The notes beneath the pieces were generated by a model. It was not told the DNA's origin. It saw only the letters and a program-made list of their open reading frames with translations, and ran no database searches. Shown here one piece after another: positions 1 to 64,000 of a stretch of 64,000 bases of DNA. The first letter of the stretch is position 1. Each line of letters begins with the position of its first letter. This DNA is from Bacteroides xylanisolvens XB1A (GTDB taxonomy: Bacteria; Bacteroidota; Bacteroidia; Bacteroidales; Bacteroidaceae): positions 3,625,693 through 3,689,692 of the forward strand of contig NC_021017.1 of NCBI RefSeq assembly GCF_000210075.1. Direction: 5' to 3'. A program made the translations under genes and the position numbers.

Positions 1-450
1 TTTGATGTCCAGCTTGCACAACACATTTCCGGATACCCATATCTCTCCGTTTTTTCGCTCGATGAAAGAATTAATGTTGCTTTCAAGCGTTTCCCCGGTA
101 TCTTCCAATTTGGCAAGTGGAGTAAAATTGTCCGTGGCCGGATCATACATTTGAATTCCTATATATGTGCCGATAAGCAAATGACCTTTGCTGTCTTCAA
201 AAACAGTACGAACAAAATTGTGGGCTAACGAATGTTCGTTATTGGGCTCATGTTTGTATATGGTAAATTTAGCACCGTCATAACGGTTCAGACCATCTTC
301 TGTTGCAATCCAAATGAAACCGTTCCGGTCTTGATATATTTGATTAATCAGACTACTGGAGAGTTCTTTGTCAGTAGTGAATAACTTAGGAGATTGCCCG
401 TTGCATAACAAAGAAAACAATAATAATAGAAAAGTGAATACATTTTTCAT
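1..450 (-). CDS. Hybrid two-component system sensor, N-terminal part (runs off the window)
   Basis: The first 150 residues begin with a signal peptide (MKNVFTFLLLLFSLLCNGQ) followed by two-component-regulator propeller repeats. Typical blade motifs such as NQIYQDRNGFIWIATEDGLNRYDG and VFEDSKGHLLIGT are readable. This is the periplasmic sensor domain of Bacteroides hybrid two-component systems, which bind an oligosaccharide and activate the neighbouring utilisation locus. The kinase, receiver and AraC-type DNA-binding parts lie beyond the left edge. It sits downstream of the GH115 and GH95 genes on the same strand, so it is probably their regulator. The family call is clear; the ligand is inferred from the neighbours. 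Confidence 0.9.
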   Translation of the reverse strand, partial: MKNVFTFLLLLFSLLCNGQSPKLFTTDKELSSSLINQIYQDRNGFIWIATEDGLNRYDGAKFTIYKHEPNNEHSLAHNFVRTVFEDSKGHLLIGTYIGIQMYDPATDNFTPLAKLEDTGETLESNINSFIERKNGEIWVSGNVLCKLDIK

Positions 451-608
451 AGTTATAGATCGTTGTTTGTTGTACAAAGAAAACTAAAAACCTAAATATA
501 ACCTAATAAAAAATGAATATTTTCATTAGGCTTCGGGGGTACAATCGGATGTTGTAACATCGTTTGTAAATAATGTAACATGAGAAAAGATTTATCCCTT
601 CTTCTGTA

Positions 609-3044
609 TTATTGTTTTCCTTCGATTGTATTTACAATATAGGTTTTACCCGCCTTTGTTTCGATGTCATATTCATAAACCTTCTGCAGTTTGGGAGATT
701 GCGCACTTACCCCTTTGGCTACAAGAGGTCGTTTGATAGGAGTGGTGGCGAATAATCTATTTGAGCACTCTTTCCCGTTTACTTGTTTTAAGCCTTTCCC
801 TTTCAGTGGGACATAAGACCGGATGCGGAGCGTACCGCCTATATTCGATCGGATGATCGCTTTATTTAACACATTGTTTTTCCAGTCCATATCGACAGTA
901 AAGTTTCCACGTGCCACCAGCCCCTTCACACTTCCTTCTTCCCATGCATCAGGTAATGCTGGCAATAAATGTACGGCACCGTCATGACTTTGGAGCAACA
1001 TTTCCGCTACTCCGGCTGTATAACCGAAATTACCGTCAATCTGGAAAGGCGGATGGGCATCCAGCATATTGGGATAGGTACGCCCGTTCGGATATTCTTT
1101 AGCCAAGTGATCGCTGGGCAATAGTTGAATCATATTTTTGATGATCTGGAAGGCATGGTTTCCATCCAGCATGCGTGCCCAGAAATTGACTTTCCAGCCG
1201 ATACTCCAACCGGTAGCCTTATCACCGCGTTGCAGCAATGTGTTTCTTGCTGCCTGGAATAACTCGGGATTCGAGTATGGAGAAATTTGATTACTCGGAT
1301 ATAGCCCGTACAAATGTGAAATATGACGGTGCTCGTCCTTGGGATTGTCAACATCTTCCAGCCATTCTTGTAGTTGGTTATGTTTTCCTATTTGCATAGG
1401 TGGCAACTTCTCTAGTGTTTGTTTGAGGGAGTCTTGGAAAGAGGGGGCTTCACCTGCGATGTATGAAGCCAATAAGGTATTATGCAGTGCATCAAAGGCA
1501 ATCTGGTTGTCCATGGTGCAACCGGCCGTGATGGGACCGTGTTCCGGTGATACAGAAGGCGACACTACCAACCATTTATACACTGGATGTTCTACCAAGA
1601 AATCCATGTAGAACTGCGCTGTTCCTTTCAGGATGGGATAGTACTCTTTCAGGAATTCTTTATTTCCTGTAAAGAGGTAATGTTGCCAGATATGTTGAGC
1701 TAACCAGGCACCGCCGCTAGGCCACATGCCGGCTGCAGCAAAGTCTACAACTCCGCAAATTCGCCATAAATCAGTATTATGATGCGCCATCCATCCCCTA
1801 CAATCATACATAGTTCGGGCTGTTTCTGCTCCTGTGACAGATAAATCTTTCAACATAGAGAATAGCGGACTATGTGTTTCACTTAAATTAGTGACTTCTG
1901 CCGGCCAATAGTTCATTTCTGTATTAATGTTGATGGTGTATTTACTATCCCAAGGTGCATGAGTACTGTTGTTCCATATACCTTGCAGATTAGCCGGTTG
2001 TCCACCCGGTTGCGAAGAAGAAATCAGTAAATAACGTCCATAATGGAAAAGTAGAGCTGCCATTGCCATGTCTTCTCCATATCCGAAGTTTTCAATTCGT
2101 TTGGGAGTCTCCAGTTGGGAAGCTTTGCCTGTCGGTAATGTAAGGCGTACACGGTCAAATTGTTTTTTATAATAAGCGATATGGCTTTTGAGAGCTTTTT
2201 CGTAAGGTATTTGCATTGCTCTTTTCAGATATTCGCTGGTCCGGTGGGATTCATTGGCGCTGACATCCTGGTAGTTTACGTAGTTGGTTGCTGCCGATAT
2301 ATAAAGGGTTGCTTCTGTTCCTTCATTTATTTGGAGCGTATTTCCTGCCGGGCGGAGAGTGCCATTTGTTTTTACCTGGATTTGACATTCTGCCCGTAGT
2401 GCGGCTTTCAAACCTTCCTGCTCTTTCCCTTGACAGGTGACGGTCAGCTGATCATTCTGAACATTCACCTTATGTACTAGAGGGCAATTATATGCAATAG
2501 TAAAGTTCAGTGCGTTTGCTTTACTTGCTTTGATATGCATAATAATGACATTATCAGTAAATGAAGCAAAAGTGGTGCGGGTATAAGTGACGTCATCCAT
2601 TTGATAACGGGTAGTTGTCGTTGCATTCTCCAGATTCAGATCGCGGTAAAAGCCGGATGCGTTTTGGTGTTCCGGAAATTCCAGATAAAGGCTACCTAAT
2701 GTCAGATAGCTCATTCCGTGTTGCTGGGTTAAGAAGTTGGCGTCAATGAGTCTTTGCGCTTCTTTGTTTCTCCCTTCAAAAATCAGTTTGCGTACAGCCG
2801 GCAGAACATGTATGGCATTCGGGTTATTATTATTGTATGGAGAACCTGCCCAAAATGTTTCTTCGTTGAGTTGTAATTCTTCGCGTTCGATTCCGCCATA
2901 TACCATGGCTCCAAGACGGGAGTTGCCAATAGGGAGAGCTTCCGACCAATTTTGTGCAGGTTGACTATACCACAGTTTCAGGTCCTGTCCTGAAACAAGG
3001 TTGCTTATTAATAGGAATAATACAAAAAAAGTGTTTCTGTTCAT
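609..3044 (-). CDS. GH95 alpha-L-fucosidase / alpha-L-galactosidase, secreted
   Basis: An 811-residue protein with an N-terminal signal peptide (about residues 1-19) and the GH95 opening [20 protein letters not shown], then [21 protein letters not shown]. The central (alpha/alpha)6 barrel is recognisable from [29 protein letters not shown] and SPEHGP, and the C-terminal part carries [27 protein letters not shown]95 inverting enzymes remove alpha-linked L-fucose, and some members remove the isosteric L-galactose found on complex xylans. Between a GH115 alpha-glucuronidase and a hybrid sensor, a xylan side-chain role (L-galactosidase) is plausible but not proved. Length is normal for the family, and a TACCTTTG -7 box lies just upstream of the start. 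Confidence 0.93.
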
Positions 3045-3061
3045 ATTGTATGGATTTGTAG

Positions 3062-3069
3062 CAAAGGTA
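3062..3069 (-). promoter_or_regulatory. Bacteroides -7 box for the GH95 gene
   Basis: Minus-strand TACCTTTG is a perfect match to the Bacteroides -7 consensus TAnnTTTG, 17 bases before the GH95 start codon. No convincing -33 TTTG at the right spacing was found. Confidence 0.55.
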
Positions 3070-3299
3070 GCTCATTTCCCAATACAAAAGGCAAAAAACT
3101 GTTTCTGAAATCTACCTTGGAAGTAACTTCTTTCCATATTTGTGTTACTAATATATATGGTGTATGTTCCACAGGATAAAATAATAACTGCTGGTTTCTT
3201 TTTGATTTATTATCAGCCTTGCCCTCTTGTCATATAGCTTATTTGCAGGCTGATTAAGTAGGGAGGTATAAGAAGGGAAGCTGGTATAGTTGCGTTGGG

Positions 3300-3440
3300 A
3301 TACCGGTATTGTTCTATGAAAGTACCGGTATCATTAATTCCCCACGGCCGTGACAAGATCTTCCCACGGCCGTGGTAGGAACTCGTCACGGCTGTGGGAA
3401 GAAGCTACCACGACCGTGAAGAATTAAGTATACCGGTATC
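3300..3440. repeat. Array of palindromes at 21-22 bp period (TACCGGTA and CACGGCCGTG)
   Basis: TACCGGTA occurs at 3301, 3323 and 3431. CACGGCCGTG, or a one-base variant, occurs at 3343, 3365, 3387 and 3409. The four CACGGCCGTG copies are exactly 22 bp apart, and the step to each flanking TACCGGTA is 21 bp centre to centre. The 12-base spacers between copies resemble one another only when every second one is reverse-complemented. The whole array can therefore also fold as one long imperfect hairpin. Function unknown. Confidence 0.85.
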
Positions 3441-3568
3441 CTGATCGAACAATAGTTATTGAATGATATAAGTATGCCGGTTGTATGACGGATGTTTAAT
3501 GGAGGCTTTTCTTGAAAGGTAAGTAAAGCTGGAGGGATATGAGATATGGGAGAGCAAAATCATAAAAT

Positions 3569-3613
3569 AATAGGCTGACAATAAAACTTATAAAATGTTA
3601 TTGTCAGCCTATT
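3569..3613. repeat. Perfect 16-bp inverted repeat with TGACAATAA motifs
   Basis: AATAGGCTGACAATAA (3569-3584) is the exact reverse complement of 3598-3613, with a 13-base loop. Further TTATTGTCA-type copies lie at 3609 (one mismatch) and 3622, and one in forward orientation at 3679. It lies downstream of the GH115 gene and could act as a terminator on the minus strand, although no clear T-run follows. Confidence 0.7.
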
Positions 3614-3753
3614 GTCAGGGCTTATTGTCAGCGTCTAATGTGCTGGAAATCATTCGTCTAATGAATAGGAATGACGGCTGACAATAAGAACTGCAAAATT
3701 TATATGTAAATACAATCAGTGTGAGTAATTGACTTGTCTCTACATTGATCTTT

Positions 3754-6291
3754 TTATCTATTATCTCTCTTGCTTTTCGATTCATTCATAAACAGATAAG
3801 ATTTCTTGTAGCCTCCGTAGTCTACAACCAACTTTTCCAACACGATGCCCGGATCAAGAGGTTTGAAAATTAGTGTCTGCATGCCGTCTGATGTATTCGG
3901 CACATTCAGTTTGACCTTTTTCTCAACGATACGTCTTGCAACTGTCGGATAGTATATGCTGTATACATTTTCAGGAAGCTCGTTTAAGTTATGATTGAAA
4001 TTGATAGTCTGTTCCTTCGCTCCTTCGAATCCGATACTGTACTCATGTCCTTTCCGGTCGTGGAAAGCAAGAGTCGATTTCACTATCACGTGAACAGTCA
4101 CTTTGTCGACTCCTTTAGGCAATTTTATTTTGTAGGAGATAGAAGCTCCGTCGGTCGGCTGGGTATAAGGCATCAGAGCCATGCCGCTGAGGGTACGCCC
4201 CATATAGGGGATCACTGTCCATTCCGTACTTGGTGCTGCTTTAGTGCTGTAATAGTGTTCGGCTTCCATAGCTACATATCCGTCTTGTCCGGTGAAGACG
4301 TATCCACCGACAGCCTTTTCCGGATGCTTGATTCGGTAGGTTTGTGGTAATGTATCAGCGGGGAAATTATCATTCCATGAGGTATAACCGATATGTTTCT
4401 GAATCATCATGTTCTTCCATTTACCGCCGGACATAACATTGTTATAATCGTCACTCAACGCTTTATCCCGTGCAAAAGCCTGTTCCACTTTATCTGCCCA
4501 TTCGTTAGCTTGCGGATTGTTTTCTTTGTACAATTTATGGTTCATGACTTGTGCATAATACATCTCGTACAGGTTTACCATGGCTTGAACAGGGAAGAGG
4601 ATTAATTGCTTGTAGGCATCTTTATATTCCGGTTTCAATGATATGTATTGTCTCAAAGCTTCCGCTTCCAGTTTCAGATATTCATCAGATACTTGTTTCC
4701 ATTCGCCGGTCTCCAGGTTATAAGTATTCCGGTCGAGCATTTCTCCCGTTACGCGACCGTTATATTTGCTGTACAGGTTTAAGATTCGCATAGCTTCATC
4801 CGCTTGATCTTCGCCAAACTGCTGTGCGCAGAAACGACGGGGATGATCCAGCAAGTTAGAGACGTTGAATTGCTTGGGATTCCATGCCATATCCATGAAG
4901 AGCGTGATCGGATATTCCATTGGTTTCAAATCGCCTACATTCAGTATCCACAGCTTTTCTACTCCGTAATCGTATGTGAGTTGAAGTTGCTCCCACATAT
5001 TTTGTATAGGGGTTACGTTCAGCCATTTGGAGTTTCTCGGAGCACCTACGTAGTCTACATGGTAATACATGCCCCAACCGCCCGGATGCTTACGTTCCTT
5101 GGCATTTGGCAGACGGCATACATTGCCCCAATTGTCATCACATAATAGCATGATAACATCATCGGGCACACGCATACCTTTATCATAGTAATCCAGTACT
5201 TCTTTGTATAGTGCCCAGACTTGCGGGGTTGCTTTGGCAGGTCGTTTAGTCACCTTTTCAATGATTCTGCGTTGGTTCTTTACTATGTCTTCCAGCAGTT
5301 TCACGTTGGTGTTTTCGCTCATGGCTGCGTCACCGTCTCCGCGCATACCGATGGTTACGATATCTTCTGTGCCCTGCATCCGTTCGATACCTTCACGGAA
5401 AAACTGATCGATCACTTTTTTGTTAGTTGTATAATCCCATGCACCATATTCTTTGCGCTTGCGTGACCACTCCTGATGGTTGCGTGCCATTGGTTCGTGG
5501 TGGGATGTACCGATGATGATTCCCATTTCATCAGCAGTCTTACTATTCTCCGGGTCGTCTGCATAGAAAGCCCAGCTCCACATGGCAGGCCAAAGGAAAT
5601 TACCTTTTAGGCGTAGTATCAATTCGCAAACTTGTGTATAAAAACGGTGGTCACCATAGTTTGTGCCGTAGGTCTGTTTTACCCAACCGGTCAGACAGGG
5701 CGCTTCATCATTGAGGAAGATGCCGCGGTAGGTCACCGCAGGTTCTCCGTCTGTATACTGTCCCGGCTTTACATATACATTCTGTTGTTTTCGGATAGGG
5801 ACGTCTGCCCACCAATACCAGGGAGATACCCCTATTTGTTCGGAAAGTTCATAGATACCATAGATCGTACCGCGTCTGTCGCTGCCGATGATAACCACTG
5901 CTTCATCTACTCCTTCACAGGGATTGGTGACAACTTGCAGGATATATTTCTCATTTTTCCCTTCCAGCTCCTTTTTATCTATTTTGTTTGCAGCTATCAG
6001 TTTTTTTACAAAAGGAGTACTATAGGTACCTACAATGACACAGTGTTTCGAACTTACGTTTGTTAAGAATTCAGGCTTCGTTCCGCATACTTGCAGTATA
6101 TCTTGTTGAAGATTGCCGACAGCTATCATTACCCCTTTGTCTTCGGAAGAATCTACATATATCGGACAAGGAACTCCGTTGGCAATCAACGGAAAATGAT
6201 TACCGGCCGGTGTGAATATTACAAATTGTTCAGCGGCAAATGCCACTATACTCACAACAGAGAGGTAGAAGAATAGAAATAATCTTTTCAT
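3754..6291 (-). CDS. GH115 alpha-glucuronidase, secreted
   Basis: An 845-residue protein when started at MKRLFLFFYLSVVSIVAFAA, a good signal peptide; an upstream in-frame ATG at 6324 would place 11 polar residues before it. The sequence is GH115 throughout: GSDRRGTIYGIYELSEQIGV, SPWYWWADVP, YRGIFLNDEAP, LKGNFLWPAMW, GIIIGTSHHEPM, TIGMRGDGD and a C-terminal beta-rich domain. GH115 enzymes remove (4-O-methyl)glucuronic acid from internal positions of glucuronoxylan, and some act on arabinogalactan. It lies upstream of GH95 and a hybrid sensor on the same strand but is separated from GH95 by 709 bp with its own promoter, so the two are probably co-regulated rather than one tight operon. Confidence 0.94.
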   Translation of the reverse strand: MKRLFLFFYLSVVSIVAFAAEQFVIFTPAGNHFPLIANGVPCPIYVDSSEDKGVMIAVGNLQQDILQVCGTKPEFLTNVSSKHCVIVGTYSTPFVKKLIAANKIDKKELEGKNEKYILQVVTNPCEGVDEAVVIIGSDRRGTIYGIYELSEQIGVSPWYWWADVPIRKQQNVYVKPGQYTDGEPAVTYRGIFLNDEAPCLTGWVKQTYGTNYGDHRFYTQVCELILRLKGNFLWPAMWSWAFYADDPENSKTADEMGIIIGTSHHEPMARNHQEWSRKRKEYGAWDYTTNKKVIDQFFREGIERMQGTEDIVTIGMRGDGDAAMSENTNVKLLEDIVKNQRRIIEKVTKRPAKATPQVWALYKEVLDYYDKGMRVPDDVIMLLCDDNWGNVCRLPNAKERKHPGGWGMYYHVDYVGAPRNSKWLNVTPIQNMWEQLQLTYDYGVEKLWILNVGDLKPMEYPITLFMDMAWNPKQFNVSNLLDHPRRFCAQQFGEDQADEAMRILNLYSKYNGRVTGEMLDRNTYNLETGEWKQVSDEYLKLEAEALRQYISLKPEYKDAYKQLILFPVQAMVNLYEMYYAQVMNHKLYKENNPQANEWADKVEQAFARDKALSDDYNNVMSGGKWKNMMIQKHIGYTSWNDNFPADTLPQTYRIKHPEKAVGGYVFTGQDGYVAMEAEHYYSTKAAPSTEWTVIPYMGRTLSGMALMPYTQPTDGASISYKIKLPKGVDKVTVHVIVKSTLAFHDRKGHEYSIGFEGAKEQTINFNHNLNELPENVYSIYYPTVARRIVEKKVKLNVPNTSDGMQTLIFKPLDPGIVLEKLVVDYGGYKKSYLFMNESKSKRDNR

Positions 6292-6509
6292 GGTTTCAAT
6301 ATTTAATAATTTGTTGTTAATCATTGATCTTACGTTTCACTGTAACCGGATATTCTATTTTGCAGATAATTGGTAATTGAAAAGTATATAACAGCAGGCT
6401 CAAAATGATGTAAATATCCTTCTTCATAAATACTATATTTAATGAAATTATCTTCTTTGTGTCTTAAATCCCAAAAATGGTTTATTTTTGTCTGTACTGT
6501 GACACGATG

Positions 6510-6517
6510 CAAAGATA
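6510..6517 (-). promoter_or_regulatory. Bacteroides -7 box for the GH115 gene
   Basis: Minus-strand TATCTTTG matches TAnnTTTG perfectly, about 218 bases upstream of the chosen start, so the transcript would have a long AT-rich leader. Apart from this box and a small GATTTTG/CAAAATC hairpin near 6657, nothing else was seen in 6292-6798. Confidence 0.45.
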
Positions 6518-6798
6518 GTTGGTATTGATAAGAACGGGCTTTGGGTATGTTTCAATTATTTATACTGTTGATACCAATTTACTTTTTCTTGAAGTTTTTT
6601 CTTCGGAGATAAAATGAAGAAGTGTGAACAAACTGCTTTGTTCAATAAATGTTTTTGATTTTGTTTCAAAATCTTTTTGTATTGTATCTATGAGGCTGTC
6701 GGATGAATAATGATGGTTAATGTGTCATATTCCGTATTAATAAGATTGGTATGTGATGCGTATAATATAAGTTGGTTTAACAAGAGTAAGTAGAGATT

Positions 6799-7614
6799 TT
6801 AATGATCTTGAGAATATCGGTAAGCGTCAATTGCATTCTTAACCGAACCGTGTAACAGTAACAATTTTTGTGCATGGTCATGATTTAATCCTAGTTCCTC
6901 CATAATCATCCTGGTGCCTCTTTCTACCAGTTTATGATTACTAAGCTGCATGTTTACCATCTTATTTCCTTTCACCCGTCCAAGTTGAATCATGACAGAG
7001 GTGCTAATCATATTCAGAATCATTTTCTGTCCGGTGCCTGATTTCATCCGGGAACTGCCTGTTACATATTCCGGTCCTACAATCATTTCGATGGCGACAT
7101 CTGCCTCTGCCGCCATTGGAGAATCGGGATTACTGGTGATACAACCTGTCAGGACACCGTGTTTACGGGCTTCCCGTAAAGCACCGATTACGTACGGGGT
7201 AGTGCCGGAAGCGGCAATGCCGATAACGGTGTCTTTTTCGTTGATCTGGTGTTCGACGAGTTCTTCCCAACCTCGATTTTCATCATCTTCGGCTCCTTCT
7301 ACCGGATTGCGCAAGGCTGTATCGCCTCCTGCAATCAGTCCGATAATCCAGTTGGGAGACATACCGAAAGTAGGAGGAATTTCGGAAGCATCCAATACTC
7401 CCAGGCGACCGCTTGTGCCGGCCCCCATATAAAAGATGCGTCCGCCTTGTTTCATGCGGGGCACAATCTGATTGACAAGCTCTTCAATTTGTGGAATAGC
7501 CTTTTGTACGGCTAACGCTACTTTCTGATCTTCCTGGTTGATATCTTCTAAGATCTCTCGCACAGATTTCTTTTCCAGATGATCGTAAAAGGACGGTTGT
7601 TCGGTTATTTGCAT
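6799..7614 (-). CDS. murQ: N-acetylmuramic acid 6-phosphate etherase
   Basis: A 271-residue SIS-domain protein. The family signature is intact: FYMGAGTSGRLGVLDASEIPPTFG near residue 60, then IGLIAGGDTALRNPVEGAEDD, GIAASGTTPYVIGAL and GSSRMKSGTGQKMILNMIST. MurQ cleaves the D-lactyl ether of MurNAc-6-phosphate to give GlcNAc-6-phosphate and D-lactate, the committed step of cytoplasmic MurNAc recycling. It is the last gene of the operon, 40 bases after a MurK-like kinase and a MurT-like permease, which supply MurNAc-6-phosphate. Length is normal. Confidence 0.97.
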   Translation of the reverse strand: MQITEQPSFYDHLEKKSVREILEDINQEDQKVALAVQKAIPQIEELVNQIVPRMKQGGRIFYMGAGTSGRLGVLDASEIPPTFGMSPNWIIGLIAGGDTALRNPVEGAEDDENRGWEELVEHQINEKDTVIGIAASGTTPYVIGALREARKHGVLTGCITSNPDSPMAAEADVAIEMIVGPEYVTGSSRMKSGTGQKMILNMISTSVMIQLGRVKGNKMVNMQLSNHKLVERGTRMIMEELGLNHDHAQKLLLLHGSVKNAIDAYRYSQDH

Positions 7615-7654
7615 TTTTATAATTACTGGTTATAAATTACAATAGGTAAAAGAA

Positions 7655-8491
7655 CTATTGTTGATGGTATTGAATCAGCCCTTCCATCGGACTTTGAAGA
7701 ATCTTACCGATCTGAATTCCTGTTGTTTGCGCAGCCTCCTGCAAAATCTCCTTGTAACAGTGAGCTACGGAACCAATAAAATGTACCGGATATTGCTTAT
7801 AATCATATTGCATCACGTTTCTGCGGAGAAAAGCGATAAAGCTGTTGAGTACTAGTGAACGGATAGCCGGTTCTTCCAAGTGCTGTGCAAGGAAAGGGGA
7901 GAGACTAGCCAGAAAACGGTTCGGAAAGGGTTGGCGGTAAACGCGGTCGATGATTTCGGGGGCCGTCAGGTCGAACTGTTTTAAGAAAGCTTCTTTGATG
8001 GCGGGTGGAAGCTGGTTTTTCAGTACATCGCCTACCAGTAGTTTTCCTAAGACTGCGCCGCTTCCTTCATCTCCCAGGATGAATCCAAGAGGGGAGATGT
8101 TGTTGACAATCTCTTCACCGTTGTAGAAACAGGAATTGGAACCTGTGCCGAGGATGCAGGCAATCCCTGCTTCATGTCCGCATAGTCCGCGGGCAGCGGC
8201 AAGCATATCCGAGTTGGCTTTGATATTTCCGATGACAGGCAGGCTGTCGGCGATGGCCCGCCGGAGGACGGGAGCCTTTTCGGGAGTGCAGCCTGCACCA
8301 TAAAAAAAGACGGAGTTGATCGTTCCTTCCGGTAGTTGTGGCAGAAGGGAATGTGTCAGCTCTTGTTGAATTTCTTCTTCTGATTGGAAGAAGGGATTAA
8401 TTCCCTTCGTTCCCATTCGTTTGATTGGGGTGTCGTTGAAAACGATGCACCAGTCGGTTTTTGTAGAACCACTATCTGCAATGAGTATCAT
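7655..8491 (-). CDS. murK: BadF/BadG-type sugar kinase, probable MurNAc kinase (MurK)
   Basis: A 278-residue ASKHA-fold kinase of the BadF/BadG/BcrA/BcrD and N-acetylglucosamine-kinase family. Residues 1-16 (MILIADSGSTKTDWCI) form the phosphate-1 motif. GAGCT near residue 67, GIACILGTGSNSCFYNGE near 110 and GDEGSGAVLGK near 140 complete the nucleotide and sugar site. In Tannerella and related Bacteroidetes a kinase of this kind phosphorylates imported MurNAc and sits between a permease and MurQ, the order seen here. An N-acetylglucosamine kinase is the alternative, but the immediate murQ neighbour favours MurNAc. It starts 13 bases after the permease gene. Confidence 0.85.
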   Translation of the reverse strand: MILIADSGSTKTDWCIVFNDTPIKRMGTKGINPFFQSEEEIQQELTHSLLPQLPEGTINSVFFYGAGCTPEKAPVLRRAIADSLPVIGNIKANSDMLAAARGLCGHEAGIACILGTGSNSCFYNGEEIVNNISPLGFILGDEGSGAVLGKLLVGDVLKNQLPPAIKEAFLKQFDLTAPEIIDRVYRQPFPNRFLASLSPFLAQHLEEPAIRSLVLNSFIAFLRRNVMQYDYKQYPVHFIGSVAHCYKEILQEAAQTTGIQIGKILQSPMEGLIQYHQQ

Positions 8492-8504
8492 ATCTTTGAG
8501 TTTT

Positions 8505-9788
8505 TTATTGTTTCTTTCCGAAAGAATCCTCCAGTCGGTTGCGAATCATTAATGAGGCGACGATACCGGGTAGGGTACAAATACAAACCCAGATAAAGAA
8601 GTTTGTGTATCCGAGATGTTCCTGTATCCATCCGGCAGGCATACCGGGAATCATCATGCCTAGTGCCATAAATCCGGTTCCGATAGCATAGTGCGCCGTT
8701 TTGTGTTCACCTTCTGCTATATAAATCAGATATAGCATATAAGCGGTAAAACCGAAACCATACCCCAACTGTTCGATCGCTACACAAATGGCTATAAATA
8801 TAGGATTGTCCGGGGTGGCGGCAGCCATCCATACATATAATAGATCGGGAATGTTGATGGCTAATGCCATGGGTAATATCCATTTCTTGAATCCGTCACG
8901 GGAAACGAGGAAACCACTAATGATTCCACCGAGCAATAAAGCTATGACACCTATCGTGCCGTAGATCATTCCGACAGTTGCTGTGGATAAACCCAGTCCA
9001 CCTTTATCGGTCGTGTCGAGCAGGAAAGGAGAAGCTATTTTGGCTAACTGTGATTCTCCCAACCGGTAGGTGAGGAGGAAAAAGAACATGAGACCGAGGT
9101 TCTTTTTCTGAAAGAATGTGACAAAGGTCAGGAGGAAATCTCCCAACAACTTACCCGGTGTGAGTCCGGGACGTTTAATGTCCGAATCAGGATGGGGGAG
9201 GATAAGCCGATGATAGATAGTAAGAGCCAGAAATAATCCGGCAAGGAGGTAGAATGTAATACTCCATGCCAGGGGAATATTGTTCTGTGACGTTTCCAGC
9301 CATCCTGCCAGCATGACTAGAATTCCCTGCCCGAAAATATTGGCAAGCCGATAGAAAGTATTCCGGATACCGACAAAGAAAGATTGTTCCTTATTATTGA
9401 GTCCGAGCATATAGAAACCGTCTGCTGCGATGTCATGCGTAGCGGAACTGAACGCCAACAGCCAGAAAAAAGCAAGAGTCAACTGTACATAATGAGCAGT
9501 CGGAATAAAGAAGGCTATTCCTGCAAATCCGGCAGCGATGAAACCTTGCATGGCAATAATCCAGGCACGCTTCGTTTTCACCAGGTCGACGAATGGACTC
9601 CATAGCGGTTTGATAGTCCAGGGAAGATAGAGCCAGGAAGTGTATAAGGCTATTTCCGTATTGGATAATCCTAAACGCTTGTACATGATAACAGCAATCG
9701 TCATTACCGCTACGTATGGCAGCCCTTCTGCGAAGTAGAGGGTGGGTATCCAGCTCCAGGGATTTCTTTTTATAGTGGGGGTTGTCAT
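8505..9788 (-). CDS. murT: Major facilitator permease, MurT-like MurNAc / muropeptide importer
   Basis: A 427-residue, about 12-helix MFS protein. It starts MTTPTIKRNPWSWIPTLYFAEGLPY, the opening typical of AmpG-like and MurT permeases, followed by LSNTEIALYTSWLYLPWTIKPLWSPFVD. AmpG proteins import anhydro-muropeptides; the Tannerella homologue MurT imports free MurNAc for phosphorylation by MurK. With kinase and etherase genes directly downstream (13 bases, then 40), MurNAc import followed by cytoplasmic phosphorylation is the simplest reading. AmpG-like substrates such as anhydroMurNAc or GlcNAc-anhydroMurNAc cannot be excluded. Confidence 0.85.
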   Translation of the reverse strand: MTTPTIKRNPWSWIPTLYFAEGLPYVAVMTIAVIMYKRLGLSNTEIALYTSWLYLPWTIKPLWSPFVDLVKTKRAWIIAMQGFIAAGFAGIAFFIPTAHYVQLTLAFFWLLAFSSATHDIAADGFYMLGLNNKEQSFFVGIRNTFYRLANIFGQGILVMLAGWLETSQNNIPLAWSITFYLLAGLFLALTIYHRLILPHPDSDIKRPGLTPGKLLGDFLLTFVTFFQKKNLGLMFFFLLTYRLGESQLAKIASPFLLDTTDKGGLGLSTATVGMIYGTIGVIALLLGGIISGFLVSRDGFKKWILPMALAINIPDLLYVWMAAATPDNPIFIAICVAIEQLGYGFGFTAYMLYLIYIAEGEHKTAHYAIGTGFMALGMMIPGMPAGWIQEHLGYTNFFIWVCICTLPGIVASLMIRNRLEDSFGKKQ

Positions 9789-9802
9789 GGTATTATTCTT
9801 TT

Positions 9803-11161
9803 TTATTGATATTGTTTCTCGAGCGTACTGCCGGGGTAATAGTGAGACAGTATTTCTTCATATTTGTAACCTTGCTCTCCCATTACGGCAGCACCAATCT
9901 GGCAAAGTCCTACTCCATGCCCCCATCCGGCTCCAGTAAGGATGAATCGTGAAGGGATTTTATCCTCTTTATGTCCTTTTTCCTCATATTCCTTGTCTAC
10001 TACGAAGGCGGAACTATACAGATGAGAAGTAGATAAGGTACGGCGTATTTCCAACTCTTTTCCAATGATGAGTGTCCGTAAGGTTCCTACAATCTTTAGT
10101 CGGACAAGACGTCCGGATGTTCCCCGTTCTACAGGAATTAAATCAATGATTTGTCCGAAATCAATCCCTGAACGTTGATGAATCAGTTCTGAAAGCTCCT
10201 GCTGCGAATAACTGACTTTCCAACGATAGAAGTCTGCTGTTTCCTGATCGTAGTTGTTTAGTACTTGGCTTAGAATTTTCTTATCCTGCGTATTACAAAA
10301 AGCAACAGGTGAGGTACGTATCCATTTATCAGCTTCCGCCTCTATGTTCAAATCGGGAAGTTGTTTTTCAGTCTTGCTATCCCGTTGTCTGATTAGATAA
10401 GGATGCTTTACGTTTTCCCAACAATTTTGGAACTCTTCAAAAGCTCCGCCACAACATTTAGAGAAACGGGCATCACAAATCGCTCCTTTATACATCAGCA
10501 CTTCCCCCCGCGTGGCGGAGACTGCTTCGATGGCTTGTGGTGTTGAGGCTCGTGTAATTCCCTGATAACGCTGGCAATGATCATCGGCACATACATCGAA
10601 ATTTCTATGTGCTTCATGGTCATACCACTTAATAAATGAAGAATTAGGAATGAAGAATGAAGAATTGGCTGCGCTGTCTTTTTGCAAAGTTCTTTTAAAT
10701 TCTTCATTCTTCATTCTTAATTCTTTATTTTTTTCGAGTAGCCAGCTTCGGGAGATGACGGCGTGAGCCTTTAGTAGTTCTAAAGAAGCTGTTGCGCTCA
10801 TTTCGGATGAAATTACACTGGTAAGATATTCTTCAATGGAAATCACATTGATGGCGGTTAGTTGTTCTCCTTCGATGATAATCTTTAATTCCCCTTTGAA
10901 TTTCTGGACTTCTTTGCGTTCCCAATGGAAGTTGATTCCGATGGTCACATCTTTCAGTTCAAAGAAAGCATGTGCATTTTGTGGAGGAATGAAGGATAAT
11001 TCGTCGTACTCTTTCCCTTGCCAATGAATCTTCCCATCCTGATAAATAACTTTCTGTGTCCCGGAAATTTCCGTTCCGACAGAAGAACTAAATTTCACCG
11101 GGAAAGAGAATTCAATCTCTTTCCCGGAAAGGATACCAACTGTTATTTGAGGTTGAGTCAT
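9803..11161 (-). CDS. SpoIID/LytB domain protein (amidase-enhancer type) with an in-frame repeat insertion
   Basis: A 452-residue protein with a SpoIID/LytB domain: [35 protein letters not shown], then [16 protein letters not shown], and the C-terminal signature [15 protein letters not shown] followed by [12 protein letters not shown]. SpoIID-type proteins cut or assist cutting of peptidoglycan glycan strands, which fits a MurNAc salvage operon. No signal peptide is visible (start [20 protein letters not shown]), which is odd for a wall-active protein. Residues about 144-177 are encoded by a low-complexity inverted repeat that looks inserted. It overlaps the upstream gene by four bases (ATGA) and ends 14 bases before murT. 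Confidence 0.88.
10631..10730. repeat. Inverted GAAGAAT-type repeat inside the SpoIID/LytB gene
   Basis: Left arm 10632-10666 and right arm 10698-10730 are near-perfect reverse complements made of reiterated TGAAGAAT / ATTCTTCA, with an unrelated loop of about 30 bases. In the reading frame this encodes ELRMKNEEF on one side and [13 protein letters not shown] on the other, the kind of peptide these intergenic repeats give when translated. The frame is kept. Confidence 0.85.
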
Positions 11162-13623
11162 AATACAGCCTTAATACGTTCTAATATTTTTTGCAGTTTT
11201 TCTTTGGATATAGATATTTCCCGATAGATCTCATATACCTTTTCAGGAGTCAGTTTCTCCATATCCTCTTCACGTACTATAGGGAATATGCCGTTCATTT
11301 CAGCAATAGCAGGACTGATGATAATTTGTTCGTCCCCTTTTGCGTAATAGCAGTCAGGACGATGTTTGCTGCGTAAGAAGATAATACAATTGTAAGGGTG
11401 TTCGGCCACTGACTCAAATTCATCGTCATAGTTCTTTCCAAAATCCTCTTTGGTGCGTTCCAAACCATACCAGGCAAGAATATTCATCATTGGTTCTTTT
11501 CCGTTATTATTGGCAGCTAAAATGTCGTAAATCAGATGAAAGGTTTTCGACATTGTTGTCTTATTTTCCGCCTGAATCCTGATGAAACTGTACGGGAAAC
11601 CTTCATAACTAATTTGCACCTTGTCGTTATCTATTAATTCCATGCGATCGTAATAGGCTCCCTGTATACTTTCCTCTTTACTGCAAGCTTGAAAATGGGC
11701 ATGATCGGGAGCGGAAGCTCCAGATTCCGGTCCATTATACAAAAGGAAGTATTCTTCCATAATGTCGGTGAGTTCTATCATATCTTTAAAACGCCCGGCT
11801 ATGGATTGTGACTTGTGTTCCTTATCTACAATTGTAAAGTGGTGTTTAAATATGGGATAGGGATTAACCAGTATCTGATAATTCCTGTAACTGATGAACT
11901 CTTGTTCCTGCGGTCGGTTTGTTTGGCAGAGGAAGCAAGGCCGTGAGTGAATGGAGGCAGTATCTGTCTGTGCGGTAGCCGAAAGAATACGTTTCGGATT
12001 AAAGAATAGTTTCGCACTTAAACAATTGTTACCAAACCACTTGGATATTTTTTTTGTTCGTGACCGATACTGTTCCAGTGCTTGGTAATTTTCTTTGGCT
12101 AGTTCCCAAGAAAGAGTTTGCTTTTGGAATAACTGTTCGATACTTTGCTGAATTTTCTCTAATGTCGTTTTTTGTTGCAGGATGCGCTGTTCCAATTCCC
12201 ACGTACGAAGCCGGTCTTTATATAGATTATTCTGGTTGATTTTCTCAACAGGCAGTGCAGCATCCGAGTTGCCGTCCCAACGGCGGCAAAGGTAAATCAC
12301 GTCGTATATTCTGCCTATCTGATAATCGTGTGAAATTTTCAATCCAAGGGCATAATCTTCTCCATAGCTTGTGTTCGGGACTTTGATTTCCCGAAGAATG
12401 GGTGTGTAGAATGCACGGGGAGCTCCCAGACCGTTGATACGTAATGCATTATTTCGTCCGTTGTCGGGCGTCCATTCCTTATGATCGATGATGCCGGGGG
12501 CAATTTCCTGCATATCAAAGTTAGTCATCATATAAGTGCCGATTACCATTGCACATTTCTGTTTATAGAAAGTATCAATGATGATTTGCAGGCTATGTTC
12601 GTCTTTATACACGTCATCGCTATCAAGTTGGACGGCAAACTTTCCGCATTTCTCGTGATGGATACCTATGTTCCAACATCCGCCTATACCGAGGTCATCT
12701 CTTTCGGGAATGACGTGAATCAGCCGCTTGTCCGAACTAAGTTCATGGAGAACTTCACTGGTCCCGTCTGTTGAATGATTGTCGATGACAATGACATTGA
12801 ACGGAAAGGTCGTTTGCTGGTTCAGTGCCGAGCGTACGGCATCTTTGACTGTGCGAATACGGTTGCGTACGGGTATAATGACAGAAGCTTCATATTCAAA
12901 AGTGTGAGAAGAAAAGTCTACGGGACGGAAGATAGGATAAAGATATCCGCCAATTTCCTTCAAATGGTTGGTGCATGCCTGTTCCATTTCAATCTGTACC
13001 TGACGGTTTTTAGGGTCTACATAATCGAACTGCTTCTCACCGCTTTTCCGCTTGTCACTTTCTACTTCGGTATATAGATATTCGTTGATGTGTACCAGTT
13101 TGCTCTTTTGGGATATTTTGAGTCTCAAATCATACAAGCCTGCATATTGATATTCCTCTTCTGTATTTTCTATAACTTCCTTGAATGCGTTGGCATTGAA
13201 CAGTAAAACCGAGCCGAAATTGAAGTCGTCACGCAGGCTACCGGGTTGGTAATCAATGACCGGAGCTGTTTTTTGCACACCGTCTATCTGTTGGTAATGG
13301 TCTGCATATACCATGCCAGCTTGGGTCATTTCCATTACTTGAACCATTCTTTCAAGAGCGAACATGCCTATTTTTAGTGCAGTGTGTTTGGTATAAAGCA
13401 AGGTATATGTTTTATCAGAATGATCTGCAATAGCTCGCATCGCTTGTGTAGACTGCATTTTCTCTACAGAGATGAGTTCGCATCCGGGAATACAGACATT
13501 GGTAATTGGCGATGCCAATAAATAAATCTTGTCTACCAGCGTCGATGCACGTAACTCCTTAACTGTTTGCACAGTTTCTTCCAACCGGCTGAAAGGAAGA
13601 AAACAGTTGATTGTTGTTTTCAT
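11158..13623 (-). CDS. Tandem GT2-like domains fused to a C-terminal DUF4922 / HIT-like domain
   Basis: An 821-residue protein without signal peptide or membrane segments. Residues about 1-235 look like a divergent GT-A domain ([33 protein letters not shown]). Residues about 246-450 are a clear GT2 domain: [34 protein letters not shown], and [13 protein letters not shown] with its DxD-type motif. After a coiled-coil linker near 480-530, residues about 560-780 match DUF4922, with [11 protein letters not shown] giving the H-x-H-x-Q triad of HIT/GalT/Ap4A-phosphorylase enzymes. The biochemical role is unknown. It touches the symporter gene (one shared base) and overlaps SpoIID by four bases, so it belongs to the operon. 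Confidence 0.82.
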
Positions 13624-15116
13624 TATTTTACTTTTTGTTTTGTAGTATGAGTTGTGTAAGATGTTTCTTTGTCTTGTCTTTTGATGAACAAACAGAGTCC
13701 AAGGAATGTGAACAGGGCATTGATTATCAACAACTCGTAACTAATTTGGTAACCGTTGAGCCATGCTTCCGAATTTCTTTGCAGGATATAGCAAAGAATA
13801 GGAGAAGTGATAGCTACCAACGGAATATATTTATCATAAACTTGTTTCTTGGTGAAGATGCCAAAAGCGAACAGTCCTAAGATAGGGCCATACGTATAAC
13901 TGGCCAATGTGTAAATCGCATCAATCACACTGGTGTTGTTCAGCAGATTGAATACGAAAATGACTGCTCCCATCACAACTGCCATACCGATATGTACATG
14001 TTTGCGTATTTGGCTAAGTGCCGCCTCTCCTTTTTTCTGTGCATGTAAAATATCTACAGTAAAGGAAGTGGTCAGTGCCGTCAAGGCAGAACCGGCTGCA
14101 GAATAGGCGGAGGCTATCAGTCCGATAATGAATAATATTCCGACTATGCCGGGAAAATAATTTCCGGTAGCAATCATCGGAAACAACTCGTCGCTTTTTC
14201 CCGGATTCCCAATGCCTTGCTGTGCTGTAAACGTATATAACAGTACTCCTAGCATCAGAAAAAGCAGAATGACAAAGAACTGTGAGATTCCACTGGTAAT
14301 CATATTCTTCTGTGAGTCCCGGAAGTTCTTGCAGCTAAGATTGCGCTGCATCATATCCTGGTCGAGCCCATTCATAGCAATGACAGTGAACACTCCTGCT
14401 AGGAATTGCTTGAAGAAATAGCGTTTGTCATTAACATCGTCGAAGAAGAATGTTTTGGAGAAGTCACTATCTGATATGGTAGTAATCAGGCCGCTAAAGT
14501 TGAGGTGCAAGTTGGAGGCTATATAATAGATACATAGTATCACAGAGACTACCAGGCAGAATGTTTTCAATACATCCGTCCATATCAATGATTTCACTCC
14601 GCCCCGGAAAGTATAGAGCCATACTATAAATACGGTAAGTATGACATTCAACAGGAAAGGAAGATGGAAAGGCTCGAAGATCAGCAGTTGCAGCGTCAGG
14701 CATACCAGAAATAGTCGAACGGCAGCTCCCAGCATCTTTGAGATAAAGAAGAACCATGCTCCTGTTTTATAGGATGAAGCTCCGAATCTGTTCTCCAAAT
14801 ATTCATAGATAGAAACCAGATTCATCCGATAGAACAGTGGAACAAGCACAAAGGCGATAATAAACTGTCCGACTATAAAGCCGAGTACCATTTGCAGATA
14901 AGAGAAACTGCTAGCTTGTACCATGCCCGGAACAGATACAAAAGTAACTCCCGAAATGGTGGAACCAATCATGGCAAAGGCAACAACATACCATGCCGAT
15001 TTACGGTTTCCTACGAAGAACCCTTCATTGTCAGCTTTGCGTCCTGCTATATAAGAGATAGTGAACAGGATTATAAAGTATGCCACAATAGTGATAGATA
15101 TAACGGCTGGACTCAT
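13623..15116 (-). CDS. Sodium:solute symporter (SSS family), first gene of the MurNAc salvage operon
   Basis: A 497-residue protein with about 13 hydrophobic helices. SSS family features include the N-terminal [54 protein letters not shown] and the later [24 protein letters not shown] region, which contains the Na+-site serines. These symporters take up sugars, sialic acid, amino acids or vitamins with sodium. Lying first in the operon with murT, murK and murQ, the likely substrate is a peptidoglycan-derived sugar or related amino sugar, but sequence alone does not fix it. A TACTTTTG -7 box lies 58 bases upstream. Confidence 0.9.
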
Positions 15117-15173
15117 ATCTGCTATTTAAATTCGTTTGAGGATGAATGATTCGAATAAGTTTATCTTTGTCTA

Positions 15174-15181
15174 CAAAAGTA
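15174..15181 (-). promoter_or_regulatory. Bacteroides -7 box for the symporter-mur operon
   Basis: Minus-strand TACTTTTG fits TAnnTTTG perfectly, in the 92-base gap between the lamin-tail lipoprotein gene and the symporter gene. It would start a transcript covering six genes down to murQ. Confidence 0.5.
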
Positions 15182-15208
15182 GGGAATTTATCATAGATAT
15201 GTATACTC

Positions 15209-16489
15209 TTACCTATTTTTTATTCCCGGTGTGCCTCCGGTCGCGTGTTTGGACGAACGCCAGTTTTTGTTGAGCGAGGACAACTCCGGAGATTTCTTTT
15301 CAAGCGAAATGCCGGTTGTCTTTTTGTTGTCAGAATCGTGCATCTCATCTCTAAAACGGCAAGTATCAAAAGTTTGTCCTTTCTCCGGCTTCTCGCTACA
15401 GGAGAGTGCCAGATAGCCTCCGTCGTTATTAAGAGTCGGGAATTTGGGTATTTCTATCAGGTTCTCTCCATTTACTTTATGTTTCCGAATGACCTTGCTG
15501 GTGTATTTGCTGAAGCAAAGATAACCTTTGGATGGAATGGTGATGGGAGTGGAGGAACTCTCGTTACAAAGAGTGGTAGTACTGTATACTGTGCCACTTT
15601 CATACATTTTGTATAGATAGAGAGTTGGCAGAGTAATAGTCTTTTCACCCGGATTATAAATTTCTACATATTCTGCACCGTCAGTAGCATTATCATACAT
15701 TATTTCGTTGAAAAGAAGCATACCTCTCACATCTTCCGGTAATTCGGGAGTGTCGGGATTGTCCGGTAGAACCGTATCGGGGGTATCGGGTGTTTCGTCG
15801 GGTGATGTGTTCGTTTCTACGTCATTAGACAACTGTATGTGATGGAACGTGAATCCTTTACAACGGGTTTTGGTGTAAATGCAGTATATACCGCAGTAGC
15901 GGGAAGTCTGTATATCGGTATCTTTTATCTGTTTTTCTTTTACGTATTCATTCTCGGATTCAAGCCGTGTCCAAAAAGTCCAGTAACCGTTATTGTCACG
16001 TTCTACTTTTATATATAGTTTCGGTGATGAGTCGCCTTTCATCAGTTCTCTTCCCGAAGCCAGTAGTTTAGACTGCTCTCCGTTTTGACGATAAAGAGCT
16101 ACATTGTCTTTTGCTCCTCCAATCTGAATATAATAGCCGTTTAAATTACCGGAAAGAATGTTTGAGGAAGAAGTCAGATAAAATCGTGCATAATTGTTGG
16201 CGGAGGGGTTGAAGGTGAGGTGAACTCCAAATTCCCAACGGGTATTTTTTATAGAGGTAGAAGGAATGGTGACATAAGCTGTTCCGGCGTCTTCCTGTGG
16301 ATCATTCAGATGGATTCCTTCTTTAGAGTTGATGGTGAATTTGTCCATCTCTCCTTCCCAGGGAAGTTCGGGTGTGATAGTGTCTCCTCCTCCTAATTCT
16401 CCCTTTTTTTCGTCATCAGCAGGGAGCGAACAATTATAGAACAATATGATGAAGATACTTAGGAAAGCAAATGCTTGGTAAACTTTCAT
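15209..16489 (-). CDS. Lipoprotein with a lamin-tail (LTD) domain
   Basis: A 426-residue predicted lipoprotein: hydrophobic signal ending IILFYNCSLP with a lipobox-like Cys near residue 20, followed by acidic residues and GGG, as in surface-exported Bacteroides lipoproteins. Residues about 50-215 form a beta-sandwich-like region (GTAYVTIPSTSIKNTRWEFG, YYIQIGGAKDNVALYRQ). After a Pro/Asp-rich linker (TPDTPDTVLPDNPDTPELPE) comes an LTD domain: LLFNEIMYDNATDGAEYVEI, NPGEKTITL and the terminal TGISLEKKSPE. LTD domains often accompany secreted nucleases or surface proteins, but no catalytic domain is visible. Its function is unknown, and it may simply precede the mur operon without being part of it. 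Confidence 0.8.
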   Translation of the reverse strand: MKVYQAFAFLSIFIILFYNCSLPADDEKKGELGGGDTITPELPWEGEMDKFTINSKEGIHLNDPQEDAGTAYVTIPSTSIKNTRWEFGVHLTFNPSANNYARFYLTSSSNILSGNLNGYYIQIGGAKDNVALYRQNGEQSKLLASGRELMKGDSSPKLYIKVERDNNGYWTFWTRLESENEYVKEKQIKDTDIQTSRYCGIYCIYTKTRCKGFTFHHIQLSNDVETNTSPDETPDTPDTVLPDNPDTPELPEDVRGMLLFNEIMYDNATDGAEYVEIYNPGEKTITLPTLYLYKMYESGTVYSTTTLCNESSSTPITIPSKGYLCFSKYTSKVIRKHKVNGENLIEIPKFPTLNNDGGYLALSCSEKPEKGQTFDTCRFRDEMHDSDNKKTTGISLEKKSPELSSLNKNWRSSKHATGGTPGIKNR

Positions 16490-16578
16490 ACGGTTTTTAG
16501 TTTGAGTTATTTCGTTTTACCGTATTTGTTTGAGTATAATGCAGAAGCAATTGCGGTTTAAATAGTTGAATGAGTCGG

Positions 16579-16586
16579 CAAAGGTA
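16579..16586 (-). promoter_or_regulatory. Bacteroides -7 box for the lamin-tail lipoprotein
   Basis: Minus-strand TACCTTTG, a perfect -7 match, about 90 bases upstream of the start codon and downstream of the terminator hairpin at 16671-16722. Confidence 0.5.
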
Positions 16587-16670
16587 AACCTTTTTGCTGG
16601 AAAAAACATACTTATTGAAGAAATAATTGTAAATCCTTTTGTTTTCTCTAAATGCGTGGAAAGGAAACAG

Positions 16671-16722
16671 TGAGGGGTTATCAAAAGTCAATAAATTAAA
16701 TGTGACTTTTGATAACCCCTCA
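16671..16722. terminator. Perfect 20-bp hairpin ending the TonB-to-DUF4857 cluster
   Basis: TGAGGGGTTATCAAAAGTCA (16671-16690) is repeated exactly as its reverse complement at 16703-16722, with a 12-base AT-rich loop. It lies 28 bases after the DUF4857 stop codon on the minus strand. A classical T-run is missing, so termination is inferred from position and stability. Confidence 0.7.
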
Positions 16723-16749
16723 CCCATGTTACATTCAATTATTGAAACA

Positions 16750-17784
16750 TTATTCGAAGCGTGGCATTACATATTTATCTGTGTAAGATGTGAACGTAAT
16801 ACCTGGCATGGAATGAACGTTCGATTCGTTCTCCAGCTTCTTTATCAGCGAATAATCGTTGGCATCCAATGCGTAATAGTTATCTGAAGCCGGAGTTGTC
16901 ACGCGGACTGTCCAGTCGAACATATTACCGATGATGGTGAGCGCATCCGTTTCCGGATCAAATGCCGGGATTCCTGTTTTAACGATTTCATACGTCCGGT
17001 TCTGCAACACATAGAAAGCCTTGTTGACATCGGTCATAAAAGCAAGCGTCTTTTTGTTTCTGAACTCGGTCAGATACAGATGTTCTAATGTCAGGCCTTC
17101 AGGCAAGGTGATGGCACGGACATACGGGCGTCCTTTCACCTGTTTCAGATGAAACAGACGACGGTCGGCATCCAACAGAAGATAACCTTCGTCATACTCC
17201 TTTTTCACCGTCGGATTTCCTACGATTTCCGTTGCCGGAAAACGAAAATCCTTCTTAGTCATAGCTTCGGTAAACTGAAGGCTTTTGTCTTCCTTCACGC
17301 TGTTGGTAGCCATGTCGATAAATTCGATCCCTTTGGAGGTGATACGGAATACGTCATCCGGCATTTTCAGGTCCACACGTCCTGACATAGATTCCATCAG
17401 TGGGTAAAGCCCGATAGAAGGTGCGTTTATATCCGAAGGCACACTGCGGAAGTTGAAGTTTTCTGTCTGCACCATTTTAGGAGTCATTGCGATTCCTTGA
17501 ATGGTATCCGGAAAACGCTCATCAGACATCAACTGACGGAAATAAAACATAGGCAGGATGCTGTCGAAAGCAGCTTCCGAATAAATGTTTCCTGCAAGGT
17601 CGCGGCGCACGGTTCCTTTCCCTTCTTCTTGTCCCATCTGGGCGAAATCGCCAATTACGAAACTATACAGGGTAAAGGGAGTCTTTTCTGGCTTTACGAC
17701 AAAGAAATTGTAGCACCAGGGCAACTGCCAAAGAAGCAGAAAAGCGATGGTTACATATAATAGTATGGTACTGAAACGTCTCAT
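16750..17784 (-). CDS. DUF4857-type membrane-anchored protein, last gene of the cluster
   Basis: A 344-residue protein with one N-terminal membrane segment (ILLYVTIAFLLLWQLPWCYNFFVV, about residues 7-30) and a long extracytoplasmic region. Its content, including FYFRQLMSDERFPDTIQG, DVFRITSKGIEFIDMATNSV and FHLKQVKGRPYVRAITLPEG, suggests a beta-propeller-like fold. It resembles the Bacteroides DUF4857 family, which I recall as a partner of ABC exporters. It follows the ABC permease gene by 41 bases and probably works with it. No function is known; the family assignment is from memory of the sequence type. Confidence 0.65.
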   Translation of the reverse strand: MRRFSTILLYVTIAFLLLWQLPWCYNFFVVKPEKTPFTLYSFVIGDFAQMGQEEGKGTVRRDLAGNIYSEAAFDSILPMFYFRQLMSDERFPDTIQGIAMTPKMVQTENFNFRSVPSDINAPSIGLYPLMESMSGRVDLKMPDDVFRITSKGIEFIDMATNSVKEDKSLQFTEAMTKKDFRFPATEIVGNPTVKKEYDEGYLLLDADRRLFHLKQVKGRPYVRAITLPEGLTLEHLYLTEFRNKKTLAFMTDVNKAFYVLQNRTYEIVKTGIPAFDPETDALTIIGNMFDWTVRVTTPASDNYYALDANDYSLIKKLENESNVHSMPGITFTSYTDKYVMPRFE

Positions 17785-17825
17785 TTCTCAATCTTTTAAT
17801 TTTTAATCTTTAATTTTTTTATTGG

Positions 17826-18494
17826 TTAATCCTGTTTTCCGGCCTTGAACCGTACGATAGAGAGCCACGAGAAAGAGGCTGTCAACAAAGTATAGACCAC
17901 TAAATAAGGGAGAAACTTGTTGTATGCTTCCGGCGTAGGCGACAGGAAGAAGATTCGGAGTAACAATACTGCGATAATGAGATTCAGGATACGGCGTTTC
18001 CATGCCGGTTCGAGGCAAATCCATGCGACGAGCAGATAGCCGGAGATGCCGGCGAGATACCACGTTAAAGCGGTAAGCAGTATGTGGTTTTTGAGCTCAT
18101 GGGCAAGGATTCCGTTCAGATAGATCTCCATCAACAGGAAATTGGAAGCGAAGCAGACAAGAAGCAGTATGAGTCCGGAGAGTAACATATTGCCCGTCAT
18201 TTTCAGTTCCGGATAAGGCAGATGGAGGGTCAGTTTCAAACATTTGCGTTGCATCTCGGGGACAAATTGCACGATTGCCATCAGGATTCCGGCAATCAGA
18301 GGAATATATTGCAACATATCAATGAAGATGACATCCCGTTGCAGCATGACTTCCCATACATGGGCAGCCCCTTTCATTTCTACCACCCGGTTGATACGGA
18401 GCATACAGTAGCCTGTAAAACCAAGTGTGGCGAGCACGGCAAGCAGAAAATACCACCGTGTCTTTATCCATTCTTTATAAAATATAGCGTACAT
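17826..18494 (-). CDS. ABC transporter permease subunit
   Basis: A 222-residue integral membrane protein with about six hydrophobic stretches (YFLLAVLATLGFTGYCML, YIPLIAGILMAIVQFVPEM, MLLSGLILLLVCFASNFLLM, ILNLIIAVLLLRIFFL and others). The opening MYAIFYKEWIKTRWYFLLAV is typical of ABC-2-like permeases. It lies 70 bases downstream of the ABC ATPase gene and 41 bases before the DUF4857 gene, so the three probably form one exporter or membrane complex. The substrate is unknown. Confidence 0.8.
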   Translation of the reverse strand: MYAIFYKEWIKTRWYFLLAVLATLGFTGYCMLRINRVVEMKGAAHVWEVMLQRDVIFIDMLQYIPLIAGILMAIVQFVPEMQRKCLKLTLHLPYPELKMTGNMLLSGLILLLVCFASNFLLMEIYLNGILAHELKNHILLTALTWYLAGISGYLLVAWICLEPAWKRRILNLIIAVLLLRIFFLSPTPEAYNKFLPYLVVYTLLTASFSWLSIVRFKAGKQD

Positions 18495-18564
18495 TCTTGA
18501 GGATTTATGATTTATGAATGATGATTTATGGGTTACGAGTTGCCAACTCTTATTCTTAATTTAA

Positions 18565-19452
18565 TCAGTATTTCCCGGTGAGGCCGATAAAGGCATCTTC
18601 CAAATTGACTTGCTCACAGTGCAAGTCTGTATAGGGCACTGACATTGATTTCAGTTTGGCTTCTGTTTCTGCCGGTTGCAGGAAGGAGAAAGTCTCCAAC
18701 TGGTTCCGCATGATGGAAGGATGGTAGAAATCATCCGATGCAGGAAGCTCGTAACCTTCGGGAATGGTGAAGGTGTAGCGGCGTCCTTTTTCCAGTAATT
18801 CGGCGATTGGTTTCTGAATCAGTATCTTTCCGTAGTCCATAATAATGCAGTCGTCAACGAGACGCTCCATATCCTGAATGATATGCGAGGTCAGAAAGAC
18901 GGTTTTACCTTCCGAACGGGCATAGTCGCGGAGATAGTCCACAAACAGGCGGCGGTAGCCGGGATCGAGTCCGAGCGAGAAGTCGTCCAGTACCAGAAGT
19001 TCCGGGTTTTGTGCGAGAATCAGTCCGAGAGCTACTTGAGAGCGCTGTCCGCAGGACATACGTGAGATGCGCTGTCCGGTAGCTACTTTCAATTTATTCA
19101 TCAGTTCGTAGTACGCTTCTTTTTTCCACTGGCCGGGGTAGAAGGCTGCGTAGAATTTTTCTATTTCGGTGATGGTCATGAATTGGTATTGCACATGACC
19201 TTCGATGAGCAGTCCGATATGGCGGCGCAGAGCCGGTGCCATGGTCTGTATCTCCTGTCCGAAGATGCGACATTCTCCCGAACGGGGTTTCAGGTAACCG
19301 CTCAAGATATTGATAGTGGTGGTTTTGCCCGTACCGTTCTTTCCCAATAGTCCCAGGATACGTCCTTTGGGCACTGTGAAACTAAGGTTTTCGTAAATCA
19401 ACCGTTTACCGTAGTAGTGCGTCAGGTTGTTACATTCGATAATTTGTTCCAT
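18565..19452 (-). CDS. ABC transporter ATP-binding protein
   Basis: A 295-residue ATPase with Walker A GLLGKNGTGKTTTINIL near residue 34, a Q-loop region around EGHVQYQFMTITE, a variant signature MSCGQRSQVALGLIL (family consensus LSGGQ; here SCGQ), Walker B LLVLDDFSLGLDPG, and the switch His in FLTSHI. The Cys in the signature and Asp-Asp-Phe instead of the usual Asp-Glu-Pro after Walker B are departures from the textbook motifs. They may mean slow or altered hydrolysis. It sits 23 bases after the PepSY gene and pairs with the downstream permease. Confidence 0.9.
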   Translation of the reverse strand: MEQIIECNNLTHYYGKRLIYENLSFTVPKGRILGLLGKNGTGKTTTINILSGYLKPRSGECRIFGQEIQTMAPALRRHIGLLIEGHVQYQFMTITEIEKFYAAFYPGQWKKEAYYELMNKLKVATGQRISRMSCGQRSQVALGLILAQNPELLVLDDFSLGLDPGYRRLFVDYLRDYARSEGKTVFLTSHIIQDMERLVDDCIIMDYGKILIQKPIAELLEKGRRYTFTIPEGYELPASDDFYHPSIMRNQLETFSFLQPAETEAKLKSMSVPYTDLHCEQVNLEDAFIGLTGKY

Positions 19453-19475
19453 TTGATTTTATCTGTTATTTCGAT

Positions 19476-20042
19476 TCAAAAGAAGAAAAGGAAAAGAATG
19501 GGAATCAAGATTCCGACTATTAGTTCTATTCCTCCTCTGCCGATAATGCCCTTGTTCCCTTTCAGCATGATAATGCCGGAAAGAGTAATGATAATAAGGG
19601 CGATAGCGAAAATATCCGCGAAGTAAGTCCACCATTGTCCCGGATTGTAATGTAAACGGGACATCGCTCCGATAAGCGGGCGACGGGTGACGGATTCATA
19701 TACCGCTTCTCCTGTCTTCACGTTTACCAGAAGGCTGGAACCGCCTTTCAGGAAGACTTTCATTACGTCCGTTTTCGGGAAGTAGTATTTGGTATAGTTG
19801 CCGGTTTCTCCCAAAGGTTCCAGTAGAGTAAGTACTTTCTCTTTACTCATTCCTGCTTTGTCCGGTAGCTTTTCCGCTATTTTATATTCTTTCCGTGTGA
19901 TGGAGAAGTTCGGATTAATCGTGTCACGGTGATTCATTACAATTCCGGAAATGGCATATATCAATACCATTCCGGAAAAGAAAAATGACAGGTCACGGTG
20001 TATGAGCCGGCTCCATTTACGAACAGTACTACTCCACTTCAT
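19476..20042 (-). CDS. PepSY-type membrane protein
   Basis: A 188-residue protein starting KWSRLIHRDLSFFFSGMVLIYAISGIVMNHRD, the usual opening of PepSY-associated membrane proteins. A periplasmic PepSY-like segment follows (MSKEKVLTLLEPLGETGNYTK, GSSLLVNVKTGEAVYESVTRRP), then MSRLHYNPGQWWTYFADIFAIALIIITLSGIIML and a final hydrophobic tail. PepSY membrane proteins in Bacteroides often act with TonB-dependent receptors in iron-siderophore reduction or import. Here it overlaps the OB-fold lipoprotein gene by 14 bases and precedes the ABC ATPase by 23, suggesting translational coupling. A role in metal or metal-complex handling is inferred. Confidence 0.82.
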   Translation of the reverse strand: MKWSSTVRKWSRLIHRDLSFFFSGMVLIYAISGIVMNHRDTINPNFSITRKEYKIAEKLPDKAGMSKEKVLTLLEPLGETGNYTKYYFPKTDVMKVFLKGGSSLLVNVKTGEAVYESVTRRPLIGAMSRLHYNPGQWWTYFADIFAIALIIITLSGIIMLKGNKGIIGRGGIELIVGILIPILFLFFF

Positions 20043-20616
20043 ACGAGTTGGCTTCCATAAAATAGAAAGATAAATACTCTTTTCCTGTTTCTGCTTTGCG
20101 GTCGGCTATTTTTGCGCGGAAGTCTGCGATGCGGGCTTCGGGACTGTTGGCTGTTTCGCCGCGTGCTTTCTTTTCAGAATCGCATCCGGCTTCACCGGTT
20201 CCGTGTTTTTCGGCAGCTTGTGCTTTGAGTTGTGCTTCCCAGTTTTGGAGGTAGGCTTCGTCGATGCGTTGTTCTTTCAATGTTCCGGTAACACGGACAA
20301 TAGAGTTCACACATTTAGGATCGAAGGCTCCCAATGTTCCGGCTTCTACACGGATCACTTGGGTATCGTCACTGCCCATCAGGAAGATTTTCTTTGCACC
20401 ATGTTTGCAGGTATGTGTGCAAACGCCTTCAATGGTTACTTCTTGTCCTGCAAGGTTTTCGGCATTGGCAAGGAGAGAATCAATTTCCAAAGCGGAAGAT
20501 GCAGACTGTTCTGTAGTCGCTTCTGATGCGCTTTTCTGTTGTTTGTTACCACATGAAGTTCCGATAAAAGTCATTGCCATAAGGGCAATTGCGATTGTTA
20601 GCTTTTTTGTTTTCAT
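20029..20616 (-). CDS. OB-fold-like lipoprotein with a Cys-His motif
   Basis: A 195-residue lipoprotein: signal peptide ending MTFIGTSCGN (lipobox Cys near residue 22) and a Ser/Thr/Ala-rich linker. A domain follows that resembles a small OB fold: GQEVTIEGVCTHTCKHGAKKIFL, DTQVIRVEAG, NSIVRVTGTLKEQRIDEAYL. The CTHTCKHG stretch could bind metal or heme. The C-terminal third is charged and helical (AQAAEKHGTGEAGCDSEKK). It overlaps the PepSY gene by 14 bases. No function is known. Metal or heme delivery to the PepSY protein is a guess from the motif and context. Confidence 0.65.
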   Translation of the reverse strand: MKTKKLTIAIALMAMTFIGTSCGNKQQKSASEATTEQSASSALEIDSLLANAENLAGQEVTIEGVCTHTCKHGAKKIFLMGSDDTQVIRVEAGTLGAFDPKCVNSIVRVTGTLKEQRIDEAYLQNWEAQLKAQAAEKHGTGEAGCDSEKKARGETANSPEARIADFRAKIADRKAETGKEYLSFYFMEANSYEVE

Positions 20617-20731
20617 TGTTATTGCTTCGTTTTTATATAGTTTGTAATCTGTTTTTCGTTTGTTTATAGCTTTTAATAGTTCGCCTTACGGGCGGGGAGT
20701 TTCAACCATGCTTGAAACAAATACTACTCCT

Positions 20732-22354
20732 TTAGTTGGCAGCTTGATCCCTTACGCAACGGAGTTGCATACCGGCTTTAATGCTGACATAAGATAATGA
20801 TAATCTGCCTTCCGAATACTTTGCATTGATTGTACTCATTAATCCAAAGAACTGTATATTGGTAAGTAGTCCGCTGGTGCTATTGTATACGGGCTTGAAG
20901 GCAGTCGAAGTCATAAGATAATTCATTGCCGGTTTTCCGTGCCATGCAGTTTGAATATTGGCATCTTCTGCTATTGCCGTTTTTTGATAGCTGCCGGCAC
21001 CTGTAAGGCTTGTTGCCATACGAACGCCGGAGAATTGGTAATTGAATCCTGCATTATTCAGTGATGATATTTTGGCGCCGTCATAAACTGCATCATAGAA
21101 AAGAGCTTTATCACCATCAGCCGGTACCTTGCCGTCGACATCATTCGTTGTTTTTCCTACCAGATTAAAGTATTCCAGACGTGTTGGTATGTGCCAACCT
21201 TTCGGACAAATACCTTGCGCTCCTTCAAAAGAGTTCAGATTGCTTTCAGTAATTTCCTTACCGCCCAGTGCAACTTGGAAATCATATAGATAACCTAATT
21301 CTTTGATAGCACTTTCCTCTGTTGTGGCTACGGTTGCACCGTCAGCTTTGATTTCATACGGGTACCAAACATGACTATCAGCAGTAGGATCGGTAGAAGG
21401 AGTATATCCTTTCGGAAGATAAATAAGCGGTTCAGCCATCCACGTAGTACCGTTCGCCAAAGTTACCGTGTTATATTTTACATTATCGTATAAGAAATAG
21501 TTCTCATTGAGATGTTCTTCGAAAGGAATCTCATTGTCTGCTCCGATTTCACCTTCATCTGTCCAGTTTTCGATGTCACCGATAAGTTTAACCTCTATAT
21601 CGTCAGGCAATACACGGATGTTTACGCTGTATTGTCCTCCTTGCGCTAAAGTAGTAGATGTGAGTTTCTGCGACAAGGTCTTGCCATCAGAAGTTGCTAC
21701 TTCGAGCGTCAAAGCTACCGTTTGGGGAACGATGAGGGCGCGGTAAGTTTTGTTCGTTTCAACAACCTGTGCCGTAATGTTTGTAGCTGCGACATTCGCG
21801 TCAGCAGTAACTGTAAGGGCAGCCAGATCAAGAGTTGCAGTCGGGATAGAGCCTTTCAATGCAATGGATGTTATGTTGGCTTCTACTTCCTTTGTTACAT
21901 TAATGACCAGTTTGGTAAGCAGATGCTTAAAGTTCATTGTTATAGTATTTACAGTAGGAAGTACATCTTTATTGCTTGCTGCCATAAGGTCTGATGCCCC
22001 ATATCCGGTGGTCTGATCGGCTTCTACAGAAAAAGAAGTAGGAGTATTACCTTCTCTATAAGGATAGTATGCTACTATCTGCGATTTGTCATTTCCTTCC
22101 GGGTACCAAAGCAGGTCACCTGCAAATACTCCGTCATTGAATGTCATTAGTTTATTTTCCGCATATACGAAGTCACCGTTTTGGATGATTGTAACGCCAA
22201 TTTTATCTCCGGTTTCAAAGTTAACTTCGGTAGCGCGTGTGATAACAGGCGAGATAGTAATACGACTGTCTGAAGGAGTCGTCGTTTCGTTCTCTTCCTG
22301 TTGGCAAGATACCAAAAGTGCTGCTGCGAAGATAAATGTTAAACTCTTTTTCAT
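20732..22354 (-). CDS. Fimbrillin-like lipoprotein with a C-terminal FISUMP domain
   Basis: A 540-residue lipoprotein with signal peptide ending AALLVSCQQEENE (Cys near 17). Residues about 30-260 resemble the Mfa-like/fimbrillin family: ISPVITRATEVNFETGDKIG, MTFNDGVFAGDLLWYPEGN, IVAYYPYREG and MNFKHLLTKLVINV. Residues about 290-535 carry the Fibrobacter major-paralogous (FISUMP) pattern, WMAEPLIYLPKGYTP, GYLYDFQVALGG, GICPKGWHIPTRLEYFNLVG, ending LSYVSIKAGMQLRCVRD. Such proteins sit on the surface as pilus-like or binding components. It follows the DUF6850 gene by 58 bases, so it may be the surface-exposed partner of the TonB receptor cluster. Confidence 0.82.
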   Translation of the reverse strand: MKKSLTFIFAAALLVSCQQEENETTTPSDSRITISPVITRATEVNFETGDKIGVTIIQNGDFVYAENKLMTFNDGVFAGDLLWYPEGNDKSQIVAYYPYREGNTPTSFSVEADQTTGYGASDLMAASNKDVLPTVNTITMNFKHLLTKLVINVTKEVEANITSIALKGSIPTATLDLAALTVTADANVAATNITAQVVETNKTYRALIVPQTVALTLEVATSDGKTLSQKLTSTTLAQGGQYSVNIRVLPDDIEVKLIGDIENWTDEGEIGADNEIPFEEHLNENYFLYDNVKYNTVTLANGTTWMAEPLIYLPKGYTPSTDPTADSHVWYPYEIKADGATVATTEESAIKELGYLYDFQVALGGKEITESNLNSFEGAQGICPKGWHIPTRLEYFNLVGKTTNDVDGKVPADGDKALFYDAVYDGAKISSLNNAGFNYQFSGVRMATSLTGAGSYQKTAIAEDANIQTAWHGKPAMNYLMTSTAFKPVYNSTSGLLTNIQFFGLMSTINAKYSEGRLSLSYVSIKAGMQLRCVRDQAAN

Positions 22355-22412
22355 TGCTTAATAATTTAGTTTATATATATATTCATTGTTTTCAAAAAGC
22401 ATATCCCGGTTC

Positions 22413-23915
22413 TCAAAAAGTATATCCTAACTTGATAGTCTCATTCCAACGGCTCGAACCATCTATATAGTGAAGGTTGAAACCGCGTGTATAACTTCCC
22501 TGTACTTCAGCATAGATCCCATGGTTGAAATGATAGCGTAAACCGAGACGAAGCGTTGCTTGTGGAGCAGTAGCATATTCATTCTGCAGATTATAATAAT
22601 CTGTCAGGCGATAAGGAGGATCACCCGGCTCCGTATCTGTTGTAATGACTCTGCTTTTCTCAGTAGAGTTTCCTATGGCAAAGGAAGCGGCTGCCTTTAA
22701 GTCAAATTTCCCTATATGAAACACGCTGGATACATACGTCTGCGTACAAAGCATCTTTTCCGACGCTACATACGGATACATCTGGGTAGTCAGTCGTTTG
22801 AAAGTTGAAATATGTGTTCCCAAACGAACTTCTGTACGAGGACTTATAAATTCATATTCGGGATGGACCGAGAAAGCATCTCTTTCGAAAATGCGGTTGG
22901 AGCCGTTGATATAAGTCGTCGTTATTCCGTTAACAGTCTCCTTATTAATCACATTCTCGTTGTTGACCAAATGTGACCATTGCAGGTTCAATCGTAGAAA
23001 ATGCTCTTTCTTTCCCTGTTTGAAATGATAACTCAAATGAGAGGCAATCCGGTGAGTGGGGAATTTGAACCAGATAGCATCTCTTTCACCGGCAGACCCC
23101 GAAGAATAGGTATATTCGATATCTCCATAAAATCTCTTCCATTGAAGTTGCAGTGCTCCCCCGTTAGACAGTTCTTTGATCGGAAAGCCGTTGATTCCCG
23201 ATTCGCTTAGATGAATCCCGCTGCCGTCCCATGCTTCATAAGCTCCATACATCAGTCCTTTGTCCAAGAAGGCGTTGTAGGAGTTTTCGGTAGTCCCGAT
23301 TACTTCCGCCTTGACCGATTCGCTGTTTTTGCTGAACATATAAGAAAAACCGATGGCTAGATCGCCCGAGTGATACATCACACTGGGGGCTACTTTCAAA
23401 TCCAGCCGGTAATTGGTATGTCGCAAGTCTTTCCGTTTGGAATAGTTGGAGGCGGCAAAGTCAATCTTTCCTCCCAATCGCCAGTTAGGTGCAATATCTG
23501 ATGCAATACCGCCCATAAAAGCGTATCGTTGCAGGTCTTTGCGTCCGGGAGTGAACTCTAGAATGTCTACCGGATAAAATCCCGGCTGGATAAACATGGA
23601 ACCACTCATGTCCTTACCGGAAGTATGATCGAATGAGAAAGAACCAGTCAGCGAATACCCTTTCAGATGAGTGATAGACTTGGCTATTGCTCCGGCATTC
23701 CATGATTTCTCCGCTTCGTAAGAGTGGTGGAAATCACCATGGTTATTCTTACCATACAGTTCGGCATAGGAAGAAGAGATGCTATCCATCCTGATACCTG
23801 TAACATTTTTTCCGGTATTCCAGGAATTACGCCGTTCTATAATGTCGTAAGTCTGTGCCGAAACACCGTACACTATACATAGTAACCAAAGACCTGTTAT
23901 ATATATTTTTTTCAT
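22413..23915 (-). CDS. DUF6850-type outer-membrane beta-barrel protein
   Basis: A 500-residue protein when started at MKKIYITGLWLLCIVYGVSAQ, a signal peptide; the ATG lies just one base after the stop of the upstream lipoprotein gene. The rest is rich in alternating aromatic beta-strands (LTGSFSFDHTSGKD, DLAIGFSYMFSKNSE, HFLRLNLQWSHLV, LGLRYHFNHGIYAEVQGSY) and ends NETIKLGYTF, with a terminal Phe as usual for outer-membrane barrels. It looks like the DUF6850 family that accompanies DUF4876 lipoproteins and TonB receptors in Bacteroides. No function is known. It could be a second pore or a receptor partner. Confidence 0.75.
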   Translation of the reverse strand: MKKIYITGLWLLCIVYGVSAQTYDIIERRNSWNTGKNVTGIRMDSISSSYAELYGKNNHGDFHHSYEAEKSWNAGAIAKSITHLKGYSLTGSFSFDHTSGKDMSGSMFIQPGFYPVDILEFTPGRKDLQRYAFMGGIASDIAPNWRLGGKIDFAASNYSKRKDLRHTNYRLDLKVAPSVMYHSGDLAIGFSYMFSKNSESVKAEVIGTTENSYNAFLDKGLMYGAYEAWDGSGIHLSESGINGFPIKELSNGGALQLQWKRFYGDIEYTYSSGSAGERDAIWFKFPTHRIASHLSYHFKQGKKEHFLRLNLQWSHLVNNENVINKETVNGITTTYINGSNRIFERDAFSVHPEYEFISPRTEVRLGTHISTFKRLTTQMYPYVASEKMLCTQTYVSSVFHIGKFDLKAAASFAIGNSTEKSRVITTDTEPGDPPYRLTDYYNLQNEYATAPQATLRLGLRYHFNHGIYAEVQGSYTRGFNLHYIDGSSRWNETIKLGYTF

Positions 23916-23916
23916 C

Positions 23917-25149
23917 TCACTCATGCAAAGATTGTTTTTCTCTTTCATAAAAATCGGTAGAAGAGTTGTTGGTGTCCATCAATACTTCATAACCTGCTTC
24001 CTGCGTAGCTTCTTCGTCCACATGTCGATATAAGCTGCGTCCGTTGTATGTCGCACTTTGAGTGACATATCCTGCGTCGATGGAAGGAGATATACGTTTC
24101 TTGTTGTTGGAGGAACCACCGTAGTACACTTCCGCTCCATCAATCACCCAGTCGAGCGGAACTGCTATCACCCGGTCGGTGGTACTTCCCGGTTTTTGTA
24201 TCACACTTCCCTCTTTTAGAACAAAGTCCTGTATCGTGGTATCCTTAGCTTTAAAGATAACCGTAGCAGGAGAAAAGATAGAGAACGAGTAAGCATTCGC
24301 CTGTCCGGTTTTCAATACCACGTTCAGATAATGATCCGGTGTGATTTGATCCCCCGGAGCCGGATGATACTGTGTATTCGGAAAATAAACGTTATTGTAG
24401 CAGACAAAGTATCCCGGTTTGTTCAGATTGACAGATTGCGGGTATTGCGCTGCATGGTCAACTGCCCCATTGATGGCAATCACTGCATCTTCTCCCGGTT
24501 GAAGCGGGAAAGTCTTGCCGGTACCGCCAAACTGCCAGATGCACTGAACGATGGGAGCAAAATCCCGGAAGATGGTTGCTCCGGTTATTTCATCCTGCGT
24601 TACCCAGACATTGGTAGCTTGGGAATTGTAAGGATCAAGCGCTCCGAAACATAAACTATCGAGATATTGCACTTCCGAATCGTTATTATGCAGGATTATA
24701 TATTTGTCGGACTGGTAGTTTCCCTCCAGCGGCAACTTTGTACATCCTCCGCAATAAATCTCCTTAATAATAATAGCCCCGGCTCTGGAATGGATGAGCG
24801 GGAGGTTGAACGCCATGTTTCCGCTGGTCAGTTTCACATTATCGGCCAGTCCGTTGAAAATATCCTGTCCGTCCTTGTCGCTGACCTGCACGCGATATAT
24901 ACCTTTAGTCAGAGAGAATTGCGCCACTCCGTTCTTGTCGGTTTTAGCCTTGTAAGAATTTCCACGATCGACATCTTCAATCTTTACGGTCACTCCTTCC
25001 CGGAGATATTCCGAGTATCCATCCGGGTATACGGCAGTCACTTGCAGGCTGTGCAACTGATCGTCGTACGGATTCTCTTTATCAAGATCCGTGCATCCTG
25101 CAAAGATCCCGGTCACTGTTAGTAATAATATGTAGATAGACTGCTTCAT
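23917..25149 (-). CDS. DUF4876-type surface lipoprotein
   Basis: A 410-residue lipoprotein when started at MKQSIYILLLTVTGIFAGCTD (lipobox GIFAGC, Cys 19); that ATG is four bases after the TonB receptor stop. Residues about 35-110 resemble a carboxypeptidase-regulatory/Ig-like domain (LREGVTVKIEDVDRG, KTDKNGVAQFSLTKGIYRVQV). The remainder matches the DUF4876 type: AGAIIIKEIYCGGCTKLP, DKYIILHNNDSEVQYLDSLCFG, a lamin-tail-like pattern. In arrangement it takes the SusD place next to a TonB receptor although it is not SusD-like. Ligand unknown. The tight spacing says it is made with the receptor. Confidence 0.78.
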   Translation of the reverse strand: MKQSIYILLLTVTGIFAGCTDLDKENPYDDQLHSLQVTAVYPDGYSEYLREGVTVKIEDVDRGNSYKAKTDKNGVAQFSLTKGIYRVQVSDKDGQDIFNGLADNVKLTSGNMAFNLPLIHSRAGAIIIKEIYCGGCTKLPLEGNYQSDKYIILHNNDSEVQYLDSLCFGALDPYNSQATNVWVTQDEITGATIFRDFAPIVQCIWQFGGTGKTFPLQPGEDAVIAINGAVDHAAQYPQSVNLNKPGYFVCYNNVYFPNTQYHPAPGDQITPDHYLNVVLKTGQANAYSFSIFSPATVIFKAKDTTIQDFVLKEGSVIQKPGSTTDRVIAVPLDWVIDGAEVYYGGSSNNKKRISPSIDAGYVTQSATYNGRSLYRHVDEEATQEAGYEVLMDTNNSSTDFYEREKQSLHE

Positions 25150-25153
25150 ATCT

Positions 25154-27991
25154 TTAAAATTTAATACGGCAAGTAAGTCCATAATAGAAATCCGGGGTAA
25201 AGAGCGCGCTCACACCGGTTGCATGAGATTTTACATACGGCCGTGAATTGGTGAAATTGATAGCGTTGAGAGAAAGAGACACATGGTCGCCAATCTCTTT
25301 GGTTATGTTGATATTGGCGGAGAAATAAGGATCATATCCATCCGCTGCAAATGTGTAGGCATTGCCCGATTTGCGTATCAGATAAGAGAATTCCGGATTC
25401 TCGGCTTCGGCTGACGTGAAAGGATGCATCTCATTGTTCAGGTCGAGATATGCCACCGGCCAGATAGCCGTATAAGAGTCACCGTTATAAATGCTTCCAC
25501 CCGTTTGGGCATTGCTGCTTTCACTTACGTTGAACGCGTATTCTTTTCCCTTATATTCGGAGATATTCTGCGAACGCTTCACAAGCGAAGCCTCCAGTCT
25601 GCATGAAATAATCAGTCTGGCTTTCGGAATACGGGTGATGGCTGTGATATTGGCATCCAATGAGTGGGTACGTTTACCGTTGGCAGTCGTCGATAAGTTG
25701 TCGCCATTGGCATAGATACCTACATATTGGTAGGAGCGGTTGGCAAGACTGGTGTGCGACCATCCGTTCTGATAATAATAGGACAAAGAATTGTCGATAT
25801 ATTTAGTATAAGCATAGGAGGCATCTAACCGGAATTGCGTACGGATAGGAGTTATTTCCGGGAAATCAACAATCATTTCCGCTCCACGGCGAATGACGTC
25901 CATTCCATTATCGGGAGAGGTTGACTTGACAAAAGTCTGGTCGGTCACCTTTACATCCATAGGAGTCCAGTAGCTCGATGCATTGTCACGTATGTACACC
26001 ATTCCCGTCTGATTATCCACATTGATTTGCGGATTAGTCGGCATAGTGAATCCCTCCGGTAATTGGAGAACATCGTAAGAGAACGGGTTATAGGAACTCG
26101 TGTATTTATACGGTAACTTGGTACGGTTGAAATAACCGACTAGCGAAATCCTGGTCCGGGCTATATGGACGTCAATGCCCAATTCCGAATTCTGATTCCG
26201 TTGCCAGCGTAGATTCTCATTGTGCAGTAATGTGTAGGGCTGGCTGTAATAGATATAAGATGATTCATTGTTATTATAGGAAAAACCGAATGTCTGTATG
26301 TCCCGGTATTCCTGTTTGGGGTACAAGGTATAGAAAGAGGGAAGCTTTTCAGTGATTCCCCAACCGCCACGGATAGCGATATGTTCGTTCAACTGCCATC
26401 TGGCATTGAAACGTGGTGAAAGAGTATTCAGGTTTTTATAGTTCGTTCCCTTGATAAACAAATGTTCCCAACGCACTCCCGCCATCAGTCTAAGCAGGGT
26501 GTTTCCCACTGGTAACGACAGACTTTCTTCGGCATAAAGCGAAACGTTATGCATATATGGATAAGCGGTGTAAGGGCGGGGGCGATAACCGTTCGGAGCC
26601 AGTGAAGGGTCTTTGTAATATTCTCCTTCACCCACATTCCCTGTTGCTTTCCACTGAACACCCGCTTTCAGGTTGCTGTTTACAGTCTTGAACCGTCTGT
26701 TCCATTCATACTTTAACGATGCGGCATAATCCAGTTCTTTGGAGTCGATGATCTGATCTGCGAAGTAGGTATATGGCAGTTTGCTTGCCATAAAATATCC
26801 TTCTTGCGTGGCATGAACAGCCGGCTGTTCCGATGCATACGAATAGAAAGTATGTGCATGGGAGTTATTGTCATTGTAGTATACCGATGCGTCGAACTTG
26901 AGGTTGGTGACCCACGATTTATTGAGCAGCCAGGCCAGTGAAGTGTTTGCCCGGAATACGTTATCCCTCACTTTGTTGTATTCTCCCGAATAGGCATCCG
27001 GGTCATCTTTGGTATTCATTCCTCCGATATTACCTGTAACACCGATATCGAATCTGAACACTTTGCTGAAAGTGTTGCTATATCCGGCAGAGAATCCCCT
27101 TCTTGTATAAGACGAATAGGGAGATACCAACTTTTGGGTAGCCTTTGTCCATTCTCCGTTTATGTTGATAACGCCTTTGTCGTTTCCTAAATCCAATCCT
27201 TTGGAGAAGGAAACCTGTTCGGTGCGGGGATTGATGGACAATAATATGTTCCAGGGTGTTTTCCCTTTCCGGGTGTGAATCTTGACCATTCCGCTATTCA
27301 AATCCCCGTATTCAGCCGAAGGTACTCCGGTGATGACTTCAACCGATTCAATATCCGCCACGGTGATATTACGGGTATCTGCTCCGTTCATATTTCCAAA
27401 TGAGCCATTATTGCCAATACGTACCCCATCCACTTCAACGGCTGTCCCAAAGGCTGCATTACCGACTGTCGACCCTCCGTCGCGTAATGAGAAGATATTA
27501 TTAGTGGTAAGATCCGGCACTTTTGTCTTTCCTCCCGGAAGAAGAGCGGAGATATCGCTCACGTTGGATACCTGCAAATGTTCCAGCGCATTATTACCGA
27601 TAGTGAGCGTAGTGTTTAACTCATTCTTGGGCGCTTGTGCAGTAACGACTACATCATCCAGTGCAAGCGTGTTTTCTTTGAGTTCTATATGTAGGTTTTT
27701 GATATTACTGTGCACATTTACCGGAATTGTTGCCGGTACATAACCCAGAAAAGAAACTTCCAGATTATATTTTCCCTCCTGCACTCCTTGTATCGTGAAT
27801 TCGCCTTTCTGATTGGATACAGCCCATAAATAGGTGCCTTTAATGAGAATGGAAGCACCGGGCAAGGGGGAATTCGTTTTGGGCTCGGTCACACGTCCCG
27901 AGATTGTATAGATGTTTGAATTAGCTGCGGCCTCAAATAAATTGAAAAATAGCAGCCCCCAGAATGCTATGTTAAAAAGACAATATTTCAT
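25154..27991 (-). CDS. TonB-dependent outer-membrane receptor
   Basis: A 945-residue protein: signal peptide (about 1-23), an N-terminal carboxypeptidase-regulatory-like domain (ISGRVTEPKTNSPLPGASIL, residues about 30-110), and a plug domain (DISALLPGGKTKV, VEVDGVRIGNNGSFG, VEVITGVPSAEYGDLNSGMVKI). A long barrel follows, with repeated aromatic strands, ending TPDFYYGLTCRIKF. It is longer than classical siderophore receptors but shorter than most SusC proteins, and the expected SusD partner is absent. It heads a nine-gene cluster with a PepSY protein and ABC exporter-type genes, so metal complexes or a peptide are as likely as a glycan. An inverted repeat at 28089-28124 may be an operator. Confidence 0.92.
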   Translation of the reverse strand: MKYCLFNIAFWGLLFFNLFEAAANSNIYTISGRVTEPKTNSPLPGASILIKGTYLWAVSNQKGEFTIQGVQEGKYNLEVSFLGYVPATIPVNVHSNIKNLHIELKENTLALDDVVVTAQAPKNELNTTLTIGNNALEHLQVSNVSDISALLPGGKTKVPDLTTNNIFSLRDGGSTVGNAAFGTAVEVDGVRIGNNGSFGNMNGADTRNITVADIESVEVITGVPSAEYGDLNSGMVKIHTRKGKTPWNILLSINPRTEQVSFSKGLDLGNDKGVININGEWTKATQKLVSPYSSYTRRGFSAGYSNTFSKVFRFDIGVTGNIGGMNTKDDPDAYSGEYNKVRDNVFRANTSLAWLLNKSWVTNLKFDASVYYNDNNSHAHTFYSYASEQPAVHATQEGYFMASKLPYTYFADQIIDSKELDYAASLKYEWNRRFKTVNSNLKAGVQWKATGNVGEGEYYKDPSLAPNGYRPRPYTAYPYMHNVSLYAEESLSLPVGNTLLRLMAGVRWEHLFIKGTNYKNLNTLSPRFNARWQLNEHIAIRGGWGITEKLPSFYTLYPKQEYRDIQTFGFSYNNNESSYIYYSQPYTLLHNENLRWQRNQNSELGIDVHIARTRISLVGYFNRTKLPYKYTSSYNPFSYDVLQLPEGFTMPTNPQINVDNQTGMVYIRDNASSYWTPMDVKVTDQTFVKSTSPDNGMDVIRRGAEMIVDFPEITPIRTQFRLDASYAYTKYIDNSLSYYYQNGWSHTSLANRSYQYVGIYANGDNLSTTANGKRTHSLDANITAITRIPKARLIISCRLEASLVKRSQNISEYKGKEYAFNVSESSNAQTGGSIYNGDSYTAIWPVAYLDLNNEMHPFTSAEAENPEFSYLIRKSGNAYTFAADGYDPYFSANINITKEIGDHVSLSLNAINFTNSRPYVKSHATGVSALFTPDFYYGLTCRIKF

Positions 27992-28088
27992 AGATAAGTT
28001 TTGTGCAAAATTCGATAAAAACCAAGTTTATATCAATCACTATAAATAGTTATTTTCACAAATCTTAATACCTGCAACTGGGGATCTT

Positions 28089-28124
28089 TTACCTAATAAT
28101 GGGTACCTTTTCTTTAATAGGTAA
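28089..28124. promoter_or_regulatory. Possible operator upstream of the TonB receptor
   Basis: TTACCTAATAA and TTAATAGGTAA form an inverted repeat around a central GGTACC palindrome, about 100 bases upstream of the receptor start. The symmetry suggests a dimeric regulator site. No regulator gene lies next to it. Confidence 0.4.
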
Positions 28125-28130
28125 TTTAGA

Positions 28131-28177
28131 AAATAAAAAAACGGCTTGCATTGCGATCACTATCACATTGCAAGCCG
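28131..28177 (-). terminator. Terminator after asd
   Basis: Reading the minus strand, ACCGGCTTGCAATGTGA pairs with a second copy containing GCAATGCAAGCCGT, and a run of seven T follows. It lies about 55 bases after the asd stop codon. Confidence 0.75.
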
Positions 28178-28232
28178 GTTGATTTATTGGGCTTATCTGT
28201 CATTGACCGGATATTATATCCAGTCTATTGTA

Positions 28233-29240
28233 TTAGATATTTTTTACTTTAATCAGATATTCGGCAATCTGAACAGCATTCAGGGCAGCGCCTTTCTTGA
28301 TCTGGTCACCTACAATCCAGAAAGTCAATCCGTTTTCGTTTGTCAGGTCTTTGCGGATACGGCCTACGTATACCGGATCTTTACCTGCCAGGAACAGCGG
28401 CATCGGGTATTCTTTTTCTGCCGGATTGTCCTGAAGAACCAGCCCTTCACCGTTAGCGAATGCTTCACGAGCTTCTTCTACGGAAATCGGACGTTCTGTT
28501 TCTATCCAGATACTTTCAGAGTGAGCGCGTAATGCAGGAACACGTACACAAGTTGCACTAACCTTTACGTCAGAATGCATGATCTTACGTGTTTCATTGT
28601 ACATTTTCATTTCCTCTTTCGTATAACCGTTTTCTGTGAATACGTCAATCTGCGGAATCAGGTTGAAAGCCAACTGATAGGCAAACTTCTCTACAGTCAC
28701 AGGCTCGTTTGCCAATACCTGGCGATATTGTTCGTACAATTCGTCCATAGCAGCAGCACCCGCACCACTTGCTGCTTGATAGGTAGACACGTGCACGGTT
28801 TTTATATGAGAAAGCTTTTCGATGGCTTTCAGTGCAACTACCATCTGGATAGTCGTACAATTCGGGTTGGCAATAACGCCACGCGGACGTTCCAATGCAT
28901 CTTCGGCATTTACTTCAGGCACAACCAAAGGTACATCGGCATCCATACGGAATGCGCTGGAGTTGTCGATCATCACAGCACCATACTTGGTGATTATTTT
29001 TTCGAATTCCTTGGATGTTCCTGCACCGGCAGAAGTGAAAGCAATGTCTACCCCTTTAAAGTCATCGTTGTGTTGTAAGAGTTTCACCTCGATCTGTTTA
29101 CCGCGGAAAGTGTAAGTTGTTCCGGCACTACGTTTAGAACCGAACAAAACTAACTCGTCCATCGGGAAGTTTCTCTCATCGAGCACGCGCAGGAATTCTT
29201 GTCCTACGGCTCCGCTTACGCCAACAATAGCTACTTTCAT
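28233..29240 (-). CDS. asd: Aspartate-semialdehyde dehydrogenase
   Basis: A 335-residue enzyme of normal length. The nucleotide motif [18 protein letters not shown] opens the protein. [16 protein letters not shown] holds the catalytic Cys near residue 130, [20 protein letters not shown] is the family loop, and [12 protein letters not shown] carries the substrate-binding Arg and the acid/base His near 240. It reduces aspartyl phosphate to aspartate semialdehyde for lysine, threonine, methionine and diaminopimelate synthesis in the cytoplasm. It is a single-gene unit, with a TAATTTTG -7 box about 65 bases upstream and its own terminator. Confidence 0.97.
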
Positions 29241-29304
29241 CTTTTTCTTTTGTTAAATTGTGAATATTGAATTTCTTTCCTGTCGAATAGAAAAGATTTG
29301 GCTG

Positions 29305-29312
29305 CAAAATTA
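29305..29312 (-). promoter_or_regulatory. Bacteroides -7 box for asd
   Basis: Minus-strand TAATTTTG, matching TAnnTTTG, about 65 bases before the asd start. Confidence 0.5.
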
Positions 29313-29512
29313 TAACAATTTAGCATATAAACATCGCTTTTGAGAGAAATATTTCAGTTTTTCGGTGGATTTCTTTAACCTTACGTATAATCAAGTGTGG
29401 TTGTTGGATCGGATAAATGCACCAAAAGGGATGCATTCTCCGTCGCGATGCGAATCGGATTGGTTTCGTAGCTTGATAAGATTATCTTTATTGCCTAATA
29501 TTACTTCGTTTA

Positions 29513-29586
29513 ACTATAGTGTAACGCAAGGATAACTATAGTCTCCCTTGCGTATAACTATAGTCATACGCAAGAGACACTATAGT
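29513..29586. repeat. Four ACTATAGT palindromes at exactly 22-bp period
   Basis: ACTATAGT occurs at 29513, 29535, 29557 and 29579, each step exactly 22 bp. The 14-base spacers all contain the same core, but in alternating orientation: CGCAAG (29525), CTTGCG (29547), CGCAAG (29569). The array lies in the 507-bp divergent gap 29241-29747 between asd and the antiporter gene, 160-235 bases upstream of the antiporter start. No gene is seen in that gap. Confidence 0.9.
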
Positions 29587-29714
29587 AGAACGAAATAAAA
29601 GTGCCTAATGAAATAGATCTTGATAGGTAAGCGGGGGAAAAGAAGTAGTAAGGTGAGTAATTGACTACTGAATAATACGTCTGGACATTCATTGTGATTC
29701 TGCAAACTTTTTTG

Positions 29715-29722
29715 TTCCTTTG
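29715..29722 (+). promoter_or_regulatory. Probable -7 box for the antiporter gene
   Basis: TTCCTTTG, one mismatch from TAnnTTTG, lies 25 bases before the ATG at 29748. If used, it excludes the further-upstream in-frame ATG at 29694 as the start. Confidence 0.4.
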
Positions 29723-29747
29723 CATTGAATTCCTAAAGCCACAGCCT

Positions 29748-31883
29748 ATGAACCTGTTTGATTTTAATTTAACCTTACCGATTACCGACCCGACTTGGGT
29801 ATTCTTTTTGGTATTGATTATCATTCTCTTTGCTCCGATGATCCTCGGACGTCTTCATATACCTCATATTATAGGCATGATTCTGGCGGGTGTCTTGATT
29901 GGCGAACACGGCTTTCATGTACTCGACCGAGACAGTAGTTTCGAACTGTTCGGCAAAGTAGGGCTCTATTATATCATGTTCCTTGCCGGTCTTGAGATGG
30001 ATATGGAGGACTTTAAGAAGAACCGGACGAAAAGTTTCGTGTTCGGCTGGCTTACCTTTCTGATTCCTATGGTGTTGGGAATATGGAGTAGTATGAGTAT
30101 GCTGGGATATGGTTTTCTTACGGCGGTATTGTTGGCAAGTATGTATGCTTCTCACACCTTAATTGCTTATCCTATTATTAGTCGTTACGGACTGTCTCGT
30201 TTGCGCAGTGTCAATATCACCATTGGTGGTACTGCTGTCACCGTCACCCTTGCTTTGATTATTCTTGCTGTCATAGGAGGCATGTTTAAGGGAACTGTCG
30301 ATGGCTGGTTCTGGGTATTTCTTGTGGCAAAAGTGGCTTTCCTCGGATTTCTGATTGTGTTCTTTTTCCCCCGTATCGGACGCTGGTTCTTCCGGAAGTA
30401 CGATGACAGCGTGATGCAGTTTGTATTTGTGCTGGCGATGGTTTTCCTCGGAGGAGGATTGATGGAATTTGTAGGAATGGAAGGAATCTTAGGAGCTTTC
30501 CTGGCGGGCTTGGTATTGAATCGCCTGATTCCTCATGTATCTCCTTTGATGAACCGGTTGGAATTTGTGGGAAATGCACTGTTTATTCCCTATTTTCTGA
30601 TTGGTGTCGGAATGATTATTGATGTAAGAAGCCTGTTTACCGGAGGTGAAGCATTGAAAGTGGCTATTGTGATGACAGTGGTGGCAACCTTTAGTAAATG
30701 GCTGGCTGCCTGGATCACACAAAAGATCTATCGGATGCAGTCGAATGAACGGAGCATGATATTCGGCTTGAGTAATGCGCAGGCTGCGGCTACACTGGCA
30801 GCAGTACTGATCGGCCACGAAATTATTATGGAGAATGGAGAACGCTTGTTGAATGATGATGTATTGAACGGTACGGTAGTGATGATACTTTTCACTTGCG
30901 TCATCAGTTCTTTGGTGACCGAACGTTCGGCCCGCCGTTTCGCTCTGGATGAAAATGTGCAAGCGGAAGAAGAAGCTAAACAGATAAATAAGGAGCAGAT
31001 CCTGATTCCGGTCGCTAATCCGGAGACGATTGAAGATTTGGTTAATCTGGCTTTGGTGATAAAGGATGCCAAGCAGAAGAATGCATTGGTTGCATTGAAT
31101 GTGATTAATGATAATAACAGTTCGGAGAAGAAAGAGCAGCAGGGTAAACGGAATTTGGAGAAGGCTGCCATGATTGCTGCTGCCGCCGATGTGCCTGTCA
31201 CGATGGTGAGCCGTTATGATTTGAATATTGCTTCGGGGATTATCCATACGATCAAAGAATATGAAGCTACAGATGTTGTGATCGGTCTGCACCGGAAGGC
31301 CAATATTGTCGACTCTTTCTTCGGACATCTGGCTGAAAGCCTATTGAAAGGTACGCATCGTGAAGTGATGATTGCCAAATTCCTGATGCCGGTTAACACC
31401 CTGCGCCGAATTAATATTGCCGTTCCGCCAAAGGCTGAATATGAATCGGGTTTCTCAAAGTGGGTGGAACATTTCTGCCGTATGGGAAGTATCCTCGGCT
31501 GTCGGGTGCATTTCTTTGCTAATGAGCGTACATTGATGCGCCTTCAGCAACTGGTGAAGAAAAGACATGCAGGTACCCCGACAGAATTTTCCATCCTGGA
31601 AGAGTGGGAAGATCTCCTGTTATTGACGGGACAGGTGAATTATGACCACTTGCTGGTGGTTGTTTCTGCCCGTCGCGGGTCTATCTCTTACGATACCTCT
31701 TTTGAACGTCTGCCGGCGCAACTGGGAAAATATTTCTCTAATAATAGTTTGATTATCATCTATCCCGATCAGTTTGGAGAACCGCAGGAAATTGTGTCAT
31801 TCTCTGATCCGCGCGGACATAATGAATCTCAACATTATGAGAAAGTGGGTAAATGGTTCTATAAATGGTTAAAGAAAAACTGA
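29748..31883 (+). CDS. Cation:proton antiporter (CPA2 type) with C-terminal USP-like domains
   Basis: A 711-residue protein if started at MNLFDFNLTLPITDPTWVFF; an upstream ATG at 29694 would precede the probable promoter. The first 400 residues form about 12 helices of a Na+/H+ or K+/H+ exchanger (FAPMILGRLHIPHIIGMILAG, LYYIMFLAGLEMDMEDFKKN, GGLMEFVGMEGILGAFLAGL). The last 300 residues are cytoplasmic and resemble universal-stress-protein domains (QILIPVANPETIEDLVNLAL, ATDVVIGLHRKANIVDSFFG). It probably controls ion balance or pH at the inner membrane. The stop codon overlaps the tcdA start (TGATG). Confidence 0.9.
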   Translation: MNLFDFNLTLPITDPTWVFFLVLIIILFAPMILGRLHIPHIIGMILAGVLIGEHGFHVLDRDSSFELFGKVGLYYIMFLAGLEMDMEDFKKNRTKSFVFGWLTFLIPMVLGIWSSMSMLGYGFLTAVLLASMYASHTLIAYPIISRYGLSRLRSVNITIGGTAVTVTLALIILAVIGGMFKGTVDGWFWVFLVAKVAFLGFLIVFFFPRIGRWFFRKYDDSVMQFVFVLAMVFLGGGLMEFVGMEGILGAFLAGLVLNRLIPHVSPLMNRLEFVGNALFIPYFLIGVGMIIDVRSLFTGGEALKVAIVMTVVATFSKWLAAWITQKIYRMQSNERSMIFGLSNAQAAATLAAVLIGHEIIMENGERLLNDDVLNGTVVMILFTCVISSLVTERSARRFALDENVQAEEEAKQINKEQILIPVANPETIEDLVNLALVIKDAKQKNALVALNVINDNNSSEKKEQQGKRNLEKAAMIAAAADVPVTMVSRYDLNIASGIIHTIKEYEATDVVIGLHRKANIVDSFFGHLAESLLKGTHREVMIAKFLMPVNTLRRINIAVPPKAEYESGFSKWVEHFCRMGSILGCRVHFFANERTLMRLQQLVKKRHAGTPTEFSILEEWEDLLLLTGQVNYDHLLVVVSARRGSISYDTSFERLPAQLGKYFSNNSLIIIYPDQFGEPQEIVSFSDPRGHNESQHYEKVGKWFYKWLKKN

Positions 31884-32599
31884 TGGAAAAATACGACTGG
31901 CAACAGAGAACAGCACTCCTGTTAGGAGAGGAAAAGATGGAACGCATCCGGAACGCGCACGTATTGGTCGTGGGATTGGGTGGAGTGGGGGCTTACGCCG
32001 CCGAGATGATCTGCCGCGCAGGAGTCGGACGGATGACGATTGTAGATGCCGATACAGTGCAGCCTACCAATATGAATCGTCAGTTGCCGGCCATGCATTC
32101 CACACTGGGAATGTCGAAAGCGGAAGTATTGGCTGCCCGTTATAAAGATATAAATCCGGATATCGAATTGACCGTTCTGCCCGTCTACCTGAAAGATGAG
32201 AATATACCGGAACTGCTGGATGCCAATCAATATGATTTTATAGTAGATGCTATTGATACAATCAGTCCGAAATGCTTTCTGATTTATGAGGCGATGAAAC
32301 GTCGTATAAAGATTGTTTCCAGTATGGGAGCAGGAGCGAAGAGTGACATCACCCAAGTTCGTTTTGCCAATCTTTGGGAGACGTATCATTGCGGTTTGAG
32401 CAAGGCGGTACGGAAACGCTTGCAGAAGATGGGAATGAAACGGAAACTTCCGGTAGTGTTCAGTACGGAACAAGCCGATCCGAAAGCCGTGTTGCTGACG
32501 GATGATGAACAGAATAAGAAATCGACGTGTGGAACAGTCAGTTATATGCCGGCCGTGTTTGGGTGCTATCTGGCTGAATATGTCATTAAACGATTATAA
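31883..32599 (+). CDS. tcdA: tRNA threonylcarbamoyladenosine dehydratase
   Basis: A 238-residue ThiF/E1-fold protein, started at [19 protein letters not shown] because this ATG overlaps the antiporter stop codon. The ATP-binding motif [20 protein letters not shown] is near residue 27, with [18 protein letters not shown] after it, the family's adenylation site. [13 protein letters not shown] and ACGTVSY-like [14 protein letters not shown] near the end also match. The enzyme cyclises t6A at position 37 of ANN-decoding tRNAs. It is co-transcribed with the antiporter and, nine bases later, the ABC ATPase. Confidence 0.93.
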
Positions 32600-32607
32600 A
32601 GGCTATT

Positions 32608-33264
32608 ATGATAAAACTAGAAGGTATAACGAAGAGTTTCGGCTCATTACAGGTGTTGAAAGGCATTGATCTGGAAATCAATAAAGGAGAAATTGTCAGT
32701 ATCGTAGGCCCGAGCGGTGCCGGTAAAACGACTTTGTTGCAAATCATGGGCACTCTCGATGAACCGGACGCGGGTACGGTGCAGATTGACGGAACAGTAG
32801 TAAGCCGGATGAAAGAGAAAGAACTATCTGCGTTCCGTAATAAGAATATCGGTTTTGTTTTCCAGTTTCATCAACTGTTGCCGGAGTTTACGGCATTGGA
32901 AAATGTGATGATTCCCGGCCTTATTGCAGGCGTTTCTTCCAAAGAGGCAAATGACCGTGCCACGAAGATTCTGGATTTCATGGGGCTGGTTGACCGGGCT
33001 TCTCATAAACCGAATGAACTGTCGGGAGGTGAGAAACAACGGGTAGCGGTAGCGCGGGCTTTGATTAACGACCCGGCAGTTATTCTGGCAGACGAACCAT
33101 CCGGTAGTCTGGATACACATAATAAAGAAGATTTACATCAACTGTTCTTCGATTTGAGGGACCGTCTGGGGCAGACTTTTGTCATAGTGACGCATGACGA
33201 GGGACTTGCCAAAATTACGGACCGGACAGTCCATATGGTGGATGGTATGATTAAAAAATATTAA
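32608..33264 (+). CDS. LolD-type ABC transporter ATP-binding protein
   Basis: A 218-residue ATPase of the LolD/MacB class. Walker A is [18 protein letters not shown] near residue 36, the Q-loop [22 protein letters not shown], the signature [16 protein letters not shown], Walker [13 protein letters not shown], and the switch [13 protein letters not shown]. The [16 protein letters not shown] stretch is typical of lipoprotein-releasing LolD, which extracts lipoproteins from the inner membrane together with LolC/E-type permeases. No permease gene is next to it. It follows tcdA by eight bases. Confidence 0.88.
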
Positions 33265-33403
33265 TTAGAGAACCTAACTTCTAAAAATGTATACCAAAAA
33301 GGTAGAGCCTTGCAAGTGTTCTATCTTTTAGCTATATATTTATAGTCGCTTCTCTACGGAAGTCTGTGAAGATGATAGTAGAGTGTTTGTTTTGTTTGTG
33401 TGT

Positions 33404-33446
33404 GATGCATTCTTGTCTGGTGTGATAGGAATGCATCTTTTTTTAT
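33404..33446 (+). terminator. Terminator downstream of the tcdA-ABC ATPase operon
   Basis: GATGCATTC (33404-33412) pairs with GAATGCATC (33429-33437), and seven T follow. It lies 140 bases after the ATPase stop and its T-run overlaps the end of the convergent HHH gene. No ORF is seen in the 140-base gap. Confidence 0.8.
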
Positions 33447-34363
33447 TTATTATAACAAATGTAGGGCTCGATCCGTTCAAGATCAATAGGAGTGAACTCC
33501 TCATAAAGGGATAATTGCTTCAGACTTTTTAAGATTCCTTTCTTTTTCCGATATTCTATGATGACCTTCGCTTGATAGTAGTTTATATATGGATGACGCA
33601 TCATTCGTTCCATACCGGCTTTGTTTAAATTGATACGGTGTATCTGATGGGTGTCAATAGAAAACCACGGGCGGAGTCTTTCTACTTTTAGATGAATCTC
33701 CTGTAACTGCTCTATCCGGCAAAAGCCCCCCAGCCGTTCGCGGTAATTTACGATCATCCGGGCAATATTGCTTCCGACTCCCGGAATCTTTTTAAGTTCG
33801 GTGGTATCAGCAGAGTTGAGGCTGACGACAGTTCCCGGGAGGTATTTCACAAGTGTGTCCCGTTGTATGCTTTGTACGGTTAATAACCGTGTTGTATCTT
33901 TATCTTTCGAACTGAAATCTTCTGTAATTTGGATATAAGGATGAAGAGTCTGGTATTGTTCTTCTGTGAGTCCGTATATCTTCCGAAAATCCTCCGGATG
34001 GCGGAATTTGCCTTGTTTATGGCGATAGTGCAGGATATTCTTTATCATCCACGACGGTAATCCGAGTGAAAGGAAAGTAGTAGAGTCCGCGGTGTTCGGA
34101 TCGAACATCGTAAGCTTGATTTCCCTTTGAGGGGTTGATGGAAAAGAATGACCGGACTTTGGGTGAGGTTTTGTTTCCCGGAGAGAGGAAATAAAGTCAT
34201 TATATTCTTGATCGGCTTTCTCATTCTCTGTGCAGTCGGTATCTTCGGTACGAGTGCAAAAGGTAAAGAGTTCAGGAGCTGCATATACTCCTAAAATAAG
34301 AACGACAAGGACGATAATGCCTTGTCGTTCGGTTTTAGTATAATAAAGGAAGTTTTTCCACAT
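33443..34363 (-). CDS. Helix-hairpin-helix protein (ComEA-like), membrane-anchored
   Basis: A 306-residue protein with an N-terminal membrane segment (RQGIIVLVVLILGVYAAPELF, about 14-34). Several HhH motifs follow: FLSLGLPSWMIKNILHYRHKQGKF near 100, LKKIPGVGSNIARMIVNYRERLGGF near 190, INLNKAGMERMMRHPYI near 245 and FTPIDLERIEPYI at the end. ComEA-like HhH modules bind double-stranded DNA non-specifically. In Bacteroidetes such proteins may take up DNA or act at the cell surface, but the role here is unproved. It overlaps the transporter gene upstream by one base. Confidence 0.85.
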   Translation of the reverse strand: MWKNFLYYTKTERQGIIVLVVLILGVYAAPELFTFCTRTEDTDCTENEKADQEYNDFISSLRETKPHPKSGHSFPSTPQREIKLTMFDPNTADSTTFLSLGLPSWMIKNILHYRHKQGKFRHPEDFRKIYGLTEEQYQTLHPYIQITEDFSSKDKDTTRLLTVQSIQRDTLVKYLPGTVVSLNSADTTELKKIPGVGSNIARMIVNYRERLGGFCRIEQLQEIHLKVERLRPWFSIDTHQIHRINLNKAGMERMMRHPYINYYQAKVIIEYRKKKGILKSLKQLSLYEEFTPIDLERIEPYICYNK

Positions 34364-35733
34364 TATAGCTTGATTAGCCCAAGTTCATTGATAAATATCA
34401 GTGAGATGGCGATTGGTGCGATATATTTTAATATAAAGATGATAAGCTTGTATACCGGTATCTTTAACGAGCCGTCATTGGTAATCTCTGACCATACAAT
34501 CTTTTTATCCAGATACCATCCGGTAAAGAGGGAGATACACAGTCCGCCAAGTGGTAACATGATTTTAGCTGTTACAAAGTCGAAGAGATCGAACATTCCC
34601 AGTCCGAAAACGGTGAATCCTTTCATGACTCCCAATGATAATGAACAGAATATTCCGAGGAAGACACAACCGCCGGTGACTAACCTTGCTGCTTTTCCAC
34701 GGGAAAGATTAAACTCCTCGTGAAGATAAGCGGTTACTACTTCATGCAAAGAAATGGTAGAAGTTAAAGCAGCCATCGCCAACAATGCGTAGAACATTAC
34801 AGAGAATATGTATGCTAGTACGGGAACTCCGCCAAATGCCTGTTGGAATACATTAGGCAGCGTGATAAAGATCAGACTGGGACCTGAATCCGGTTGTATG
34901 CCAACCGAAAAGGCTGCCGGGAAGATGATAAATCCGGCTAGTATTGCCACAAAAGTATCAATGATTCCTACACTGAAAGCTGTTTTAGTCAGGTTGGTTT
35001 CTTTACTGAAATAAGAGGCGTAGGTGCAAAGGCATCCCATACCCAGACTCAAAGAGAAGAAAGCCTGTCCCATAGCACTTAAAAACACATTTCCGTCCAC
35101 TTTGCTAAAGTCGGGTTTGAGCAGGAATTCAATACCCGCACCAGCTCCCGGTAGAGTGACCGAACAAACTACCAGTATGAGGATAATGATAAACAAGGTA
35201 GGCATCATGATCTTCGAAGACTTTTCAATCCCTTTTTCTACTCCTTTCACGATAATGAAATGAGTAATCAATAAAAATGCTACCAGCCATACGACCGGTC
35301 GCCATGGGCTACTGGAGAATTGTTGGAAAGAAGAGATAAACTCTCCGGAGTTTTTTCCGGCAAAGCCATTGGTGGCAGCCTCAAGAATATATTCAAGTGT
35401 CCACCCTGCTACTACTGCATAATAACTAAGTATCAGGAAACCTGCTAATACTCCCATGCGTCCTACCCAACGCCAATGCGTTCCCGGAGCTAATGTTTGA
35501 TACGCTCTTGCAGTGTTGGCTCTTGATCGGCGTCCTATCAGGAACTCGGCAATCATAATAGGCAATCCCAAGAGAAAGATACAACCTAAATAGATCAGTA
35601 TAAAAGCGGCACCTCCATGATTTCCTGTTTCGTATGGAAACCTCCATATATTACCCAACCCAACTGCAGAGCCGGCAGAAGCGAGTATGACCCCTAATTT
35701 GCTGCCGAAGTTCGCTCTATCAATTTTTGCCAT
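34363..35733 (-). CDS. Neurotransmitter:sodium symporter (NSS) family transporter
   Basis: A 456-residue inner-membrane protein with about 11-12 helices. The family opening FGSKLGVILASAGSAVGLGNIWRFPYETGNHGGAAF contains the Na+/substrate-site GNIWRFP motif. QAFFSLSLGMGCLCTYASYF near residue 230 is the second conserved segment. Bacterial NSS proteins such as LeuT and MhsT take up amino acids with sodium. Substrate is unknown. It is transcribed first of a pair with the HhH gene, from a promoter that faces away from vanZ. Confidence 0.93.
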   Translation of the reverse strand: MAKIDRANFGSKLGVILASAGSAVGLGNIWRFPYETGNHGGAAFILIYLGCIFLLGLPIMIAEFLIGRRSRANTARAYQTLAPGTHWRWVGRMGVLAGFLILSYYAVVAGWTLEYILEAATNGFAGKNSGEFISSFQQFSSSPWRPVVWLVAFLLITHFIIVKGVEKGIEKSSKIMMPTLFIIILILVVCSVTLPGAGAGIEFLLKPDFSKVDGNVFLSAMGQAFFSLSLGMGCLCTYASYFSKETNLTKTAFSVGIIDTFVAILAGFIIFPAAFSVGIQPDSGPSLIFITLPNVFQQAFGGVPVLAYIFSVMFYALLAMAALTSTISLHEVVTAYLHEEFNLSRGKAARLVTGGCVFLGIFCSLSLGVMKGFTVFGLGMFDLFDFVTAKIMLPLGGLCISLFTGWYLDKKIVWSEITNDGSLKIPVYKLIIFILKYIAPIAISLIFINELGLIKL

Positions 35734-35779
35734 AAATCTTGTTTTATCTTACAAATCGTTATAAAATATGCGAGTTAAA

Positions 35780-35813
35780 GTGCAAATATAGAAAATGATA
35801 CTTATATTTGCAC
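35780..35813. promoter_or_regulatory. Divergent symmetric promoters for the NSS transporter and VanZ genes
   Basis: GTGCAAATATA (35780-35790) and TATATTTGCAC (35803-35813) are exact reverse complements with a 12-base spacer. Each arm contains a perfect -7 box TATATTTG: 35783-35790 on the minus strand for the NSS gene and 35803-35810 on the plus strand for vanZ. Each box lies where the other promoter's upstream region should be, so the two may compete for RNA polymerase. Confidence 0.7.
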
Positions 35814-35836
35814 GAAAATTGTAATATTATTTAGAT

Positions 35837-36229
35837 ATGCTATCTTATATTAAGAAATATCCTATCTCGCTTTTTATCATTTTGACAGTGATTTATCTGT
35901 CGTTCTTTAAACCGCCTAAGACGGATTTGAATGAAATTCCCAATTTAGACAAACTGGTTCATGTTTGTATGTATTTCGGTATGTCGGGGATGTTGTGGCT
36001 GGAGTTTTTGCGTGCACATCGCAGGGATCATGCTCCCATGTGGCATGCGTGGGTAGGGGCATTCCTTTGTCCGGTGCTTTTCAGCGGTTGTGTGGAGTTG
36101 CTGCAGGAATACTGTACTACTTACCGGGGTGGTGACTGGTTGGATTTTGCGGCCAATACAACAGGGGCGATTCTGGCTAGTTTAGTGGCCTATTATGTCG
36201 TACGGCCGAGGATGAAAATAAATAAATAG
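35837..36229 (+). CDS. VanZ family membrane protein
   Basis: A 130-residue protein with four hydrophobic helices and VanZ features: IPNLDKLVHVCMYFGMSGMLW with the conserved D-K-x-x-H, and CVELLQEYCTTYRGGDWLDFAANTTGAILA with E-x-x-Q and D-x-x-D/N. VanZ-like proteins are linked to low-level teicoplanin resistance and cell-envelope functions, but most members have no known activity. It stands alone, divergent from the NSS transporter and convergent with murF. Confidence 0.88.
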   Translation: MLSYIKKYPISLFIILTVIYLSFFKPPKTDLNEIPNLDKLVHVCMYFGMSGMLWLEFLRAHRRDHAPMWHAWVGAFLCPVLFSGCVELLQEYCTTYRGGDWLDFAANTTGAILASLVAYYVVRPRMKINK

Positions 36230-36281
36230 TAAAGGCAACCTATGAACAACAAAGGTGAACGATAAGCCGTGAACGATGGCA

Positions 36282-36340
36282 AATAATAAACGGTGAATAA
36301 TGGATATGATATAGTCAACCATTATTCACCGTTTATTATT
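36282..36340. terminator. Perfect 22-bp hairpin between convergent vanZ and murF
   Basis: 36282-36303 and 36319-36340 are exact reverse complements (arm reads AATAATAAACGGTGAATAAT then GG), loop 15 bases. The region before it (36250-36280) contains two more GTGAACGAT copies, so the arm belongs to a local motif reiteration. Position fits a bidirectional terminator. Confidence 0.75.
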
Positions 36341-36367
36341 TATCATTTGAAGTTTACCATTCCGGTT

Positions 36368-37663
36368 TTATAGAAATTCTACCGTTGAACTAAGCTTGAT
36401 CCCATTGGAACCTTTAATAAGAATGGTATATCCTTTGGGTTTATCTTCTTGCAAATCCTTTATAACTTCCTGCACATCTGCATAAGTTTTAAAAGAATGT
36501 TCACTTGTGGCAAACTGTTCTCCCACGAGCCATACTTTCTCAAAATCACTTTCTTTGATGTAGTCAACGATTTTCTGATGCTCGGCCGGGCTATCAGCAC
36601 CTAGTTCGCGCATATCTCCTAATATGAGCATCTTGTGAGGGACTGTCATGTTCTGGAAGTTTTGCAAGGCAGCCATCATGCTGGTTGGGTTTGCGTTGTA
36701 TGCGTCAATGATAAGCGTGTTATCTTCCGTCTTTTTAAGTTGGGAACGGTTGTTCTGTGGCGTATACTCTGCCAGAGCTTCATCGATCTTCTTTGCTTCC
36801 ACTCCGAAGAAACGTCCGATAGTGATGGCAGCCAGGGCATTCGGGAAATTATATTCTCCGATCAACTGTGTGCGAACCTGATGGCGTTCACCGTCCTTAC
36901 CGGCTTTCCATTCGAAAGCAAGATAAGGCGAATTGCCGGTAATCCGGCCATTGACATAGAGATCATCTTCTGTTCCATAAGAAATCAGGTTCAGTCCCTG
37001 TGAGATATTCATCAAATAGGGGTTATCGTGATGGATAAAGGTGATGGCATCTTTCTTGCGGAGGAAATCATAAAGCTCTCCTTTGGTCTTGATAACTCCT
37101 TCGAAAGAACCGAATCCCTCCAGATGAGCTTTGCCTACGTTAGTGATAATACCATAATCCGGTTCGGCTATTTCGCAAAGAAACTTGATTTCCCCCGGAT
37201 GGTTGGCGCCCATCTCAATGACGGCAAGGTCATGTTCCGGTTTTAACCGTAGCAGGGTAGTCGGTACGCCGATGTGGTTGTTGAGATTACCTAAAGTATA
37301 GAGTACATTGTGGGCTTGGCAGAGAACGCTGGAAATTAACTCTTTGGTGGTTGTCTTCCCATTAGTGCCCGTAATGCCGATCACTCGCGTTCCGAGTTGG
37401 CGGCGATGATAGTTGGCAAGCTGCTGCATGGTTTGCAGGCAGTCGTCTACAAGTATATATCGTTGGTCGCCTTCTATGGCATACTGTATTTCATCGATAA
37501 TGGCAAACGCGCATCCGGAGTCCAGCGCTAATTTGGCAAATGCATTACCGTTGAACGACTCACCTTTCAAGGCGATAAACAAAGAACCGTCCGGGCAGTT
37601 CCGGCTATCAGTAGTTACTGATTGGCAATCCAGAAAAATCTGGTAAAGAGCAGAAAGTTTCAT
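36368..37663 (-). CDS. murF: UDP-N-acetylmuramoyl-tripeptide--D-alanyl-D-alanine ligase
   Basis: A 431-residue Mur ligase of normal length. The N-terminal domain holds CQSVTTDSRNCPDGSLFIALKGESFNGN. The central ATP site is VIGITGTNGKTTTKELISSVL near residue 96, with LGNLNNHIGVPTTLLRL, and VIEMGANHPGEIKFL and GFGSFEGVIKTKGELYDFL follow. The C-terminal domain has IIDAYNANPTSMMAAL and LILGDMRELG. MurF adds D-Ala-D-Ala to the peptidoglycan precursor in the cytoplasm. It is a single gene with a perfect TATCTTTG -7 box 27 bases upstream. Confidence 0.97.
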   Translation of the reverse strand: MKLSALYQIFLDCQSVTTDSRNCPDGSLFIALKGESFNGNAFAKLALDSGCAFAIIDEIQYAIEGDQRYILVDDCLQTMQQLANYHRRQLGTRVIGITGTNGKTTTKELISSVLCQAHNVLYTLGNLNNHIGVPTTLLRLKPEHDLAVIEMGANHPGEIKFLCEIAEPDYGIITNVGKAHLEGFGSFEGVIKTKGELYDFLRKKDAITFIHHDNPYLMNISQGLNLISYGTEDDLYVNGRITGNSPYLAFEWKAGKDGERHQVRTQLIGEYNFPNALAAITIGRFFGVEAKKIDEALAEYTPQNNRSQLKKTEDNTLIIDAYNANPTSMMAALQNFQNMTVPHKMLILGDMRELGADSPAEHQKIVDYIKESDFEKVWLVGEQFATSEHSFKTYADVQEVIKDLQEDKPKGYTILIKGSNGIKLSSTVEFL

Positions 37664-37689
37664 AACCTGATCTTTTATTTAAAACGTTG

Positions 37690-37697
37690 CAAAGATA
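37690..37697 (-). promoter_or_regulatory. Bacteroides -7 box for murF
   Basis: Minus-strand TATCTTTG, a perfect TAnnTTTG match 27 bases before the start. Confidence 0.55.
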
Positions 37698-37740
37698 GGC
37701 TATTCTTTCGGATTTGATGGGAGTTCGGACAGTTTTTTGC

Positions 37741-39756
37741 TTAGGCGTATATCAAAGGAAGAGTCAGGATCATCCGGCATCCTTCTGTATAAGAAGTGTC
37801 GATTCGGAGACTACCTCCTAACTTTTCGGCAATACTCCGGCATATTGGAAGTCCGAGCCCGGTGCCCTGCGTGAAAGAATTCATTTTGTAGAAACGTTCA
37901 AATACTGCTTCCTGTTGGTCTTTCGGGATGCCTGTTCCTGTATCGGTCACACTGATTTCAATTTTCTTTTCAGCTTCCAATACGGAATAAGCGATGCGAA
38001 TACTGCCATGAGTCGTAAATTTAGCGGCATTATGTGCCAGGTTGTTCAATACTTGTGATATACGTTCCGAATTACTGCGTATGAGCAGGCTTTCTCTTTC
38101 AGGTTCGAATAAAACTTCTACATCTTTCTGCGTGTTATCTTTGGCAACTTCAGATGCAAGTTGACAGATCGCATGAAGGTCTGTTTCGGGGTCAGTGGGC
38201 AGTTGTTCGTATTGATCCAGTTCGGACAGCGTGAGCACATCAGTCACCAGTCGAAGCAAGTCGTTACTGTTGCTTTTGATGATATTGACAAACTCCTGTG
38301 TTTCCGGACTATTGCTGTAATGATCGCTTAATACCTGCGAGAAGCCTACGATAGAGTTGAGCGGTGTGCGGATTTCGTGCGTCATGCTCTGGATAAATGT
38401 TGTTTTCATCCGGCTGCTTGCCTCCGCTATATCTTTGGCTTTACGCAATTCTTCCCTCGATACCATAAGCTCTTCATTCCTTGTTTTAAGTTCGGCTTCC
38501 GAAACTTTCAGTTTGCGTTTCAGGAAGTTTTCTCTATAAAGGAATATGAATAAGATACCTAATAAAATAATCAATGAAATAATCAAGGTTGTTTTATTAT
38601 GCAACTCCTTCTCTTGTGCCTGAAGCATGAGTTCTTTCTTTTCGGCATTGAGTTTTTCTACATTTAATAAGGTGGCGAATTCGCTGCTGGCCACTTGCTC
38701 ATTGGCTATTTTCAAAGAGTCATCCGTGTTGATGTACATTTGCAGATATTTGACCGCCAGGTTCATATTCCCCATCTTTTGGTAGATTTCTCCTTGTGTG
38801 CGATAATGGCTGCTGCTAAGTATGCTTTCGCTTAAACGACGTTCTTCTTTTTCCTGCATCTTTGCGGCTTCCAGCGCTTTCTGATATTGTTTGGTCTGCT
38901 GGTAGTATAAACATTCTATATTATACAGTCTCTTTTTGATAGACTCCAGTCTTTTGTCCTGTTCAAACGCTGCCTGACACTCCTTCAATAATTTTTCGGC
39001 AGCTTGAAAGTCGCCGAACTTGCTGTAATAGTTTACAAATTCCAACTTGGCAGATATTTGTTGCGTAGAGGAATTGGCAGTCGCAATGGCTTTTTCCACA
39101 GCAGCCAATGCTTCTTTTTGCTTTTTCTGGTTGATGTAATAGTTGGCTATCTGGGCATAAGTCTGGGAGATGTTGTAGTTTTCGATCTTGTATTTTTCAG
39201 TCAGCTCGATTTCTTTCAATCGCCACTCGAACGCCATCGAATCGAATCTTTTGATGGTGTAGATTTGCGACATGATGTTATAGCAACGGGAGAGGCCGGT
39301 CTTATCATCCTCTTCTTGAGCTTCTTTTAACATGTTTTGCACTTCATAAAGTGCTATGTTTGTTCTGCTTGTTTTTAGGTAATAGGTAATTAATCTATTA
39401 GCCCATGCGAAGTAATAGTATTTAGGCTGATGAGTGGCCTTGGCGAATTCTTTTACTTTGTTGGTATAGTGGATTACGCTGTCTTCATTGGTTCCTTGGA
39501 AATAATAATAATCCAGTTGAGTGGCTATGGCTACTGCCTGCATTCGTTCGTCCTGCCGTTCGCCGGCCATTCGGAATAAAGTGTCGGACATATTAAGTAC
39601 AACAGGCTCTAACAAGTATTCTTGACAACGTTGATAATATTCATAGAGAGTAGAGTCAACATTGAAAGTTTCAGCCTCTTTTTGAGCTTTAGCAGTAGTG
39701 GTAAAGAACAAAATGAGGAAAAGAAATCCTACGCGAAATAGGGTTAATCGGCTCAT
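37741..39756 (-). CDS. TPR-containing sensor histidine kinase
   Basis: A 671-residue kinase: signal peptide (about 1-24), then a periplasmic helical tetratricopeptide region to about 385 (ISQTYAQIANYYINQKKQKEAL, GEIYQKMGNMNLAVKYLQMY), one membrane helix (LIISLIILLGILFIFLY, about 395-412) and a coiled coil. The HisKA domain has MTHEIRTPLNSIVGFSQVLS (phospho-His near 465), and the ATPase domain NNLAHNAAKFT, DTGTGIPK, GTGLGLPI. No receiver or DNA-binding domain is attached, so a separate response regulator is needed, and none lies nearby. This architecture is common in Bacteroidetes; the signal is unknown. Confidence 0.93.
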   Translation of the reverse strand: MSRLTLFRVGFLFLILFFTTTAKAQKEAETFNVDSTLYEYYQRCQEYLLEPVVLNMSDTLFRMAGERQDERMQAVAIATQLDYYYFQGTNEDSVIHYTNKVKEFAKATHQPKYYYFAWANRLITYYLKTSRTNIALYEVQNMLKEAQEEDDKTGLSRCYNIMSQIYTIKRFDSMAFEWRLKEIELTEKYKIENYNISQTYAQIANYYINQKKQKEALAAVEKAIATANSSTQQISAKLEFVNYYSKFGDFQAAEKLLKECQAAFEQDKRLESIKKRLYNIECLYYQQTKQYQKALEAAKMQEKEERRLSESILSSSHYRTQGEIYQKMGNMNLAVKYLQMYINTDDSLKIANEQVASSEFATLLNVEKLNAEKKELMLQAQEKELHNKTTLIISLIILLGILFIFLYRENFLKRKLKVSEAELKTRNEELMVSREELRKAKDIAEASSRMKTTFIQSMTHEIRTPLNSIVGFSQVLSDHYSNSPETQEFVNIIKSNSNDLLRLVTDVLTLSELDQYEQLPTDPETDLHAICQLASEVAKDNTQKDVEVLFEPERESLLIRSNSERISQVLNNLAHNAAKFTTHGSIRIAYSVLEAEKKIEISVTDTGTGIPKDQQEAVFERFYKMNSFTQGTGLGLPICRSIAEKLGGSLRIDTSYTEGCRMILTLPLIYA

Positions 39757-39788
39757 GGTATGAATTTTTCGGGTTCTTCTATAGTTTG

Positions 39789-39796
39789 CAAATATA
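39789..39796 (-). promoter_or_regulatory. Bacteroides -7 box for the histidine kinase
   Basis: Minus-strand TATATTTG, perfect match, 33 bases before the kinase start codon. Confidence 0.55.
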
Positions 39797-39839
39797 CGTT
39801 TATTTCTTCTTTTTAGTACGAATACTTGCTTTTTTTATC

Positions 39840-39847
39840 TACATTTG
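39840..39847 (+). promoter_or_regulatory. Bacteroides -7 box for folP; decides the start codon
   Basis: Plus-strand TACATTTG, perfect match. Transcription from it would begin near 39854, which rules out the in-frame ATG at 39826 and leaves those at 39865, 39874 and 39877. Confidence 0.6.
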
Positions 39848-39873
39848 TAGGCGATCTAAAAGGAATGTTGTCA

Positions 39874-40740
39874 ATGATGAAACCTATATCTCCTATTTGT
39901 ATAAATGTAAAAGGGCGGTTGCTTGATCTTGCTACTCCGCAGGTGATGGGAATTTTAAATGTTACTCCCGATTCTTTTTATTCCGGCAGCCGGATGCAGA
40001 CTGAAGAAGACATTGCTGCCCGGGCCCGGCAGATACTTGATGAAGGTGCTTCAATAATTGATATAGGAGCCTATTCTTCACGACCGAATGCCGAACATAT
40101 TTCTGCTGAAGAAGAGATGCGAAGACTGCGCACCGGTTTGGAAATTTTGAATCGTAATCATCCCGAAGCCATTATTTCCGTTGATACTTTCCGGGCTGAT
40201 GTGGCGGAAGAATGTGTGAAAGAATATGGAGTGGCTATTATTAATGACATAGCTGCCGGTGAAATGGATCACCGGATGTTTCAGACAGTAGCCGACTTGG
40301 GAGTACCTTATATAATGATGCACATGCAGGGAACTCCCCAAAATATGCAGAAAGAACCGTCTTATGATAATCTGATAAAAGATGTTTTCCTGTATTTCGC
40401 CCGTAAAGTGCAGCAACTTCGCGACTTGGGAGTGAAAGATATCATTCTCGATCCGGGATTCGGATTCGGAAAGACACTGGAACATAATTATGAACTATTG
40501 GCACATCTGGAAGAGTTTCATATCTTCGAACTTCCCGTTTTAGTGGGAGTTTCGCGGAAATCAATGATTTATAAATTATTGGGAGGAACCCCGCAAGATT
40601 CATTAAACGGGACAACCGTATTGGACACTGTTGCGTTAATGAAAGGAGCGCACATCCTGCGTGTACATGATGTGCGTGAGGCGGTGGAAGCTGTCCGGAT
40701 CACAGAGAAATTAAAAATAGAGAGTGGATATGACAAATAA
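39874..40740 (+). CDS. folP: Dihydropteroate synthase
   Basis: A 288-residue enzyme from the start MMKPISPICINVKGR (39865 is the alternative). The family signatures are all present: VMGILNVTPDSFYSGSR, DEGASIIDIGAYSSRP, ISVDTFRADVAEECV, IINDIAAG, YIMMHMQGTPQNMQ, IILDPGFGFGKTLEHNYELL and PVLVGVSRKSMIYKLLG. It condenses p-aminobenzoate with the pterin pyrophosphate in folate synthesis and is the sulfonamide target. It is followed after 11 bases by cdaA, a pairing often seen in Bacteroidetes. Confidence 0.97.
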   Translation: MMKPISPICINVKGRLLDLATPQVMGILNVTPDSFYSGSRMQTEEDIAARARQILDEGASIIDIGAYSSRPNAEHISAEEEMRRLRTGLEILNRNHPEAIISVDTFRADVAEECVKEYGVAIINDIAAGEMDHRMFQTVADLGVPYIMMHMQGTPQNMQKEPSYDNLIKDVFLYFARKVQQLRDLGVKDIILDPGFGFGKTLEHNYELLAHLEEFHIFELPVLVGVSRKSMIYKLLGGTPQDSLNGTTVLDTVALMKGAHILRVHDVREAVEAVRITEKLKIESGYDK

Positions 40741-40751
40741 GAGGAGGGTGC

Positions 40752-41516
40752 ATGTTTTTTGAGTTTGGTATAAAAGATTTTATCGATATCCTGCTGGTAG
40801 CTTTTGTTTTGTACTATACCTACAAACTGATGAAAGCTTCCGGCTCCATCAAGGTATTCACCGGAATTTTGGTTTTTATCCTGATCTGGCTGGTGGTGAC
40901 GCAAGTGCTGGAAATGAAATTGTTGGGCTCTATTTTCGACACATTGATGAATGTGGGTGTGATCGCGTTGATTGTTCTTTTTCAGGATGAGATACGCCGT
41001 TTCCTCTTGACTTTGGGGTCTCACCGACATGTCAGCGCACTGGCCCGTCTTTTTAACGGTTCGAAAAAAGAGTCGTTGAAGCATGACGATATCATGCCGG
41101 TGGTAATGGCTTGTTTGAATATGGGGAAGCAAAAAGTCGGTGCATTGATTGTCATAGAGCATAACGTTCCTTTAGATGAAGTTGTCCGTACGGGCGAACT
41201 GATTGATGCGGCAATCAACCAACGTTTAATCGAAAATATATTCTTCAAGAATAGTCCGTTGCACGATGGCGCAATGGTAATCAGCAAAAAACGTATCAAG
41301 GCGGCAGGATGTATTCTTCCTGTATCCCATGATTTGAATATACCGAAAGAACTTGGCTTGCGACATCGCGCAGCAATGGGAATCTCTCAACAGTCGGATG
41401 CTCATGCTATTATTGTTTCGGAAGAAACAGGCGGTATCTCCGTAGCCTATCGCGGACAATTTTATCTTCGTCTGAACGCGGAAGAATTGGAAAGTCTGCT
41501 GACAAAAGAAAACTGA
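40752..41516 (+). CDS. cdaA: Diadenylate cyclase CdaA
   Basis: A 254-residue protein with three N-terminal membrane helices (about 5-75) and a DAC (DisA_N) domain. The catalytic motifs are SPLHDGAMVISKKRI (DGA near residue 173) and ELGLRHRAAMGISQQSDA (RHR near 204), followed by VVSEETGGISVAYRG. It makes cyclic di-AMP from two ATP and is the usual sole cyclase in Bacteroides, linked to osmotic and wall homeostasis. It is transcribed with folP and ends in a long terminator hairpin. Confidence 0.96.
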   Translation: MFFEFGIKDFIDILLVAFVLYYTYKLMKASGSIKVFTGILVFILIWLVVTQVLEMKLLGSIFDTLMNVGVIALIVLFQDEIRRFLLTLGSHRHVSALARLFNGSKKESLKHDDIMPVVMACLNMGKQKVGALIVIEHNVPLDEVVRTGELIDAAINQRLIENIFFKNSPLHDGAMVISKKRIKAAGCILPVSHDLNIPKELGLRHRAAMGISQQSDAHAIIVSEETGGISVAYRGQFYLRLNAEELESLLTKEN

Positions 41517-41531
41517 TTTTATAGTGATAGG

Positions 41532-41595
41532 CCAATGGTCAAATAATGATGGTCGTTTTATGACTATCATTATTTGACCATTGGTGTTTTATTTA
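41532..41595 (+). terminator. Terminator after folP-cdaA
   Basis: 41532-41554 and 41562-41584 pair over 23 bases with one mismatch around a 7-base loop GTTTTAT; the outer 18 bases are perfect. A T-rich tail follows. It ends 16 bases downstream of the cdaA stop. Confidence 0.8.
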
Positions 41596-41687
41596 TTATC
41601 TTTAGGGCAATAACAATAGATATGAACTATCCTTTTGTGACTTAATGGTTATGTTTCTGCCAGGTATTTCTGCGATCGGGAATAAAT

Positions 41688-41733
41688 GAAATAAAGCCAA
41701 ATAGCGCCAATTGGCGCTATTTTGCTTTATTTC
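41688..41733. promoter_or_regulatory. 46-bp near-perfect palindrome upstream of the GH35 operon
   Basis: The two 23-base halves (left arm begins GAAATAAAGCCAAATAGCGC) are reverse complements with one mismatch and no spacer, centred on CCAATTGG. It lies about 50 bases upstream of the -7 box for the GH35 gene, so it may be an activator or repressor site. As DNA it can also extrude as a cruciform. Confidence 0.65.
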
Positions 41734-41781
41734 TAACCCTTTTTGAATGATAATTATCCCCTCCTTTTTAGGTGAATCGCC

Positions 41782-41789
41782 TACCTTTG
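41782..41789 (+). promoter_or_regulatory. Bacteroides -7 box for the GH35-GH43 operon
   Basis: TACCTTTG, a perfect TAnnTTTG, 35 bases before the GH35 start codon. Confidence 0.55.
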
Positions 41790-41824
41790 CCGTATACTAT
41801 TAAAATTCTATTTTTGAATAAACC

Positions 41825-44161
41825 ATGAAAAACAAAATTATTGCTTTACTGGTACTTTTTACAGTTATTCTCTTTAGTAGTGCACAGGCGCAAACCACTG
41901 CCCACAAATTTGAGGCGGGCAAGAACACATTCCTGCTTGATGGAAAACCATTTGTAGTGAAGGCGGCTGAATTGCATTACACCCGTATCCCACAGGCTTA
42001 CTGGAGTCATCGCATAGAGATGTGCAAAGCATTGGGAATGAATACGATTTGCATTTATATTTTCTGGAATATCCACGAACAGGAAGAAGGAAAGTTCGAC
42101 TTCTCCGGTCAGAATGATATTGCCGCTTTCTGTAAACTTGCGCAGCAACATGGAATGTACGTCATTGTCCGTCCCGGTCCGTATGTGTGTGCGGAATGGG
42201 AGATGGGAGGACTTCCCTGGTGGCTGTTAAAGAAAAAAGACGTAGCTTTGCGCACGCTTGATCCTTATTACATGGAACGCGTAGGCATTTTTATGAAAGA
42301 AGTCGGCAAACAACTGGCTCCGTTGCAAGTGGATAAAGGAGGAAACATTATCATGGTTCAGGTGGAGAACGAGTATGGCTCTTACGGAACCGATAAACCA
42401 TACGTTTCTGCCGTACGTGATTTGGTACGTGAATCCGGTTTTACCGATGTGCCTCTGTTTCAATGTGACTGGAGCAGTAACTTTACCAATAACGCACTCG
42501 ACGATTTGATTTGGACTGTGAATTTCGGAACTGGGGCTAATATCGACCAGCAGTTTAAGAAACTGAAAGAGCTTCGTCCCGAAACTCCATTGATGTGTAG
42601 TGAGTTCTGGAGCGGATGGTTCGACCATTGGGGACGGAAACACGAAACACGTCCTGCGAAAGACATGGTACAGGGCATCAAGGATATGCTCGACCGGAAT
42701 ATTTCTTTCAGTCTCTATATGACTCACGGAGGGACGACTTTCGGTCATTGGGGAGGTGCAAACAACCCGGCTTATTCCGCTATGTGCAGTTCGTATGATT
42801 ATGACGCTCCGATCAGTGAAGCCGGATGGACTACCGAAAAGTTTTTCTTGCTTCGCGATTTATTGAAAAACTATCTTTCGGCGGGTGAATCATTGCCTGA
42901 AATCCCCGCTGCTTTGCCTGTTATTGAGATTCCAGAAATTCATTTCAATAAAGTGGCTCCACTATTCTCGAATTTGCCGGAAGCCAAACAAATAGTGGAT
43001 ATTCAACCGATGGAACAATTCAATCAAGGATGGGGAACTATTCTGTATCGGACCACACTGCCTGAAGCAATCCCCGCAGGAACCGTTTTGAAGATTACGG
43101 AAGTGCACGACTGGGCGCAAATCTATGCCGGCGGCAAACTTCTGGCTCGTTTGGACCGTCGCAAAGGAGAATTTACTACGACTTTGCCCGCACTAAAAAA
43201 AGGTACGCAACTGGATATTCTGGTGGAAGCAATGGGACGTGTCAACTTTGACAAATCCATTCACGACCGCAAAGGTATTACAGAAAAGGTGGAGCTAGTT
43301 TCGGGTAATCAGGCTAAGGAATTGAAAAACTGGACTGTGTACAACTTTCCAGTAGATTATTCTTTTATTAAAGACAAGAAATATAACGATACAAAAATAC
43401 TACCGTTTATGCCTGCTTACTACAAGAGCACTTTTAAACTGGATAAAGTAGGAGATACATTTCTGGATATGAGTACATGGGGTAAAGGTATGGTTTGGGT
43501 GAATGGTCATGCAATGGGGCGTTTCTGGGAAATCGGTCCGCAACAGACCCTCTTTATGCCGGGCTGCTGGCTGAAAGAAGGAGAGAATGAAATTCTCGTA
43601 TTGGATTTGAAAGGTCCTGCCAAGGCTTCTATCAAAGGCTTGAAGAAACCTATTCTTGATATGCTTCGTGAAAAAGCTCCCGAAACACACCGCAAGGATG
43701 GAGAAAAACTGAAACTGGCAGGTGAGAAAGTAATACATGAAGGTGCTTTCACTCCGGGCAACGGCTGGCAGGAAGTACGATTTGCTGCTCCAGTGAAAGG
43801 ACGTTATTTCTGTTTGGAAGCGCTTTCTCCGCAAGCAAATGATAACATCGCAGCAGTGGCAGAGTTCGATGTCCTGGGAGCTGATGGCAAACCGGTATCT
43901 CGTGAGCATTGGAAGATTCGTTATGCCGATAGCGAAGAAACGCGTAGCGGCAACCGTACAGCCGACAAAATATTTGATTTGCAGGAATCTACTTTCTGGA
44001 TGACTGTGGATAATGTCCCTTATCCTCATCAACTGGTGATTGACTTGAGTAAAGTGGAAACAGTGACCGGCTTCCGCTATCTGCCCCGTGCCGAAAAAGA
44101 ATATCCGGGCATGATTAAAGAATATCGGGTGTATGTGAAATCTGCCGACTTTAATTACTAA
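41825..44161 (+). CDS. GH35 beta-galactosidase with C-terminal discoidin-like domain, secreted
   Basis: A 778-residue protein with signal peptide (residues 1-23, ending SSAQAQ). The GH35 barrel has FLLDGKPFVVKAAELHYTRIP, RPGPYVCAEWEMGGLPWWL, the acid/base Glu183 in VQVENEYGSYG, the nucleophile Glu260 in MCSEFWSGWFDHWG, and SLYMTHGGTTFGHWGGAN. Beta-sandwich domains follow (TWGKGMVWVNGHAMGRFW). The last 130 residues look like a discoidin/CBM32-type module (VIDLSKVETVTGFRYLP). It removes terminal beta-linked galactose from plant or host glycans, probably in the periplasm. It is the first gene of a two-gene unit with GH43. Confidence 0.95.
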   Translation: MKNKIIALLVLFTVILFSSAQAQTTAHKFEAGKNTFLLDGKPFVVKAAELHYTRIPQAYWSHRIEMCKALGMNTICIYIFWNIHEQEEGKFDFSGQNDIAAFCKLAQQHGMYVIVRPGPYVCAEWEMGGLPWWLLKKKDVALRTLDPYYMERVGIFMKEVGKQLAPLQVDKGGNIIMVQVENEYGSYGTDKPYVSAVRDLVRESGFTDVPLFQCDWSSNFTNNALDDLIWTVNFGTGANIDQQFKKLKELRPETPLMCSEFWSGWFDHWGRKHETRPAKDMVQGIKDMLDRNISFSLYMTHGGTTFGHWGGANNPAYSAMCSSYDYDAPISEAGWTTEKFFLLRDLLKNYLSAGESLPEIPAALPVIEIPEIHFNKVAPLFSNLPEAKQIVDIQPMEQFNQGWGTILYRTTLPEAIPAGTVLKITEVHDWAQIYAGGKLLARLDRRKGEFTTTLPALKKGTQLDILVEAMGRVNFDKSIHDRKGITEKVELVSGNQAKELKNWTVYNFPVDYSFIKDKKYNDTKILPFMPAYYKSTFKLDKVGDTFLDMSTWGKGMVWVNGHAMGRFWEIGPQQTLFMPGCWLKEGENEILVLDLKGPAKASIKGLKKPILDMLREKAPETHRKDGEKLKLAGEKVIHEGAFTPGNGWQEVRFAAPVKGRYFCLEALSPQANDNIAAVAEFDVLGADGKPVSREHWKIRYADSEETRSGNRTADKIFDLQESTFWMTVDNVPYPHQLVIDLSKVETVTGFRYLPRAEKEYPGMIKEYRVYVKSADFNY

Positions 44162-44196
44162 ACTATTGATGTACAAGCATTGAAATGATAATAGAT

Positions 44197-45162
44197 ATGA
44201 AGAAAAATATAATCCTTTTCGCACTCCTCTTCGTAGGAGTGTTGACTGGATATTGCCAACAATCTGCCTACCTGTTTGTTTATTTCACCGGCAATCGCAT
44301 GAGTGAAGAAGCCGTCAGGATGGCTGTTAGTCTCGACGGATATAATTATAAAGCTTTGAATGGAAATCAACCGGTACTTGATTCCCGGGTGATTAGTTCA
44401 ACAGGCGGAGTGCGCGATCCTCATATTTTACGTTGTGAAGATGGGAAGACATTTTATATGGTAGTTACAGACATGGTATCTGCCAATGGATGGAGTTCTA
44501 ATCGCGCCATGGTATTGCTGAAATCGAAAGACCTTGTACACTGGACTTCCAATATCGTGAATATCCAGAAGAAATATCCCGATCAGGAAAACCTGAAACG
44601 TGTGTGGGCGCCACAAACGATTTATGACAAGGAAGCCGGAAAATACATGATCTATTGGTCCATGCAACATGGCAATGGCCCGGACATCATTTATTATGCT
44701 TATGCTAACAAGGATTTCACCGATATAGAAGGAGAACCGAAACCACTGTTTCTTCCGAAAAACGAAAAGTCATGTATTGACGGCGACATTATTTATAAAG
44801 ATGGAATTTATCACCTGTTCTATAAAACGGAAGGGAATGGAAATGGCATTAAAAAGGCTACTTCTCCTTCTCTGATCTCCGGACAGTGGACGGAATCAGA
44901 TGACTATAAGCAGCAGACGAAGGATGCAGTAGAGGGTGCGGGTATCTTTCCATTGATTGGCTCGGATAAGTACATCTTGATGTATGATGTGTATATGAAA
45001 GGCAAATACCAGTTTACGGAAAGTGTCGATCTGGAACACTTCAAAGTGATTGACCATGCTATCAGTATGGATTTCCATCCACGCCACGGTACTGTTATTC
45101 CGATTACTCAAAAAGAATTGCAACGCCTTTTCAAGGCGTATGGTAAACCGGAAGGTTTCTGA
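44197..45162 (+). CDS. GH43 family glycosidase, secreted
   Basis: A 321-residue protein when started at MKKNIILFALLFVGVLTGYCQQ, a signal peptide (another ATG lies 12 bases earlier). Five-bladed propeller features fit GH43: SAYLFVYFTGNRMSEEAVRMAVS, GGVRDPHILRCEDGKTFYMVVTD, HWTSNIVNI, RVWAPQTIYDKEAGKYMIYWS, and SCIDGDIIYKDGIYHLFYKTE with the acidic catalytic position. GH43 enzymes are mostly alpha-L-arabinofuranosidases, beta-xylosidases or beta-galactosidases. The subfamily, and so the specificity, cannot be fixed here. It follows the GH35 gene by 35 bases, pointing to arabinogalactan-type side chains. Confidence 0.87.
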   Translation: MKKNIILFALLFVGVLTGYCQQSAYLFVYFTGNRMSEEAVRMAVSLDGYNYKALNGNQPVLDSRVISSTGGVRDPHILRCEDGKTFYMVVTDMVSANGWSSNRAMVLLKSKDLVHWTSNIVNIQKKYPDQENLKRVWAPQTIYDKEAGKYMIYWSMQHGNGPDIIYYAYANKDFTDIEGEPKPLFLPKNEKSCIDGDIIYKDGIYHLFYKTEGNGNGIKKATSPSLISGQWTESDDYKQQTKDAVEGAGIFPLIGSDKYILMYDVYMKGKYQFTESVDLEHFKVIDHAISMDFHPRHGTVIPITQKELQRLFKAYGKPEGF

Positions 45163-45539
45163 TCTAAAGGAGGAAGGTCAAAACCCATCTAAATTAGAAA
45201 TCATCCTCGCCACAGCTTCTTGTCGCGAAGATGATTTCGTTGAAAGGAAATTTGGGCACCTCTCATCTACAAATTCAATGAATTTCAAGCGGGTAATTTT
45301 CATTTCCAGATAAATACATTCACCCTTTCGTCTTTTTTTGAGTTATTAAGATAAGGTGGATTCACTAGTGTAATCCAGGAAAATAGTATACGATATTGGA
45401 AAAAGTGTATATTTTACCCTTGTTTACTTGTTTCTTATATATTTTTAAGTGTAAAACAACCAATTATAGCTTGAAATATATCAGTTAGAATAATGAAAAT
45501 CTTAACTTTGCGATTGATAATCTTAATGCAATAGATACC
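45163..45539. other. 377-bp gap between the GH43 and GH51 genes
   Basis: A hairpin lies at 45197-45210 / 45225-45238 (14-base arms, one mismatch, arm GAAATCATCCTCGC), probably the GH35-GH43 terminator. A perfect -7 box TAACTTTG lies at 45503-45510 for GH51. No gene is seen. Confidence 0.65.
45503..45510 (+). promoter_or_regulatory. Bacteroides -7 box for the GH51-GH97 operon
   Basis: TAACTTTG, a perfect TAnnTTTG, 29 bases before the GH51 start codon. Confidence 0.55.
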
Positions 45540-48005
45540 ATGAGAAATTTATTCCTGTTTTTAGTTGTCTTGTTTTTGTCGTTTCAGCAAGTCACTTTAG
45601 CTGCAATCAAAGAAATGACGAGTACCCCCGATTCGGTTTATCTCTTTTCCTTTGCCACTTCCGGAGACGACGGACGTAGCGGGCTTCGTTTTGCCTGGAG
45701 CATGGATAAGGAAAACTGGTTTGAAGTCGGCCGGAACTACGGATATCTCCGGTGTGATTACAGCCGTTGGGGATCACAGAAGAAAATGCTCGACCCTTAT
45801 TTGAAACAGTCGCCCGCTGGCGAATGGATATGTACCTGGAAATTGAATGATCGTGATGGATACGGTCAGGCCACTTCTAAAGACTTGATAAACTGGACCA
45901 GCCAGAAATATCCCCGTACTACTTCCGATTTTGACGGAACAAGAGTGAAAGCCGTAGTTGCCGGAGAGGAGCAGAAAGGAACTATCAACCGGGTAGCGTG
46001 GACTTTGGTAGATGGATTAAATAAGAACTATGGCTGGAATCAATATCGGAACTCATTGCATGAAGAACGTCCGGTGCAGGATGGAGAACGTTTTGCCGGT
46101 TTGAAGCCTGTAAATGCAATGGTCACCGTACAGCCCGAACGTGCCAAAGACATCAGCGATGTCTTGTTGGGTGTCTTCTTTGAAGATATTAATTATTCGG
46201 CAGACGGAGGACTCTATGCAGAGCTGATCCAGAACCGTGATTTCGAATACGACCCTTCAGACAGGGAAGGGGATAAGAACTGGAATAGTACTCATTCCTG
46301 GACATTGAAAGGAGATAAAACCACTTTCACCATTAACACTACCGATCCTATTCATGCCAATAATCCACATTATGCCGTATTGAATGTAGAACGACCGGGA
46401 GCCGCGTTAGAAAATACAGGCTTTGATGGTATCGCGCTGAATGTCGGAGAGAAATATGACTTTTCCATATTTGCGAGGGTTCCGCAGGGGCAATCAAACA
46501 AATTGCAGGTTCGTTTGGTAGATGGAGAAGGAAATATATGTGGAGAGACTTCTCTGACTGTATCTTCCCGGCAATGGAAAACGTATAAAACAGTGATTAC
46601 TGCCAAAGCAACCGCAGATACTCGCCTCGAAATCATTCCCCAATCTGCTGGAGAATTGAATCTGGATATGATTTCCCTATTTCCGCAGCATACATTTAAA
46701 GGACGCAAGAACGGACTCCGCAAGGATCTGGCTCAAGTGTTAGCTGACATTCATCCCCGTTTCATCCGTTTTCCCGGTGGCTGTGTGGCTCATGGTGATG
46801 GTCTGAAGAATATCTATCAATGGAAAAACACAGTCGGTCCGTTAGAAGCAAGAAAGGCGCAACGTAACCTTTGGGGATATCATCAAAGCATGGGACTGGG
46901 ATATTTTGAATATTTCCAATTCTGCGAAGATATTGGCGCAGAACCGCTTCCGGTATTGGCAGCCGGTGTTCCTTGCCAGAACTCTGCCTGTCACGGTGAC
47001 TTGAGAGGCGGGCAGCAAGGCGGTATCCCAATGAGCGAAATGGGTGCTTATATTCAGGATATTCTTGATCTGATAGAGTGGGCAAACGGCGACGCTAAGA
47101 AGACAAAGTGGGGAAAGGTACGTGCCGAAGCAGGCCATCCGAAACCTTTTAATCTGAAATACATTGGCATCGGAAATGAAGATCTCATCACCGATATCTT
47201 CGAAGAACGTTTTACAATGATATTTAATGCCATCAAAGAAAAATATCCTGAAATGGTCGTTGTAGGTACAGTAGGACCGTTCAATGAAGGAACAGACTAC
47301 GTAGAAGGATGGAAACTGGCCGACAAACTGGGTGTGCCGATGGTGGACGAACATTATTATCAGACTCCGGGATGGTTCCTGAACAATCAGGATTTCTACG
47401 ATAAATACGACCGTTCGAAAAAGACAAAAGTATACCTGGGCGAATATGCGACTCATATCCCGGGACGAAAAGCGAATATCGAAACTGCACTGACGGAAGC
47501 TCTTTATCTTGCTGCCTTGGAACGCAATGGAGACGTTGTACACATGACTTCCTATGCTCCTCTTCTCGCCAAAGAAGGACATACCCAATGGAATCCGGAT
47601 TTGATTTACTTCAATAACCGGGAAGTGAAACCTACCACCGGATATTATGTGCAGAAACTCTACGGACAGAATGCCGGAAACGAATATTTGCCGTCGAAGA
47701 TCACTTTGGATAATAAAGACGATAAAGTGCAGAAACGTTTTGCTTCTTCCATTGTCCGCGATTCGGCAAGTGGAGATGTGATTGTAAAGTTGGTCAACTT
47801 ACTTCCAGTAGAGGTTAATACCCATGTCGACCTTTCCGGAATCGGTGTGATACAGCCTTCTGCAAAGAGAACCGTACTGACCGGTAAACCGGCAGATACT
47901 CCGCTACCTGTTGAAGATACGGTGGAAGTGGCAGAAAAGTTTGATTGCCAATTGTCTGCCTACTCTTTTACGGTGATCCGGATAAAAAAGGCAAATGAGA
48001 AATAA
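45540..48005 (+). CDS. GH51 alpha-L-arabinofuranosidase with an N-terminal propeller fragment, secreted
   Basis: An 821-residue protein with signal peptide (1-21, ending QVTLAA). Residues about 28-165 resemble propeller blades of the GH43 type (SVYLFSFATSGDDGRSGLRF, GYGQATSKDLINWTSQKYP) but are too short for a complete fold. A GH51 domain follows: GVFFEDINYSADGGLYAELI, a CBM4/9-like insert about 250-385 (WTLKGDKTTFTINT), FIRFPGGCVAHGDGL, the acid/base Glu547 in YIGIGNEDLI, and the nucleophile Glu635 in VYLGEYATH. It releases alpha-L-arabinofuranose from arabinan, arabinoxylan or arabinogalactan. It is 27-36 bases before GH97 and shares its transcript. Confidence 0.94.
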   Translation: MRNLFLFLVVLFLSFQQVTLAAIKEMTSTPDSVYLFSFATSGDDGRSGLRFAWSMDKENWFEVGRNYGYLRCDYSRWGSQKKMLDPYLKQSPAGEWICTWKLNDRDGYGQATSKDLINWTSQKYPRTTSDFDGTRVKAVVAGEEQKGTINRVAWTLVDGLNKNYGWNQYRNSLHEERPVQDGERFAGLKPVNAMVTVQPERAKDISDVLLGVFFEDINYSADGGLYAELIQNRDFEYDPSDREGDKNWNSTHSWTLKGDKTTFTINTTDPIHANNPHYAVLNVERPGAALENTGFDGIALNVGEKYDFSIFARVPQGQSNKLQVRLVDGEGNICGETSLTVSSRQWKTYKTVITAKATADTRLEIIPQSAGELNLDMISLFPQHTFKGRKNGLRKDLAQVLADIHPRFIRFPGGCVAHGDGLKNIYQWKNTVGPLEARKAQRNLWGYHQSMGLGYFEYFQFCEDIGAEPLPVLAAGVPCQNSACHGDLRGGQQGGIPMSEMGAYIQDILDLIEWANGDAKKTKWGKVRAEAGHPKPFNLKYIGIGNEDLITDIFEERFTMIFNAIKEKYPEMVVVGTVGPFNEGTDYVEGWKLADKLGVPMVDEHYYQTPGWFLNNQDFYDKYDRSKKTKVYLGEYATHIPGRKANIETALTEALYLAALERNGDVVHMTSYAPLLAKEGHTQWNPDLIYFNNREVKPTTGYYVQKLYGQNAGNEYLPSKITLDNKDDKVQKRFASSIVRDSASGDVIVKLVNLLPVEVNTHVDLSGIGVIQPSAKRTVLTGKPADTPLPVEDTVEVAEKFDCQLSAYSFTVIRIKKANEK

Positions 48006-48041
48006 CAGGAAATAAATGAAGAACATAATAACATGAATAAT

Positions 48042-49991
48042 ATGAAGAAGATAATAAGCACTCTACTGGTGGCTGGTTGCTGTCTGACTTCGCTGATGGC
48101 ACAAGACGTGGTCGTGAAAGGACCGGATGAAAAACTGCAATTGGTTGTCTTTACTTCTCCTACCGAAAAGCCAAGTTATTCCATTACCTATAATGGGAAA
48201 ACCATGCTGGAGAAATCACCTTTGGGTATGAACACGAATATCGGTGACTTTGCTAAAGGAATGAAACTGACAGGGCATACGGTCACCCCGATTGATACTG
48301 TCTACCATCAGGATCGTATTAAAACCTCACAAGTGTATTATCAGGCAAACGAGCTGAACTGTCATTTTGAGAATCCGAAAGGGCAGAAAATAGACGTTGT
48401 CTTTCGTGTCAGCAACAATGATGTAGCTTTCCGTTATATTCTGCCGCGTCAAGATGGAAAAGGAAGTGTAACGGTGACTGCCGAAGAAACCGGTTTCCGT
48501 TTTCCGCAACAGACTACTACTTTCTTGTGTCCGCAAAGCGATGCTATGATAGGATGGAAGCGTACAAAACCCAGTTATGAGGAAGAATACAAGGCAGATG
48601 CTCCGATGAGTGACCGTTCCCAGTACGGGCATGGTTACACATTCCCTTGCCTGTTCCGTATTGGTGACGATGGTTGGGTGCTGGTTAGCGAGACAGGAGT
48701 GGACAGTCGATATTGCGGCTCACGTTTAAGCGATGTGAGCGAAGGTAATCTGTATACGATTGCTTTCCCGATGGCAGAAGAAAATAATGGCAACGGAACG
48801 GTTGCTCCGGCATTTGCCTTGCCGGGAGCTACTCCCTGGCGTACCATCACTGTCGGCGAGACTTTGAAACCGATTGTGGAAACAACTGTTGCGTGGGATG
48901 TCGTGCGTCCTCTTTATGAAACAAAATATGACTACCGTTTCGGACGCGGCACATGGAGCTGGATTCTTTGGCAGGATGGTAGTATCAACTATGACGATCA
49001 GGTGCGATATATTGATTTTGCTGCGGCAATGGGATATGAGTATGCGTTGATTGATAACTGGTGGGATACGAACATCGGTCGTGACCGCATGAAGTCTTTG
49101 GTAGAATACGCACGTAGTAAAGGCGTGGAACTCTTCTTATGGTATAGCTCTTCCGGTTATTGGAATGATATTGAGCAAGGACCGGTTAATCACATGGACA
49201 ACGCCATTATTCGCAAACGGGAGATGAAATGGTTACAGAGTCTTGGAGTAAAAGGCATTAAAGTCGATTTCTTTGGTGGCGACAAGCAAGAAACGATGCG
49301 CCTGTATGAAGATATCTTGAGTGATGCCGACGATCACGGCCTGATGGTGATCTTCCACGGTTGTACAATCCCTCGCGGATGGGAACGCATGTATCCGAAT
49401 TATGTAGGTAGTGAAGCCGTACTGGCATCCGAGAATATGGTATTCAACCAGCATTTCTGCGATAAAGAGGCTTTCAATGCTTGTCTGCATCCGTTTATCC
49501 GCAATACGGTGGGTAGCATGGAATTTGGCGGCTGTTTCCTGAACAAACGGCTGAACCGCAACAATGACGGAGGAACTACGCGTCGCACTACTGATATATT
49601 TCAATTAGCCACTACCGTGTTATTCCAGAATCCGGTACAGAACTTTGCACTTGCCCCCAACAACCTGAAAGATGTTTCCCCTGTTTGCATGGACTATATG
49701 AAAACGATTCCTACCACGTGGGATGAGACGTGTTTCATTGACGGATATCCGGGGAAATATGTAGTCTTGGCACGTCGTCACGGTGGCACTTGGTATGTGG
49801 CGGCCATTAATGCAGGAAAAGAAACATTGAAGTTGAAACTGGATTTAGAGATGTTTGCCGGAAAAACAGTTTCTCTGTATAAGGATGATAAAAAAGGAGC
49901 ACCACAGCTAGTGCCGTTGAAAGTAAAAGAGAACGGTAAAGTACAGCTGGAGATTCTTCCGCAGGGAGGTGCTGTATTGGTAAACAAATAG
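48042..49991 (+). CDS. GH97 glycosidase of the retaining (Asp-nucleophile) type, secreted
   Basis: A 649-residue protein from MKKIISTLLVAGCCLTSLMAQ, a signal peptide (an upstream ATG adds three residues). N-terminal beta-sandwich (about 20-280), then a catalytic barrel: GTWSWILWQDGSINYDDQ, YEYALIDNWWDTNIGRDRM, LFLWYSSSGYWND and GVKGIKVDFFGGDKQET. The Asp near residue 409 in KVDFFGG matches the nucleophile of retaining GH97 enzymes, which act on alpha-galactosides or beta-L-arabinopyranosides. Inverting SusB-type enzymes lack it. MVIFHGCTIPRGWERMYPN and EAVLASENM complete the site. Next to GH51, beta-L-arabinopyranosidase or alpha-galactosidase is likely. Confidence 0.93.
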   Translation: MKKIISTLLVAGCCLTSLMAQDVVVKGPDEKLQLVVFTSPTEKPSYSITYNGKTMLEKSPLGMNTNIGDFAKGMKLTGHTVTPIDTVYHQDRIKTSQVYYQANELNCHFENPKGQKIDVVFRVSNNDVAFRYILPRQDGKGSVTVTAEETGFRFPQQTTTFLCPQSDAMIGWKRTKPSYEEEYKADAPMSDRSQYGHGYTFPCLFRIGDDGWVLVSETGVDSRYCGSRLSDVSEGNLYTIAFPMAEENNGNGTVAPAFALPGATPWRTITVGETLKPIVETTVAWDVVRPLYETKYDYRFGRGTWSWILWQDGSINYDDQVRYIDFAAAMGYEYALIDNWWDTNIGRDRMKSLVEYARSKGVELFLWYSSSGYWNDIEQGPVNHMDNAIIRKREMKWLQSLGVKGIKVDFFGGDKQETMRLYEDILSDADDHGLMVIFHGCTIPRGWERMYPNYVGSEAVLASENMVFNQHFCDKEAFNACLHPFIRNTVGSMEFGGCFLNKRLNRNNDGGTTRRTTDIFQLATTVLFQNPVQNFALAPNNLKDVSPVCMDYMKTIPTTWDETCFIDGYPGKYVVLARRHGGTWYVAAINAGKETLKLKLDLEMFAGKTVSLYKDDKKGAPQLVPLKVKENGKVQLEILPQGGAVLVNK

Positions 49992-50428
49992 ATGATAGTT
50001 CTACCGTTTGTTGTGGGATCATGTGGCAATGATTGTTCGGTAAAAGTTTGATAGAATCAATATTTATAGCATAATTTATGTAGCACTTTTTATGCTACAC
50101 AAATTGTGCTATGAATAATTGCTTGAATATAAACAATATAGACTGCTTTCTTTATTCTTTGAATGAAATCATATTTGAGAAATGTTTCGTGGATATAATT
50201 CATTCAGTTGTGGTTGCAGACATTGCCTTACGCTGGTATACTAAAATAATCATATTCAAGAAAAGACCCTTCACCTTTCACAATGCCCTGTTCATCGTCA
50301 TTAGCGGGTGAAGGGCTGGCTTTCACCTTCCTTTCACCTTTCTACCCTGGCTTTTACAGCTGTCTAGTCTGCTAAATCTTTTATCTATAGCTGGCAGGAG
50401 AAGTATTAATAGATGGCTTCCAGACTAT

Positions 50429-50662
50429 TATAAGAAAACTTCTTTTCTATAAGGGACAAACTTCCTTTGTATAGGACCTAAACTTCTTTTGCATTATAAG
50501 AAAACTATAAATGCAAGCTTTGATTATATAAATGCAAGTTCCATTTATATAATTGCAAGTTTTGTTTTTATAAACGCAACTTTCATTTATAGATTGCATT
50601 TATTGAAAAGTAAGTTTACATACTGGTAGTAGGAAGTTTACCTATAATCAAAAGAAAGTTTG
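50429..50662. repeat. 21-22 bp periodic array of AAACTT, GCAAG and AAGTTT motifs
   Basis: AAACTT (last copy AAACTA) occurs at 50436, 50458, 50480 and 50502, exactly 22 bp apart. GCAAG (last two copies GCAAC, GCATT) occurs at 50513, 50534, 50555, 50576 and 50596, 21 bp apart with a final step of 20. AAGTTT occurs at 50612, 50634 and 50656, exactly 22 bp apart. AAGTTT is nearly the reverse complement of the first motif (AAACTT). Units are joined by AT-rich TATAA/TATAG segments. No spacers or repeats of CRISPR type are present. Confidence 0.85.
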
Positions 50663-51017
50663 TTATTAATGAAAGAGAGGGTAGTTAGTAATGGATAAGG
50701 AAGCAGGTCAGGTATGTCTTCAGAAGCATAGATAGAGAAGTGCCATATAGGATTAGGAAACCGGACTATCAGAAAAGCATTTTATGTGTATATATAAATG
50801 ACCTGCTCGACCAGAAAATCACTTTGTGTTGAAATCGGGTAGGTTCTTTTTATTGAGTGAACTGATAGGTGAAATCCCTATCCCTATCGTATTATATGGT
50901 AAACGCAGGCTAAAATTGAAGTGCAAATGCTCCGTAATATGATACATTTAGCGGAGAATGATTGTTTTTTAGTCCTTTTTTGACACATAAGTGTACCTTT
51001 ATATTTAATGTATCATC

Positions 51018-51025
51018 TATCTTTG
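51018..51025 (+). promoter_or_regulatory. Bacteroides -7 box for the GH43-BNR operon
   Basis: TATCTTTG, a perfect TAnnTTTG, 25 bases before the ATG at 51051. Confidence 0.55.
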
Positions 51026-51050
51026 TAAACAAGAAATCTTATTTAATATC

Positions 51051-52097
51051 ATGAATATGAATAGACATTGCAGAATAATCAAGTGTATATTATCAGGAGT
51101 CGTTTGCGCGTTGTTATTGCCTGTATCAATGCAGGCACAAAAGAACACAGCATTTATCCCCGGACAAGTGTGGAATGATACGGATGGAAATCCGATCAAT
51201 GCCCATGGTGGCGGACTTCTTTATCACAATGGTACTTACTATTGGTATGGTGAATACAAGAAAGGAAAAACGATTTTGCCGGACTGGGCTACGTGGGAGT
51301 GTTATCGTACAGACGTGACCGGAGTCGGTTGTTACTCCTCTAAAGACTTGCTGAATTGGAAATTTGAAGGAATTGTGCTTTCGGCAGTCAAAGACGATCC
51401 GAATCATGACCTGCATCCCTCCAAGGTGTTGGAACGTCCGAAAGTCATCTTTAATAAGAAGACCGGTAAGTTTGTAATGTGGGCACATGTGGAAAGCGCC
51501 GATTACAGTAAGGCTTGTGCTGGCGTGGCGGTTGCCGATTCTCCTGTCGGACCGTTCGTCTATCAGGGAAGTTTCCGTCCGAACAATGCGATGAGCCGCG
51601 ACCAGACAGTTTTTGTGGATGATGACGGACGTGCTTATCAGTTCTATTCTTCGGAAAATAATGAAACTATGTATATTAGTCTTTTGACTGATGATTACCT
51701 GAAACCCAGCGGACGGTTTACTCGCAATTTTGTCAAAGAGTCTCGTGAAGCTCCGGCTGTGTTTAAATATAATGGTAAATACTATATGTTAAGCTCCGGT
51801 TGCACAGGCTGGGATCCGAATGTGGCCGAAATAGCAGTGGCCGATTCTATTATGGGAACGTGGAAAACGATCGGTAATCCTTGTACGGGACCGGATGCGG
51901 ATAAAACGTTTTACGCGCAGAGTACTTACGTTCAGCCTGTTATCGGAAAGAAGGACGCATACATTGCTATGTTCGACCGCTGGAAAAAGAAAGACTTGGA
52001 AGACTCCCGCTATGTATGGCTGCCTGTACTTGTAAAAGACGGGAAGATAACAATTCCCTGGCATGAAAAATGGACTCTTTCCATCTTTGACAAATAA
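51051..52097 (+). CDS. GH43-like five-bladed propeller glycosidase, secreted
   Basis: A 348-residue protein with signal peptide (about 1-28, ending SMQAQ). GH43-type motifs are VWNDTDGNPINAHGGGLLYH with the N-terminal catalytic region, YYWYGEYKKGK, GVGCYSSKDLLNWKFEG, VLERPKVIFNKKTGKFVMW, MSRDQTVFVDDDGRAYQFYS and SREAPAVFKYNGKYYMLSSGCTGWDPN. The AHGGG and SREAP segments resemble the GH43 group that includes exo-beta-1,3-galactosidases and some arabinofuranosidases acting on arabinogalactan. Exact specificity is not decidable by eye. It is transcribed with the BNR protein 15 bases downstream. Confidence 0.85.
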   Translation: MNMNRHCRIIKCILSGVVCALLLPVSMQAQKNTAFIPGQVWNDTDGNPINAHGGGLLYHNGTYYWYGEYKKGKTILPDWATWECYRTDVTGVGCYSSKDLLNWKFEGIVLSAVKDDPNHDLHPSKVLERPKVIFNKKTGKFVMWAHVESADYSKACAGVAVADSPVGPFVYQGSFRPNNAMSRDQTVFVDDDGRAYQFYSSENNETMYISLLTDDYLKPSGRFTRNFVKESREAPAVFKYNGKYYMLSSGCTGWDPNVAEIAVADSIMGTWKTIGNPCTGPDADKTFYAQSTYVQPVIGKKDAYIAMFDRWKKKDLEDSRYVWLPVLVKDGKITIPWHEKWTLSIFDK

Positions 52098-52111
52098 AAA
52101 AGAAGATAAGC

Positions 52112-53407
52112 ATGAAACGGATATTACTACTACTTTGCGGAATAATACTTGTTCCTACTCTTGTCTGTTCCCAGTGTTTGGTGGAAGTAGGAAAGGGATA
52201 TAGTTGTACTTCGGTCAATACTGCGGTCTTTCGCAATAACTCGCTGGTGACGCATGGTGATGAACAATATATCAGTTATTACGATAACGACGGCTATCTG
52301 ATACTTGGAAAACGGAAACTGGATTCGAAACAATGGACTTTACACCATACCCAATATCAGGGAAATGTAAAGGATGCTCATAATGTAATCAGTATGATGG
52401 TGGACGGAGAAGGTTACATACACGTGTCTTTCGATCATCATGGACATAAACTGAATTATTGCCGGAGCATTGCTCCCGGTTCTCTGAAACTGGGAGATAA
52501 AATACCGATGACCGGAATTGATGAAGGAAATGTAACCTATCCGGAGTTTTATTCTTTATCCGGAGGAGATTTACTGTTTGTTTATCGTTCCGGTTCTTCC
52601 GGTCGTGGTAACTTGGTGATGAACCGTTATTCGCTGAAAGAACATAAATGGACTCGTGTGCAGGATATACTGATTGATGGAGAAAATAAACGGAATGCTT
52701 ATTGGCAAATGTATGTCGATGAGAAAGGAACCATCCATCTTTCGTGGGTGTGGCGCGAAAGCTGGCATGTGGAAACAAACCATGATATATGTTATGCCCG
52801 TTCGTTTGATAATGGAGTGACTTGGTATAAATCAAGTGGAGAGCAATATGAACTTCCTATCCGATTGTCTAATGCAGAGTATGCCTGTCGTTTGCCTCAA
52901 AACTGTGAGTTGATTAATCAGACAAGTATGAGTGCCGATGCAGAAGGAAATCCGTATATAGCTACTTATTGGCGGGACTCCGATAGTGACGTGCCCCAAT
53001 ACCGTATCGTCTGGAATGACGGGAAAGTATGGCATCAACGGCAGATCACAGATCGCAAAACACCTTTTACCTTGAAGGGTGGCGGTACGAAAATGATACC
53101 TATTGCCCGTCCGCGTATTGTGGTAGAGGGTGGGGAAGTCTTTTATATTTTCCGCGACGAAGAACGGGGAAGCCGTGTATCGATGGTACATGCGTCCGAC
53201 GTCGGCATTAGTAAATGGACGATAACGGATTTGACCGACTTTTCCGTGGATGCCTGGGAACCGTCTCATGATACGGAACTCTGGAAGAAACAGCGGAAGC
53301 TCCATCTCTTTGTGCAACACACCCGTCAGGGAGATGGTGAACGTACAGCGGAAATTGACCCTCAAATGGTATATGTATTAGAAACAGATATGAATATAAA
53401 TAAGTAA
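52112..53407 (+). CDS. Secreted BNR-repeat (BNR_4-type) protein, unknown activity
   Basis: A 431-residue protein with signal peptide (1-20, ending VPTLVCSQC). It is built of beta-propeller blades: GDEQYISYYDNDGYLILGKRK, GHNVISMM-like DAHNVISMMVDGEGYIHVSFDHHG, MYVDEKGTIHLSWVWRE, SFDNGVTWYKS, NPYIATYWRDSDSDVPQYRIV. The FDHHGHKLNY and TYWRD segments are typical of BNR_4 proteins, some of which are polysaccharide lyases or L-rhamnosidase-type hydrolases. Which residues are catalytic here cannot be told. Placed with GH43, GH51, GH97 and GH35, it may act on a rhamnose/glucuronate cap of arabinogalactan, but this is inference. Confidence 0.8.
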   Translation: MKRILLLLCGIILVPTLVCSQCLVEVGKGYSCTSVNTAVFRNNSLVTHGDEQYISYYDNDGYLILGKRKLDSKQWTLHHTQYQGNVKDAHNVISMMVDGEGYIHVSFDHHGHKLNYCRSIAPGSLKLGDKIPMTGIDEGNVTYPEFYSLSGGDLLFVYRSGSSGRGNLVMNRYSLKEHKWTRVQDILIDGENKRNAYWQMYVDEKGTIHLSWVWRESWHVETNHDICYARSFDNGVTWYKSSGEQYELPIRLSNAEYACRLPQNCELINQTSMSADAEGNPYIATYWRDSDSDVPQYRIVWNDGKVWHQRQITDRKTPFTLKGGGTKMIPIARPRIVVEGGEVFYIFRDEERGSRVSMVHASDVGISKWTITDLTDFSVDAWEPSHDTELWKKQRKLHLFVQHTRQGDGERTAEIDPQMVYVLETDMNINK

Positions 53408-53470
53408 AGATATGAAGGAATTATCTGCAACTCTTTTTTCGTACTCTTCCTAGGTGGTGTAATTCGTGTC

Positions 53471-54487
53471 TTAATTCATCATCAAGCTCATATATGGCTT
53501 TAACGGCTGGAGTATTCTATCGGTTAGTTCACTAATATTCATCTGTATATGTGTACCGGGCAGTCGCTCGGTACTATACATGCATTTCCCTTTACACAGA
53601 TAATAATAACCGTTATTTACCGACAGTTGTTTATCCGATAATTCCAACTGCATTTCATCTTCGGGGAAAGCCGCGGCATAGATTTGCAGCACTTCTTTGG
53701 CATTGATGATACGTGCCATGCCCAACGGATGTTGAGGCTGTTGATCTTCGGGAGGTAAGAGTTGAACCATGCACTTATATCCGGTGTGTTGCCTGATAGC
53801 ATACAATAGGCTATATTCCACATCTTTATCTTCAGCGCAAAGCTCATTGATAATGATATGTTTGTCTCCTTTATATATAATAGTCACCCCCTTGATTTCG
53901 TTTTCTTGTCTGGCTACAAATAAGTATCCTCCGCTGATGGCAAGATCAGTCATAATAACCTGAAAGTCTTCCAGCGTGTGCTGAATACAGCAAGCCCGTT
54001 CGGAAAGCTTCTTATTCAAATAAGAATAGATCTCCTCCTGAAACTCTGATACCACACTGACCGCTATCTCTTTAGCAGGAATAAACTCCGGCAAAACGAT
54101 CTCTTTAGTTGAATACTTGAATACGGAAGCATATCCCATGCGGGCATAATAGTCGAACAACCAGGGCTCTGCCGGTATCAATGTACTGAAATATACTCCA
54201 TTCCGCAGCATCCGGGCGAAAGACTGTGATAAGAGCTCTCGCATAACCCCTTTGCTTCGGAAATCGGGATGCGTACAGGCTCCTGAAATATAGGAAGTCT
54301 GCACTGTTTCTCCGCCGAAAGTCATCGGATAAGGAAGCAGCTGAAGCGCAGAGATTACCTCATCGCCACTTTGGATGGCGACATTCACCTCTGTTTTATA
54401 ACGCAGTCTGAAGTACATTTCAACGAATTCTTCACTATCGTCAAAACAGATTTTCCACAATGCTTTTACTTGCTCCTTTAACATCAT
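53471..54487 (-). CDS. GNAT acetyltransferase (Eis-like)
   Basis: A 338-residue protein. The N-terminal GNAT domain has LQLLPYPMTFGGETVQTSYI, then ISGACTHPDFRSKGVMRELL with the acetyl-CoA loop (R-x-x-G-V-M), and TLIPAEPWLFDYYARMGYA. This pattern is seen in Eis-like N-acetyltransferases, which add a second GNAT fold and a sterol-carrier-like C-terminal domain (about 250-335). The acceptor is unknown. It is the second gene of a pair, 13 bases after the DUF2156 gene on the minus strand. Confidence 0.88.
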   Translation of the reverse strand: MMLKEQVKALWKICFDDSEEFVEMYFRLRYKTEVNVAIQSGDEVISALQLLPYPMTFGGETVQTSYISGACTHPDFRSKGVMRELLSQSFARMLRNGVYFSTLIPAEPWLFDYYARMGYASVFKYSTKEIVLPEFIPAKEIAVSVVSEFQEEIYSYLNKKLSERACCIQHTLEDFQVIMTDLAISGGYLFVARQENEIKGVTIIYKGDKHIIINELCAEDKDVEYSLLYAIRQHTGYKCMVQLLPPEDQQPQHPLGMARIINAKEVLQIYAAAFPEDEMQLELSDKQLSVNNGYYYLCKGKCMYSTERLPGTHIQMNISELTDRILQPLKPYMSLMMN

Positions 54488-54500
54488 ATTTATAATGGAT

Positions 54501-55418
54501 TTACCATTTAACCATATTCATGGGATGCTCTTTGAGGCAAGCCATATATTTTTCCAGAATCGTCGCCGGCTGGTAAGACAGTTTGGCTTTGCGCAAACCC
54601 TCAATACCTAAATCCTCTTCCCGGTTGATATAGATATATTGTTCGGGAATCCGGTTGGCAAATTCATAATTAATCATGGCATACGCACCTTCAATACTGG
54701 TATCCGCTTTTTCTACATGTACGCCGAATGTTTCATGATTGATAGGCATACCGAATGTGAATGCGACAATTTTACCGTTCACATGCAAGATACCTCCCGT
54801 CAGTCCGAGTGCCTCGAAGTTGTGGAGAGCATAAATCAGGGCGCGACGTTCGTTGCCTGTCCCCTCCTGTTGGTCACAGTTATTCACTTTACACCACTCT
54901 GCTTCCAGATCCAGACATTCCTGAATACGGTCCGGGGTAATCGGTGTGTATTCGTAATCCGGATAAGTGTTGCGGAACCGGTTGATATGATTTCTTTTCG
55001 CCTGGAATTTCTTCCCTTTCAGCGTAGATAGATCACTTCTCAAATAAATATAATCCGCATAGTCGCGGTCTTCTGTGAAAGTGAACTGTTCCGGAAGGAT
55101 AGCTTCGAGATCAGCGCGCATATTGCTGCACACTCCCAGCATACAGAAATGCTGGTTCTCTTTGCGGGCATCTTCTATCAGTTCCCACAATACTGCTTTC
55201 AAATCTCCTGTGCCTACGGGCATCATATAAGCAAGTTGTTCTCCCGCCCAGAACTTGAATACCAGAAAGTTGTCGACCACTGCGAATTGAGTGTCATATA
55301 AGAACCTCCAGCTGCAAAGATTGGAGAATGAAAGATCGCAATTGCGGCGATCACTTTTCATCGTGAATGAGGTGATTGTGTCTTTGTCTGCTAATGTGAT
55401 ATCTTTAAATGGAATCAT
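54501..55418 (-). CDS. DUF2156 (phosphatidylglycerol lysyltransferase-like) protein
   Basis: A 305-residue soluble protein with a GNAT-like fold of the DUF2156 type: DLSFSNLCSWRFLYDTQFAV near the start, YIYLRSDLSTLKGKKFQAKRNHINRF in the middle, NFEALGLTGGILHVNGKIVAFTFG, VHVEKADTSIEGAYAMINYEF and INREEDLGIEGLRKAKLSYQP at the end. Relatives are the aminoacyl-tRNA-dependent lysyltransferase domains of MprF-type enzymes, but without the membrane domain. Its acceptor is unknown. It is paired with the GNAT gene. Confidence 0.88.
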   Translation of the reverse strand: MIPFKDITLADKDTITSFTMKSDRRNCDLSFSNLCSWRFLYDTQFAVVDNFLVFKFWAGEQLAYMMPVGTGDLKAVLWELIEDARKENQHFCMLGVCSNMRADLEAILPEQFTFTEDRDYADYIYLRSDLSTLKGKKFQAKRNHINRFRNTYPDYEYTPITPDRIQECLDLEAEWCKVNNCDQQEGTGNERRALIYALHNFEALGLTGGILHVNGKIVAFTFGMPINHETFGVHVEKADTSIEGAYAMINYEFANRIPEQYIYINREEDLGIEGLRKAKLSYQPATILEKYMACLKEHPMNMVKW

Positions 55419-55474
55419 AAAATTGCTTTTTGCGTTTAACTCTTTATATAACGGAAAATCAAGAGATTTTGTTT

Positions 55475-56170
55475 TTACAAGACACCTAATAATCGAAGGA
55501 TCGTAGGTGTGAGTAGTGCAGTGAAGATTCCATTCAGTGTCAGTCCCAGACTGGCGTATGCTCCATATTTACTGCTGATATCCATTGCGGTGGAAGTTCC
55601 GACAGCATGAGCGGCTGTCCCCATCGAAAGCCCTTGAGCGATCGGACTGCCTACATGCATGATTTTCATGGTCTTAAAACCACAGATTGCTCCTAATAAA
55701 CCAACTGCCACAACAACTGCCGCCGTCAGTGACGGAATACCGCCAATGGCTTTGGTTACTTCCATCGCAATCGGAGTCGTAACCGATTTGGGAGCCAAAG
55801 ACAGGATTACTTCTTGGGAAGCTCCCATGAATTTCGCAATCAGCACTACTGAAATAACTCCGACAATGCAGCCTGCCAGTTGAGACAGAAGGATAGGCAA
55901 TAACTGCTTTTTTATCATCTCCAATTGAAGATATAAAGGTACGCCTAAAGCAACAACAGCCGGGCGGAGCCAGAACTCGATCAGATGTCCTCCTTTATTA
56001 TAGGTCTCGTATGAGATATTTGTCATTTTAAGGAAGATGATTAATAGGGCGATGGTCAGCAATATAGGATTTAATAATACCAGTCCTGTTTTCTTCTGAA
56101 GCAATTTGGCAAAGAAGAAAATCCCGAAGGTGATAGCCAGCAGGAAGAAATTATTCTCTAAGAAGCTCAT
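55475..56170 (-). CDS. LrgB family membrane protein
   Basis: A 231-residue inner-membrane protein with about seven helices. LrgB features are NISYETYNKGGHLIEFWLRPAVVALGVPLY, QLAGCIVGVISVVLIAKFMG, SLAPKSVTTPIAMEVTKAIGG and GTAAHAVGTSTAMDI. LrgB/CidB proteins modulate murein hydrolase activity and autolysis, and some export glycolate or pyruvate. It overlaps the LrgA gene by four bases. Confidence 0.9.
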   Translation of the reverse strand: MSFLENNFFLLAITFGIFFFAKLLQKKTGLVLLNPILLTIALLIIFLKMTNISYETYNKGGHLIEFWLRPAVVALGVPLYLQLEMIKKQLLPILLSQLAGCIVGVISVVLIAKFMGASQEVILSLAPKSVTTPIAMEVTKAIGGIPSLTAAVVVAVGLLGAICGFKTMKIMHVGSPIAQGLSMGTAAHAVGTSTAMDISSKYGAYASLGLTLNGIFTALLTPTILRLLGVL

Positions 56171-56610
56171 TTGTCTTTATTCGTTAAGTTGATTTTATCT
56201 TTAAGGTGCAGTTTCTCCGACAGATGGAAATCCGTCAGATGAAGTTTGCGCGCCAGCTTAATCTGACGTGCCAGCCTGAACTTGCGGACGATTTGATGTA
56301 CCCATCCCGTAACGACAAGTACAAGCGCGGTGCTGACAATGGTCGCTGTTACTATCGGCCAGAACTCTGCCGCAATAACATCAAAGTATAGCATAAGAGC
56401 CACACCGGGCGGAACGAAAAAGAATCCTAAGTTGGCAACCAGAAAGTCGGACAATCCCTGTACCCAGTGTAGTTTAATCCAACCTAATTTTAAAAAGAGG
56501 GTGAGCAGCAGCATACCGATGATGCTGGAGGGGAGCTTGATACCCGTAAGATAAACTATTAATTCACCCAAAGCCAAACAGCCAAATAAAATGGCGCACT
56601 GACGTATCAT
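56167..56610 (-). CDS. LrgA/CidA family membrane protein
   Basis: A 147-residue protein with four helices, holin-like. It opens IRQCAILFGCLALGELIVYL, followed by GIKLPSSIIGMLLLTLFLKL and ADFL-type LSDFLVANLGFFFVPPGVALM, the LrgA/CidA signature. The C-terminal 35 residues are highly basic with repeated LARQIKLARKLHL. It is the upstream partner of LrgB (overlap ATGA) and has a perfect TACCTTTG -7 box at 56647-56654 on the minus strand, about 37 bases before the start. Confidence 0.9.
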   Translation of the reverse strand: MIRQCAILFGCLALGELIVYLTGIKLPSSIIGMLLLTLFLKLGWIKLHWVQGLSDFLVANLGFFFVPPGVALMLYFDVIAAEFWPIVTATIVSTALVLVVTGWVHQIVRKFRLARQIKLARKLHLTDFHLSEKLHLKDKINLTNKDK

Positions 56611-56646
56611 ATACTAATAACCTATTGATTTTGTTTGAAAACACTG

Positions 56647-56654
56647 CAAAGGTA
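56647..56654 (-). promoter_or_regulatory. Bacteroides -7 box for lrgA-lrgB
   Basis: Minus-strand TACCTTTG, a perfect TAnnTTTG, divergent from the pta promoter 100 bp away. Confidence 0.5.
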
Positions 56655-56747
56655 TGAAAAATAGGAGTACAGTGTTAAATATTATAATATTTTAGACTTG
56701 GGAGAGAAAAATAGCCGAAATTGTAATGTGGATATTGCAAAATTGAG

Positions 56748-56755
56748 TACTTTTG
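56748..56755 (+). promoter_or_regulatory. Bacteroides -7 box for pta-ackA
   Basis: TACTTTTG, a perfect TAnnTTTG, 52 bases before the pta start codon. Confidence 0.55.
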
Positions 56756-56807
56756 CACCGCAAATTACAAATTGTAAGGACGTTTTATAATAATATTCAA
56801 TATATCT

Positions 56808-57827
56808 ATGCTCAATTTAATCAACCAAATCGTGGCGCGTGCGAAAGCAAATCGCCAACGTATTGTTCTTCCGGAAGGAACTGAAGAACGCACATTGAAA
56901 GCTGCCAATATGATTTTGACAGACGAAGTAGCCGATCTAATTTTACTGGGTAAACCGGCAGAAATTAATGAACTTGCTACAAAATGGGGATTGGGAAACA
57001 TCGGTAAAGCTACTATCATTGATCCTGAAACTTCTCCGAAACACGAAGAATATGCGCAGTTGTTGTGTGAACTTCGTAAAAAGAAGGGGATGACTATCGA
57101 AGAAGCCCGCAAATTGACGAGCGATCCTTTGTTCTATGGTTGTTTAATGATTAAGAGCGGTGATGCTGACGGTCAGTTGGCTGGTGCCCGCAACACTACT
57201 GGTAATGTATTGCGTCCTGCTTTGCAGATTATCAAGACTGCTCCGGGAATCACTTGCGTATCCGGTGCTATGTTGCTCCTGACTCATGCTCCTGAATACG
57301 GAAAGAATGGCATTTTGGTCATGGGTGACGTTGCCGTAACTCCGGTTCCGGATGCTAATCAGCTGGCACAGATTGCTATTTGTACTGCTCAAACTGCGAA
57401 AGCCGTTGCCGGTATTGAAAATCCGAAAGTGGCTCTGTTGAGCTTCTCTACCAAGGGTTCTGCAAAACACGAAGTAGTTGATAAAGTGGTAGAAGCTACT
57501 AAGATTGCAAAGGAGATGGCTCCTACGCTTGATCTGGATGGTGAAATGCAGGCTGATGCTGCTCTTGTTCCGGAAGTCGGTGCAAGCAAGGCTCCGGGTT
57601 CTCCTGTGGCTGGCGAAGCAAACGTATTGATTGTTCCGAGTCTGGAAGTTGGTAATATCTCTTATAAGTTAGTCCAACGTCTGGGACATGCTGACGCTGT
57701 CGGCCCGATCCTTCAGGGTATCGCTTGTCCGGTAAACGACTTGTCTCGTGGTTGTTCTATCGAAGATGTATATCGCATGATTGCTATCACGGCTAATCAG
57801 GCTATTGCAGCAAAGGCGAATAAATAA
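56808..57827 (+). CDS. pta: Phosphate acetyltransferase
   Basis: A 339-residue enzyme, the short form without the N-terminal DRTGG/AAA region of the enterobacterial type. Motifs are RQRIVLPEGTEERTLKAA, DPLFYGCLMIKSGDADGQLAGA, TGNVLRPALQIIKTAPG, PNKALLSFS-like PKVALLSFSTKGSAKHE, LDGEMQADAALVPEV and GNISYKLVQRLGHADAVGPILQG. It converts acetyl-CoA and phosphate to acetyl phosphate. ackA follows 40 bases later, giving the acetate/ATP fermentation module. Confidence 0.97.
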   Translation: MLNLINQIVARAKANRQRIVLPEGTEERTLKAANMILTDEVADLILLGKPAEINELATKWGLGNIGKATIIDPETSPKHEEYAQLLCELRKKKGMTIEEARKLTSDPLFYGCLMIKSGDADGQLAGARNTTGNVLRPALQIIKTAPGITCVSGAMLLLTHAPEYGKNGILVMGDVAVTPVPDANQLAQIAICTAQTAKAVAGIENPKVALLSFSTKGSAKHEVVDKVVEATKIAKEMAPTLDLDGEMQADAALVPEVGASKAPGSPVAGEANVLIVPSLEVGNISYKLVQRLGHADAVGPILQGIACPVNDLSRGCSIEDVYRMIAITANQAIAAKANK

Positions 57828-57867
57828 GTATTAGGTATAAAGTAGTAAGTATTAAATCGACAACGAC

Positions 57868-59067
57868 ATGAAAATTCTGGTATTGAACTGCGGAAGTTCA
57901 TCTATTAAATATAAATTGTTCGATATGACCAGCAAAGAAGTGATTGCACAAGGTGGTATCGAAAAAATCGGTCTGAAGGGATCTTTCTTGAAACTGACTT
58001 TGCCGAACGGCGAAAAGAAAGTATTGGAAAAAGATATTCCTGAACATACAGTAGGAGTAGAGTTTATCCTGAATACATTGATTCATCCTGAATATGGTGC
58101 TATCAAATCTTTGGATGAGATTAATGCGGTAGGTCACCGTATGGTGCACGGAGGCGAACGTTTCAGCGAATCTGTATTGCTGAACAAAGAAGTGTTGGAG
58201 GCTTTTGCAGCTTGCAATGATCTGGCTCCGCTTCACAATCCTGCTAACCTGAAAGGTGTGAATGCAGTTTCTGCTATTCTTCCTAATATTCCGCAGGTAG
58301 GTGTATTCGATACGGCTTTCCATCAGACTATGCCGGATTATGCTTACATGTATGCTATCCCTCACGAACTGTATGAAAAGTATGGTGTGCGTCGTTATGG
58401 CTTCCACGGAACATCTCATCGTTACGTGTCCAAACGTGTATGCGAATTCTTGGGTGTAAATCCGGTAGGAAAGAAAATCATCACTTGTCATATTGGTAAT
58501 GGTGGTTCTATTGCCGCTATCAAAGATGGTAAATGTATAGATACTACTATGGGCTTGACTCCATTGGAAGGCTTGATGATGGGTACTCGCAGCGGTGACA
58601 TTGATGCCGGTGCAGTGACGTTTATCATGGAAAAAGAAGGCTTGAATACTACGGGTGTTTCCAACCTGTTGAACAAGAAGAGCGGTGTACTCGGTATTTC
58701 AGGTGTATCAAGCGATATGCGTGAACTTTTGGCTGCTTGTGCGGCTGGCAATGAGAAAGCTATCCTTGCAGAGAAGATGTATTATTATCGTATCAAGAAA
58801 TACATCGGTGCTTATGCTGCTGCATTGGGCGGTGTAGATATCATTCTGTTTACAGGTGGTGTAGGTGAAAATCAGATGGAATGTCGCCGTGAAGTTTGTA
58901 AGGATATGGAATTCATGGGTATCGAGCTTGACAACGATGTGAATGCTAAAGTTCGTGGTGAGGAAGCAATTATTTCTACTCCTGCTTCTAAAGTGAAAGT
59001 AGTAGTGATTCCGACAGATGAAGAACTGTTGATTGCGTCTGATACAATGGATATTCTGAAGAAGTAA
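57868..59067 (+). CDS. ackA: Acetate kinase
   Basis: A 399-residue ASKHA kinase of the usual length. Motifs are MKILVLNCGSSSIKYKLFD at the start, AVGHRMVHGGERFSESVLL, APLHNPANLKGV, VFDTAFHQTMPDYAYMYAIP, RRYGFHGTSHRYVSKR, ITCHIGNGGSIAAI, MGTRSGDIDAG and ILFTGGVGENQ. It transfers phosphate from acetyl phosphate to ADP, making ATP and acetate, a main fermentation product of Bacteroides. It is followed by a strong terminator. Confidence 0.98.
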   Translation: MKILVLNCGSSSIKYKLFDMTSKEVIAQGGIEKIGLKGSFLKLTLPNGEKKVLEKDIPEHTVGVEFILNTLIHPEYGAIKSLDEINAVGHRMVHGGERFSESVLLNKEVLEAFAACNDLAPLHNPANLKGVNAVSAILPNIPQVGVFDTAFHQTMPDYAYMYAIPHELYEKYGVRRYGFHGTSHRYVSKRVCEFLGVNPVGKKIITCHIGNGGSIAAIKDGKCIDTTMGLTPLEGLMMGTRSGDIDAGAVTFIMEKEGLNTTGVSNLLNKKSGVLGISGVSSDMRELLAACAAGNEKAILAEKMYYYRIKKYIGAYAAALGGVDIILFTGGVGENQMECRREVCKDMEFMGIELDNDVNAKVRGEEAIISTPASKVKVVVIPTDEELLIASDTMDILKK

Positions 59068-59090
59068 TAACTGAACTGATTTATATTGTA

Positions 59091-59129
59091 CGGGGATGTG
59101 CCAAGATTGGGACATCCCCGTCTTTTTTT
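59091..59129 (+). terminator. Rho-independent terminator after ackA
   Basis: CGGGGATGT pairs with ACATCCCCG across a short loop, followed by TCTTTTTTT. A textbook hairpin 24 bases after the ackA stop. Confidence 0.92.
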
Positions 59130-59271
59130 GTATTAGTTTTACCTCATGGTTCCTTTCATTTACTTCCAAGAAACAACATTGTTATTATTATTGTTATTTG
59201 TAGCTAACAGGTTTGCTTGTTCTTAAAAATACCTGTATGTTTATTGTGTAATTAAATTAAGTAATAGTAAC

Positions 59272-60207
59272 ATGTTAAAAGTAGTAGCATTTATGAGGCA
59301 AGTGGCTAATGGGCTACAAATGGGGGGAAACTTTGGGACGGCTCACGTATATCGTAGTAGTCTCAATGCCATTATTGTTTATTGTGGGAAAGGAGATTTC
59401 ACTTTTGATAAAGTAACTCCGGGATGGTTGAAAGGCTTCGAGATACATCTTCGTAGCCGTGGTTGTAGTTGGAATACAGTTTCAACTTATTTGCGCACAT
59501 TTCGTGCAGTCTATAATCGTGCGGTCGATCTTCGAAAAGCACCTTATGTGCCGAATTTGTTCCATTCGGTTTATACCGGTACTCGCGCTGACCGTAAGCG
59601 AGCTTTATGTGAGGAAGACATAAAAAAGGTATTTGCAAAATTACATTCATCGGTTGCAACTCCGGCTTTGCGATGTACACAAGAGCTATTTACTCTGATG
59701 TTTTTACTTCGTGGTTTACCTTTTGTCGATCTCGCATATTTGCGTAAGAGTGATTTGCATGATAATGTGATTACTTATCGTAGGCGTAAGACGGGGCGTA
59801 CATTGTCGGTGACATTGACTCCGGAGGCAATGCTTTTGGTGAAGAAGTACATGAATTGTGACCCTTCTTCTCCATACCTTTTCTCATTGTTGAAAAGTCG
59901 TGAAGGAACAAAAGAAGCATATCGAGAGTATCAGTTAGCATTGCGCACATTTAATCGGCAATTAATGTTGTTGGGTGAATTGTTGGGACTGGGGGATAAA
60001 TTGAGTTCATACACCGCCCGCCATACATGGGCCACAACAGCGTATTATTGTGAAATTCATCCGGGCATTATTCCCGAAGCGATGGGGCATTCGTCCATTA
60101 CAGTGACGGAGACTTATCTGAAACCTTTTCAGAATAAGAAAATAGATGAAGCAAACAAGCGGGTTATTGATTTTATCCGATATTCAGTTCGAAATGCAAT
60201 TTGCTGA
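59272..60207 (+). CDS. Tyrosine site-specific recombinase next to an invertible promoter
   Basis: A 311-residue phage-integrase-family recombinase. Residues about 1-100 are the SAM-like core-binding domain (MGGNFGTAHVYRSSLNAIIVY, FEIHLRSRGCSWNTVSTYLR). The catalytic domain has the first Arg in TLMFLLRGLPFVDLAYLRKSDL, the H-x-x-R box as YTARHTWATTAYY, GHSSITVTETYLKPF with the nucleophile Tyr near 282, and the Lys region YRRRKTGRTLSV. Bacteroides enzymes of this size flip promoters of surface-protein and capsule genes. Ten bases beyond its stop codon the left inverted repeat of a 263-bp segment begins, so it is the likely local invertase. Confidence 0.95.
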   Translation: MLKVVAFMRQVANGLQMGGNFGTAHVYRSSLNAIIVYCGKGDFTFDKVTPGWLKGFEIHLRSRGCSWNTVSTYLRTFRAVYNRAVDLRKAPYVPNLFHSVYTGTRADRKRALCEEDIKKVFAKLHSSVATPALRCTQELFTLMFLLRGLPFVDLAYLRKSDLHDNVITYRRRKTGRTLSVTLTPEAMLLVKKYMNCDPSSPYLFSLLKSREGTKEAYREYQLALRTFNRQLMLLGELLGLGDKLSSYTARHTWATTAYYCEIHPGIIPEAMGHSSITVTETYLKPFQNKKIDEANKRVIDFIRYSVRNAIC

Positions 60208-60217
60208 ATATAAGTCT

Positions 60218-60518
60218 GTTACTTTGTAGGTAACGGGAATAAATACCGGTGCAAATATGAGCATATTTCTTAAAACAACCAAACGAAATCACACATTTTT
60301 TTCTAATAAAGCATTCAAAAGAAGAACATAAACAGATAAAACACGTAGATTCTTTGTATTAGGGCATGTCAACCTCTAAATTTTGCATAAGATTTCTCTC
60401 CCCTCTACCTCTTTCATGAAGTAGGGGTTAAAATGTTTCATTGTATATTATATCATTTTCTAGTATTGACTACTCAAGAAGAGCAGGAACAAAGGTTTGC
60501 CGTTACCTACGAAGTAAC
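60218..60518. repeat. Invertible promoter segment: 19-bp inverted repeats around 263 bp
   Basis: Left repeat GTTACTTTGTAGGTAACGG (60218-60236) and right repeat CCGTTACCTACGAAGTAAC (60500-60518) are reverse complements with one mismatch at the core. Each arm is itself a GTTAC...GTAAC dyad, as expected for a tyrosine recombinase site. The segment lies between the recombinase and the S-layer-type gene. The two repeats plus segment account for most of the 374-bp gap 60208-60581. Confidence 0.92.
60252..60283 (-). promoter_or_regulatory. Promoter inside the invertible segment, pointing away from the S-layer gene
   Basis: On the minus strand TTTG (60280-60283) and CATATTTG (60252-60259) are separated by 20 bases, giving a Bacteroides -33/-7 promoter with one mismatch. 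It reads leftward, out through the left repeat. After inversion it would read rightward into the gene at 60582 with a short leader. A weaker plus-strand candidate exists near 60352-60384. Confidence 0.6.
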
Positions 60519-60581
60519 GGGTATGCTATTATTGAAACTTAGTGTTTAATAATATATTATTAATGTAATTTTTAAGTAGTT

Positions 60582-63278
60582 ATGAAGAAAAAGTTTGTAA
60601 AAGTGATGCTCTTCGGGGCGCTGGCGCTTTCTACTATCAGCTACGTAGGATGCAAAGACTACGATGATGATATAGATGGTTTGCAACAGCAGGTCGACGC
60701 CAATAAGAGTAAAATTGAAGAGGTGGATGCTGCAATGAAAGCCGGTAAATTTATTGTCAGTTATACTCCTGTAGCAAATGGTTATGAGTTGTCTCTTTCT
60801 AACGGTTCTAAATTGACTATCACCAATGGTAAAGATGGAGAGAACGGACAGCCGGGACTAAATGGTGAAACGGTCATTCCTAAATTTAAAGTATCAAGTG
60901 ACAACTATTGGCAGGTAAGTACTGATGATGGCAAAACCTATGAGTATGTTTTAGATGCAGATGGAAATAAGGTTAATGCTACTGGGAAGAAGGGAGAACA
61001 AGGTGAACCTGGTAAGCCTGGCGAACCAGGTCAGGATGCATCAGCTAACGTGTCTATTAATAAAGATGGGTATATCGTTATCGGTGATGTGGTAACAAGC
61101 TTGAAAACTGATACTAAAGTTCCTTCTATTGTTATAAATGAGGTAGATGGTTTGTACGTCATCACTCTTGACGGTAAAGAATATAAAATGTTGGCAGAAG
61201 GTTCTGCCTATAATGGTTTGCAAAGCATTATTTACAGAAGACAAGCTGCTAATGATAAAGATGATTTTGTAAAATCAATCGGGTTGATGTCGTCCAATGA
61301 TCCTGATGCGGAATTATTGGCAACCAGTGCTTCTGTAGCTACTTTCAAAGTATGGCCTACTACACTGGATCTAGGTAAAGCTGTATTTGCATTTACCGAT
61401 ACATATAAAACCAGAGCACTTGTTCCTGCACTGAAATATGTAGAAGGTAGTGCAAAATGGGTGGATAACCGACAAGGTATCTTGAGTGTAAATATGATTT
61501 CCGAAAACATTGAAGTTGATAAACCTTACGCTTCTTCTCTGGATGTAACAATTAACGGTTATACAAGAGCCTCTGATTATTTCAACTTCAAAGCTGAAAA
61601 ATGGACTCCGGCTGATTTGAGTTTTGTGCATACAAAAGATGCAGTTGAAGTTCCTACTGATGTTTTGGCTGATGCAACTACCGAATCCGATTTTTCATCT
61701 TATGTTGAATATACATTTGTTTATAACAAATCTTATAATTTGAATGATTCTGTAGCATTGGGACATGATGTGGAAGAGGATTTCATTTCAATGGCTGATT
61801 TAGGATTTAGTGGTATCACTGTTGAATTCAAACAAACAGCTGATAAGGCAAAAGGTATCTTTGAAATTAAAGACGGTGTTATTACAGCTAAATCTAGTGA
61901 GCAAGCTTCGGCTATCAATGAATTATGCTATGTGACAGCAACTTATAAGAATGAAAAAGGTACGGAAATCATTTCTTATGACTTTGCAGTGAAAGCTGTT
62001 CGCGAGCAGCAAGTGGCTCCGGCATTGGTTGATATTGATGTAGAAACGAAAGATGCAGCTGCAGCTGATAAGTTAGCTAAATTGCAGTATAGCACAAGTG
62101 AACAAACTATTGACTTGAATGTTCGTGCATTCTTGAATTCACTGGGTGGACGTGACTATATGTCTGACAATGAAAACGTAACTCCTGTTAAATATGGTTT
62201 GTATTACTTGACTAATGAAGATGGTAAAACTTATGCTAACAAGGTTGATGCATATATTGAATTCACACCGGGTACAAGCACAGATTTGGATAATCTTAAA
62301 TTGATATTCCCTGCCGAAACTGTTATCAATGGAGATCAGCAATTGTATTCATTCGAAACATGGCCAGGTGGTGGAAACTCAAAATATGAAATTACAAATT
62401 CTGAAGAATATGCATGGCGTAAATCCACAACAACTCATCGTGTTAACGGTTCTAACAAACAGTATACTTTGAAATTGAAGGATCTTGTTAAGTGCGAACG
62501 TAAAGTGATCATCAAGCAAAATAGTGCATTTGTTGTGAATGGTAAGACAACTATTACCGGTGCATGGACTGAAGCTGATAAGTCATTCAGTATGACGGCT
62601 GATTTGACAGTTCTTTATGCTGCATATAATACAGATAACAGTACTTCTAGTGAAGTTATTGAATATTATCTGGCTCCGCAAGCAAAACAGTCTGATGCTG
62701 TTAAAGCTGTTTATAGTCAGATAAGCATTGCTGGTAATGTTATTACTGTAACTCCGGATGTAGATGTGAAGACTTTAGGTGCTATCAAGATCGGAGCTAA
62801 AATACAAGGAACTGATATTGAAGCTACTATTCTTGATATAAATGGAAAAGAAGTGACTTATTGTGAACCTGTATTGCGTTCTCCGCTTGATGTCTTGTCT
62901 TACAAGTCTTCTATTGATTGGAATATAGATGGTGATCAGAATAAGACTATCAATGTAGGAACGAAAGCAGAAATCAAGATGTCTGACAAAGATATCAATG
63001 TAACCAAGAAGAATGTAGTTATTGAAAATGGAGTAGCAAAAGCTCCTTGGGCTGCAGCTTATGGCATTGATGCTGCTGGCGCCATTACTTATGCAATTGA
63101 TGGATATAGTGCTACTGTAAATGAGGGTACCTATACTATTAATCCGTCAACAGGTGTGATTACATGTAACAATACAGCGATTGTTCAGTCATTGGACATC
63201 TATGTGAAAGTAACTGTAAATCATAACTGGGGTACAGAAACTATTAATAAGATCACTGTGAAAGCTTCTTTGAAATAG
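60582..63278 (+). CDS. S-layer-type surface lipoprotein, phase-variable
   Basis: An 898-residue lipoprotein: signal ending STISYVGCKDYDDD (Cys 24), a short coiled coil (DIDGLQQQVDANKSKIEEVD, about 30-50), and two collagen-like Gly-x-y stretches (GKDGENGQPGLNGE about 83-96; GKKGEQGEPGKPGEPGQ about 135-151). Long beta-rich repeats with many Asp, Thr and Asn fill the rest. This layout matches the Bacteroides S-layer family with known promoter inversion (the thetaiotaomicron BT1927 type). Its promoter region is the adjacent invertible segment, so expression is expected to be ON or OFF in different cells. Confidence 0.88.
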   Translation: MKKKFVKVMLFGALALSTISYVGCKDYDDDIDGLQQQVDANKSKIEEVDAAMKAGKFIVSYTPVANGYELSLSNGSKLTITNGKDGENGQPGLNGETVIPKFKVSSDNYWQVSTDDGKTYEYVLDADGNKVNATGKKGEQGEPGKPGEPGQDASANVSINKDGYIVIGDVVTSLKTDTKVPSIVINEVDGLYVITLDGKEYKMLAEGSAYNGLQSIIYRRQAANDKDDFVKSIGLMSSNDPDAELLATSASVATFKVWPTTLDLGKAVFAFTDTYKTRALVPALKYVEGSAKWVDNRQGILSVNMISENIEVDKPYASSLDVTINGYTRASDYFNFKAEKWTPADLSFVHTKDAVEVPTDVLADATTESDFSSYVEYTFVYNKSYNLNDSVALGHDVEEDFISMADLGFSGITVEFKQTADKAKGIFEIKDGVITAKSSEQASAINELCYVTATYKNEKGTEIISYDFAVKAVREQQVAPALVDIDVETKDAAAADKLAKLQYSTSEQTIDLNVRAFLNSLGGRDYMSDNENVTPVKYGLYYLTNEDGKTYANKVDAYIEFTPGTSTDLDNLKLIFPAETVINGDQQLYSFETWPGGGNSKYEITNSEEYAWRKSTTTHRVNGSNKQYTLKLKDLVKCERKVIIKQNSAFVVNGKTTITGAWTEADKSFSMTADLTVLYAAYNTDNSTSSEVIEYYLAPQAKQSDAVKAVYSQISIAGNVITVTPDVDVKTLGAIKIGAKIQGTDIEATILDINGKEVTYCEPVLRSPLDVLSYKSSIDWNIDGDQNKTINVGTKAEIKMSDKDINVTKKNVVIENGVAKAPWAAAYGIDAAGAITYAIDGYSATVNEGTYTINPSTGVITCNNTAIVQSLDIYVKVTVNHNWGTETINKITVKASLK

Positions 63279-63298
63279 TCCTATTTTAAATAAGAAAG

Positions 63299-63338
63299 AA
63301 AGGGTAACTCTTTTCCTTTGTGTAGAGTTACCCTTTTA
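63299..63338 (+). terminator. Terminator after the S-layer-type gene
   Basis: AGGGTAACTC (63301-63310) pairs with GAGTTACCCT (63325-63334), followed by TTT. It lies 22 bases after the stop codon. Confidence 0.85.
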
Positions 63339-63343
63339 TTGAT

Positions 63344-63563
63344 AATATAATTGTCCGATATGGTGGTATCGGATATTATTTGTCGAATTATTCATCTTTG
63401 TGAAAAGATGAATATGTTATTTCCCACTAAGGATTTTTGACATCCTTAATTTGTTAGATGAAAAAAGGTAAAGACTGCACTTGTGAAAGACCAGTCTAAT
63501 AATAAACCTTTATTTCGAAGGGCGTTCCAATTTTCCCTTATTTCCCAGGAACGCCCTTTTTTA
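63344..63563 (+). other. Series of hairpins ending in a strong terminator; possible structured RNA
   Basis: Four hairpins in a row: CCGATA/TATCGG around 63354-63372; ATTCATCTT/AAGATGAAT (63390-63413); AAGGAT/ATCCTT (63429-63447); GACTG/CAGTC (63473-63496). Then comes a strong terminator with AAGGGCGTTCC (63518-63528) and GGAACGCCCTT (63548-63558) plus a T-run. No ORF lies between the first terminator (63338) and this one. It may be a small RNA or the leader of the downstream glycosyltransferase. Confidence 0.5.
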
Positions 63564-63775
63564 TTCTGTAAGATTTATCAAAACTAATATAGTTGGAGAA
63601 ACTCAATCTCTTTTTATAATGATTCTAACGGAGAATAGAAAACTTTTTGAGGGAATCTTGATAAAAAGTAGATAGGAAATATAGTTAGTTCTTTTGTTTT
63701 TCTGGAGATTTGGGAGTAGTTTCCCCTTTTTTGTCTTAATTTGCATCTCAAATTCATTCTTAAAACGAATTTACT

Positions 63776-64000
63776 ATGCGTTACTCCGTCATAATCCCCG
63801 TTTATAATCGTCCCGATGAAGTGGATGAATTATTGCAAAGTCTTACCATGCAACACTTTAAAGATTTCGAAGTCGTTGTTGTAGAAGATGGTTCCTCCAT
63901 TCCCTGTAAAGAAGTAGTAGACCGTTATGCAGACCGGTTGAATATAAAATACTTCTCTAAACTTAACTCCGGTCCGGGACAAACCCGCAATTACGGGACA
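63776..64000 (+). CDS. GT2 family glycosyltransferase, N-terminal part (runs off the window)
   Basis: The first 75 residues begin MRYSVIIPVYNRPDEVDELL, followed by LTMQHFKDFEVVVVEDGSS and KLNSGPGQTRNYG. These are the opening GT-A motifs of a family 2 glycosyltransferase (nucleotide-sugar binding V-V-E-D-G-S and the G-x-G-x-x-R-N loop). The rest, including the DxD and catalytic base, is outside the window. The acceptor and sugar are unknown. Confidence 0.9.
   Translation, partial: MRYSVIIPVYNRPDEVDELLQSLTMQHFKDFEVVVVEDGSSIPCKEVVDRYADRLNIKYFSKLNSGPGQTRNYGT

Follow-up and report, generated by a model that had tools for sequence, protein, structure and literature searches.

The intergenic region between asd and a gene for a Na+/H+ exchanger-domain protein contains an array of short dyads in a fixed 22-bp register, and we predict, with a probability of about 0.7, that one protein of the HU-HIG/winged-helix type docks on this array as on an operator. 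Judged by its sequence, it is a dispersed copy of the ACTATAGT/CGNAAG type of array that is found before the gene G000:C1:3209399-3210007 and its orthologues, and these home arrays would most likely be autoregulatory operators of the HU-winged-helix genes that they precede. We use the window for the whole stretch of DNA analysed, 64 kb in length, and G000 for the whole genome searched (5,976,145 bases in one contig).

Organization of the array in the asd-exchanger gap

Four ACTATAGT dyads are located at positions 29513, 29535, 29557 and 29579, exactly 22 bp apart, and there are no others in the window. Together with three 14-bp spacers, the cores of which read CGCAAG, CTTGCG and CGCAAG, they make up the core array (29513-29586, no strand assigned), confirming both the four palindromes at exact 22-bp steps and the flipped spacer cores that were described in the initial annotation. 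Dinucleotide shuffles of the window contain a mean of 0.81 ACTATAGT sites, and four or more are present in 1 of 100 shuffles, a figure in which the exact spacing is not yet counted. The core array lies in a longer stretch (29479-29634, forward strand), consisting of the array and its 22-bp-phased flanks, which is also conserved in copies dispersed elsewhere and in the leader of the HU-winged-helix gene that is its probable cognate. At the position that a TAnnTTTG box takes in the HU leaders, the window copy has TATCTTTA (29483-29490, forward strand), which is oriented toward the exchanger gene but is not an exact box, the final base being A in place of G.

The gap is divergent, as had been proposed, with asd (28233-29240, reverse strand), encoding a semialdehyde dehydrogenase (PF01118, Semialdhyde_dh, and PF02774), on one side and the exchanger-domain gene (Na_H_Exchanger, PF00999; 29748-31883, forward strand) on the other; the last dyad is 161 bp from the exchanger ATG. 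A second array in the window, of the CACGGCCGTG family, is positioned between two glycoside hydrolase genes (3343-3418, no strand assigned), and the statement that it has the same architecture with another sequence also stands, as its spacing is 22 bp and its sequence is unrelated. When the whole window was scanned with Rfam at the gathering threshold nothing was found at either array. The sole Rfam match in the window is the BTnc201 sRNA (33348-33446, 126 bits). A different dispersed palindromic repeat, of the GCTGACAATAA type, is present at 3562-3710 and matches many places in the genomes G021 and G001; no 22-bp step was seen in it by eye.

Alignment of 15 copies (the window's, seven of G012, four of G021 and three of G009) shows that the 22-bp register extends into both flanks. 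In autocorrelation over lags 1-40, lag 22 is the highest both in the left 66 bp (0.48; mean over lags 0.318, sd 0.041) and in the right flank (0.40; mean 0.304, sd 0.034). The left and right flanks tend to pair with each other to about 66 bp out, and the units beyond the dyads, as read from the same alignment, resemble TTGCCTAAT and its complement. Among 27 distinct four-dyad arrays of the ACTATAGT family the spacers alternate in 20, follow an FFR pattern in five and FFF in one, and are unclear in one; alternation is a rule, not a law.

One leader bears on how such a pattern could arise. In L213 (1344-1417), a locus of one relative, the first spacer is the reverse complement of the third at 14 of 14 positions, and the outermost two dyads mirror each other. 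The leaders of L211 and L212 are otherwise nearly the same yet differ at the mirrored arm. L213 is probably a captured arm-conversion event between the array arms, and its mirrored arms suggest template switching between arms as the simplest reading, a process that would renew the flipped pattern. The idea of a generating mechanism, put forward when the array was first noted, gains some support from L213, where one arm repeats the other exactly in inverted orientation.

Arrays with a 22-bp step form several families

Exact ACTATAGT pairs at 22 bp occur 15 times in G000 and the looser ACTNNAGT pairs 44 times, against none for the reversed pattern in either case, but if three mismatches are allowed anywhere there are 72 pairs against 39 reversed, and the pairs are mostly chance at such looseness. 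Exact ACTATAGT pairs are present in 7 of 61 genomes searched, all seven in one genus. A scan for exact palindromes, which is too strict for imperfect dyads, covered the window and 400 kb of sampled genome and found 22-bp pairs in the window alone; arrays are sparse.

The families in G000 with a 22-bp step are ACTATAGT with CGNAAG or CAGACGAAA, ACTTAAGT with CGATAG, ACTNNAGT with GAAC, and CACGGCCGTG. A member of the CACGGCCGTG family (genome positions 2552650-2552725) is upstream of an HU-HIG gene, and both window arrays are members of families having a copy before a gene of the HU-winged-helix type. The initial annotation had treated the two window arrays as independent occurrences of one geometry; this has to be given up, since the arrays are members of families and not independent inventions.

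Two other array types in G000, GAAAC-N2-GTTTC(-N8) and GTCGGC (loci L047, L050, L051, L055, L056, L057, L058 and L046, L049, L052), also have a 22-bp step; some of these arrays have more than four units and some are between convergent genes, and none of the G000 loci of these types that were fetched has an HU protein as next neighbour. In G012, L108 and L109 represent two arrays of the ACTATAGT family starting about 257 and 272 bp apart, which match the window array on opposite strands. A further G000 paralogue (L149) has an array of its own, and a few partial copies of it are found elsewhere at 416716, 120820 and 1771535.

Arrays precede genes for HU-HIG proteins with a winged-helix-like tail

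The array families were recognised before the HU proteins were noticed. Beside four of 23 array loci the next neighbours are similar-looking proteins of about 200 residues, and four of the five array-neighbour proteins scanned match HU-HIG (PF18291) with 120-138 bits, against a cut-off of 26.2; the fifth (L040) is a SIR2. Considering 29 array loci in G000 (23 of the ACTNNAGT type, with one inside a gene dropped, and six of the CACGG type), five stand before an HU-HIG gene and 24 have no HU-HIG neighbour. About 0.2 would be expected, giving a Poisson P of 1e-6 to 5e-6 if 4000-5500 genes are assumed.

There are 33 HU-HIG matches above the cut-off in G000. Since 9 of 14 control genomes match the profile as well, some of the 33 are probably canonical HU, for example three frames that are 93-98 residues long. 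Thirty of the G000 loci were read, and 13 of these encode proteins of 199-216 residues with a winged-helix-like tail, while the other 17 encode proteins of 143-177 residues, all but one of which (16/17) end in EAPDPAA. In an AlphaFold model of one protein, residues 140-199 are arranged as helix-helix-helix-strand-strand, that is, as a winged helix, with pLDDT values of 74-85 in five of the six ten-residue blocks of the tail and 62 in the last; the HU half, modelled from an alignment with eight close sequences, is of low confidence. Foldseek gave weak matches only, none at E 0.001 or better, although these include winged-helix regulators such as CadC (E 0.01). A PDB sequence search returned four matches, the best at E 0.011 and none useful, and NCBIfam matches (HU_rel/IHF) were all sub-threshold. 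The model supports a winged helix in the tail, and the Foldseek matches, though weak, are consistent with one.

A 22-bp period is characteristic of the winged-helix HU genes

Up to 420 bp upstream of each gene was searched for the best self-match in a 24-base window at lags of 12 to 40. Among the G000 genes, lag 22 alone scores highest for 9 of 11 winged-helix HU genes, as compared with 1 of 16 HU-HIG genes whose tails are of other kinds and 6 of 189 controls (two of the 13 winged-helix genes, masked upstream, and one of the 17 others were left out), and the visible upstream parts of the two masked genes peak at 22 too. The result is weaker with an 18-base window (6/11, 1/16 and 8/189, respectively).

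The same period predominates outside G000. Lag 22 ranks first without ties in 22 of 29 loci from the 61-genome search, or 24 of 29 with ties, a set from which one of 30 was left out (67 bases upstream) and which includes L177 (the L147 gene) and L198 (wrong frame). It is best in all eight orthologue loci, two of which are already counted in other sets. Twenty loci were fetched of 22 matches (H6 and H7 were left out) in phage-labelled, Bacteroides, Phocaeicola massiliensis and Parabacteroides distasonis records; 13 are at 22, five at 21, one is a tie and one is at 14, the phage-labelled records being marked UNVERIFIED and possibly bacterial DNA. When the winged-helix HU genes were pooled and thinned (n=64, from Bacteroides, Phocaeicola, Parabacteroides and relatives, with orthologues still included and without L177, L198, L201, L207, L208, L210 and L225), 49 are at 22, eight at 21, four tied at 22 and three other, whereas of the control genes (n=189) six are at 22, four at 21, two tied and 177 other. 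A best period of 22 with a score of at least 17 is seen in 48/64 genes against 2/189 controls.

Home arrays often begin near a promoter-like box

The sequence TAnnTTTG is the Bacteroides -7 type box. Counting a box if its end falls no more than 10 bp inside or 80 bp ahead of the computed start of the array, one is present close to that start in 24 of 43 HU leaders and absent from 19, compared with 204 of 3780 control placements; nine of the 43 leaders are one orthologue group and L210 repeats L180, and without the nine loci of this ACTATAGT orthologue group the box is present in 15 of 34 leaders. As 17 of the 24 boxes end 4-12 bp ahead of the array start, and arrays often begin about 10 bp after the box, in many leaders transcription would be expected to start close to where the array begins. 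The home arrays are thus upstream of the putative regulator's own gene and often near its predicted promoter, whereas the window copy is dispersed and is not so placed.

Arrays of the ACTATAGT family also avoid convergent gaps. None of 31 places, orthologous ones included, is between convergent genes; assuming that convergent gaps make up 15-20% of all gaps, the chance of this is about 0.001-0.006. Two gaps hold two arrays each, and the assignment of L043 to a gap is unsure, since it is within an open frame that extends over masked bases. One ACTTAAGT copy is between convergent genes.

The window copy, its probable cognate gene and its dispersal

The probable cognate of the window array is G000:C1:3209399-3210007 (L041), 0.45 Mb away, the leader of which has a ACTATAGT array with CGCAAG cores. 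The assignment rests on these cores because L147 and L150, two G000 paralogues with 42% identity, both have ACTATAGT dyads, with differing cores. Orthologues at 80-98% identity are present in G021, G009 and G012, and at least 15 ACTATAGT pairs are found in G000, G021, G009 and G012 only, with no more than four in the other 57 genomes, but this correlation is weak alone, since the four genomes are near relatives and it is confounded by descent.

An alignment of the asd gap, which had been proposed as a check, was run across species only. In G021, where the asd DNA is 96% identical over 599 bases, the gap lacks some 260 bp that include the array (29412-29671 in the window, no strand assigned, with approximate breakpoints and diverged flanks). 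The array is absent as well from the gap in G012 and G001 (the gaps of G021, G012, G001 and G009 were inspected), and the element is therefore dispensable here. In G009 the region is divided between two contig ends, one with the left flank and the other with the right part; unrelated sequence is found at both ends, and two dyads are seen. The starts of these contigs, G009:C136 and G009:C116 (L067 and L118), have mutually complementary ends of the AGAGCCTGTTTAAATT type, and TTA is found on both sides of the split array, as an IS insertion would leave.

The contrary case raised in the initial annotation, that the region is a remnant of a mobile repeat, is thus correct in part: homologous copies of the window array are present elsewhere, with 74-89% identity in the longest matches, and the asd-gap copy is missing from G021. 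Such dispersed copies and the presence or absence at the asd gap, together with the long inverted symmetry and the longer flanks that some ACTTAAGT copies have in common, are what would be expected if the array were the body of a MITE-like element spread by some transposase, with the HU neighbours incidental. We consider this unlikely. The HU association covers dozens of arrays of other sequence, convergent gaps are avoided, and neither a clear target-site duplication nor sharp ends were seen in the alignment of copies or in the single filled and empty pair (G000 and G021, differing by about 260 bp with diverged flanks). Matches to the Y1 transposase profile PF01797 number two in G000 and one in G012, but the array-bearing genomes G021 and G009 have no match at E 0.001, and a Y1/RAYT transposase was rejected as a necessary driver.

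Probable selection of the array as DNA, not RNA

The array could instead act as RNA, as a long leader hairpin controlling transcription or translation downstream. The window array folds better than shuffles (z -5.2, and -8.4 for its sister array), and in the HU leaders the array precedes the start codon and follows the promoter-like box in those leaders that have one. However, DNA palindromes fold as RNA anyway, and an array in the divergent asd-exchanger gap cannot serve both genes as a leader. Moreover, when the best palindrome of each of 38 HU leaders was examined, the mismatches comprised 114 G-T and 105 A-C, with no G.U bias, which favours DNA over RNA as the form under selection. A role as RNA is therefore quite improbable.

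Sequence and spacing are probably both read

The repeat sequences differ widely among paralogues, and related ones share pieces, such as ACGAAA, by eye. Orthologues keep the sequence, with ACTATAGT arrays before 8 of 8 found in named or uncultured Bacteroides records (74-82% protein identity). The spacing thus looks like a family property and the sequence mostly a paralogue property. Six of the eight period-21 genes (L165, L197, L203, L236, L237 and L240) adjoin in the protein tree. It had been argued from one geometry with different sequence that geometry is read, and one protein family preceded by arrays of the same geometry and varying sequence largely bears this out; the accompanying claim of a structure-reading and not sequence-specific protein fares less well given the conservation in all eight orthologues, and probably sequence and spacing are both read. 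A generic structural site (a cruciform, for example) read by canonical HU without paralogue specificity is hardly credible, as the preference of the canonical Porphyromonas gingivalis HU, PG0121 (about 10 kDa), for a 77-bp inverted repeat preceding the capsule operon, described in the accessible part of PMC3969353, has to be set against a motif that is kept among orthologues but changes between paralogues, and against the adjoining of the period-21 genes.

A model for array function

We return to the array as an operator-like site for an HU-winged-helix protein, for which the following scheme is plausible. Dimers of the protein would sit side by side, one per 22-bp unit. The winged helix would read the bases specific to the paralogue, and the HU part would bend or clamp the DNA and so set the step. 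Occupancy at the transcription start would repress or tune the HU gene itself, and the exchanger gene could be repressed or tuned likewise through the window array. Template switching between arms would renew the flipped spacers and the long palindromes.

A broader proposal is that the HU-winged-helix family, with its 13 genes in G000, constitutes largely separate regulatory channels, built on a fixed scaffold and 21-22-bp register with co-diversifying arrays and with copies that rewire other genes. We advance this tentatively and would put it at somewhat less than an even chance, having lowered our estimate because two paralogues share the ACTATAGT dyad. Each protein would be a hybrid of nucleoid protein and sequence-specific repressor that wraps DNA in 22-bp steps; template switching between arms may aid the co-diversification of paralogue and array, and dispersed copies may carry a promoter and array to other genes, as at the exchanger gene.

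For a large and little-characterised protein family of gut bacteria, sequence alone now predicts a DNA target, and candidate target genes can be listed by finding a 21- or 22-bp array before the gene and then its copies elsewhere. The arrays also offer a natural series in which binding geometry is constant and sequence varies with the paralogue, suited to the study of operator and regulator co-divergence, and the proteins might serve as regulators in the engineering of gut commensals. The long inverted repeats found close to Bacteroidales genes, so far a puzzle, become directly testable.

Comparison with known systems

HU-HIG (PF18291) is described as HU fused to a wHTH, an Ig or a glycine-rich motif, which fits the array-neighbour proteins in that they match the family and have a winged-helix-like tail, but the family description names no DNA sites. 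No description of arrays before HU-HIG genes was recognised in the open-licence literature among the matches listed. REP/BIME repeats are short intergenic palindromes in many copies, associated with Y1 transposases; the arrays resemble them as multicopy short intergenic palindromes, but here there is no dependence on a Y1 transposase and the 22-bp register is fixed.

The PG0121 system is alike in that an HU-superfamily protein is paired with an inverted repeat, long and imperfect, that precedes an operon in Bacteroidales, but the accessible part of the report describes no 22-bp period, paralogue-specific arrays or dispersed copies (PMC3969353). BrickBuilt, a P. gingivalis MITE, is intergenic and dispersed, with 23-nt tandem repeats, inverted ends and promoter activity, and in the part of the source available its repeats are head-to-tail and of one sequence, with IS-like leader and tail ends (PMC4596501). 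Arrays of the window type have 22-bp dyad units, mostly flipped spacers, many sequences and a link to a protein family, and identity with BrickBuilt was rejected because 22-bp dyad units with mostly alternating spacers are not 23-nt head-to-tail repeats. A regulator with an operator array is a known kind of system; the combination of fixed geometry with variable sequence is an unusual design.
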